Positions 1 through 37,183 of a stretch of DNA of 37,183 nucleotides are shown in pieces. How positions within the stretch are numbered: position 1 is the stretch's first letter; every line of letters begins with the position of its first letter. The stretch lies in the NCBI GenBank assembly GCA_903832035.1, contig CAILAD010000020.1, positions 1-37,183 of the forward strand, written 5' to 3'. The notes under the pieces were generated by a model. That model worked only from the letters and a program-made list of their open reading frames with translations. It searched no databases and was not told where the DNA came from. Made by a program: the position numbers and the translations under genes. Source of the DNA: an uncultured bacterium. GTDB taxonomy: Bacteria; Patescibacteriota; Saccharimonadia; CAILAD01; BJGX01.

Positions 1-345
1 CGTATCGTCTATGAAAATAACTTAATCTTAGTATTCTGCCCGTACGCCAGCCTTTGGCCATTTGAACTCTGGATAATTCCTAAAAGACAGGTAAGTTCTT
101 TTGAAAATATAACCGATAGTGAGATAGACTCGATTGCGATGGCCCTAAAAAGATACCTGAAGAAACTTACTGGCCATAAGATAAGCTTCAATATGTACTT
201 AGAGAATGGCATCAGCCCACACCAGAGATTCTGTTTAAAAATTTGTGGTCGAAGCAACATATGGGGTGGTTTTGAGGTTGCTAGTGGAATAGTTATAAAT
301 ACCGTACCCCCAGAATCAGCAGCCTTATGGTACAAATCTAAATAA
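1..345 (+). CDS. Galactose-1-phosphate uridylyltransferase-like (HIT-superfamily) protein, C-terminal fragment cut by the window edge
   Basis: Frame 1 is open from base 1 to the TAA at 343-345: RIVYENNLILVFCPYASLWPFELWIIPKRQ...GGFEVASGIVINTVPPESAA. The GFE.(A/G)(S/T)G..INTVPPE C-terminus is typical of GalT-like proteins. Confidence 0.75.
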   Translation, partial: RIVYENNLILVFCPYASLWPFELWIIPKRQVSSFENITDSEIDSIAMALKRYLKKLTGHKISFNMYLENGISPHQRFCLKICGRSNIWGGFEVASGIVINTVPPESAALWYKSK

Positions 346-346
346 G

Positions 347-640
347 TTAATTTGTGAATAATTTGTAAATATTTGCCCAGGCACTAGTTTTATACAGAAC
401 TACGTAGATGACTAAAAATAATAATAAAACAATAGTAGTTAGAACGGCAGACTTTGAAAGATCGGCTTTTACGTATTTATCTCTCTGGCTCTCTGACTCC
501 GTGACCTGAACCACGTTAGTCTTATTACTAGGCTTGGGAGCTACAGCTTTGTCTGCCGTTCTAATATTTTTCTGAACTACCGGCTTATTGTTATTTAAAA
601 CCTTCTCTTTTCTGGTTTTGCGTTTCTTATTTTTAGACAT
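347..640 (-). CDS. Small Lys-rich protein with one C-terminal transmembrane segment, function unknown
   Basis: 97 aa; basic N-terminal half followed by AVLTTIVLLLFLVIYVVLY. Confidence 0.55.
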   Translation of the reverse strand: MSKNKKRKTRKEKVLNNNKPVVQKNIRTADKAVAPKPSNKTNVVQVTESESQRDKYVKADLSKSAVLTTIVLLLFLVIYVVLYKTSAWANIYKLFTN

Positions 641-735
641 TTAAGTTTCCTTTTAATAATTTTATTTTACAACTATTTTATAACAGTTGCTAATTACTAA
701 GTGCAATAGCTATAATAGAGTATTATTAGTCGCTT

Positions 736-1206
736 ATGAATCTACTTATTATACTATTTATTATTAGCTTAATCGCCCTTGGTTATACCCAGTGGAGCTT
801 ATTGAAACTGCAGAAGAAATATAGTGAATTTCTCGATGGAGCTGAAGCTAAGAAAATTGAAGATTTAATTAAAGATTACTCTCGAGATGTGAAGGAATGT
901 CTGAGTAAACTTGATCAACTAGCGGAGTTTACTGCTAGGATGCATAAGCAGGCTCAGTTCTCTATCTCGAAACAAGCCCTTATTCGCTTCAATCCCTTCG
1001 GTGATACTGGCGGTGACCAGAGTTTTGTTCTAGCACTCCTGGATAACCACAATAACGGTGTAATAATTTCAAGTGTTCACGCTAGGACTGGCACCAGGGT
1101 GTATGCAAAAGAAATTGCCCAAGGCCTTAGTAAGTACAACCTGTCCGACGAGGAGACCGTAGTCCTACAAAAAGCCCTTAACAGCAAGAAGAAACAAGAG
1201 GCCTAG
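736..1206 (+). CDS. DUF4446-like membrane-anchored protein
   Basis: N-terminal TM segment, coiled region, then FNPFGDTGGDQSFVLALLDNHNNGVIISSVHARTGTRVYAKEI, typical of the DUF4446 family. TATAAT at 711-716. Confidence 0.75.
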   Translation: MNLLIILFIISLIALGYTQWSLLKLQKKYSEFLDGAEAKKIEDLIKDYSRDVKECLSKLDQLAEFTARMHKQAQFSISKQALIRFNPFGDTGGDQSFVLALLDNHNNGVIISSVHARTGTRVYAKEIAQGLSKYNLSDEETVVLQKALNSKKKQEA

Positions 1207-1578
1207 ATGTTTAATCTTAAAATAAAGAGTAAAAATAATGTTACTCCCTTCAATAACTTTGCTGAATTCTACATTGGTTCAGAGGTATCTGTCGCAGGTA
1301 ATTGCAAGACTGATCAAGATGTCTTTATCGACGGAAAATTCAATGGTTCCATCAGGACAACAGGTCTAGTCGAATTATCCAAGAACTGCAAAGTTGAAGC
1401 AGATATTGATGCTCGCAGTGCGATACTTGAAGGAAGCTACAAGGGTGATATAAGCACATCAGATGAAACACACATAACGAGTTGTGCTAATGTCAGTGGA
1501 AGTATAACTTCTCGCGATATTGTTGTTGATAAAGGAGCGGTAATTAACGCAAATATAAGTATGGAGCAAGACAGCTAA
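1207..1578 (+). CDS. Bactofilin-like polymer-forming protein
   Basis: Repeating beta-helix pattern GSEVSVAGNCKTDQDVFIDGKFNGSIRTTGLVELSKNCKVEADI. Stop overlaps the next start (TAATG). Confidence 0.8.
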   Translation: MFNLKIKSKNNVTPFNNFAEFYIGSEVSVAGNCKTDQDVFIDGKFNGSIRTTGLVELSKNCKVEADIDARSAILEGSYKGDISTSDETHITSCANVSGSITSRDIVVDKGAVINANISMEQDS

Positions 1579-2390
1579 TGTATGCTTTCTTTCTAGATAA
1601 GAGTGCGCAAGATTCACAGACCTTACAGGACTACCTCCAGGATTGGAAACAGAAAAATAAGATCGCGGGCCAAGACTTTTTAATTGAAGATGTAGATCAA
1701 ATTACAACAATATGCACTAATAAAGGTCGTGAATTCTCTACTGTGGTCGCTGTTGGAGGTGAAGATACCTTTCAGGCTGTTGTAGGTGAGTCAAAAAACT
1801 TTGAAGATAAGACCGTTTTAGCCTATATTCCGACTTCTACTAGCGACCTAACAAAACGGATAGCCGTGCGAGACTACAAAGAGGCCTGTGAAGTTATCGC
1901 TCAAAGAAAGATTATAGAACTAACTGCACTATCTGTTAATAGCCAATATTTCTTGTTCAATTATGAAATTAACATCGTCCATGGAGAGGATGGTAGCACG
2001 CCCACTTCACATATCCACTTAGATAAAGCAATTCAGCTTGATCTACCAACTGATAACATAATTTTGCACAATCGGTACCAAGAATTACTACCCCACAACT
2101 CTCCTCTGATTATCGAAGGGTTTTCAAAAAATATAATATCTAGTGACAAAAGAAGCATATTCAAGCTCGCCAGTCATAGGATTGGTAAGATTGGAGAAAA
2201 CGAAAAAAGACTGCAGCTCAGGATGCCAGCTACAAGAATTAGGGTAGACTCAGAAGCTAGACTGGTTAGCGGTAGTGGTAAGGTACTGAAAAAGCCCTTA
2301 AATATCGGTCTAAACAAAAGACCGATTAGGCTAATTGTTAAGAGGGGTCAGGAAATGCAGGCAGTCCTCTCTCCAGGGTTGATTTCCTGA
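1578..2390 (+). CDS. Diacylglycerol/lipid kinase-like protein with altered nucleotide-binding motif
   Basis: VVAVGGEDTFQAVVGE at the GGDGT position, then an IPTSTSDLTKRI segment and a beta-rich C-terminal domain. Confidence 0.6.
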   Translation: MYAFFLDKSAQDSQTLQDYLQDWKQKNKIAGQDFLIEDVDQITTICTNKGREFSTVVAVGGEDTFQAVVGESKNFEDKTVLAYIPTSTSDLTKRIAVRDYKEACEVIAQRKIIELTALSVNSQYFLFNYEINIVHGEDGSTPTSHIHLDKAIQLDLPTDNIILHNRYQELLPHNSPLIIEGFSKNIISSDKRSIFKLASHRIGKIGENEKRLQLRMPATRIRVDSEARLVSGSGKVLKKPLNIGLNKRPIRLIVKRGQEMQAVLSPGLIS

Positions 2391-2432
2391 TAAACATATG
2401 ATATTATTGTCAGGAGCTTTAAGGAGATCGGA

Positions 2433-2984
2433 ATAAAAAAACAGCGTTTTAAGCTAAATCATGAAATAAAGGCCTCAACAGTAAGACTGCTGGGGGCTGA
2501 CGGTTCTCAGCTCGGAATAGTGAGCTTAAGCGATGCCATCAAGATGGCACATGAACAAGGATATGATTTAGCTGAAGTATCTCCAGCAGCACAACCACCG
2601 GTTTGCAAAATCTTGGATTGGGGTAAATACCAATACGAACAAGAGAAACAGCGTCAAAAAAGCCGTAAAAAGCAAAAAAGTATTGAGGTTAAGCAAATCA
2701 GGATGGGTCTTAAAATTGGTCAGCACGATATAAACGTAAAACAACGTGCTGCCATAAAATTCTTAACTGCCGGTAACAAGGTAAAACTTACAGCGCGGTT
2801 CAAGGGCCGAGAGATGACACACCCAGAAATTGGTAAATCAGTACTCGAAAAGTTCTTTGAAGGCCTGAACGAGTATGCCACTATTGAATCCCAGCCGAGC
2901 ATGGCAGGTCGAGATATGTCGATAATAGCAGTTCCTAAAAAAGAATTAACACCAGTTGATAACAAATCAGAAAAAGAAGCATAG
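2433..2984 (+). CDS. infC: Translation initiation factor IF-3; the ORF-track start (2520) is truncated, proposed AUA start at 2433
   Basis: Frame upstream of 2520 encodes KKQRFKLNHEIKASTVRLLGADGSQLGIVSLSDA, matching the IF-3 N-terminus. AAGGAG at 2421-2426 lies 6 nt before ATA 2433. There is no in-frame ATG/GTG/TTG between the stop at 2391 and 2520. Confidence 0.9.
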   Translation: MKKQRFKLNHEIKASTVRLLGADGSQLGIVSLSDAIKMAHEQGYDLAEVSPAAQPPVCKILDWGKYQYEQEKQRQKSRKKQKSIEVKQIRMGLKIGQHDINVKQRAAIKFLTAGNKVKLTARFKGREMTHPEIGKSVLEKFFEGLNEYATIESQPSMAGRDMSIIAVPKKELTPVDNKSEKEA

Positions 2985-2992
2985 GATAAACA

Positions 2993-3190
2993 ATGCCAAA
3001 GCAAAAAACCAATAAAACCATGAGTAAGAGAATTAAGATTACCGCTACCGGTAAGGTTTTACGTAGAAAAGCCAGTAGAGCTCACAAGCTAACCCTAAAA
3101 TCGGGCGCTAGAAAACGTGGCTACACTCTTGAGCACGGCATGGCTAAAGGTGACGCTAAGAATGCTAAGAAGATGGTAGGAGCCAAATAA
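2993..3190 (+). CDS. rpmI: 50S ribosomal protein L35
   Basis: [34 protein letters not shown]; infC-rpmI-rplT order. Confidence 0.95.
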
Positions 3191-3531
3191 TGAGAGTTAA
3201 AAGAGGTGTAACAACCCATAAAAGACATAAAAAAATTATCAAACTTACTAAAGGTTATAGTAAGTCCAGAAGAAGTAGCTACCGAAAAGCTCATGAAGCT
3301 GTACTAAAAGCTCTTAGTTATCAGTACCGTGACCGCAGAAACCTAAAAAGAGACATGCGAGCACTATGGATAACTAGAATAGGTGCTGCCGCAAGACTAA
3401 ACGGAACCACCTACTCGGCCCTGACTGCAGGTCTTAAAAAAGCCGATATCCAGTTAAACCGTAAGACCCTCGCAGAGCTAGCTGTAAATCAGCCTAAAGC
3501 CTTTGAAGCGGTAGTAAAAGCTGCCAAGTAA
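3190..3531 (+). CDS. rplT: 50S ribosomal protein L20
   Basis: [47 protein letters not shown] overlap with rpmI. Confidence 0.97.
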
Positions 3532-3547
3532 TACCAGCAAATAAAAA

Positions 3548-3581
3548 TGACCCACGCGAACTGTAGTGGGTCATTTTTTTG
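3548..3581 (+). terminator. Rho-independent terminator after rplT
   Basis: TGACCCAC...GTGGGTCA followed by TTTTTTT. Confidence 0.85.
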
Positions 3582-3591
3582 TATTAATATT

Positions 3592-4833
3592 CTAGAGAGA
3601 TTTTAAGGCCTGTATAGGACGCTTTCTGGCGGCCTTTACGGCTGGGGCTACACCAAACACCACTCCGACGAACAAACTAACGCCTATGGCAAGTATAAGT
3701 GCTTTAACGCTAAATATAGGCGTGATACCTGCAACCTTTTTGATTACTAAGCCAGCTAAGTAGCTAAGTCCAAGTCCCAATAGACCTCCAGCTATAGACA
3801 GTATCACTGCTTCAATCAAGAATTGACTTAAAATATTTCCACTAGTGGCGCCTATAGCTTTACGTATACCTATTTCTCGGGTACGCTCACTAACCGTCAC
3901 AAGCATAATATTCATAATTCCAATTCCACCAACCAGCAGGCTTATAGAAGCTATAGCCACAACAAAGGTTGTGAGTAGGTCGAGGATTGTATTAAATGTG
4001 GTCAGCAGATCTTTTTGAGTAAGGACGCTAAAGTCTTCTTGGCCACCATGATTTTTCTTCAACTGGTCTTTTATAGCCTGCTGAGCTGAATCGATATCTT
4101 GTGGTTTATCTACCTGAGCCTGTATCCTAAATATCTGATTTGAGCCCGTCACGACGTTAGCAGTGTTGATTGGTATATAAACCACATCATCAGATCCGGG
4201 ACCAAAACCCGTGCCAGTGTCGGACTTTTTGGTCACACCTACAATGGTAAATAGTTGCCCTTTAATAGATATTTGTTTACCTATTGCATCGGTTGAGCCA
4301 AATAAATTCTGTTTAGTATCTGCCCCAATAATAGCAACCTTTCTTGACGAAGCATTGTCCTGGTTGGTAAAGAAGGCACCATTATCATACTTTAAATCCC
4401 TAATGCTACTATAGTTAGCTGTCGTTCCAAATATATATGGTGTATTGGTAGAAAGCTGATCATAAACAACTGCTGATGAAATAAGATTATACGGAGCTAC
4501 CTCAGTGACGTGATTAATTTTGTCGAGACTTGCAACATCGGCCTGAGTTAATGTAGATGCACCAACACTTCCGGCAAAGTTGAATCCGCCGGTAGTCTTC
4601 TGTTGTTGACCATTTTTAGCAGTACTACCACTGGTCTGGCCAGATAAGATAGTCAGGAGATTAGTTCCTAGGCCTGATACTTGGCCCGAAACCTGTGACT
4701 TAACGCCATCACCCACGGCAATCATGACAAGGACTGCAAAAACACCTATAATGATGCCCAGCATAGTAAGAAAGGACCTTAACTTAGCAGACTTAATACT
4801 TATTAAGGCCATTTTTATGTTTTGCAAAATCAT
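3592..4833 (-). CDS. MacB/FtsX-type ABC transporter permease
   Basis: KLRSFLTMLGIIIGVFAVLVMIAVG, periplasmic MacB-type domain, GGIGIMNIMLVTVSERTREIGIRKAIGA. Confidence 0.92.
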   Translation of the reverse strand: MILQNIKMALISIKSAKLRSFLTMLGIIIGVFAVLVMIAVGDGVKSQVSGQVSGLGTNLLTILSGQTSGSTAKNGQQQKTTGGFNFAGSVGASTLTQADVASLDKINHVTEVAPYNLISSAVVYDQLSTNTPYIFGTTANYSSIRDLKYDNGAFFTNQDNASSRKVAIIGADTKQNLFGSTDAIGKQISIKGQLFTIVGVTKKSDTGTGFGPGSDDVVYIPINTANVVTGSNQIFRIQAQVDKPQDIDSAQQAIKDQLKKNHGGQEDFSVLTQKDLLTTFNTILDLLTTFVVAIASISLLVGGIGIMNIMLVTVSERTREIGIRKAIGATSGNILSQFLIEAVILSIAGGLLGLGLSYLAGLVIKKVAGITPIFSVKALILAIGVSLFVGVVFGVAPAVKAARKRPIQALKSL

Positions 4834-5531
4834 TGTGCCAACCTCTTGTTATGCAGTAAGCCGTCCCTAACCCAAACTATCCTGTTAGCATACTCACCGA
4901 TTTCTGGATTATGAGTAACGACTACTATTGTTACGCCTTGTTTATTGAGGTCTTTGAGCAAATTCATTATTTCAGTACCTGTTTTAGTATCTAAGTTACC
5001 TGTTGGCTCATCAGCCAATATGAGGCTAGGGTCATTTGTTAGAGCCCTGGCTATAGCAACCCTCTGAACCTGACCTCCACTCATTCGATTTGATTTATGC
5101 TTTGCTTTATCCAGCAGACCAACTTTTCTTAACACTTCTTCGGTCTTTTTCTTTCTAAAAGACTTACTCTTTCTGGCATAGACCATTGGTAGCTCTACGT
5201 TCTGACTGACATTTAGTCGTGGCAGTAAATTAAAGCTCTGAAAAACAAAACCTATCTTATCCCTTCTTAACCCAGCAAGTTTTTTAGGGCTAAGTGTAGC
5301 AATATCTACATCATCTAGTAGAAATACGCCTGAAGTAGGTTTATCTAATAGACCTATAATATTCATAAGTGTAGACTTTCCCGAACCAGAGGGCCCCATG
5401 ATTGCCACGAAGTCACCTTCATTTATTTGAAGATCGACATCTTTTAGTGCATCAAGTACCCCGGCTTCATCGTCGTAACGTTTACCTAAGCTCTTCATAT
5501 ATATAACTGAGTTTTTATTATTTTTTTGCAT
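4830..5531 (-). CDS. ABC transporter ATP-binding protein (MacB/LolD type)
   Basis: Walker A GPSGSGKST, signature MSGGQVQR, Walker B LILADEPTGNLD. Overlaps the permease by 4 nt. Confidence 0.95.
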   Translation of the reverse strand: MQKNNKNSVIYMKSLGKRYDDEAGVLDALKDVDLQINEGDFVAIMGPSGSGKSTLMNIIGLLDKPTSGVFLLDDVDIATLSPKKLAGLRRDKIGFVFQSFNLLPRLNVSQNVELPMVYARKSKSFRKKKTEEVLRKVGLLDKAKHKSNRMSGGQVQRVAIARALTNDPSLILADEPTGNLDTKTGTEIMNLLKDLNKQGVTIVVVTHNPEIGEYANRIVWVRDGLLHNKRLAQ

Positions 5532-6975
5532 AGATAAAACTTAATACTTGGTCAGAATTAACATTACCATTATATGACAGAATTGTATCTTTACCTAATA
5601 TCTGTCTGTCTAGAGGGGTGACGTTTGATGCGTCAAGCTGGTACCCTCCATTAGGTAGGGTTAGTGTATAGCTCAAATCATATGGCCAACCGCCTATTTG
5701 CTTTTGGATAAAGGTATTTATTGCTAACTTATCACCAAACAAGTACTTTGTGGGTAATTTATACCTCAAGGTTACGGTACTTTCAGACAGGGGTGTGATA
5801 TTTCTGTAATACCCAAGAACTAACTTATCCAGCTCTTGATGCTGTGAGATATTACCTATTCCAATAGATGAATTTAATAACTTGGCATCCTTAGGAAGTG
5901 CCATACTTACGTAGCTATGATCATCGCCTATAAGCCACCGCTTCTCGGTGGGGATATTTGGATCGATATAGGAAATTCTATATCCAGAGGTGTGCCTGGA
6001 GATTATTTTTAGATCTATAGTACTAGATCCGTCGGTCTCTACAAACTGATTCATGACTACGGAATTTTTTATGTAGGGTGAGCTTTTATTAGCTGCTATA
6101 TTGGCATCTGCCATCATGAAGTAATTATCGTCGGTTTGCTTTACTTCGCCCGCTGCACCAATACTCTTTATGATATCCTCGACCTGGGTGTTGCTACTGT
6201 AGATAACTATTTGTTTTTGGTCGATTAGTTGCTGGAATAATGTTGAGTACGACTTTAGTTCAATAATATTTTTAGACAATAACCTAGTAATTAGTTGATT
6301 TGAAAGCTCTCCAAGTATTCCAGATTTAGGGTCCTTACCCAATACTTTATCTCTACCTGTTTCAACCTCTAGCTGAACATTATCCCTAAAGTTATCCTTA
6401 GTTACCGTGATATTGTAGTCCTTTAAATTAACTGGTCCGAGCTTATCTAGTAGCGCAACTATGACTTCGGGTGTAAACTGCACAACGTTATTAACAGGTA
6501 CAGAGGTATACTGTTGATAATAATACATCGCTTCTTTAGCATTATCTGGGAAACTTAAGCTATTGCTGCTATCCCTTATTGAGGTGCACGGACCAATGCC
6601 CAACAAATAAGTAGGTGGCTGGTAAACCTTATTCAAACATCCGTCGCCAGTATCTATTGCATAGATACCGATTAGTTTATCTGGAACTATCTTGCCCTTA
6701 TTAGAACTAATCAAGCCTACTGTACCTATAAATCCACCGCCGGTTCGGATCTCGGCATTATTAGCTAGTAGTAACAGAGATTTTTGAGGCGTATTATACC
6801 CAGCCATAATCTTATAGAGCTGCTGATACTTAGATAAGTCTTTAGATTTTTGATCCACTGATTGCAAGTAGCTACCGACCTTAATAGACGCTACAAAGGC
6901 GCAGAATATTAAACAAGATATAGCCAGCACAACTGGCAACCTGGGTATACCTCTGTTTTTATTGGTCGAGGGCAT
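5518..6975 (-). CDS. DUF4012-like extracytoplasmic protein with N-terminal TM
   Basis: N-terminal TM, then LLLLANNAEIRTGGGFIGTVGLISSNKGKI and PVNNVVQFTPEVIVALLDKLGPV, typical of DUF4012 proteins. Confidence 0.75.
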   Translation of the reverse strand: MPSTNKNRGIPRLPVVLAISCLIFCAFVASIKVGSYLQSVDQKSKDLSKYQQLYKIMAGYNTPQKSLLLLANNAEIRTGGGFIGTVGLISSNKGKIVPDKLIGIYAIDTGDGCLNKVYQPPTYLLGIGPCTSIRDSSNSLSFPDNAKEAMYYYQQYTSVPVNNVVQFTPEVIVALLDKLGPVNLKDYNITVTKDNFRDNVQLEVETGRDKVLGKDPKSGILGELSNQLITRLLSKNIIELKSYSTLFQQLIDQKQIVIYSSNTQVEDIIKSIGAAGEVKQTDDNYFMMADANIAANKSSPYIKNSVVMNQFVETDGSSTIDLKIISRHTSGYRISYIDPNIPTEKRWLIGDDHSYVSMALPKDAKLLNSSIGIGNISQHQELDKLVLGYYRNITPLSESTVTLRYKLPTKYLFGDKLAINTFIQKQIGGWPYDLSYTLTLPNGGYQLDASNVTPLDRQILGKDTILSYNGNVNSDQVLSFIYAKK

Positions 6976-8066
6976 TATATGTGCTCTTTTATCGTATTGC
7001 GGATATTGGCCTTGAAGTTTTCTTTAGAAAATAATTTAGCCCTTTTGATAATTTTATCCCTATTAAAGACTTTGTCTTCGAGACTTATAATTGCTGCCAT
7101 CAGGCTCTGCATGGTCTGCTCTTTAAAAAATATTCCTGTCTCGCCATCGACTACGGTTTCTGCGGCGCCACCAAATCCGTAAGTGATCACTGGTTTACCA
7201 GCAGCCATAGCCTCCACAGGTGTAATGCCGAAGTCTTCATAGGCTGTAAAAATGAATGCCTTACAGCCCAAATATAGTTTGGTGATATGCTTATCGCTTA
7301 GAGCACCCTTAAAAACTACTGTATCACCGGCGATAGACTTAAGTTTTTTCAATTCTGGACCAACCCCAACAACAACTAACTTCTTACCGAGCTCCGTACA
7401 GGCTTTTACAGCCAGGTCTACTCTTTTATAAGGTATGAGCCGGCCTACCACCAAATAGTAATCACCATCTTTTGATTGTTGAGAAGCAAATCTATCGATA
7501 TCAACTGGCGGATTAATAACAGCTGACTTCCTCTTGTAGTATTGACTGATCCTCTTCTGGACGGTATTAGAGTTAGCTACTAGGAAGTCAGGTCTCTGAG
7601 CAGCCGCAAAATCCCAGCGTCGCATCTTCTTAACTAACCTTGGCAATATAAGCTTAGCAAGGGGGCTAAAAATCCCTAGTCCGGGCGACTCTAGGTAATC
7701 TTCATATCCGCTCCAGTAATACCTTGTAGGGGTATGTATGTAGCTAATATGGGTAGTTCCTGTTGGGGTTATGATTCCTTTTGACTCCGCACTGCTAGAC
7801 GATATCACTAAGTCATATTGACTAAAATCAAAACTCTCAAAAGCCAGGGTTCTAAGGGTTGGATAAAGTTGGTGCTTCTTGATTGCCATAGGCCATTTTT
7901 GCAGAAAAGAGGTTCTTATATCTGCATTAGTAAAAAGCTTAAGTCGATCCTTGTCATAAACACTAGTGTAGATTGGTGCCTCCGGAAACATTTCGTGTAA
8001 TGCCTCAACAACTCTCTCACCACCTCCTAGATTGGTTAGCCAATCATGAACGATAGCCACCCTCAC
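6975..8066 (-). CDS. Glycosyltransferase family 4
   Basis: MRVAIVHDWLTNLGGGERVVEAL...VGRLIPYKRVDLAVKAC...EDFGITPVEAMAAGKPVITYGFGGAAETV. Confidence 0.93.
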   Translation of the reverse strand: MRVAIVHDWLTNLGGGERVVEALHEMFPEAPIYTSVYDKDRLKLFTNADIRTSFLQKWPMAIKKHQLYPTLRTLAFESFDFSQYDLVISSSSAESKGIITPTGTTHISYIHTPTRYYWSGYEDYLESPGLGIFSPLAKLILPRLVKKMRRWDFAAAQRPDFLVANSNTVQKRISQYYKRKSAVINPPVDIDRFASQQSKDGDYYLVVGRLIPYKRVDLAVKACTELGKKLVVVGVGPELKKLKSIAGDTVVFKGALSDKHITKLYLGCKAFIFTAYEDFGITPVEAMAAGKPVITYGFGGAAETVVDGETGIFFKEQTMQSLMAAIISLEDKVFNRDKIIKRAKLFSKENFKANIRNTIKEHI

Positions 8067-8068
8067 TG

Positions 8069-9487
8069 CTAGTACCCGCTTCTTCTAAGTAGTAGCGTTG
8101 GGATTGTGCGCAAGATAATAGCCACATCCATACCTACATTCCAATTCTCGATATAATAAATATCTAACTTCACTCTAGAGTCATAATCAATATCGTTCCT
8201 GCCTGAGACCTGCCACAAGCCAGTTAGCCCCGGTTTGATATGCAAGAATAATCCGGATTCATCACCATACCTTTTAAGTTCCTCTTCGGTAATTGGTCTT
8301 GGTCCAACAAAACTAATGTCATTTTTTAAAATATTAAAAAGCTGAGGCAGCTCGTCTAGACTAGTTTGTCTCAAAAACTTACCTAGCACATTAAGCCGCG
8401 GGTCATTTTTAACCTTCATGTCCCTCTCAAACTCTTCGACTAATGCTGGGTCGTTAAACGTCTTTAATACCTCTAGAGTGCTTTTGCCGCCATACTCACC
8501 ACCTGTACAATACTTTGATTTCATAGTCCTGAATTTTATAACCTTAATTTTTTTACCCGACCTAGTAAGTCTTTCGTGTTTGTAAAAAATAGGTCCCTTA
8601 TCTGTTAACTTAATCATTACGGCAATTATTAACATTAAGGGAAGAGCTATTATAAATATAATTATTAATAAAATTAAGTCCATAAATCGCTTAAGTATTC
8701 TACTCCAACCATCTAGGGGTGTAGGGACTATTTCTAAGACTGGCAAATTATTCAGTCTGCCCATGCGTGTTGGAGCATCATTTAGCTCCATTAGCGAGGG
8801 TAATATATGTAGCTGCAGCTGATTCTGACGACAAAAATTAACTAACTTAGAAATAGTTCCCTGGGGCACCTCCTCCTCAACGATAAAAATATCATCGAGT
8901 ATATACTTCTTATTAATTCTATCTAACTTACTAATATCTAAGCTACTATCTATTGCTAAGTTCTTAACTACTCGGTAGGCCGGGGATTCTTCAGGTATAA
9001 CACGGGCTAGGTTTATTCTAGCTGGACCTCTACCGACAACCAGGGTGTTGTGTACACCAACCCCATACCTAAACAGCATTCTCTGAATTGTATAGATCAC
9101 GACCCTAGCCAACCCTACAAAAATAATAGCAAAAACCAAACCGTAAACTGGTATCGACTTGGAGGGAAACAGTGGACTAGATCTGAAAAAGTCCATTATT
9201 ATTAGAAGCATCACACCAGCAGATGATGCAACAGCAACACGTGACAATTCATAGAGTCTAGACCTGGTTGAATTAAGCTTATACAGCCCAGCGAATGCAT
9301 ATATCACAATCCATACCAAGAGTACTGGCAGGATGACCTTTAGAAAGCTTCGGCCACTGACCAGGTAAGCAAGGGGTTTATTTTGATCATGCCTGACTAT
9401 AAATGCAGTCGCAAAGCCGGCCACAATCATAATATAATCTATCGGGATTAACACCACTCTGAAAAATAATTCACTACTCTTCTTCAT
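8069..9487 (-). CDS. Polyprenyl-phosphate sugar phosphotransferase (WbaP/PglC-type C-terminal domain)
   Basis: Several TMs plus KRFMDLILLIIIFIIALPLMLIIAVMIKLTDKGPIFYKHERLTRSGKKIKVIKFRTM...QTSLDELPQLFNILKNDISFVGPRP. The start is moved to Met49 of the supplied ORF (9487) because the first 48 codons lie in the rnpB 3' end and terminator. Confidence 0.92.
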   Translation of the reverse strand: MKKSSELFFRVVLIPIDYIMIVAGFATAFIVRHDQNKPLAYLVSGRSFLKVILPVLLVWIVIYAFAGLYKLNSTRSRLYELSRVAVASSAGVMLLIIMDFFRSSPLFPSKSIPVYGLVFAIIFVGLARVVIYTIQRMLFRYGVGVHNTLVVGRGPARINLARVIPEESPAYRVVKNLAIDSSLDISKLDRINKKYILDDIFIVEEEVPQGTISKLVNFCRQNQLQLHILPSLMELNDAPTRMGRLNNLPVLEIVPTPLDGWSRILKRFMDLILLIIIFIIALPLMLIIAVMIKLTDKGPIFYKHERLTRSGKKIKVIKFRTMKSKYCTGGEYGGKSTLEVLKTFNDPALVEEFERDMKVKNDPRLNVLGKFLRQTSLDELPQLFNILKNDISFVGPRPITEEELKRYGDESGLFLHIKPGLTGLWQVSGRNDIDYDSRVKLDIYYIENWNVGMDVAIILRTIPTLLLRRSGY

Positions 9488-9505
9488 AATCTTTTTTATT
9501 ATACC

Positions 9506-9535
9506 AAAATACCCCCAAAAAATGGGGGTATTTTG
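9506..9535 (-). terminator. Rho-independent terminator of rnpB
   Basis: CAAAATACCCCC-attttt-GGGGGTATTTTG hairpin just downstream of the rnpB 3' end. Confidence 0.8.
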
Positions 9536-9537
9536 TA

Positions 9538-9934
9538 AGTTAGCTATAAGCCGAATTTTGTTCATCTCGTAAGAGACTTGGTAATCATCTATCTCGTCTG
9601 GACAAAGTCCAGGGCGTCGTGTAAAACACAATCGTGCGATATACCCATAAAAAAGCGAGAAACTTCATCTATAAATAGATAGGGCCCATAATCTTGCAGC
9701 CAACAGGGTTTACCACCGCATATATGTCACCATACAGCGCTGTGAGCTTTTACCTCACTCTTTTCACCCTTACCCCTCACCATTACAATCAATAAATTGA
9801 TCAAAATGGTGAGGGGCGGTATTGTCTCTGCGGCACTTTCCCGAGGGTCACCCCTGGTTGCCGTTAGCAACTGTTGTACTCTGTGCTGTTCGGACTTTCC
9901 TCTCTGGTTAGACCAGAGCGATTACCCGCTAACT
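9538..9934 (-). ncRNA. rnpB: RNase P RNA (bacterial)
   Basis: Minus strand reads ...CCAGAGAGGAAAGTCCGAACAGCACAG...AAAGTGCCGCAGAGACAATACC...GGGTAAGGGTGAAAAGAGTGAGGTAAAAGCTCACAGCG...; the 5' AGTTAGC pairs with the 3' GCTAACT (P1). Confidence 0.95.
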
Positions 9935-9967
9935 ACTGATTATTATACCTGAAAAGTGTTAATTTGT

Positions 9968-10381
9968 CTACTTCTGAGACTGCCTATCTAGGCAGATATT
10001 TACCTGCTCATCAGCCAGCTTATTATCTGATCGATAGACATGGGTAAATGATATATCCAAACCTACTATTTTATTTATTATCTCTCTATACAAGGGTGAG
10101 ATATTGGCGTTTTTAACCCTGTATTCACCGTTGAGTTGCTTCTCAACTAGCTGACTGTCTAGATAAAACTCTATCTTCATATCTTTGTACTCACTGATAT
10201 TGTCTAGGGCCAATAAGACAGCACTATACTCAGCATAGTTATTGGTCTGAATTCCAAGATATTTTGAATATTCAGCTACTACATTACTATCCGCATCTAT
10301 AAAAACAACGCCTGAAGCAGCAGGTCCTGGGTTTCCTCTAGATCCGCCGTCACAAAAAATCTTTATCGTCTGAGTAGCCAT
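9968..10381 (-). CDS. Ribonuclease HI family protein
   Basis: KIFCDGGSRGNPGPAASGVVF, NNYAEYSAVLLAL, FYLDSQLV. Confidence 0.9.
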   Translation of the reverse strand: MATQTIKIFCDGGSRGNPGPAASGVVFIDADSNVVAEYSKYLGIQTNNYAEYSAVLLALDNISEYKDMKIEFYLDSQLVEKQLNGEYRVKNANISPLYREIINKIVGLDISFTHVYRSDNKLADEQVNICLDRQSQK

Positions 10382-11145
10382 ACACCAACAACCAATACAC
10401 CTACCACAATCCTATATACAACAAATGCCAACATCGAGTGCTTCTTGAGATATCCTAAAAACCACCTTATGACTACCATACTAGCAATAAAAGTAATTAT
10501 TATTCCGGTAAATAAATCAAAGTTAGTTAGAGTATGGTCAGGATGTTTCATTAGATCATAAACCTTATATAGTCCCGCACCGAGCGATATAGGGGTTGCA
10601 AGCAGGAAGCTAAATCTGGCCGCAGCTTCTCTATTAAAACCCAGCCATAATCCGGCAGTTATTGTAATACCAGATCTTGATGCACCAGGTATAAAGGCTA
10701 GAATCTGAGCAAGACCTACAAACATGCTCTGTTTTAATGTAATCTTCTCAACAGCTTCTTCTTTTTTACCAACTTTATCTACGTAATATAATAGACCACT
10801 AAAAAATATCATACCCAGACCTACTACTAGCGGTGCGTAGCTCGCTTCGTGCAAATACTTAGTTATCACTTTATCACCTAAAAACCCTAATACTGCAGCG
10901 GGGACTGATGCGGCGACAATGTACCACAGAAGCTTATCTTTAGTTTTAATCATCTCGACAAACTCTTTAGCAAAATAGACCAGCAAGGCTAGGGCTGTAC
11001 CAACATGGATTGCAGCATCAAAGGCGAGCCCAGGGTCGTTAAATTGGAATAGCCAGGGCACCAACATTAAATGGGCAGATGAACTGATTGGCAAAAACTC
11101 GGTAACGCTTTGTACCAGTGACAGCAATATGACTATAAATAACAT
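10363..11145 (-). CDS. uppP: Undecaprenyl-diphosphatase
   Basis: SVTEFLPISSSAHLMLVPWLF, FIPGASRSGITITAGL. Confidence 0.95.
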   Translation of the reverse strand: MLFIVILLSLVQSVTEFLPISSSAHLMLVPWLFQFNDPGLAFDAAIHVGTALALLVYFAKEFVEMIKTKDKLLWYIVAASVPAAVLGFLGDKVITKYLHEASYAPLVVGLGMIFFSGLLYYVDKVGKKEEAVEKITLKQSMFVGLAQILAFIPGASRSGITITAGLWLGFNREAAARFSFLLATPISLGAGLYKVYDLMKHPDHTLTNFDLFTGIIITFIASMVVIRWFLGYLKKHSMLAFVVYRIVVGVLVVGVWLLRR

Positions 11146-11150
11146 TATTT

Positions 11151-11561
11151 TTAAAATCCTCCCTGGGCCAATATGGCACTTCTTAATTTATCTGCGACCG
11201 GCCTAAGCTCCGTTAGGTCTTTTCTAACAGCATTAGTGTGGTCTATATCTGATTCTTTTCTGATTGGAATTAAGTGAATATGGGTATGGGGCACCTGGAA
11301 GCCTACGATAGATAGCCCTATCTTAGGAGCGTTATAAATAGACTTGAGCAGCTTGGCCATCTTCTTTGCAATATCCAAGCAGTGGATATAGGTCTTATCA
11401 TCAAGCTCTTCCCAGTTATCCACCTGCTCTAGAGGAATTACCATACAGTGACCTTCGGCGTGTGGCGCAATAGTCAGCATTATAAAACAGGTCTCGTCAC
11501 GGTATAGAATTTCACCTTCGGCCTGCCCTTTAGCTATTTTTGTAAAAATTGAATCTGTCAT
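11151..11561 (-). CDS. HIT family hydrolase
   Basis: SIFTKIAKGQAEGEILYRDE; GFQVPHTHIHLIPI matches the HxHxH triad. Confidence 0.93.
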   Translation of the reverse strand: MTDSIFTKIAKGQAEGEILYRDETCFIMLTIAPHAEGHCMVIPLEQVDNWEELDDKTYIHCLDIAKKMAKLLKSIYNAPKIGLSIVGFQVPHTHIHLIPIRKESDIDHTNAVRKDLTELRPVADKLRSAILAQGGF

Positions 11562-11734
11562 CTGTTGGTATTAGGGTTTTCGGTAGCTAACTGTTCTGCG
11601 TGGGAATAGATACTTGAAATACTATTTAGCTGTGAATTTATTGAATTCTGCATACTAGATAGATAGAACATATAGGTACCTAAGACACCCGCTAGAACTG
11701 TAAGTTTGATTATTGCCCCCATACCATCTAGCAT
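11558..11734 (-). CDS. 58-aa single-TM protein translationally coupled to the HIT gene; absent from the ORF track
   Basis: ATG at 11734: MLDGMGAIIKLTVLAGVLGTYMFYLSSMQNSINSQLNSISSIYSHAEQLATENPNTNR, ending in TGA inside ATGA with the HIT start. Confidence 0.6.
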   Translation of the reverse strand: MLDGMGAIIKLTVLAGVLGTYMFYLSSMQNSINSQLNSISSIYSHAEQLATENPNTNR

Positions 11735-11777
11735 AAATCGCTAAACTAACAATGTAAAGTAAGATAATAACAAATCT

Positions 11778-11853
11778 TGGTCAGGGTGACAGGACTTGAA
11801 CCTGCGACCTCACGGCCCCCAGCCGTACGCGCTACCAACTGCGCCACACCCTG
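11778..11853 (-). tRNA. tRNA-Pro (GGG), CCA encoded
   Basis: Cloverleaf CAGGGTG...ACGG-CTGGGGG-CCGT...GGTTCAAGTCC...CACCCTGACCA on the minus strand. Confidence 0.95.
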
Positions 11854-11952
11854 TCGCTTTATACATTATACCAGTTATAAAACAATTAAATAACCATAAC
11901 TATTTACATACCTATAGTGCTATGACACAATATAAATGTAAGAGTAATTTTA

Positions 11953-12495
11953 GTGCAGAAAATACCTAAATCAGCCCAACTACTAGCCGTGATAGCCAAG
12001 AGAGACCTTGTGCGTCACGGCAATATTATTAAAGATCAAGCTTTGCTGGAGATGTTTTCTGATGCCAGAACCACAACCCCCTCCAGGAGAATTGCTGATA
12101 CAGCTTCACTTCTAGCTAAACAGGGCTTTTTAAGTGTTGGTATCATAGATAGCCAGAAGGTCTACACCATAACTAAAAAAGGCCGAGAGAAAGTTAATCG
12201 GGCTGAGGCTATGAAAAGTGTTATTACGTCAGACCGCTGGGATGGTAGATACTACTTAGTCACCTTCGATATCCCAGAGAATAAAAAGGTAGTCAGAAAT
12301 CAAATCATTATCGACCTTAAGAGAGCCGGCTTTATAAACTACAGCAAGGGCATATGGTTGTCACCCTATAACCCTATAGGCTACATTGAATCTGTTCGAA
12401 AGAGATATGATCTAAAGAAGAATATAAAACTTATTGTCGCCAGCCATCTAGAAGATGAAGCAAAAATAAAAAGACACTTTAAATTAGTGTCTTAG
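11953..12495 (+). CDS. PaaX-like / Cas2-fold protein with N-terminal winged-helix-like region
   Basis: C-terminal WDGRYYLVTFDIPENKKVVRNQIIIDLKRAGFINYSKGIWLSPYN resembles the PaaX/Cas2-like ferredoxin fold. N-terminal two thirds are HTH-like. GTG start. Confidence 0.7.
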   Translation: MQKIPKSAQLLAVIAKRDLVRHGNIIKDQALLEMFSDARTTTPSRRIADTASLLAKQGFLSVGIIDSQKVYTITKKGREKVNRAEAMKSVITSDRWDGRYYLVTFDIPENKKVVRNQIIIDLKRAGFINYSKGIWLSPYNPIGYIESVRKRYDLKKNIKLIVASHLEDEAKIKRHFKLVS

Positions 12496-12506
12496 GTTAA
12501 GATATC

Positions 12507-12668
12507 AAAAAAGTCCGCTGTATCGAGAGTCATAAATAACCCTTCCCGCCAAAAGCTAGGTGGGTGCTCGCAGTCACCTGGATAGACCAGGCACAATCTA
12601 AAGCTCCCGGGAGTTATGTTTAATCAGAAAAAGTTATTAGACTTTAAAATTCGAATACAGCAGACTCA
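12507..12668 (-). ncRNA. Stand-alone structured small RNA, class unassigned (6S-like topology is a hypothesis)
   Basis: TATAAT on the minus strand at 12680-12675. 5' GTCTGCTGTATTCGA pairs with 3' TCGATACAGCGGAC, then T6. Internal helices ATAAC/GTTAT, CCCG/CGGG and CCTGG/CCAGG. No ORF in the interval. Confidence 0.7.
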
Positions 12669-12675
12669 ATCTACA

Positions 12676-13320
12676 TTATAGCATTATTTGGTGACCCAAT
12701 ATAAAGCTGGCAATAGATGAAACTGCCGAGGATATGAATGGTGACAAGAAACTGAAGGCAATAAAAATAAAGGCAAATACCAATAGCAGTCCGTACCGCT
12801 CCATCTGATCCATGACATCCCTAACCGAACCTGGAACTACCGCATAGAGGACCCGCGAGCCATCGAGTGGAGGAAAAGGTATCATGTTGAAAATAAAAAA
12901 GGCTAAGTTTATAAGCATAAACTCGAGCAAAAACTTCTCGTAAACCCCACTAATTGGTGCCAATCTTAAATACAGACCCACAAAAGTAGCCATTATTAGA
13001 TTACTAAATGGGCCTGCAACCGCCACCAACGCGGCTCCCCATCTGCCATATCTAACAGCATAGGGGTTGAAAGGTACCGGCTTAGCCGCACCAAAGACTA
13101 CTGGTGACCCAAAGAATATTAAAGCGATTGGCATAACTAGGGTTGTTAATGGATCGATATGGGCCGCAGGGTTTAAGGTAAGCCTGCCTTCTTGTTTGGC
13201 GGTAACGTCACCAAGCAGATGACCGGCCCAAGCATGACTAAACTCATGAATCGTCAGCGCAATCACTACAATTACAATATATAGAGCTATTCCAATTACT
13301 GTATTATCCATATAATGCAT
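12676..13320 (-). CDS. M50 family site-2-protease-like zinc metalloprotease
   Basis: ALTIHEFSHAWAGHLLGD (HExxH-like HEFSH), MIPFPPLDGSRVL. Confidence 0.93.
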   Translation of the reverse strand: MHYMDNTVIGIALYIVIVVIALTIHEFSHAWAGHLLGDVTAKQEGRLTLNPAAHIDPLTTLVMPIALIFFGSPVVFGAAKPVPFNPYAVRYGRWGAALVAVAGPFSNLIMATFVGLYLRLAPISGVYEKFLLEFMLINLAFFIFNMIPFPPLDGSRVLYAVVPGSVRDVMDQMERYGLLLVFAFIFIAFSFLSPFISSAVSSIASFILGHQIML

Positions 13321-13388
13321 TTTACCATAGTATCTATTGCATAACCCCAGTCTATATGATAAGATATTTAGGTTAAATTTTAGATATT

Positions 13389-13619
13389 ATGTCATACAAA
13401 TGCGATATAACCGGTAAAGGTAAACAGTTTGGTAATAACCGCTCTCACTCACTTAGAGCGACTAAAAAAGCGTGGAAACCAAACCTACAAACAAAGACTT
13501 TGGTCATTGATGGCCAGAAGGTTCGCTTAAAGCTAGCCGCCTCTACCATTCGCACTCTTAAGAAGTATCAAAATCAGATAGAATCCAAAGAATTAGCAGC
13601 CAAAGAAGCTGTAAAATAA
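13389..13619 (+). CDS. rpmB: 50S ribosomal protein L28
   Basis: MSYKCDITGKGKQFGNNRSHSLRATKKAWKPNLQ. Confidence 0.93.
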   Translation: MSYKCDITGKGKQFGNNRSHSLRATKKAWKPNLQTKTLVIDGQKVRLKLAASTIRTLKKYQNQIESKELAAKEAVK

Positions 13620-13652
13620 CAACCTCTTACCGAAAAGAGGTTGTTTTTTTGT
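13620..13652 (+). terminator. Rho-independent terminator after rpmB
   Basis: AACCTCTT...AAGAGGTT followed by GTTTTTTT. Confidence 0.85.
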
Positions 13653-13733
13653 AGCCATAAATAACCTAACTAAGGTGTCGCTACTAGTATAGTTTGGTTA
13701 CATCTTGTAAACTAAGCATAACAAGTTAAATTT

Positions 13734-14426
13734 ATGCAAAATAAAAACAAGAATACTCTGTACTGCTTTAGTCCACCTGTTATGATTGCGACCATAATAA
13801 TAGAAATTGGTCTAGCCATCTATAGCCTGATTCGATTAAAATCTTCTAATATAAAAAATACTCTGGTTATAACGCTTCTTTTACTAGCAGCCTTTCAGTT
13901 TGCTGAATTCTTTGTTTGCGGCAACACTAGCGAATCAAGTATCAAAATCGCATCCCGAATAGGCTACGTAGCCATTACATTCCTGCCAGCCCTTGGAGTA
14001 CTACTGGCCAATCAGATTGCCGGGCGTAAACGCCATTGGAGTTCTTATGTAGCCCTTGGCCTCGCCGCCGTCTTTGCAACATATTTTGGACTAGCTCCAA
14101 ACTCAATCAATTCTGGTATATGTGCGGGTAATTACGTAATATTCAACCTGATAGCACCGGCCAGCATAATATATGAAGCATATTATTTCATAACAACGGC
14201 CTGGATTATCGGTCTTGGCATGACTTTACCTAGTAAGATTAAGGCCAAGAAACGTAAGCAAGCCTTACAATGGCTTGTTATTGCAGTACTATCCTTTATA
14301 GTGCCGACTGGAATTGTTTATATGATAAACCCTAGTACGGTTAGGGCTATACCCTCTATAATGTGTGGTTTCGCAATACTTTATGCGTTCATATTAACCA
14401 GTAAAGTAGTAACTAAGATCAGTTAA
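13734..14426 (+). CDS. Seven-TM integral membrane protein resembling histidine-kinase 7TM sensor domains, without a kinase
   Basis: About seven hydrophobic segments over 230 aa, conserved-looking GICAGNYVIFN, no cytoplasmic domain. Confidence 0.6.
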   Translation: MQNKNKNTLYCFSPPVMIATIIIEIGLAIYSLIRLKSSNIKNTLVITLLLLAAFQFAEFFVCGNTSESSIKIASRIGYVAITFLPALGVLLANQIAGRKRHWSSYVALGLAAVFATYFGLAPNSINSGICAGNYVIFNLIAPASIIYEAYYFITTAWIIGLGMTLPSKIKAKKRKQALQWLVIAVLSFIVPTGIVYMINPSTVRAIPSIMCGFAILYAFILTSKVVTKIS

Positions 14427-14446
14427 GTAGTTTATATCGTTATTTA

Positions 14447-14983
14447 TTAATTTAAAACTACTAATCGCTGTTGCTCGGTCTCAGATAGCTCTTTTTTAGA
14501 TATTTTAAATTTACTAACTGATTCGTAATCACTGCCAAATTCTGCAGCAAGTAGCTTAAGTTGCTCTTCTTTGTAGCTGTGAGGAATGATTATCTTAGGT
14601 TCAATCTGGTTTATAATCTTGGTAGTGATTTCGGCTTTCTCACCAATAACTGGGACAATTAAAATATCTACTGTAGAAAAGGCCTCAACCTGATCATCAC
14701 TAAGTACTTCTTTAACGTCTTCGGGCAGGTAGGCTGCTCTTACGCCTTCTGTAATTAAGCTAAAACCACATTTACCATCAATAACAGGTATGGCATCAAT
14801 CATACAACTTTTAACTTCGTATTCTCCCTGAGAATCAAATACTATTGAATCAGACTTGGGCGCATCTGGTTGTGGGGCTGAGTTTAAACTCACATCAGAC
14901 TTATCATCAGGTGAATCTATAGCCACATCGATAGCTTTTGAGCTAATAAGGAATCCGTTATTTTTAGTTTTTATTATTTCCAT
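14447..14983 (-). CDS. Metallo-beta-lactamase-fold-like protein lacking the metal-binding HxHxDH motif
   Basis: VFDSQGEYEVKSCMIDAIPVIDGKCGFSLITEGVRAAYLPE...VDILIVPVIGEKAEITTKIINQIEPKIIIPHSY has the layout of short UlaG-like MBL proteins. Confidence 0.6.
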   Translation of the reverse strand: MEIIKTKNNGFLISSKAIDVAIDSPDDKSDVSLNSAPQPDAPKSDSIVFDSQGEYEVKSCMIDAIPVIDGKCGFSLITEGVRAAYLPEDVKEVLSDDQVEAFSTVDILIVPVIGEKAEITTKIINQIEPKIIIPHSYKEEQLKLLAAEFGSDYESVSKFKISKKELSETEQQRLVVLN

Positions 14984-15010
14984 GTGTCTATTATATCAAT
15001 AAAGTAAGCT

Positions 15011-16045
15011 TTATTTCTCTATTTTGTCGTAATAATTTTTATATAAACTACCAACCACGACCGAGGCAGCGGCAGTTACCGGAACTGCTATTAAAACACC
15101 AACAAAACCGAGTAAAGTTGCCCCTACCAAGGCGGCCAGTAATACTACCATAGGGTGTATACCAACTACCTTCCTCATTACATTTGGCACGATTAGGTTG
15201 CCTTCCAGTTGCTGGACTACCAAAAAGAATATACCTACTATTAAGGCTTTAAGAGGAGAGCCCGTAAGTAAGGCTACCAATACAGCCGGTATAGCACCTA
15301 AGTATGCTCCGACCATTGGTACGGCCTCCATAAGTCCAGCAAATAAAGCAAGGGTTAGTGCATATTCCACCCCAATAATGGTTAGGCCTAGATAAGCGGC
15401 CGTAAATATAATTAAGCACAATATTACTTGCCCCCTCAGCCAATTCCCAAGCCTATCTGATACTTCGTGAAGAATCTTAACAAACTGTTCTCGCCAAACC
15501 TTCTTTGGTAGTAGTCCAGATAAGATAACGGCAAATTTCCTGCCACTAGCAAGCATATATATTAAAAATATAAAGAAGGTTATAAAACTAAAAAAACCTC
15601 CAGCTATACCTACCGATATTGAAGTAGCATTTTCTGAAATTCTATTTGAATTTTTATTAAGCCACGCTGATGAATAGTCATAACCTGCCTTTGTTAGTGA
15701 GTGACTATATGAAAAATCCTTTATCTGTTGCTGGTAGCTCGGCCACTTATTGTTAAGGTTTTGAGCCTGAGATATGGTCGTAGGTATAACCTGAGATGTT
15801 ATAAGGCCAAATATCGCTACGATCGTCAATATGACGATAGCTACAGAAACACCTCGACGTAATTTAAACTTTCTCTCTAGGAGTGAAACGACCGGGTTTA
15901 GAGCTATGGCAAAGATCCCCGCTACAGCCACGGATATAATAATGCCTGAAATCTGAAATATTACCCAGACAAAGGCCAATGTAAGTAGTAAATAAATAAA
16001 TGTGAGTGGCGAAACTACTACTACGTGGCGCTTTGCGTCCTTCAT
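15011..16045 (-). CDS. AI-2E family transporter / permease (YdiK/PerM-like)
   Basis: Multiple TMs; FAGLMEAVPMVGAYLGAIPAVLVALLTGSPLKALIVGIFFLVVQQLEGNLIVPNVMRKVVGIHPMVVLLAALVGA. Confidence 0.93.
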   Translation of the reverse strand: MKDAKRHVVVVSPLTFIYLLLTLAFVWVIFQISGIIISVAVAGIFAIALNPVVSLLERKFKLRRGVSVAIVILTIVAIFGLITSQVIPTTISQAQNLNNKWPSYQQQIKDFSYSHSLTKAGYDYSSAWLNKNSNRISENATSISVGIAGGFFSFITFFIFLIYMLASGRKFAVILSGLLPKKVWREQFVKILHEVSDRLGNWLRGQVILCLIIFTAAYLGLTIIGVEYALTLALFAGLMEAVPMVGAYLGAIPAVLVALLTGSPLKALIVGIFFLVVQQLEGNLIVPNVMRKVVGIHPMVVLLAALVGATLLGFVGVLIAVPVTAAASVVVGSLYKNYYDKIEK

Positions 16046-16734
16046 TTAATAGTAACCTCATCATCTGATACCACAGATATACGGGTAGTGTCTTCTAGGC
16101 CTGTATCATCTAAAGACCCTGAATTATCCTGCTCAGAACCAACCTTCTTAAATATCTTAAGGTCATCATACAAAACTACCTTCTTTGCATCGAGGATATC
16201 TGTAAGAAACCTGTCATTAAGGTTTCTGCGGTAATCAAAGTCCTCAAGACGCATACTGGTATAGTTGAGTTCTCGAGACATCTCTTTTTCCATGTCGGCA
16301 ATAATTTGCGCTAGCTTTGCTCTATTTAGGTCTCCGACGATGAATATATCTATTTGTTGATTACTACCCCTAACAAAAGCCCCAGTCAGAAATATTAATC
16401 TTACATTACCAGCCTTTTTAATTCTTTTTAGTATCTGGTCGTCTTCCTTTGTCTGCTTGATGGCTTTTGACTTAGCAGGAATCTTGGTAAATATTGACTG
16501 TAACTCGGCATGGAACTTATATTTTTGATCAACTTCATAATAAAGCCTATTGCCCTGACTCACTGAGCGAACGATACCGATGTTTAATAGGTTCTGTAAC
16601 TCACGACGTACTGAGTTTATTTGCTCATCAATTTTTCGGGTTATCTCACGGACATAGAATGGTCTTTCAGGATTATTATAAAACAAGCTAAGTAGCTTAA
16701 CCCTAGTCTTTGATCCAAACAATTGTTCAAACAT
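16042..16734 (-). CDS. Winged-helix regulator fused to a nucleotidyltransferase-like domain
   Basis: FEQLFGSKTRVKLLSLFYNNPERPFYVREITRKIDEQINSVRRELQNLLNIGIV (wHTH) and VRLIFLTGAFVRGSNQQIDIFIVGDLNRAKL (MNT-like). Confidence 0.8.
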   Translation of the reverse strand: MFEQLFGSKTRVKLLSLFYNNPERPFYVREITRKIDEQINSVRRELQNLLNIGIVRSVSQGNRLYYEVDQKYKFHAELQSIFTKIPAKSKAIKQTKEDDQILKRIKKAGNVRLIFLTGAFVRGSNQQIDIFIVGDLNRAKLAQIIADMEKEMSRELNYTSMRLEDFDYRRNLNDRFLTDILDAKKVVLYDDLKIFKKVGSEQDNSGSLDDTGLEDTTRISVVSDDEVTIK

Positions 16735-16844
16735 ACCATCTCCTCGCCAGTAGTATTTTAGTGTTCAAGCTTGCATGCAACCTGAACTACTACCTAATAA
16801 ATCTGATTATACACTACATTGAATACATTTTTCAAACAACAATA

Positions 16845-17561
16845 TTAGTTAGTTAGATTTATAATACTTTGTAGAGTTTTATTCTCTAACGAATCATCGA
16901 GGTTCTTGAGTACAAAATTTGGCTCTATTTTATGTACTGCTTTTTCTATTAAGAAGTCGGCAACTTTTGGGTTTTTTGGCAGAAATGAACCGTGCATGTA
17001 CGTACCGATTGAATTACCCTGAATTATGCCCTCTCCAATTGACTGACTGGTATTCCCAAAACCCTTCAGCACTTTTCCGAGCGCTAAGCTACCATCTAGG
17101 AGTTCTGTCTCTCCGCTATGATTTTCAAAACCAACCATCTCTCCAAACACATCATTTTGCACCACTAGGTTGCCAATCATCCTTTGATCACTAGCCCTGG
17201 TTACCAAGTCAAATAGTCCTATTCCAGGTAACTTTTCACCTTCCGACGTTACAAAATACTTACCGAATAACTGATAGGCTCCACATATTGCCAGGATTGG
17301 GGTTCCTCTTCGGGCATGATCGTGGATTATGTCTGATTTAAGTAATAAGTCCTTAGCTACCAGCTGTTGCCCCCTGTCTTGACCGCCACCCATGAATATA
17401 ATGTCATATTCACCCTTTAAATCATCACCGATTGAGACAGGGTGGTAAGTACTTTTTATACCTCGCCACTCCATTCTTTTCTGTAAAGTAATAATGTTGC
17501 CAAAATCACCATATATATTCATCCTGTCAGGATATAAATGAAGTATTTTTATAGCCCTCAT
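16845..17561 (-). CDS. gatD: Lipid II isoglutaminyl synthase, glutaminase subunit
   Basis: ILHLYPDRMNIYGDFGNIITLQKRMEWRGI, DIIFMGGGQDRGQQ, PILAICGAYQLFG, GTYMHGSFLPKNP; adjacent to murT. Confidence 0.93.
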   Translation of the reverse strand: MRAIKILHLYPDRMNIYGDFGNIITLQKRMEWRGIKSTYHPVSIGDDLKGEYDIIFMGGGQDRGQQLVAKDLLLKSDIIHDHARRGTPILAICGAYQLFGKYFVTSEGEKLPGIGLFDLVTRASDQRMIGNLVVQNDVFGEMVGFENHSGETELLDGSLALGKVLKGFGNTSQSIGEGIIQGNSIGTYMHGSFLPKNPKVADFLIEKAVHKIEPNFVLKNLDDSLENKTLQSIINLTN

Positions 17562-18943
17562 TTTGATATTCCTTTCAGCTTTACGGCACTAAATCTAGAT
17601 ATAGTCTGTCTCATTTCCAGCATGGCAGTGTAGGTATTGAGAGCATACACAATCCCCGACTCACTAGGGTCAGCTGCCGTAGCTAAATCTAGAGCTTGCT
17701 TGAGGGTGTTGGCAATTTTGATGTTGTCCATGTTAAAACCGGCGTATTTAAGCCTCAGGGCCATATCATAGCTTCTACTACCACTAACTACTATCTTGCC
17801 GGTGTAGGAACTAAGGTCTTCTAGTGCGCTGTCCCATAACCAAGACACATCCCTACCATCAGCGATATTGTCGTTTATCGATAATATTAAGGTATTAGAC
17901 TGTGGTTTCGGCTTCAGGTAGGTCTGAATAATCTGATTGAAGCCCGTTGGGTTCTTTATTAGAAGTAATTTAACACGCCGACCAGAGTATTCGATGCTCT
18001 CACCTCTGCCGAAGGCCGAGGAAGTCTTGGATAAGGATCTAATAGCCTCGTCTACACCTAGGCCCAATGCTTCGGTAGTCGCCAATGCTGCTAGGGAATT
18101 GTATATATTATATATACCGGGCAGTGAAATGTTTATTTTTTTCAATTGTGTAGATATTTTTACATCGAAATCAGATCCAACTTTGGTGAGTGAGCGCATT
18201 TTTATCAAATTAATATTGGGCTCTGGTCTTGTATATTTTTTATTCTTTGAGGTGTAAATACCTATATGTCCAAAATAACGTTGTAGATATTGCAACTTTT
18301 CTCCGCTCTCCTGCTCAAAGACGCTATCTGCTGTGTGGTCATTTATAATTTTATCGCCTTGGTAGTCAGATATGCCAAAGAATATTGGTTTATTTAGCGC
18401 CTTTATACCTATAGAAGCTACTAAGGGGTCATCAGCATTTAAAACTAGCTTGCTTTTAGTGCCAGCAAATGTCTTTTCAAAGCTTTTTGCAATACTATCC
18501 AGTTCACCGTATCTGTCCAGCTGGTCTCTAAATAGGTTTGTCACCACCACATACTTGGGCTTGATTGCGCTACAAACAGATGGGACGTAAGCTTCATCCA
18601 CCTCTAATACAGCCATTCTAGCCTTATTTCGGCCTCTTAAATTACTGTTTTGTATAAGAGTCGAGATAATTCCCCTACGCATGTTTGAGCCCGCAGTATT
18701 GCGAATGTGCACTACTCCGCTACCGTTGAGCATATCAGATATCATCTTACTAGTGGTCGTTTTGCCGTTCGTACCTGTAACTACGACTATTCCATCTGGG
18801 AAATTACCCTTAACTAGCTTTGACATTAGATTACCATCTACCTTTTCGGCCAGAAGGCCAGGCAAAGCTGTGCCGCTCTTACCAAGTATCCTACCTGTTG
18901 AGTAGGCTGACTTAGCTAGTATAATAGCAATCGTTTTCTTCAT
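17558..18943 (-). CDS. murT: Lipid II isoglutaminyl synthase, Mur-ligase-like subunit
   Basis: VVVTGTNGKTTTSKMISDML, VLEVDEAYVP, VVTNLFRDQLDRYGELD. 4-nt overlap with gatD. Confidence 0.93.
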   Translation of the reverse strand: MKKTIAIILAKSAYSTGRILGKSGTALPGLLAEKVDGNLMSKLVKGNFPDGIVVVTGTNGKTTTSKMISDMLNGSGVVHIRNTAGSNMRRGIISTLIQNSNLRGRNKARMAVLEVDEAYVPSVCSAIKPKYVVVTNLFRDQLDRYGELDSIAKSFEKTFAGTKSKLVLNADDPLVASIGIKALNKPIFFGISDYQGDKIINDHTADSVFEQESGEKLQYLQRYFGHIGIYTSKNKKYTRPEPNINLIKMRSLTKVGSDFDVKISTQLKKINISLPGIYNIYNSLAALATTEALGLGVDEAIRSLSKTSSAFGRGESIEYSGRRVKLLLIKNPTGFNQIIQTYLKPKPQSNTLILSINDNIADGRDVSWLWDSALEDLSSYTGKIVVSGSRSYDMALRLKYAGFNMDNIKIANTLKQALDLATAADPSESGIVYALNTYTAMLEMRQTISRFSAVKLKGISK

Positions 18944-18955
18944 AGCTATATTGTA

Positions 18956-19840
18956 TCAGCTGTTGTTGTAAGTCTCTAGATAGGCAGTAATCATTGTGCT
19001 GGCTTCTTTATAGTTGTGTACCCAGTGAATGGCATCATTTCGCTTGAACCAGGTTAACTGTTTTTTGACCAGCCTCCAAGTTGAGGAGTTGATAGCCTCC
19101 TCAAGTTTATCTAGGTCAATCTTTTGATCCAAATAATCTAATATTTCAGCATACCCCGTTGTGGTTTTTAGAATGTCACAGTCGCCATATTCTAGTCTTA
19201 GTTTTTCAACCTCTTGAATAAAGCCTTTATTCAACATTCTTTTTGTTCTAACCGCTATATTTTGCTTTAATACAGGCATTTCTACCCTTATACCAATAAC
19301 TAGTGAATTGACTTTGTTAACCTCTCTATCGCTATCTTTACTTGGTCCCTTGCTAATTAATTGCTCAACTCTACGTCGGTTTTTTACGTCAATCTCGGAA
19401 AATTTTTCAGGATATTTTTCTTTAGCAATACTCTGTAATTCAATCAATGACAGTCCTTCTAAAGCACTCTTCTCTGCTGCCGATATGTCGCTTCTAAAGC
19501 TGTAGTCATAGAGGACCGAATCTATGTACATACCACTACCACCTACCATAATGGGGATGTTACCTCTACTTCTAATATCTTCAATTGCCCCATAAGCCCT
19601 TTTTTTAAACTCGGCTGCGCTTATTAGCTCATCTGGATTCGCTATATCAAGCAGATGGTGGGTAACATCAGACTGTTCCTCGGGCGTTGGTTTGGCTGTA
19701 CCGATATTCATACCCCTATAAACTGTCCTAGAGTCAGCGCAGATTATCTCTCCGCCAAATTCATGAGCAGCCTTTATGCCCATGGCTGTTTTACCTGAGG
19801 CTGTAGGCCCCAGGATTGTTACAAGCTTTGCAGTCTCCAT
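18956..19840 (-). CDS. miaA: tRNA dimethylallyltransferase
   Basis: LVTILGPTASGKTAMGIKAA, ICADSRTVYRGMNIGTAKP, VGGSGMYIDSVLYDY. Confidence 0.96.
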   Translation of the reverse strand: METAKLVTILGPTASGKTAMGIKAAHEFGGEIICADSRTVYRGMNIGTAKPTPEEQSDVTHHLLDIANPDELISAAEFKKRAYGAIEDIRSRGNIPIMVGGSGMYIDSVLYDYSFRSDISAAEKSALEGLSLIELQSIAKEKYPEKFSEIDVKNRRRVEQLISKGPSKDSDREVNKVNSLVIGIRVEMPVLKQNIAVRTKRMLNKGFIQEVEKLRLEYGDCDILKTTTGYAEILDYLDQKIDLDKLEEAINSSTWRLVKKQLTWFKRNDAIHWVHNYKEASTMITAYLETYNNS

Positions 19841-19841
19841 A

Positions 19842-21653
19842 CTATATTGATCTAGTACTTATGTCCTTAAGTATAGTAGACTTAAATTCGTCTAGAGGCA
19901 TCGAGCCCTGATCTCCCTTAGAGTACTTTCTAATAGCGACCGTACTTGATGCCTGTTCTTTCTCGCCAACTACCAGGGTATACGGAACCTTATACATTTC
20001 ACTGTCCCTGATTCGCTTCCCTAGAGACTCATTGTCATCATCTAGTACAACCCTAACACCTGATTTCTTAAGGTCCTGATAAACATTACGGGCATAATCT
20101 GTGAATTTTTCTGAAACCGGCAATATTCTAACTTGCTCAGGGGCTAACCACAAAGGAAAAGCTCCAGCAAAGTGCTCAATTAGGATCATTATAAATCTTT
20201 CAAATGAACCAAAGATAGCCCTATGAATCATAACGGGATGTTTCTCTTGGCCTTCAGAGTCCGTGTAGGCTAGGCTGAACCGCTTAGGCATGGCAAAGTC
20301 GAGCTGAAGTGAGGCGAGCTGTGTTTCGCGCCCCTGAGCATCTCTAAACATGAAGTCTAGCTTAGGACCGTATATTGCAGCTTCACCTTCCATGCGTTTA
20401 GCTTTGAGTCCCTTCTCTTCAGCGACTTCCTTTAATATTCTCTCTGATTCCGACCAATCTTTATCATCTCCGATATATCTATCCAGCTTTTCTTTGTCTC
20501 TCACAGACAGCGAAACCCAGTGATCACCCCAGAGACCAAGTGAACTATAAAAGCTGGTGATAATATCTACTATCATTTCTGCCTCATCTCTAATCTGATC
20601 AATTGTACAGAAGGTATGGCCGTCATCTACTGTAAAACCCCGAGTTCTTTGTAAACCACCTATTTCACCTGGCTTTTCATCTCGGTACTGCATAGTCTGC
20701 TCTACATAACGAATTGGTAGGTCCCTATAGCTCCTAGGTCTTGAGGCAAATATCTGGGTATGATGCGGACAATTAACCGGCTTAAGCACAAACTCTTGCT
20801 TGTGGTGGCTTTGTACAGTAAATAGCTCTTCCTCGAATTTTTCGGCATGTCCAGAGGTCAAATAAAGTTCCTTTTTTGCTAAATGAGGTATAGAAACTTG
20901 CTGCATATCGTACTTATGGCCCAATTCCTCGAGCGCGCGTTTAAGTTCCTGGATGATTACTGAGCCACGAGGTGTGTACATCGGCAAGCCTGGCCCAACT
21001 AAGTCAGAAAATACGAATAGATCAAGCTCTTTACCTAATTTGCGGTGGTCGCGTCTCTCCGCTTCAACCAACATTTCCTTATATTTTGCCAAATCAACTT
21101 CTGTTGTAAAAGCTACACCATATATTCTTTGCAACTGGGGGTTATTTTCATTTCCTCTCCAGTAGGCACCAGATACTTTTGTTAGATCAAAGGCTTTGGC
21201 ATTTATCTCAGAGGTGTTATTAACATGAGGTCCACGGCATAAATCAACAAAATCACCAGTTCTATAAACAGTAACGCTCTTAACCTCAGTACCACTTGCG
21301 ACCAGGTCATCATCTCCAGAATCCTTGACTGCAGTCGACCCTTTTTCTCTCAGGTCATTTAAAAGTTCAACCTTAAAATCTTGTCTTTTTTCTGTAAAAT
21401 ACTGTATTGCTTGGTCTATCGGCCATTCTTCAGTTACGAAATCAATCTTTTGTGATATCAATTTTTGCATCTCTTTGCGTATCTTACCGAGTTCACTTAT
21501 TTCAATGGGCTTATCTAGCTGCATATCATAATAAAACCCGTTGTCGATGACTGGGCCAACACCAAACTTTGCTTCTGGATGCATCTTCTGCACTACTGCG
21601 GCCATAATATGGGCGAGGCTGTGTCTTGTTTTGTGTAAATCATGATCATTCAT
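19842..21653 (-). CDS. thrS: Threonyl-tRNA synthetase
   Basis: HSLAHIMAAVVQKMHPEAKFGVGPVIDNGFYYD, FVLKPVNCPHHTQIF, RGFTVDDGHTFC. Confidence 0.97.
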   Translation of the reverse strand: MNDHDLHKTRHSLAHIMAAVVQKMHPEAKFGVGPVIDNGFYYDMQLDKPIEISELGKIRKEMQKLISQKIDFVTEEWPIDQAIQYFTEKRQDFKVELLNDLREKGSTAVKDSGDDDLVASGTEVKSVTVYRTGDFVDLCRGPHVNNTSEINAKAFDLTKVSGAYWRGNENNPQLQRIYGVAFTTEVDLAKYKEMLVEAERRDHRKLGKELDLFVFSDLVGPGLPMYTPRGSVIIQELKRALEELGHKYDMQQVSIPHLAKKELYLTSGHAEKFEEELFTVQSHHKQEFVLKPVNCPHHTQIFASRPRSYRDLPIRYVEQTMQYRDEKPGEIGGLQRTRGFTVDDGHTFCTIDQIRDEAEMIVDIITSFYSSLGLWGDHWVSLSVRDKEKLDRYIGDDKDWSESERILKEVAEEKGLKAKRMEGEAAIYGPKLDFMFRDAQGRETQLASLQLDFAMPKRFSLAYTDSEGQEKHPVMIHRAIFGSFERFIMILIEHFAGAFPLWLAPEQVRILPVSEKFTDYARNVYQDLKKSGVRVVLDDDNESLGKRIRDSEMYKVPYTLVVGEKEQASSTVAIRKYSKGDQGSMPLDEFKSTILKDISTRSI

Positions 21654-21671
21654 CAGTTATACCTTTCATTA

Positions 21672-21824
21672 AATAAATAAAAACCACCCTACAATGCTCG
21701 GCCCCATATTACTGGGGGGTTCCACCGAGCTTATCCAGGCGGATCTCTCTTTTGTGTATGTAACGCCCTACACTGCGAAGCCTTTGGGTAGTTGGTTAGT
21801 CTACTTACTTACTTTATTAAACTT
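21672..21824 (-). promoter_or_regulatory. T-box riboswitch leader of thrS
   Basis: Minus-strand GCTCGG-TGGAACC-CCCC-AGTAATAT-GGGG-CCGAGC (21730-21696) forms the antiterminator with its 7-nt bulge. Competing terminator AACCCCCC/GGGTGGTT is followed by TTTATTT, 20 nt upstream of thrS. Confidence 0.85.
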
Positions 21825-21830
21825 AGTCGT

Positions 21831-21859
21831 AGTATAACAAATATACCCATATGTGACAA
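21831..21859 (-). promoter_or_regulatory. Sigma70-type promoter of the thrS leader
   Basis: TTGTCA (21859-21854), 17 bp, TATACT (21836-21831). Confidence 0.75.
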
Positions 21860-21874
21860 TAAAGACCTTATTTA

Positions 21875-21903
21875 TTGACATATTCTAGATTAAGTAGTAT
21901 CAT
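21875..21903 (+). promoter_or_regulatory. Sigma70-type promoter of the zinc-ribbon gene
   Basis: TTGACA (21875-21880), 17 bp, TATCAT (21898-21903). Confidence 0.75.
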
Positions 21904-21954
21904 ATTGGTCATATCAGATGTTCTGATAGTTCATTCCAATAAGGAGGTTGTGAC

Positions 21955-22533
21955 TTGGAAAAGTCTAACTGTGCTAACTGTAACAAGTCCACTCACAAGA
22001 TCGTATACAGCAAGTACGGCGATATCTGCAGCAGTTGCTACTGGAAGAAGCGTCGAGTTGACCCGAACTTCAGATACGAATGCAGCAGGTGCCAAAAAGT
22101 GAGGCCTCACGGCAAGTGGCTAGATAAGTCAGCCGGGGTAAGGATTTGTGACATTTGTGCAAATAAAGACCGGATGAAGAACGAATCAAGGCTCAAGGAA
22201 TGCAGCAGGTGCAGCAGGATAGCCATCCCAGCAAGGTCTAAGCCACATGTGCTCTGCCCATCCTGTGAATCACTCAGGTACTACAAAGACAATTCCAAGC
22301 ATGAAACCTGCAGGCTCTGCAAAGCCTCAAAGTCGGTACATGTCCGTAATGAAGCTGGCATGCCTATCTGTCAAGGATGCGACAGGCAGCTAAGTGTTAA
22401 GGACCCATCCACTCACAAGCCCTGTGGCGAGTGTGGTAATGTCAGGTTCGGTCACACTAGTAAGAAGACTGGTAAGCACACTTGCAGGTCTTGCTACTAC
22501 AAAGCCAAAAAGAAGTTGCAATCCAGCAACTAA
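21955..22533 (+). CDS. Protein with five tandem C4 zinc ribbons, function unknown
   Basis: 192 aa with ten CxxC pairs (CANC/CSSC, CSRC/CDIC, CSRC/CPSC, CRLC/CQGC, CGEC/CRSC). TTG start preceded by AAGGAGG. Confidence 0.8.
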   Translation: MEKSNCANCNKSTHKIVYSKYGDICSSCYWKKRRVDPNFRYECSRCQKVRPHGKWLDKSAGVRICDICANKDRMKNESRLKECSRCSRIAIPARSKPHVLCPSCESLRYYKDNSKHETCRLCKASKSVHVRNEAGMPICQGCDRQLSVKDPSTHKPCGECGNVRFGHTSKKTGKHTCRSCYYKAKKKLQSSN

Positions 22534-22538
22534 CACCC

Positions 22539-22567
22539 AGCCCTCAGTTAAACTGAGGGCTTTTTTT
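22539..22567 (+). terminator. Rho-independent terminator
   Basis: AGCCCTCAGTTAAACTGAGGGCTTTTTTT. Confidence 0.9.
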
Positions 22568-22599
22568 ATCAAAAAAACACCACATAGTGATGCTTTTTT

Positions 22600-22676
<77 letters not shown>

Positions 22677-22797
22677 TCACACCGAGTAATTATACATCAG
22701 TAAGGCCATTATATCTACATCCAGACCGGTACACCACGAAATATGCATAATTTTAAATTATGATGTAGCTAGATCTACACTTTAGAAAGTCTTGACC

Positions 22798-24054
22798 TTA
22801 TAATGAGCCTGTTTCTTTTAACAAATCACCAGCGAAACCAACCCTATTTAGACTAATAGAGCTTTCAAAATAAGAAGCAGCGCTAGCCGATGTACCAGAG
22901 CCATAACGATTTCTTATCAAGTGAACAGCTCTAGCTGCTCTTTCTAATCTATCCGATTCAGTATTTTCGAATAGACCCACCTGCCATACAGCGGACAAGC
23001 CGTAAAGTGCTACACATATTTTTAATACTTCTTTAAAATACTTGTGTTTATTTAACAACATTATACAAACAGACTTAATTGAATTAGTATCTTGCATGTA
23101 TGCTGTATTTTCAATCTTAAAAGTAGCTCTTGTTCGGTCGCAAAAATACACAATAATTTCTAAACTATTTGAATTTAAAGATTTTTTTACCAGTCTACTT
23201 GATAGGTTTTCACAAATCTTGGTTACAAACGTTGTAATTTCTTTTAACGTACTTGGCTTATACAGACCCATAGTAACCTGATTACTGATAGATTTCTGCT
23301 GTTTATAACTGGGCATATCTACTTCATAACCCCTTAGGCGGAGGTACCACTTATGTCCATTAACTCCAAAATTAGTGCCTAAGTACTTCCAACTAGCGTT
23401 ATACAGGTCTGTTGGTGTGTATATTGCATGATTAGCAAACTGGCGGGCCATCCTATCACCAATACCGGTAAGACTAGTGAGCGTGAGGCCTTTGTAAAAA
23501 TTTGACACCTCGCCGCTCGTTAGACTGATAAACCCTTTCGGCTTACTATAGCTCGCCGCTTGTTTAGCTAGCCAAGAATTGCTAGCCACACCAATAGAAC
23601 AATCTATATGTTCGTTATATAAATTATATAAACTAGCTTTTATAGCCTTTACTAAAGCAAAAACTTCTCCTCTGTTTTGTGCATAGCTAGGTACTTTAAG
23701 GAACGCTTCATCGATACCTTTAGGAATTACTTTACAAAAAGTGTTGTGAAATATAGCCATAAATTCACGATGAACCTGCCTGTAGCGATCAGGGCTATCC
23801 TCTACGACCACTAAATTAGGGCATAGCTCCAGGGCTCTATATACTCTAGTACCAGTTTTTATACCTTTTGCCTTTGCATCATATGATGCAGCCACTATAC
23901 TTGAGCCCCTGCTATTACCTGTAGCTACGGCAACAGGCTTACCCCTTAGGCTTTTATCATAAAACTGCTCTACCGAAGCAAAGAATGAATCCATGTCTAT
24001 GTAGATAGTTGAATAATCGCAAACCTCTTGTCTAATAAAATTCTCAGCCTTCAT
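22798..24054 (-). CDS. Y-family DNA polymerase (DinB/UmuC type)
   Basis: TIYIDMDSFFASVEQFYDKSLRGKPVAV, KGIDEAFLKV, CSIGVASNSWLAKQAASYSKPKG, LTGIGDRMARQF. Confidence 0.9.
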   Translation of the reverse strand: MKAENFIRQEVCDYSTIYIDMDSFFASVEQFYDKSLRGKPVAVATGNSRGSSIVAASYDAKAKGIKTGTRVYRALELCPNLVVVEDSPDRYRQVHREFMAIFHNTFCKVIPKGIDEAFLKVPSYAQNRGEVFALVKAIKASLYNLYNEHIDCSIGVASNSWLAKQAASYSKPKGFISLTSGEVSNFYKGLTLTSLTGIGDRMARQFANHAIYTPTDLYNASWKYLGTNFGVNGHKWYLRLRGYEVDMPSYKQQKSISNQVTMGLYKPSTLKEITTFVTKICENLSSRLVKKSLNSNSLEIIVYFCDRTRATFKIENTAYMQDTNSIKSVCIMLLNKHKYFKEVLKICVALYGLSAVWQVGLFENTESDRLERAARAVHLIRNRYGSGTSASAASYFESSISLNRVGFAGDLLKETGSL

Positions 24055-24116
24055 TAGTCTATGCTAGCAAAAACTATCAGTAAATACAAACAAAATGCGA
24101 ACAAAAGTACCATTTT

Positions 24117-24142
24117 AAAAGGCGCTCTGTGGCGCCTTTTAA
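24117..24142 (-). terminator. Terminator after rplY
   Basis: AAAAGGCGCcacagaGCGCCTTTT hairpin between the convergent ends of rplY and the AT-rich spacer. Confidence 0.75.
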
Positions 24143-24146
24143 ATTT

Positions 24147-24821
24147 TTACTCTTTTGATTTTTCTTCTTTGGCTGGGGCTTCACCCTCGGCTGGTGCTTC
24201 TGCACCTTCTTCGGCTGGAATTTCCTCAACTATTTCTTCGTTTAGAGCTTCTAACTCTTCTTCAGAACGTGGTGGCTCAACCTTACAGATTAACTCTTCT
24301 GGGTCGTCTAGAATAGTTACTCCTTCAGGAACAGATAAGTCTCTAATATGAATAGATTTCTCAAAGTCATCAAGACCTGTAATGTCTACTTCTATATTAG
24401 CGGGTAGCTTAGCTGGAAGGGTCTCTACTTCGACTTCTTCAATATTTGTTACCAGTGTACCTTCTTGCTGGTAAACAGCTGGAGCATCGCCAGTAAAGTG
24501 CAACGGTACAGCTGTTCGGATAGCTTGGCTCATATTTACTCTGTATAAGTCGGCATGGGTTATATCTCCCGTAACTGGGTCATGGGCTACGTCATGAATA
24601 AGAATATTAGAAGAAGCATCCTGACCAATTTTTAGATCAATAATAGTGTTGTAGCTTGCTTTAGCAAAAATACGGCTAAAATCATGGGCGTTTAGGAAAA
24701 TGGACTCATTATCCTTATCCTGGCCATAAACTACAGCTGGAAGCTGTCCAGACTTGCGTGATGCAGCTAGTTTTTTTCCGTATATATCACGGGGTGTTGC
24801 GCTTAAACTTGTTTTTTCCAT
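24147..24821 (-). CDS. rplY: 50S ribosomal protein L25/Ctc family with acidic C-terminal tail
   Basis: ATPRDIYGKKLAASRKSGQLPAVVYGQ, GDITHADLYRVNMSQAIRTAVPLHFTGDAPAV; EEEGAEAPAEGEAPAKEEKSKE-type tail. Confidence 0.92.
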   Translation of the reverse strand: MEKTSLSATPRDIYGKKLAASRKSGQLPAVVYGQDKDNESIFLNAHDFSRIFAKASYNTIIDLKIGQDASSNILIHDVAHDPVTGDITHADLYRVNMSQAIRTAVPLHFTGDAPAVYQQEGTLVTNIEEVEVETLPAKLPANIEVDITGLDDFEKSIHIRDLSVPEGVTILDDPEELICKVEPPRSEEELEALNEEIVEEIPAEEGAEAPAEGEAPAKEEKSKE

Positions 24822-24828
24822 AATTTTT

Positions 24829-25197
24829 TTAAAATAGAGACTGTATGTCTACTGAATTGTTATTTAGGTAGATGTGAAGATCTATAATCTCTTGAGAAGT
24901 GATTGGCTCTTTCTTATCGAAACGCTTTTTCTCTCCCCTTACTAGATCAGATCTACCAACCTTTGGCGTGTACCTTGCCTGTCGCTCTAACTTTGCCTGC
25001 TTTTCTAGGTTACTACCCAGTAAGACTGTGGCCAAAATTGGCAGTGAACACTCTACACAGGTCAGCTGCATAAAGCAGTGTTCGTCGACCCGACCCAAGA
25101 ATGTAATATCTTCATGCTGATAATTTGATCCGCATGAGGGACATTTATAAAAGACTTGTAGATTTTTTATTAATTCTTGTAGGTTCTTACCATTCAC
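24829..25197 (-). CDS. Single-zinc-ribbon protein, function unknown
   Basis: FYKCPSCGSNY...MQLTCVECSLPILATVLLG; 122 aa, just upstream of rplY. Confidence 0.6.
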   Translation of the reverse strand: MNGKNLQELIKNLQVFYKCPSCGSNYQHEDITFLGRVDEHCFMQLTCVECSLPILATVLLGSNLEKQAKLERQARYTPKVGRSDLVRGEKKRFDKKEPITSQEIIDLHIYLNNNSVDIQSLF

Positions 25198-25253
25198 GTT
25201 GTTTTTCTACCCTCTTGATATGAATCTTATCATATAAAGCTACTCCCTGTCAA

Positions 25254-26315
25254 TCAAGAAGACTGGGCTTTACGTCTTTTTGTAAGGGTTAGTACGGTCA
25301 GGAGTAAGATTATTATTATGACTAGTGCAAATATAGCCAATATCTTCTGGGTTGGTGAAGCAATTAAGGCTATAACACCAAAAACAATACATAGAGAATA
25401 AATTATTAAAGCCGTCTGCCTTTGAGTAAAGCCCACATCCAGTAGTAGGAAGTGCAAATGTCCCCTGTCGGCGGAGAATGGTGACCTGCCACTAAGAATT
25501 CTCCGAACTGCCGCCCAAATGGCGTCTAGGATTGGAACCCCCAAAACCAAGGCAGCCGTAGCTAATTTAGCTCCGGAAAATATTGCAATAATACCTAGAG
25601 ACATACCTAAAAAGTAGGCCCCTGAATCCCCGTTAAATATCTTGGCGGGATAAAAATTGTATACCAGATACCCAAGACAGCCCCCCAGTAAGGATATGGA
25701 TATAATCGCAGTTTGAGCCTGGTGAACTGTTGGGCTAAGGGACAAAAAGAACATAATAGCTGCAGCAATCGCTGCTATCCCCCCAGATAAGCCATCTATA
25801 CCATCGACGAAGTTCATGGTATTGGTCATGCCAACTAGCCATATGGTAGTGATTAGGAGCGCGATTATATTAATGCCAATCTGGTGGTTATATATTGAAA
25901 ATACTATATTAGGATCGACAAAGATAAAGCTTTGACCTATGGGATTGGTTACTGCCTCAATTTTAATCCCAAAAAAACTAAAGGCGCATAGTGCAGCAAA
26001 AACCTGTGCGGACAGCTTTATCCAGGGGTTAAGACTATTGATGTCATCAATAAAGCCAATGATTAGAACAATTGATGAGGCAAACAGTAACCCCCAGTAC
26101 TGTAAATTACGCTCTGGAACCAAAAAGAAGGTGACGATAACGAAGGCTGCAAATATGGCCAGCCCTCCACCTCTGGCCATTGTCTTTTTATGTATTTTAC
26201 GGCTATTCTTTTCGGGTCTGTCAATTGCCCCTACTGCAAATGATAACTTTTTTACCCAAGGGACAAGCAACACAGCAATTAAAAAACTCGCGACTAGGGC
26301 AAAGATATAGTTCAT
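25254..26315 (-). CDS. MraY/WecA-family polyprenyl-phosphate sugar-1-phosphate transferase
   Basis: RKIHKKTMARGGGLAIF, FIDDINSLNPWIKL, NTMNFVDGIDGLSGG, NGDSGAYFLGM, DRGHLHFLLLDVG. Confidence 0.93.
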   Translation of the reverse strand: MNYIFALVASFLIAVLLVPWVKKLSFAVGAIDRPEKNSRKIHKKTMARGGGLAIFAAFVIVTFFLVPERNLQYWGLLFASSIVLIIGFIDDINSLNPWIKLSAQVFAALCAFSFFGIKIEAVTNPIGQSFIFVDPNIVFSIYNHQIGINIIALLITTIWLVGMTNTMNFVDGIDGLSGGIAAIAAAIMFFLSLSPTVHQAQTAIISISLLGGCLGYLVYNFYPAKIFNGDSGAYFLGMSLGIIAIFSGAKLATAALVLGVPILDAIWAAVRRILSGRSPFSADRGHLHFLLLDVGFTQRQTALIIYSLCIVFGVIALIASPTQKILAIFALVIIIILLLTVLTLTKRRKAQSS

Positions 26316-27967
26316 TTCTTAACTGCTTTCTCGGTCACATAGAAGCCCAGATATCTACCAAACATCAGTCTAGTTTGAGCACTGATTGCCGCAAAGGCAC
26401 CAAAAACTATTGCAGTTATGGGTACCAGTACCCACTGGGCAAGCATAAAGAAAATCTTATACCACTTCTGGTGAGGTGGTCTTTTGGGCATCATTATAAA
26501 ACTAATCCATATTGTTGAAAAAAGGCCGATGGTGGCTAGAGTCAGAATATCTGAAGCCACTATCGGTAGTTGGTGGGCTACAGCATGCTTATTAAATGAC
26601 GAATTTAAGTATAGTGGCGCCCAGGCAGCAAAAGTCAAAATAAGCGGGGCTGTAGCCCAGCTGAGATGGCCTTCAAATAACCTTCCTATCTGCAGCAACT
26701 TATTACTCCAGGGAATATTATTATTTTTAACAGAATTTTTAACCAGATAAGGGAAGTCGCTGGCGCCATAGGCCCATCTCTGGAGCTGTTTGAATTGGGC
26801 TATATAAGTTCTGTGGTATTTACTAGTTAGTACCGCGTCTTGGTAAATCGGAATAAATAGTGGCTCAACCATGTAATCACCATCGAACGCAAAGTAACTC
26901 CTGTAAAACTGATGTCCATCTTCAACTGGACTTGTCAGTGACCAGAAGTCAGTCTCTACTAAAGCATCTAGGGGTTGGGCGTGAGAAGCGAAATTGCGTA
27001 ATCGGTACTGTCGAACACTTTCTACCATTACCCAGAAAGAGTTACCTGTAGCCAGTACTCGCATTGGTGCCGGAACATCCCATAGGTTGTTAAAAAACAG
27101 GGTAAGGGGCTGGAAGGAGCAATGTTTGCGGTTAGGATTGGTACAGTAGGCGTAAGTAAGTCTACTTAGGTACTGCTCGTGGACTCTATTATCGCAGTCC
27201 AGGGTTGTTACCACGACATTACTTTCTTTTATCTTATTTTCTCTAATAAATTCTAGTATTTTTCTACCAGCATACGTAATATTGGGGCCCTTACCTTTAA
27301 TTTCACCAGTAACGCCATCTGGGTGACAATAAGTTTTGTAAAAACCAAACTTATTACCAAATTCTTTTTCTAATGCAGCTGCAGTCTCATGAGCTAACTC
27401 ACCGCCCCGCTCCTCATAAGTTAAAACCATAATAATTTTATTAGTATCAAACTCTGAATCCAGTATTGCCTGGACTGAGGGTCTAACGATATCAATTGAT
27501 TCATTATATACAGGCATAATCATGCAGTGATAAACATCGCTGGTGTTTGTTAAGATGTTACGGTGCTTTGATAAAAGCTCTAATCGCTCTACATTCTTTC
27601 GTAAATTACGGATGTGTTCACCATGGGCACTGCGCTGCTTTGCTGAATTTAGTTGTTTTTCAGCATCCGCTAAAGCTTTTGGTAGGTCATTGATTTCATA
27701 CAGGCGGTCATTCCAGTCAATTCTTTCAGTTTCGCGAGTTTTCTTGTATCCAAGTACTAGCGCAAAGCTAGTCCTAATAGACTTAAGTAACCAATAGATA
27801 TCAAAGGCTATTATAAAATAAGCTACGGCCAGTGGCGCAAATAAGCTAAAAACAACTGGACCTAATATAAATAACCAAGCCGTTAGACCAGGTATTATTT
27901 CAAATATTCTATAAAACAGTCTACTGTCAGCAAACCTTATAGTCTTTTTTGTACTAGTTTGTGCCAT
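26312..27967 (-). CDS. Membrane glycosyltransferase family 2
   Basis: MIMPVYNESIDIVRPSVQAIL, VVTTLDCDNRVHEQYLSRL, QLQRWAYGASDFPYL; flanking TM segments. Confidence 0.85.
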   Translation of the reverse strand: MAQTSTKKTIRFADSRLFYRIFEIIPGLTAWLFILGPVVFSLFAPLAVAYFIIAFDIYWLLKSIRTSFALVLGYKKTRETERIDWNDRLYEINDLPKALADAEKQLNSAKQRSAHGEHIRNLRKNVERLELLSKHRNILTNTSDVYHCMIMPVYNESIDIVRPSVQAILDSEFDTNKIIMVLTYEERGGELAHETAAALEKEFGNKFGFYKTYCHPDGVTGEIKGKGPNITYAGRKILEFIRENKIKESNVVVTTLDCDNRVHEQYLSRLTYAYCTNPNRKHCSFQPLTLFFNNLWDVPAPMRVLATGNSFWVMVESVRQYRLRNFASHAQPLDALVETDFWSLTSPVEDGHQFYRSYFAFDGDYMVEPLFIPIYQDAVLTSKYHRTYIAQFKQLQRWAYGASDFPYLVKNSVKNNNIPWSNKLLQIGRLFEGHLSWATAPLILTFAAWAPLYLNSSFNKHAVAHQLPIVASDILTLATIGLFSTIWISFIMMPKRPPHQKWYKIFFMLAQWVLVPITAIVFGAFAAISAQTRLMFGRYLGFYVTEKAVKK

Positions 27968-28340
27968 ACTTTATCACCGTAAATCCTAATAGTATCGCAA
28001 TTGCTAAAATCACTACCATAATACTTGTTAGCAATAGAAATATACTTAAGATTCTATTTTTTGCATGCAACAAAACAGCAAGTAGTAGGTTTATTAAACT
28101 TACTACAATAGATATTTCAGCAATATCATATAGCCTAAACCATGAGCCTAGTTCATCGAAATTTGAAAGTGAAGTAAATCTCACCGGAAGATCTATAGAA
28201 GCTGCATGAATGTGGGTTAGGGACCAAAAAATAATAAATGCATTACCCACAGCCACGATAAATAATAGTCCCAAAAGCCAGCTGTCTTTAAAAAACTTCT
28301 GCCCTTTTAGCTCTTTATTAATTTTATCGATTACTTCCAT
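27954..28340 (-). CDS. Small multi-TM protein coupled to the GT2 gene
   Basis: 128 aa with about three TM segments; 14-nt overlap with the GT2 gene. Confidence 0.6.
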   Translation of the reverse strand: MEVIDKINKELKGQKFFKDSWLLGLLFIVAVGNAFIIFWSLTHIHAASIDLPVRFTSLSNFDELGSWFRLYDIAEISIVVSLINLLLAVLLHAKNRILSIFLLLTSIMVVILAIAILLGFTVIKYGTN

Positions 28341-28389
28341 AGAATAATTAGTTATATTATACGCTAGTTACATACTTCAAGTACACTTC

Positions 28390-28465
28390 TGGAGCCGATG
28401 AGCGGGATCGAACCGCTGACCTACGCTTTACGAAAGCGCCGCTCTACCAACTGAGCTACATCGGC
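28390..28465 (-). tRNA. tRNA-Thr (CGU), discriminator U, CCA encoded
   Basis: GCCGATG...GCGCT-TTCGTAA-AGCGT...GGTTCGATCCC...CATCGGCTCCA on the minus strand. Confidence 0.95.
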
Positions 28466-28522
28466 AAATAAAAATGAGCCTATTGCAGCTCATATTTTAT
28501 CATATTTATACCTTATAAAGGC

Positions 28523-28768
28523 TTAGACTAAACGTTTCTTTAGTCTTCCAGAAAGCTTCTGCCAGGCCTCATACTCAGTTATCTTTCGCTCGTTTGGGCT
28601 CAAGAAGAAGCTACTTCCAAAACGACCCTTACCCTTTTGGCTAAGTGCACGTATATCAATAACATTTTCGCTACCTAAATAAGGCACCTGATGTTGTGCC
28701 TTGACCACCCTCACTTTAACCTTCCTTGGTCTAGTGACTTGATAATATGTAAGCATAGTTGTTGCCAT
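28523..28768 (-). CDS. Small basic protein, function unknown
   Basis: 81 aa, Lys/Arg-rich; long AT-rich leader with AAGGAAAA before the ATG. Confidence 0.65.
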   Translation of the reverse strand: MATTMLTYYQVTRPRKVKVRVVKAQHQVPYLGSENVIDIRALSQKGKGRFGSSFFLSPNERKITEYEAWQKLSGRLKKRLV

Positions 28769-29044
28769 TGTTTTTTCCTTTTTGTTTATATTTTTTGTTT
28801 TATCTTATTTTTTAAATAAAAAAGTATAAACACCCTCCAAAGCTCTTTAGAATTTGACATAAATGCCAAGTGTTTATATCTTTCTATAAAGGTTACTCCA
28901 CCTTATAAATAAGATAGATATATTCTAGCAAAGAAAGCCCCTAAAGTCAATATTATTCTTGTGCTTTATTGGGTGTGCCAAATAGCTGAGTATTGAAAAT
29001 ATTAGCAAAACTTGGTACTATTGTCTGGTTACAACAAAAACTAT

Positions 29045-29120
29045 GGGCCCGTAGTGAAGTGGTTATCACGCCTCCCTGTCACGGAGGAGATCGCCGGTTC
29101 AAATCCGGTCGGGCCCGCCA
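29045..29120 (+). tRNA. tRNA-Asp (GUC), CCA encoded
   Basis: GGGCCCGTAGTGAAGTGGTTATCACGCCTCCCTGTCACGGAGG...GGTTCAAATCCGGTCGGGCCCGCCA. Confidence 0.96.
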
Positions 29121-29133
29121 GGAATAATATTTA

Positions 29134-29168
29134 TTAAAAAAGACCTCCTATAAGGAGGCCTTTTTTAA
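29134..29168. terminator. Bidirectional terminator between tRNA-Asp and the parvulin gene
   Basis: TTAAAAAAGACCTCCTATAAGGAGGCCTTTTTTAA. Confidence 0.85.
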
Positions 29169-29185
29169 TATTAATATACTGTGAG

Positions 29186-30247
29186 CTAAGGTCTGAAGTA
29201 CTGAACAATTTTAGCTGAATTTCTTTGATCTCTTAACCAGCTGTCAAAATCAGGTCCCTTTATAAGGATGTGTGAGGCTCTTACTTGGTCACCATTCTTG
29301 TCTGTAACCTTAATTATGTGGTATCCATACTGAGTCTTAACAACTCCACTGACTTGACCAACCTGGAGGGCGTAGGCAGCATTTTCAAATTCCGGAACTA
29401 GTTGGCCCTTACCGAAGAAGCCTAGGTCGCCTCCATTTGCCGCACTACCATCCGCACTGTACTGCTTAGCTAGGGTTGCAAAATCTGCACCTGCATTAAT
29501 TTGAGCTAATATATCTTGGGCTTGCTTGAGGGCTGGAGCATTTAGAGCGGGGTCGGCTAGCACCTTATCACTAAGTTTTTGTTGTACTAGCTGTTGCTTA
29601 ATTTTTGACTTAAAGTCTCCTGTTGACCAGCCATACAGTTTATCTAGGGTACGTTTTACCTGGTCTAGACCACCAGCGTCTTTTACTAGCTGATTAAATT
29701 TATCGTCAACTTCTTTTCCAGATACTTTTACTCCATACTTATTAGCTTGCTGGGCAATGATCTCGTTGTTTTCAAGTTGAACTACTAGGTCTTGTTTGAA
29801 TTGCTGAAACTGCTTTTTACCGTCAGCTGAAGTCGTATCTTGGCTCTGACTCTGGAAATACTTCTGAGCCGATGTAAGTTCGAATAAGTAATCATTGTAG
29901 CTAACTGTATTCCAAACAATATTACCGTTAACACTAGCTACTGGGTATGGAATTACCTTGCTGGCTATCTTGGCGGCCCTATTTGAGGCTTTGTACTTAT
30001 ATATAGCCACTCCAAAGACCGATACAGTTATTAAAAGTGCTACTAAAGCACCGATTCCAACATTACGGATAGTTTTTTTATTCTTATTGGGATCTACTCC
30101 AAGTTTTTGCAACTTATCCCTAAAAGAGGCTGTCTTCTTACTGAATGCAGCTTTAGTGCCTAGCTTCTTGGTCTTAGTGGTTTTTGTGGTCTTGCTGTCT
30201 ACTACTTTTGTCTTCTTTGTTGATTTAATATCCGGGTCTTTTGGCAT
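29186..30247 (-). CDS. Membrane-anchored parvulin-type peptidyl-prolyl isomerase (PrsA/SurA-like)
   Basis: N-terminal [66 protein letters not shown]. Confidence 0.93.
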
Positions 30248-30303
30248 TGGTATGAAACTCCATTAATCTTAAATATTATAATACAACACTAGCGGTGTCA
30301 TTT

Positions 30304-30834
30304 CTAGCTCGTTCGGTGAACAACCTCAATAATAGCTTGCTGAAGCTTGGCTGGTTTGCGAGCTTTTTTTAGCCGGATTGGCTTTCCGCCAGATAGGGTT
30401 TCTACAATTACATCACCATATCCGAGTATCGAGGCTTGGGCTCCTTTTATTTTATAATTAACACTTTGGATATTATCTAGGGATATTTCATTAACTTCGC
30501 GACCAAAGAATCCCTCCTGATTAACGACCATTACTCTTGTAGATGAAATAACGTAAACACTATAATACCACCCCACCCAAGTACGAAACCAATAAAAAGT
30601 CAGGATCAAAATGCCGCCAAGTAAAAACCAGTTAGCGTAATTAATCCAGCTATAACTATTGGCCGTGGCAAACGCCCAGGGTAAAAGTGCGACTAGGATT
30701 ATAAGCATTCCGTACACTAGCTGCTTTCTCATAACTACGGGGTGTTTATGCTCGACAAGTATTATTACTTCTCCCTCTTTCTGGTCTTTCAGGGGTCTTT
30801 CTCGCGATTTTTTTTGTTTGGTTAGCTTAGACAT
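30304..30834 (-). CDS. Bacterial PH-domain membrane protein (YdbS-like)
   Basis: Two TM segments, then YYSVYVISSTRVMVVNQEGFFGREVNEISLDNIQSVNYKIKGAQASILGYGDVIVET. Confidence 0.82.
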   Translation of the reverse strand: MSKLTKQKKSRERPLKDQKEGEVIILVEHKHPVVMRKQLVYGMLIILVALLPWAFATANSYSWINYANWFLLGGILILTFYWFRTWVGWYYSVYVISSTRVMVVNQEGFFGREVNEISLDNIQSVNYKIKGAQASILGYGDVIVETLSGGKPIRLKKARKPAKLQQAIIEVVHRTS

Positions 30835-30879
30835 AACTATATTCTACACTTTTAATAACACCTTTTCTACAAATAAAAA

Positions 30880-30912
30880 AATCGTCATTACTTTAAAAAA
30901 ATAATGACGATA
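30880..30912 (-). terminator. Terminator of the 30921-31334 gene
   Basis: ATCGTCATTA...TAATGACGAT followed on the minus strand by TTTTTTT. Confidence 0.85.
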
Positions 30913-30920
30913 GTGTGATT

Positions 30921-31334
30921 TCAAGAAATCACTTTGATTACTTTCCGGCTCGATCCAGAACCCTGCCACTTGTGATAATCCTTGGTGGAATCATAGTTAA
31001 CAATCTGGGCAGAGATAAGATCGGCATTGTAGTGCCAGCCCTGCTGCACGTAGAGTCGCTTGGTCAAACCTTTAGCGTCTTTTTCGGATGCTGCCTTGCA
31101 AATGAACCTATACACTCTTACGGTTGAGCTGTCGCTGACTTCATAAAAGTTCATCTCGCGGGAAGCCTTCTTTTTGACTGCGCTTTTAGCGGGGATAGAA
31201 CTAGTAGGGTGTCGGCTTTGCGACCCCAATATTTCATCACAGTTCGGACAAGGTATGTCAGATACTCCAGACAACTCGAAATACTCGCAATTTCCACAGA
31301 GCATTTTTCTCCTAAGGTTCGAGTCTGCATCCAT
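30921..31334 (-). CDS. Zinc-ribbon protein with uncharacterised C-terminal domain
   Basis: MLCGNCEYFELSGVSDIPCPNCDEIL, then an unrecognised 80-aa domain. Confidence 0.65.
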   Translation of the reverse strand: MDADSNLRRKMLCGNCEYFELSGVSDIPCPNCDEILGSQSRHPTSSIPAKSAVKKKASREMNFYEVSDSSTVRVYRFICKAASEKDAKGLTKRLYVQQGWHYNADLISAQIVNYDSTKDYHKWQGSGSSRKVIKVIS

Positions 31335-31351
31335 TACAGACTATCTAAGAT

Positions 31352-31380
31352 AGTATACAATTTTATAACACTGTTGTCAA
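31352..31380 (-). promoter_or_regulatory. Promoter of the 30921-31334 gene
   Basis: TTGACA (31380-31375), 17 bp, TATACT (31357-31352). Confidence 0.75.
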
Positions 31381-31401
31381 TTATATACAACCGTGTATAA
31401 T
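31374..31401 (+). promoter_or_regulatory. Promoter of tRNA-Arg
   Basis: TTGTCA (31374-31379), 16 bp, TATAAT (31396-31401). Confidence 0.75.
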
Positions 31402-31410
31402 ATAGTGATT

Positions 31411-31486
31411 GCCCTGGTAGCTCAGTGGATAGAGCGTCTCCGTCCTAAGGAGAGCGTCGGGGGTTCGATTCCCTCCCAGGGTACCA
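31411..31486 (+). tRNA. tRNA-Arg (CCU), CCA encoded
   Basis: GCCCTGGTAGCTCAGTGGATAGAGCGTCTCC-GTCCTAA-GGAGA...GGTTCGATTCCCTCCCAGGGTACCA. Confidence 0.95.
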
Positions 31487-31495
31487 GTAATAATA

Positions 31496-31532
31496 AAAAA
31501 TCCTCAAGACCCTCTAGAGGATTTTTTTTATA
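31496..31532 (+). terminator. Terminator after tRNA-Arg
   Basis: AAAAAATCCTCaagaccctctaGAGGATTTTTTTT. Confidence 0.85.
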
Positions 31533-31593
31533 ACCATTCTTCTAATTCAGATCTCTGGGTATAGAATCTAGTTGGGCCAGAGTATTCAATGAT

Positions 31594-31928
31594 TTGCAAT
31601 GTAAATAAGTTTTATGTATATTAGTTTCACTGAAGTAGAGTTCCTACCAGACCACAGGGGGTCAATGGAAATTGTCAGTCGTACATAGTCCACAAAAAGT
31701 TCATTACTCACGAAAAATTAAGTCGAGGCGCAAGCATCGAGAGCATATCGCTAGAAGCAGGTGGAGCAACAGTACCTTTCGGCGAATCGTTTGCTACCGG
31801 GAACCGGACTTTGAGATCCTTCCGTCTGGGGATGTAATAAATTACTCGATTATCTTCTGAGAACTTTTTTAGGACGAAAGACAAATCTAAATCAATTTAC
31901 GCCGCTAAATAATTAGCGGCCTTTTTTT
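31594..31928 (+). other. Orphan transcription unit (promoter to terminator) with no convincing intact CDS; ncRNA or decayed gene
   Basis: TTGCAA (31594), 17 bp, TATATT (31617-31622). CCGCTAAataaTTAGCGG followed by CTTTTTTT at about 31903-31928. Confidence 0.55.
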
Positions 31929-31931
31929 ACA

Positions 31932-32387
31932 CTAGTTTCCGTAAATATGCTTACTATCTGTCTTTTCATACTCGAAAAGCTCATCAGAATTGAAAAATCT
32001 AGCTATTTCAGATGCACCGTTCTCTACACTATCTGAAGCATGGACAATATTGTTTGCACCAGACAAGCCAAAGTCACCGCGGATAGTACCAGCTGGAGCC
32101 TCCTGACCTTTCGTGGGGCCTACAAGAGTTCTGATCGCCAACACACTACCCTGACCTCCAACTAAAGCTAACACCACGACAGGGGAGCTCTTCATAAAGT
32201 CTTTTATCTCACCAAAAAAGGGCTTATCGGCTAAGTGGTAATAATGCTCTTCGAGTACGGCATCATCCAGACTTACCATCTTCACACCGATTAATTTAAG
32301 GCCTTTTTTTTCAAACCTAGATATTATTTCTCCAACTAGACCCCTTTGCAAGCTATCTGGCTTAATTAGTATAAGTGACTTCTCCAT
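31932..32387 (-). CDS. ndk: Nucleoside diphosphate kinase
   Basis: EKSLILIKPDSLQRGLVGEIISRFEKKGLKL; RGDFGLSGANNIVHASDS. Confidence 0.97.
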   Translation of the reverse strand: MEKSLILIKPDSLQRGLVGEIISRFEKKGLKLIGVKMVSLDDAVLEEHYYHLADKPFFGEIKDFMKSSPVVVLALVGGQGSVLAIRTLVGPTKGQEAPAGTIRGDFGLSGANNIVHASDSVENGASEIARFFNSDELFEYEKTDSKHIYGN

Positions 32388-33664
32388 TATTTTTCCTCCA
32401 TTATTTTTTCAAATTGATGTATTCGATCTTCGCCGTAAGGGCCAATCATAGCTAGCCGTACTAAATCTTTATTCAAGTACTTCTTAGCACAAGCCAGAAT
32501 ATCATCAGAATTAACTTTATCAACTTTGGCCAAAATTTCTTGGAGAGTCCAGGCTCGGCCGGAGAGAATCATTTCCGTACCTTGCATATCCGCCACTGAC
32601 GCATTACCTTCTAGCCCCATAATGTAGCGGCCCCTGACCTGCTCTTTGGCCTTATTCAATTCTTTGTCAGACACAGGGAGTTGTTGTATTTTAAGCAACT
32701 CATCGTGAATGGCGCGGATCGCATCATAGACTTTATCATTATTTACTCCAGCGTAAATCTCATATTTACCGCTATCTACAAAGCTAGTAAAACTCATATA
32801 CACAGTATAGGCTAGGCCTTTATTTTCTCGAACATTTAAGAAGAGTCTAGAGCTCATACCGGAACCTAATATAGTAGATAGGACTTTCATGGCAGCTTCG
32901 TCACTCGCATCAATTTGTGGTGCTCTACCAACCATTAGCATATGTGTTTGGTTGGTATCGCTGTTTAAGACACTAACTCTACTAGGGGATATGTCGCCCT
33001 GTACTGGATGCCATATACGTTGAACTTTAGATTGTACATTCGACAACAGTTCAGTAGCCATATCTACTACTTTTTTGTGACTAACATTACCCGCTACTGA
33101 CAAAACCATATTGTCCATGGTGTATAACTGGTTAAAGTAGTTAACAATAGTCTCTCTACTCATTGTACTAATAATGTGCTCGTTACCAATTACGTTTGTG
33201 CGCAATGTATCATTTGGCCAAAGTAGGTCTCCGACTAAATCGTAGACGTAGCGGGCTGGGTCATCTTTATAAACTTTCATTTCTTCTAGTATCACATTCC
33301 GCTCTCTGTCTATCTCTTTTTGCTCAAATAGTGGATCGGTCACAATATCGGCTAGTATGTTTAAGGCTAGCCCGAAATAGTTCTTGGGTAGTTTAATGTG
33401 GTAGCTAGTGTGGTCTTCGGCTGTATAGGCGTTCATATACCCACCCACAGAGTCTATTTCTTCAGATATGATCTTGGCTGAAGGTCTCTTATGGGTTCCT
33501 TTAAACAGCAGGTGTTCAAGAAAATGAGCTGCACCGTACTCAGTATTCATATCTTCATACCTACCACCGGCACCGACAAATATATTAACAGTAACGCTCT
33601 CAGTTTCGGCCATATGTCTAGTAATAATCTTTAAGCCATTGGGTAATTGGGTTATTTCGTGCAT
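32387..33664 (-). CDS. M16 family zinc peptidase
   Basis: GAAHFLEHLLFKGTHKRPS (HxxEH), ENKGLAYTVYMSFTSFVDSG. Confidence 0.95.
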   Translation of the reverse strand: MHEITQLPNGLKIITRHMAETESVTVNIFVGAGGRYEDMNTEYGAAHFLEHLLFKGTHKRPSAKIISEEIDSVGGYMNAYTAEDHTSYHIKLPKNYFGLALNILADIVTDPLFEQKEIDRERNVILEEMKVYKDDPARYVYDLVGDLLWPNDTLRTNVIGNEHIISTMSRETIVNYFNQLYTMDNMVLSVAGNVSHKKVVDMATELLSNVQSKVQRIWHPVQGDISPSRVSVLNSDTNQTHMLMVGRAPQIDASDEAAMKVLSTILGSGMSSRLFLNVRENKGLAYTVYMSFTSFVDSGKYEIYAGVNNDKVYDAIRAIHDELLKIQQLPVSDKELNKAKEQVRGRYIMGLEGNASVADMQGTEMILSGRAWTLQEILAKVDKVNSDDILACAKKYLNKDLVRLAMIGPYGEDRIHQFEKIMEEK

Positions 33665-33668
33665 ATTT

Positions 33669-34277
33669 TTAGGTAATTTTCCTTTTCTTTTTTAGTATGT
33701 AGCGCATAACTAGGACTATAACTAGAGCTATGACTAGGTAGTCTACATAATGTAGGTAACTATAGAACTTTTTCCAGCTATCTCCAAGTACATAACCAAT
33801 ATAGGTAAATAACACCGTCCATATTAGTGACCCTATAAAGCTATCTCGGACAAACAACCAGCGGTTCATTTTAAATGTTCCTGCAACAAACCCGGCGAAA
33901 GTCCTTACAACTGGAGTGAACCTGGAAAGTAGTATCGCCCCCTCGCCTCTTTTAGCAAACCAAGCTTCAGCTTTATCGTAATCATGGGAGCTAATAAGCA
34001 GGTACTTTCCATATTTTTTTACGAGTGGCGTGCCGCCATACTCACCTATGAGATAAGCTAGGTAGGTACCAACAGTCTGAGCTAATGTCCCGATTATAAT
34101 CACAATAAAAATATTGAACTCGCCTGAACGGGAAAGATTACCAGCCAGGGCTAATGTGGCCTCAGATGGTATTGGTATTCCGGCATTGTCTACAATCAGA
34201 ATTAAGATTAACCCCAAGTAGCCAATTTTATCTATTAAGTTTAGGGCGTATTCGAGTAATGCTGCGGTAATTCCCAA
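33669..34277 (-). CDS. DedA family membrane protein
   Basis: DNAGIPIPSEATLALAG, LLSRFTPVVRTFAGFVAGTFKMNRWLFVRDSFIGSLIW. Confidence 0.94.
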   Translation of the reverse strand: MGITAALLEYALNLIDKIGYLGLILILIVDNAGIPIPSEATLALAGNLSRSGEFNIFIVIIIGTLAQTVGTYLAYLIGEYGGTPLVKKYGKYLLISSHDYDKAEAWFAKRGEGAILLSRFTPVVRTFAGFVAGTFKMNRWLFVRDSFIGSLIWTVLFTYIGYVLGDSWKKFYSYLHYVDYLVIALVIVLVMRYILKKKRKIT

Positions 34278-34322
34278 GTTTATTCCTTATAAATTAATAA
34301 ATATTATATATATTGTACTGGT

Positions 34323-36176
34323 TTAGCGACCACTTCGCAAAGCCTGGGCATGAATAAGAATTAGGCTTAAGTCAGCTGGGGTAATGCCTTGCACCAGAGA
34401 AGCCTGAGCCAGTGACTGAGGTTTTATTTCGGCAAGTCTCATCTTAGCCTCGTTGCGTAACCCGGTTATATTTTGGTAATCTATCTGATCTGGCAATTTA
34501 TGATGTTGTTTATCTTTAAGCTTTCTGGCATCCCTAGCCTGACGCTCAAAATAGCCTGAATACTTAGCTAGTATCTCGACATTATATTCGACTTCTTTAT
34601 TTAAAGACACGCCAAAGACTTCATTAAGACCTTGGGAATTATTATCTGGGCGCTTAATCCAGTCTGAGGCGGCAATCGTATCTTCACCCACTCTGGCTTT
34701 GGTGCTGCTTAGTAGCTTAAGCTGAGAATCAATAAGGGCTATTTTACGATTCACTCTATCTAGCGCCTCTTTACTCTGTAATCCAATATCATAACCGCGC
34801 TTGGTCAGACGAGTGTCAGCATTATCATTTCTAAGTAGCAGTCGGTACTCGGCTCGGCTAGTAAACATTCGGTAGGGTTCAACATGTGTCTTAGTTACTA
34901 AGTCCTCAATTAACACACCGATATAGGCTTCGGTGCGATCTACTATAAAAGGCTGGCTGCCTTTAGAGTTTAAAGCAGCATTAATACCCGAAATCAGGCC
35001 TTGAGCAGCGGCTTCTTCATAGCCAGTCGTGCCATTCATCTGACCGGCCATATATAGACCCTTTACTAGTTTAGTTTCGAGGGTAGTCTTGAGTTGGTGC
35101 GGCAAAAAGTAATCATAACGAACCGCATAGCCATACTCCATAAACTCAACATTCTCCAAACCAGGTATGGTTTTGAATATTTTTTCTTGAAGTTCAGGAG
35201 AGAAGGCCGTGCTACAGCCCTGTAAGTACATTCTTTCTCCGTCCAGGCCGTCGACCCTACCAACTGGTTCAATAAATATTGGGTGACGGTTTTTTTCAGG
35301 AAAGTTTTTTACTTTCAAGTCTAGACTGGGGCAGCTTCTGGGACCAGTTTCTGTTATTAGACCAGATATATTACCAGATTCATTATAGTTTTCTAGAATT
35401 AATTTATGAGTTTCTTCAGTAGTATAAGTTAGCCAACAGAGCTCTTGGTCTTGGATTGGAATAAGTTCTCTATCCGGATGCGAAAAGCTTATCTTGCCGG
35501 CCGTACCTGGTGCCACTTCAAGCTTATCGTAGTTGATACTACTCCTTCTTACTCTTGGCGGAGTTCCAGTCTTGAGCCGACCCCTTTTTAAGCCCAATTT
35601 TGTTAGTGACTCAGACAAACCATGACTAGCTTTTTCATCAATTCTACCGCCCTTTTTTACAACCTCTGATCCAATTACTATTTCTCCATTTAGAAATGTT
35701 CCGGAACAAACAATTGCTGATTTGGTATTAATTAAGCCATGCTGTTTAGTTTCAACTGCAGTAATACTATCTTCTCGAGACTGCACGCCAATAGCTTCGT
35801 CTTCTAGAAAATCTAAATTAAGGGTATTTTTTAACTCAGCGATCATAGCCTTGTTGTATAAGTCTCTATCGAGCTGAGCCCGGTAAGTCCGTACAGCAGG
35901 GCCCTTACTGGTATTTAATAGCTTCATCTGGATAGCTGAGGCGTCAGCAACTCTAGCCATAGTACCACCAAGTGCATCGATTTCACGCACCAAGTGGCCC
36001 TTTCCAGGACCACCCACTGATGGGTTACATGGTAAAGCCGCTACCTTTTCAAGATTAGCCGTAATAAGTAGTGTTTTGGCGCCAATTTTTGCGCTCGCAA
36101 TCGCTGCTTCGCAACCGGCATGACCTGCCCCAATAACTACAACATCATATTTATTTAGTAATTTTTTTGTCTGCAT
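34323..36176 (-). CDS. mnmG: tRNA uridine-5-carboxymethylaminomethyl modification enzyme MnmG
   Basis: [70 protein letters not shown]. Confidence 0.97.
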
Positions 36177-36186
36177 TTCTCGGGTA

Positions 36187-36215
36187 ATTATACCCTGAAA
36201 TGCTTATTTTTTCAA
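36187..36215 (-). promoter_or_regulatory. Promoter of mnmG
   Basis: TTGAAA (36215-36210), 17 bp, TATAAT (36192-36187), 10 nt before the ATG. Confidence 0.7.
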
Positions 36216-36260
36216 TTACCTAATTTGCAGATTGTGCGACACCCTAGCTATAATACTGTT

Positions 36261-37175
36261 ATGTTTTCCGAATACATGAGTGATTTTTTAGAATACCTTG
36301 AAGTCGAGAAGGGTCGTAGCCTTAAGACAATTGAAAACTATAGTCTATACCTAAATAGATTTATTGAATTCACAGACGACATTCAAGTTAGTAAAATAGA
36401 CCTAAGCTTAATGAGTAAATGGCGACAGTGGCTGAATCGCTACAAAGGAGCTGATGGGCGAACTATTGGAAAAGCTACCCAAAATTATCATCTAATTGCT
36501 ATGCGTAGTTTTCTAAAATATTTAGCCAGGCGGGATATTAACTCACTGGCACCAGAAAAAATTGAATTAGCTAGCTCTACTCGACCTCAAGTTAGCTTTC
36601 TAAATCAAGAGGAAGTTATTAGGCTCTTTGAAGCCATCCCGACAGACAATATTATTGGCCTGCGAGACCGCTCGATAGTTGAGCTACTATTCTCTACTGG
36701 GCTTAGGGTGTCTGAGCTGGCTAATTTAAATATTAAAGACCTAAACTTTAAGACTGGTGAATTTTCGGTCCGGGGTAAGGGCCAAAAAGATAGGCCGGTC
36801 TACCTGAGTGAGTCAGCCGCCTACGTTTTAAGTAAGTACTTAGAGGCTCGTCAGGATGACTTCACGCCACTTTTCGTGCATTACCGCGGTATCCAGTCAG
36901 ATTTTAACGGTGGTGAATACACGCGGCTTACAGTGCGCTCTATTCAACGCATAGTGGAGCGCTACGCCAAAAAGGCTGGAATTGCTAAACATGTCACCCC
37001 CCACACCTTAAGGCATAGCTTCGCGACTGACTTACTTACCAATGGTGCCGACTTAAGGAGCGTGCAGAGTCTGCTTGGACACAGCAACATCGTAACCACT
37101 CAAGTTTACACCCATGTTACCGATCCCCAGCTTAAAAAAGCCCATAAAGAATTTCACTCTGGGAATAAACAGTGA
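36261..37175 (+). CDS. Tyrosine recombinase XerC/XerD family
   Basis: Catalytic FSTGLRVSELANL, HTLRHSFATDLL, LLGHSNIVTTQVYTHV. Start placed at ATG 36261 rather than TTG 36225, which lies in the putative -35. Confidence 0.92.
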   Translation: MFSEYMSDFLEYLEVEKGRSLKTIENYSLYLNRFIEFTDDIQVSKIDLSLMSKWRQWLNRYKGADGRTIGKATQNYHLIAMRSFLKYLARRDINSLAPEKIELASSTRPQVSFLNQEEVIRLFEAIPTDNIIGLRDRSIVELLFSTGLRVSELANLNIKDLNFKTGEFSVRGKGQKDRPVYLSESAAYVLSKYLEARQDDFTPLFVHYRGIQSDFNGGEYTRLTVRSIQRIVERYAKKAGIAKHVTPHTLRHSFATDLLTNGADLRSVQSLLGHSNIVTTQVYTHVTDPQLKKAHKEFHSGNKQ

Positions 37176-37183
37176 TTAGCTAA

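What the first reader, a model, noticed from the sequence alone, without database searches (positions are those of the whole stretch)
12507..12680. Stand-alone ~160-nt structured RNA whose -10 box overlaps the upstream gene's stop codon
Seen in sequence: the ORF-free interval has a perfect TATAAT (12680-12675) overlapping the TAA of the M50 protease gene (12678-12676). From the predicted start (~12668), a 14-bp terminal helix with one bulge (GTCTGCTGTATTCGA / TCGATACAGCGGAC) closes the whole element, followed at once by T6. One pair is G-U on the minus strand but would be C-A on the plus strand, which supports minus-strand transcription. Inside are ATAAC/GTTAT plus CCCG/CGGG, a CCTGG/CCAGG hairpin, and a large AU-rich asymmetric loop. 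Size, closed rod shape and own promoter recall 6S RNA, but I recognise no class-specific sequence, so it may be a new family.
Basis: partly seen in the sequence, partly recalled or inferred. Interest (0 to 1): 0.75.

Follow-up and report, generated by a model that had tools for sequence, protein, structure and literature searches.

The report
6S RNA in a Saccharibacteria genome
The element is a 6S RNA gene, the known small RNA that imitates an open promoter and holds back RNA polymerase; this one is in a tiny host-dependent bacterium, and close copies occur across its group, where the standard Rfam model mostly misses them.

Summary
In detail: on the minus strand at about 12669-12507 there is a rod-shaped RNA gene with a TATAAT box overlapping the stop codon of the upstream M50 peptidase gene. 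It is not a new family. It matches Rfam 6S RNA (RF00013) over its full length, just above the gathering score (47.1 against 46.4 bits). Covariance models built from its relatives find it in 235 of 295 genomes of the class and 155 of 380 sampled across the phylum; RF00013 itself reached its cut-off in 4 of those 380. Covariation is strong: score 0.632, against 0.217 for shuffles. In an independent test, 80 loci fetched only for the M50 protein gave 68 matches, all on the M50 strand, 64 within 200 nt downstream. Likely mechanism: it binds primary-sigma RNA polymerase as an open-promoter mimic and is released by pRNA synthesis that opens helix P2. A 3' hairpin competing with P2 is conserved. The genome has one recognisable complete sigma factor, so I infer a general throttle on transcription, not sigma switching. 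Expression, polymerase binding and pRNA are untested.

The parts
12508..12669 (-). 6S RNA gene (SsrS-type), about 162 nt; phylum-specific model R2 places it at 12505-12671
   Evidence: RF00013 47.1 bits, full model 1-187; R2 113.1 bits, the only match in the window
12675..12680 (-). -10 box TATAAT overlapping the M50 stop codon, with TG one base upstream (extended -10)
   Evidence: sequence; -10-like boxes enriched at this place in 53 loci
12651..12667 (-). 5' arm of terminal helix P1
   Evidence: fold; P1 pairs covary, 84-90% of cells paired
12513..12528 (-). 3' arm of terminal helix P1, followed by T6 at 12512-12507
   Evidence: fold, covariation
12623..12637 (-). 5' strand of helix P2 (AUAACUUUUUCUGAU), predicted pRNA template; predicted start opposite U12623
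   Evidence: homology to the E. coli CCGA-U44 position through the RF00013 alignment; inferred
12536..12550 (-). 3' strand of helix P2 (GGCGGGAAGGGUUAU)
   Evidence: fold; P2 pairs covary (helices 5 and 6)
12609..12622 (-). 5' side of the central bubble; distal AUAACUC (12617-12611) can pair with GGGUUAU (12542-12536), a possible bubble-collapse helix
   Evidence: duplex test across 55 loci suggestive, not significant for this copy; forms in a relative when the template is blocked (L020)
12603..12608 (-). GGGAGC, near-invariant 5' side of the internal (apical) arm
   Evidence: near-invariant GGGA in alignments
12577..12591 (-). apical hairpin CCUGG-UCUAU-CCAGG
   Evidence: fold; helices 10-11 covary, 93-96% of cells paired
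12558..12566 (-). CACCCACCU, near-invariant 3' side of internal arm and central bubble
   Evidence: invariant columns in A1 and RF00013 consensus
12545..12560 (-). 3'-bubble hairpin that competes with P2; imperfect in this copy, well formed in most relatives
   Evidence: 47 of 55 loci against 13.6 in shuffles
12471..12493 (-). intrinsic terminator AAGACACT...AGTGTCTT followed by a T-rich run
   Evidence: scan; terminators follow the RNA in 12 of 20 relatives, 1.1 expected
12676..13320 (-). M50 metallopeptidase gene directly upstream, conserved neighbour
   Evidence: Pfam PF02163; synteny

Best explanation
This is the 6S RNA gene of a Saccharibacteria (CPR, Patescibacteria) genome, transcribed from its own promoter at the end of the M50 gene. 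[quoted passage not shown] When NTPs return, polymerase uses the 5' strand of the bubble and of P2 as a template, probably starting opposite U12623 (5'-AUCAGAAAAAGUUA...). The pRNA opens P2, the freed 3' strand refolds, and the RNA is released. Shown here: membership in the 6S family, conserved structure, promoter and terminator signals, single copy, synteny. Inferred from the family: polymerase binding, pRNA synthesis, release. Inferred from gene content: with only one recognised complete sigma factor it acts as a general throttle and cannot redirect polymerase to another sigma.
For: RF00013 match over the full model above the gathering score, no other family near. Models R1 and R2 find one copy per genome (two in one genome) in 235 of 295 class and 155 of 380 phylum genomes. 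R1, trained only on Saccharibacteria, finds all 24 fetched RF00013 loci of other lineages at the same positions, three of them weakly. Covariation score 0.632 against 0.217 for shuffles and about 0.1 for slid controls; 88.4% of cells paired. 68 of 80 loci chosen only by the M50 protein carry the RNA, all on the same strand, median 52 nt downstream. Promoter and terminator enrichment. A 3' hairpin competing with P2 in 47 of 55, the refolding element described for E. coli 6S (PMC8876501). One complete sigma factor.
Against: The Rfam score of this copy is only 0.7 bits over the cut-off. No expression, polymerase-binding or pRNA data exist here. The 3' hairpin is imperfect in this copy and the bubble-collapse pairing is not significant for it (29 of 100 shuffles as good). 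The predicted pRNA is A/U-rich and its 14-nt hybrid is weak (-15.1 kcal/mol; -28.5 and -20.3 for the E. coli and B. subtilis pRNA sequences, which I supplied from memory), so release could differ in detail. The alignment used for pair counts was fitted to a model, which favours its structure.
Confidence: 0.92

Rival explanations
1. A structured 3' untranslated region or processing product of the M50 peptidase mRNA, with no polymerase role.
For: It lies directly after the M50 stop codon, on the same strand, in most Saccharibacteria.
Against: A -10 box precedes it in most loci. In 25 of 40 weak or newly found loci and 9 of 24 RF00013 loci of other lineages no M50 gene was detected directly upstream, yet the RNA is there. 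The structure is the 6S structure.
Confidence: 0.03
2. A 6S-like RNA that binds core polymerase without sigma, as Ms1 RNA does in actinobacteria.
For: 6S and Ms1 share the rod shape; Ms1 is described as structurally related to 6S but binding core polymerase (PMC9130861 abstract).
Against: The element matches the RF00013 model itself over its full length, and no Ms1 model was listed for it even at E up to 1.
Confidence: 0.04
3. A divergent signal recognition particle RNA or tmRNA.
For: Neither SRP RNA model matches the genome, so a diverged SRP RNA remains unplaced.
Against: tmRNA is found elsewhere in the genome at 125.6 bits. A permissive Rfam scan of the element gives 6S and two chance matches, no SRP.
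Confidence: 0.01

Closest known systems
6S RNA / SsrS (Rfam RF00013), E. coli type
   Same: Full-length model match; P1, P2, central bubble and internal arm; a 3'-bubble hairpin that competes with P2, as described for E. coli (PMC8876501)
   Different: Shorter (about 162 nt), A/U-rich P2 and predicted pRNA; different genomic neighbours (M50 upstream, tRNA-Pro and RNase P RNA often downstream)
6S-1 RNA of Bacillus subtilis and 6S RNA of Aquifex aeolicus
   Same: Some CPR copies can form a bubble-collapse helix between the distal 5' bubble and the 3' strand of P2, the element reported for these RNAs (PMC8876501)
   Different: Most CPR copies also carry the P2-competing 3' hairpin, so the two release elements appear combined; the functional effect is unknown
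Ms1 RNA of actinobacteria
   Same: Rod-shaped RNA associated with RNA polymerase
   Different: Ms1 binds core polymerase (PMC9130861); no Ms1 match to this element was found

Membership tests
6S RNA (RF00013) | Match to the curated covariance model above the gathering score | tested here: met
   47.1 bits against 46.4, positions 1-187 of 187
6S RNA (RF00013) | Rod of about 160-200 nt: closing stem, central bubble, internal arm | tested here: met
   fold z -4.58; the helices on both sides of the bubble covary across 54 copies
6S RNA (RF00013) | Usually one copy per genome, own transcription unit | tested here: met
   one match in this genome; one per genome in listed relatives except G345 with two; promoter and terminator signals
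6S RNA (RF00013) | P2 opens and a 3' hairpin and/or bubble-collapse helix forms on pRNA synthesis | tested here: inconclusive
   hairpin conserved in 47 of 55 loci but imperfect in this copy; collapse helix in 17 of 55 at 5%; refolding only simulated
6S RNA (RF00013) | Binds RNA polymerase holoenzyme with the primary sigma factor | not testable with these tools
   needs co-purification or binding assay; the genome does encode a primary sigma factor
6S RNA (RF00013) | Template for pRNA synthesis | not testable with these tools
   needs in vitro transcription or small-RNA sequencing; start site only predicted
Ms1 RNA | Match to a described Ms1 family model | tested here: inconclusive
   permissive Rfam scan listed no Ms1 match for the element; I did not check which Ms1 sequences Rfam 15 covers
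Bacterial SRP RNA / tmRNA | Match to the Rfam models at this place | tested here: not met
   no match at E up to 1 here; tmRNA is at G000:C28:3288-3680

The most novel reading that the evidence does not exclude
In host-dependent CPR bacteria with a single sigma factor, 6S RNA may be the main global on-off control of transcription: polymerase is parked on 6S when NTPs run out away from the host and is freed by pRNA synthesis when NTPs return on host contact. The conserved U5 template and A-rich pRNA could tune this to the ATP supply.
Probability: 0.25. Interest if true: 0.7.

Novelty: new member of a known kind. Interest (0 to 1): 0.42.

Why it matters
6S RNA is a known global regulator, but I found no paper in the held library that reports it in CPR bacteria, and RF00013 passes its cut-off in very few of these genomes (4 of 380; 1 of 20 named loci). 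The models built here find it in most Saccharibacteria and in many other lineages of the phylum. That makes two questions testable: what 6S RNA does in a cell with one sigma factor, and whether it helps episymbionts pause and restart growth with host contact. It also points to an annotation gap in reduced genomes.

Tried and rejected
New RNA family: rejected by the RF00013 match and the relatives. SRP RNA and tmRNA: rejected at this place. M50 3' untranslated region: the RNA is also found where M50 is not the neighbour. A -35 box: none found at normal spacing. T6 as the only terminator: the T-run is not conserved in relatives, and a better terminator lies downstream. Bubble-collapse helix as a general feature: suggestive only (17 of 55 at 5%). 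Weak hit L012 (13.8 bits) looks like chance. Wehner et al. 2014 on 6S distribution was not held, so prior mention of CPR there could not be excluded.

Full report
Observation. On the minus strand, TATAAT (12680-12675) overlaps the TAA stop (12678-12676) of an M50 peptidase ORF. A 14-pair terminal helix with one bulge and one U-G pair closes an RNA of about 160 nt, followed by T6. The fold energy is -55.5 kcal/mol with z -4.58; the plus strand is weaker, z -3.54.

Identity. A scan of the whole window against Rfam gives RF00013, 6S RNA, at 12508-12669 on the minus strand, 47.1 bits against a gathering score of 46.4, over the full model. A permissive scan lists only two chance matches besides. 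It is the only 6S match in the 632-kb, 96% complete genome. The motifs GGGAGC and CACCCACCU align with the RF00013 consensus.

Relatives. RF00013 rings in 11 of 61 related genomes at E up to 1, five of them over the cut-off. Nine full-length copies were aligned and made into model R1, which found 124 of 295 class genomes. RF00013 over 380 genomes of the phylum gave 27 matches, 4 over the cut-off. R1 found all 24 of those fetched loci from other lineages at the same positions, although three scored weakly. Model R2, from 54 copies, found 235 of 295 class genomes and 155 of 380 phylum genomes, one match each in the listed rows except one genome with two. In the window R2 gives 113.1 bits and no second match. 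Of 20 named loci, one reached the RF00013 cut-off, while R2 matched 19 of the same 20 at E up to 1. So Rfam-based annotation misses most of these RNAs.

Structure evidence. On the 54-copy alignment 88.4% of cells pair, 503 cells have changes on both sides (160.6 in shuffles), and the covariation score is 0.632 against 0.217 for shuffles and 0.08-0.11 for slid structures. The alignment was fitted to R1, which leans towards its structure; R1 itself came from an unconstrained MAFFT alignment with an RNAalifold structure.

Independent test by gene order. tblastn shows M50 directly upstream in nearly all class loci. Eighty loci were then fetched from named genomes by the M50 protein alone; most are labelled Candidatus Saccharibacteria. 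R2 matched 68 of them at E up to 1, all on the M50 strand; 64 begin within 200 nt of the end of the M50 match, median 52 nt. A few of these 80 loci are the same genomes that trained R2 (L136 is one), so the test is independent in how loci were chosen, not in every sequence. In other lineages the pairing loosens: M50 is directly upstream in 15 of 24 RF00013 loci and 15 of 40 weak or newly found loci.

Transcription signals. 42 of 53 loci have a -10-like box with at least 5 of 6 matches just before the RNA, against a mean of 13.5 and a maximum of 22 in shuffles; 25 have the TGn extension. No -35 is visible in the window. An intrinsic terminator lies at 12493-12471, and 12 of 20 relatives have one in the same place against 1.1 expected. 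The 3' end may be set by T6 or by processing from that terminator; this is undecided.

Mechanism. 6S RNAs bind the holoenzyme with the main sigma factor as open-promoter mimics and are released by pRNA synthesis that opens P2 (PMC8876501). In E. coli the freed 3' strand forms an extended hairpin; in B. subtilis and A. aeolicus a bubble-collapse helix is inferred instead. In the CPR set, a hairpin starting at CCU after CACCCA, using the 3' strand of P2, passes a fixed score in 47 of 55 loci against 13.6 in shuffles, maximum 22. The collapse helix is suggestive: 17 of 55 at the 5% level, mean -6.6 against -4.6 kcal/mol. When the predicted template is blocked in simulated folding, L020 forms both elements, while the window copy forms only a short collapse pairing. 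By homology the pRNA of this copy would start opposite U12623 and read AUCAGAAAAAGUUA; its hybrid is weak, -15.1 kcal/mol. All of this paragraph beyond the conservation counts is inference.

Cell context. One protein with sigma-70 region 2 is found, a 369-aa primary sigma. A second region-4 match is a 356-aa protein in which no region 2 was found. With one complete sigma factor, sigma switching is not available, so a general brake on transcription is the simplest role. The genome is about 4% incomplete, so a further sigma factor could be missing.

Known or new. Eight literature searches found no paper that reports 6S RNA in CPR bacteria; the main survey of 6S distribution was not held. The element is therefore a new member of a known family, with its broad and mostly unannotated distribution as the real result.

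Noticed in passing
window 9531-9936 (-), 11781-11853 (-), 12508-12669 (-): 6S RNA, a tRNA-Pro(GGG) gene and RNase P RNA lie in order on one strand within about 3 kb; in many Saccharibacteria loci tRNA-Pro and RNase P RNA also follow the 6S gene.
   Followed up: partly
window 11953-12495 (+): Convergent gene for a PaaX_M (Cas2-like domain) protein whose last codons overlap the 6S terminator; it neighbours the 6S gene in most of its family.
   Followed up: partly
G000 (whole genome): Neither the small nor the large bacterial SRP RNA model matches the genome, although controls ring; either in an assembly gap or too diverged.
   Followed up: partly
L069:1426-2496 (+): 356-aa protein with sigma-70 region 4 but no region 2 found, directly after a topoisomerase-like ORF; not a complete sigma factor.
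   Followed up: partly
L010, L011, L042 (family f17 and kin): The 5' strand of the bubble can form its own hairpin (AUGAUUA...UAAUCAU) that overlaps the pRNA template, a possible lineage-specific third conformer.
   Followed up: no
G345:C1:6213-6355 and G345:C16:2397-2535: One phylum genome has two 6S-like matches, one beside M50 and one not: possible paralogues as in B. subtilis, or contamination.
   Followed up: no

Follow-up and report, generated by a model that had tools for sequence, protein, structure and literature searches.

Known T-Box Systems

In T-box riboswitches, the anticodon of the tRNA pairs with a specifier codon, the NCCA end of the tRNA pairs with a UGGN bulge, and Stem III latches onto the resulting complex. 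The published scheme builds the 5' arm of the terminator from the 3' strands of A1 and A2 (PMC7583486). According to the same review, transcriptional T-boxes generally require a long Stem I and its contact with the tRNA elbow (PMC7583486). An ultrashort Stem I with the codon in its apical loop is attributed, in the review's account of Sherwood et al. 2015, to the translational class II T-boxes of Actinobacteria, mostly those of ileS (PMC7583486). The purine motif RRRxG-Stem III-AA is a discriminator feature of known T-boxes, and a G-U pair at the base of A2 is a sensor detail of known structures (PMC7583486). A table from 2008 counted T-boxes in only a few phyla (PMC2494555), and a literature search over open-licence papers gave no report of T-box riboswitches together with Patescibacteria, the candidate phyla radiation or Saccharibacteria.

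In this ultra-small bacterium of the Saccharibacteria type, the thrS leader is very probably a reduced T-box riboswitch responsive to uncharged tRNA-Thr. Comparison of related leaders suggests that it switches in an unusual way, with a terminator that encloses the tRNA-binding hairpin and leaves it intact. On these sequence-based grounds, the reading as a T-box-type riboswitch that attenuates thrS transcription, with a nested terminator and a Stem I of ultrashort form, is given a probability of about 0.8.

The thrS Locus and Its Leader

The window, i.e., the whole stretch of 37,183 nucleotides that was analysed, is contig 20 of a source genome of 632 kb in 49 contigs. The thrS locus comprises:

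19842-21653, minus strand: thrS (Pfam tRNA-synt_2b, HGTP_anticodon and tRNA_SAD, the ThrRS domains)
21667-21662, minus strand: SD-like GAAAGG of thrS
21831-21859, minus strand: candidate sigma-70-type promoter of the thrS transcript, TTGTCA-17-TATACT (consensus match only)

The two promoter hexamers (TTGTCA at 21859-21854 and TATACT at 21836-21831, spacer 17) match the consensus at 10 of 12 positions. The leader extends over 21654-21830 (minus strand; ~170 nt as a whole), and its position before thrS is conserved in relatives. Closely spaced downstream of thrS are miaA and then a MurT-type ligase gene, in tandem on the minus strand (17558-21653); all three genes may be under T-box control. The folding energy of the leader is ordinary (z = -1.26), so the case for a T-box rests on comparison.

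Within 21875-22533, a divergent promoter-like sequence on the plus strand (TTGACA-17-TATCAT) faces a 192-aa ORF, which carries many CxxC pairs and is without any Pfam match. A 6S RNA match in this reduced genome, at 12508-12669, scores 47.1 bits, just above the gathering score of 46.4.

Stem I, Specifier Codon and tRNA Ends

The elements that would contact the tRNA anticodon, the neighbouring Stem II region and the tRNA-Thr of the window are:

21788-21804, minus strand: ultrashort Stem I hairpin, GUAG-ACUAACCAA-CUAC (5/5 pairs covary in 12 relatives)
21794-21796, minus strand: specifier ACC (Thr) in the apical loop, followed by A
21754-21773, minus strand: Stem II-like hairpin with a GGGCGU loop (conserved GCGUA-type loop)
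28390-28465, minus strand: tRNA-Thr(CGU), with discriminator U73 and encoded CCA

Stem I is a hairpin of 4-5 bp with a 9-nt loop, recovered independently by RNAalifold, and is without the long Stem I that carries the elbow-binding double T-loop motif. A Thr codon stands at a fixed place in the loop, ACC in most relatives and ACU or ACG in others. The competing reading of the specifier as AAC is excluded in leaders that read UCACC. A tRNA-Thr(GGU), the reader of ACC, is encoded in the genome. The preliminary description of this locus, made from the sequence, had called Stem I very short and had pointed to 21786-21797 for the Thr specifier; the former is supported, and the latter is now resolved as ACC at 21796-21794.

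Each of the three tRNA-Thr encoded in the genome has a UCCA end, whose U73 is complementary to the bulge A. Of the 35 tRNAs listed, only tRNA-Cys and a single tRNA-Gly share this end with them. The discriminator U, the encoded CCA and the match to the UGGA bulge had been correctly described for the tRNA-Thr of the window.

In the Stem II region, some relatives carry AGUA/GAA-like segments in addition to the hairpin with the GCGUA-type loop. A pseudoknot in this region found no covariation support with RNAalifold in the alignment of relatives. Its candidate pairing, between GGCG of the Stem II loop and CGCC near Stem III, was dropped because one relative (G291) keeps GGCG but has no CGCC there.

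Antiterminator and Stem III

Downstream, the leader carries the following elements:

21745-21749, minus strand: purines GAGAG 5' of Stem III, which fit RRRxG
21733-21744, minus strand: Stem III, AUCC[GCCU]GGAU (100% paired; 2/4 pairs changed on both sides)
21732-21731, minus strand: AA directly after Stem III
21725-21730, minus strand: A1 5' strand, GCUCGG (5/6 A1 pairs covary; 100% paired)
21718-21724, minus strand: T-box bulge UGGAACC (invariant in 14/14 relatives; UGGA complements the tRNA-Thr end UCCA)
21702-21717, minus strand: A2 helix and loop, CCCCA GUAAUA UGGGG (100% paired; 2/4 counted pairs changed on both sides)
21696-21701, minus strand: A1 3' strand, CCGAGC (covariation of A1)

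thrS leaders were sampled from the family, the order, the class and beyond; the comparative set for A1, A2 and Stem III consists of 14 leaders of the order. In these relatives, 100% of the cells of the three helices are paired, and 9 of the 14 pairs are changed on both sides (7 of 10 for A1 and A2 alone). The cells changed on both sides number 28, whereas shuffles average 8 and slid controls give no more than 2. RAGNG and AA flank Stem III in 14/14 relatives, and the bulge base N is A in 79 of 80 thrS leaders. The A2 strands (5' CCCC, 21717-21714; 3' GGGG, 21705-21702) are joined by a fifth, A-U pair.

The strings quoted in the preliminary description, the promoter included, are all present on the minus strand. 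Its antiterminator of a 6-bp A1, the UGGAACC bulge and A2 stands as described, with the fifth A2 pair in addition, and the bulge and helices it had named are kept in close relatives. Its central claim, a T-box-type element before thrS in a genome of Patescibacteria (Saccharimonadia), is supported by covariation, codon and bulge.

The base of A2 is a U-A pair in 12/14 and a C-G pair in 2/14 thrS leaders; G-U is absent there, whereas the ileS leader of the same genome does have it. As a sensor detail of known structures, this G-U pair is by itself no membership criterion.

A descriptor (a TGGNACM bulge between an A1 of at least 5 bp and an A2 of at least 3 bp) gave one weak match in 60 dinucleotide-shuffled windows, none as good as the observed one. 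Among the loci of the genome that were scanned, it matched only the thrS leader and one locus before ileS, and the pattern GTGGNACC matched thrS only.

Two Candidate Terminators

The tail of the leader can be paired in two ways, which involve the following elements:

21738-21742, minus strand: 5' arm of the predicted terminator, CCGCC, overlapping Stem III (pairing with the tail, covariation)
21684-21688, minus strand: 3' arm of the predicted terminator, GGUGG (RNAalifold, pairing counts, folding energy, tail exchange)
21679-21683, minus strand: U tract of the predicted terminator (directly after the 3' arm in all relatives but one)
21689-21682, minus strand: GGGTGGTT, 3' arm of the terminator proposed in the preliminary description (U-run from 21683)

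Without prompting, RNAalifold matched the strand of Stem III to the tail (CCRCC with GGYGG-U5). The pairings read CCACC/GGUGG and CCGCC/GGCGG, and CCGCC/GGUGG in the window. In this helix, which encloses the intact A1/A2 and adjoins the U tract, 98.6% of the cells are paired and 7 cells are changed on both sides. Divergent Stem III strands have matching tails, as in CGCCCC/GGGGUG (G229), CGCUCGCC/GGUGGGUG (G302) and a 12-pair helix (G317). When own tails were compared with exchanged ones, only 9 of 20000 permutations were as good for thrS and 0 of 20000 for the nested ileS leaders; these permutation and pairing controls do not fully remove relatedness, and the alignments are small and drawn largely from metagenome assemblies. 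The G-C state of the nested helix requires at least two separate changes on the ThrS tree.

For the window, the nested form is the energy minimum at -31.3 kcal/mol, with Stem III plus A1/A2 at -21.6 and the first proposed terminator at -17.6 kcal/mol. The OFF form thus lies 9.7 kcal/mol below the ON form, as energies of isolated strands at equilibrium and not of co-transcriptional folding. This gap may be large for a tRNA to overcome, though co-transcriptional folding can change it.

The preliminary description had placed the terminator in a mutually exclusive hairpin, AACCCCCC/GGGTGGTT, which in the manner of the canonical switch would take the bulge and the 5' strand of A2 and destroy the antiterminator. 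The string is indeed present with one mismatch, and the U tract allows AACC/GGUU to pair in every relative. However, the central mismatch is kept in 13/14 relatives, no compensatory change occurs, 75% of the cells are paired, and the own tail pairs no better than the tail of another species (8119 of 20000 permutations as good). It is also 13.7 kcal/mol weaker than the nested form. The alignment of related thrS leaders that had been suggested as a check shows covariation in A1/A2 and none in this hairpin. The hairpin is not the conserved terminator, and a canonical switch is improbable here.

The supported terminator pairs the Stem III strand and encloses A1/A2 instead of destroying it, so that Stem III, not A1/A2, seems to be the strand that competes with the terminator. 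The predicted terminator and the tRNA-bound fold exclude each other via Stem III, and their topology is not that of the canonical switch. A terminator hairpin of its own follows A1 in the thrS leaders of many other class members (by eye, with energies computed) and overlaps the A1 3' strand by a few bases; this platform is closer to the published T-box scheme (PMC7583486). Both platforms are found even among the ileS leaders of the window's family.

The nested helix might instead belong to the ON-state structure or serve as a processing signal, with the switch acting otherwise, e.g., on translation. The helix is compatible with A1/A2, it is short in the window (5-6 pairs, one of them G-U), and a simple terminator scan gave no match. 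Against this, the 3' arm adjoins the U tract in relatives, and formation of the helix precludes Stem III, on which known T-boxes depend for binding the tRNA end (PMC7583486). Moreover, other class members have ordinary local terminators at the same place, the enclosing helices of the ileS versions reach up to 17 pairs and end in a U tract, and the SD-like sequence lies outside the helix. Such a role is as improbable as the canonical switch, and the nested terminator is retained.

Covariance-Model Searches and Distribution

A search with the Rfam T-box model RF00230 had been put forward as a check on the element. A relaxed Rfam cmscan returned only unrelated weak matches; RF00230 gave no match to the thrS leader at E-values up to 10 and none on the source genome, where it misses both the thrS and the ileS T-box, though dedicated covariance models find the leader. 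Such models recover the thrS T-box in nearly all members of the order searched. Model R1, built from the thrS leaders of the order, matched 58 of 148 class genomes, places before ileS included, and model R2, built from 53 class leaders, matches 61 of 290 Patescibacteria genomes, most of the best loci preceding thrS. RF00230 itself matches 96 of the 290 genomes drawn from Patescibacteria (9 above the gathering score) and only 5 of 14 named control genomes. T-boxes are common across Patescibacteria, and the standard model misses some of them.

In many class members, leader inspection and the R1 search gave no recognisable thrS T-box, so that the element is patchy or further diverged. In the Saccharibacteria genera g9 and g19 (e.g., L225, L226, L228, L230 and L232), without a recognisable thrS T-box, it is lost or much changed. 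In two relatives, G296 (C20, C3) and G317 (C32, C33), an assembly break near the leader places leader and thrS on different contigs. Long-form T-boxes elsewhere in Patescibacteria (L081-L090) have, by eye, a long Stem I and precede genes resembling tyrS, argG and sulfate adenylyltransferase. thrS leaders of Chloroflexota (L005, L009, L064) also carry T-box sequences (GGGTGGAACC), which may bear on a common origin of the element.

A Sister T-Box before ileS

The source genome carries a second T-box, before ileS (contig C4, about 350-590; L323, L357). It was found through the ileS gene and a wider pattern; R1 and R2 listed only thrS in this genome. Its Stem I hairpin, GUGG[CUAUCCA]CCAC, holds the Ile codon AUC, and its A1 (GCAGGA/UCCUGC) is followed by a UGGUACC bulge, the element reading ATGGTACC. 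The bulge base U fits A73 of the genome's own tRNA-Ile. A nested terminator, CCCUAUGG/CCAUGGGG-U5, is predicted here as well, at -27.7 vs. -18.5 kcal/mol, the same behaviour as in the thrS leader.

In the class, ileS leaders carry the hairpin GCGG[CUAUCAA]CCGC or a similar one, its loop again holding AUC for Ile; of 22 leaders, 17 have U as the bulge base, 4 have A and 1 has C. Codon and bulge thus follow the gene in most cases. The ileS T-boxes L292, L296, L307, L308 and L288 have a UGGA or UGGC bulge, which would mismatch A73 of tRNA-Ile.

In E. coli, thrS is autoregulated by ThrRS, which binds a tRNA-like leader. Autoregulation of this kind is very unlikely here: the leader is structured and thrS leaders of other bacteria do act so, but its loop carries the codon ACC and not the anticodon GGU, the UGGA bulge with A1/A2 is T-box-specific, and in the ileS counterpart codon and bulge are exchanged jointly. 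Attenuation by ribosomes translating a Thr-rich leader peptide, which would likewise fit a U tract and a hairpin before thrS, can be set aside, as the short frames in the leader are without Thr codons and the covariation follows the T-box elements.

Proposed Mechanism

Conservation, helix covariation, gene-matched codon and bulge, the tRNA ends and the default OFF folding point to a T-box leader that would bind tRNA, sense its charging, and terminate or allow readthrough. In the nascent leader, the hairpin loop would present the codon ACC for pairing with the anticodon of tRNA-Thr(GGU). The UCCA end of an uncharged tRNA would bind UGGA of the bulge that separates A1 from A2, and Stem III, together with the purines on either side of it, would lock against this duplex. 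Stem III would then hold CCGCC, leaving GGUGG-U5 without a partner, and RNA polymerase would read into thrS and probably further into miaA and murT. With the tRNA charged or absent, CCGCC would leave Stem III and pair with GGUGG, forming a rod that contains the intact A1/A2 and ends in the U tract, where transcription would stop. As the default folding is OFF, uncharged tRNA would have to stabilise Stem III. The SD-like GAAAGG is located 12 nt past the U tract, outside the helices of the folding prediction; with the U tract preceding a free SD-like sequence, control is most likely exerted at transcription.

If this mechanism holds, the leader would be a natural tRNA sensor of very small size that controls transcription without elbow contact, and transcriptional T-boxes would need no elbow-binding module. 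It would also represent a second way to wire a T-box terminator. The element would further suggest that host-dependent bacteria with reduced genomes monitor their amino-acid supply via tRNA charging, and it could supply regulatory parts for a group in which inducible expression is still to be developed (PMC11665869).

Comparison with Known T-Boxes

Like the glyQS T-box of B. subtilis, the element lies in the leader of an aminoacyl-tRNA synthetase gene and has a UGGNACC bulge between A1 and A2, a Stem III with RRRxG and AA flanks, a cognate specifier codon and a U-tract terminator. Unlike glyQS, the thrS leader has no long elbow-binding Stem I, its specifier sits in an apical loop, RF00230 misses it, and in its predicted terminator the tail is paired to Stem III while A1/A2 persists.

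The short Stem I with the specifier in the apical loop is shared with the actinobacterial class II ultrashort T-boxes, as the review describes them. By the same description, those act on translation and mostly precede ileS, whereas the element described here precedes thrS, has a U-tract terminator and leaves the SD-like sequence outside the predicted fold.

Closer at hand, the hairpin Stem I recurs in the class's ileS leaders, some of which also have the nested terminator; these leaders differ in the codon AUC, the mostly UGGU bulge and their greater length, with segments resembling Stem II (by eye). The long T-boxes that RF00230 detects in other parts of the phylum differ in their full-length Stem I (by eye), and some of them reach the gathering score. 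It is rather probable that the thrS and ileS leaders of Patescibacteria represent an architecture of their own among T-boxes, with a minimal hairpin Stem I without elbow contact, A1/A2 persisting in both states and Stem III competing with the terminator.
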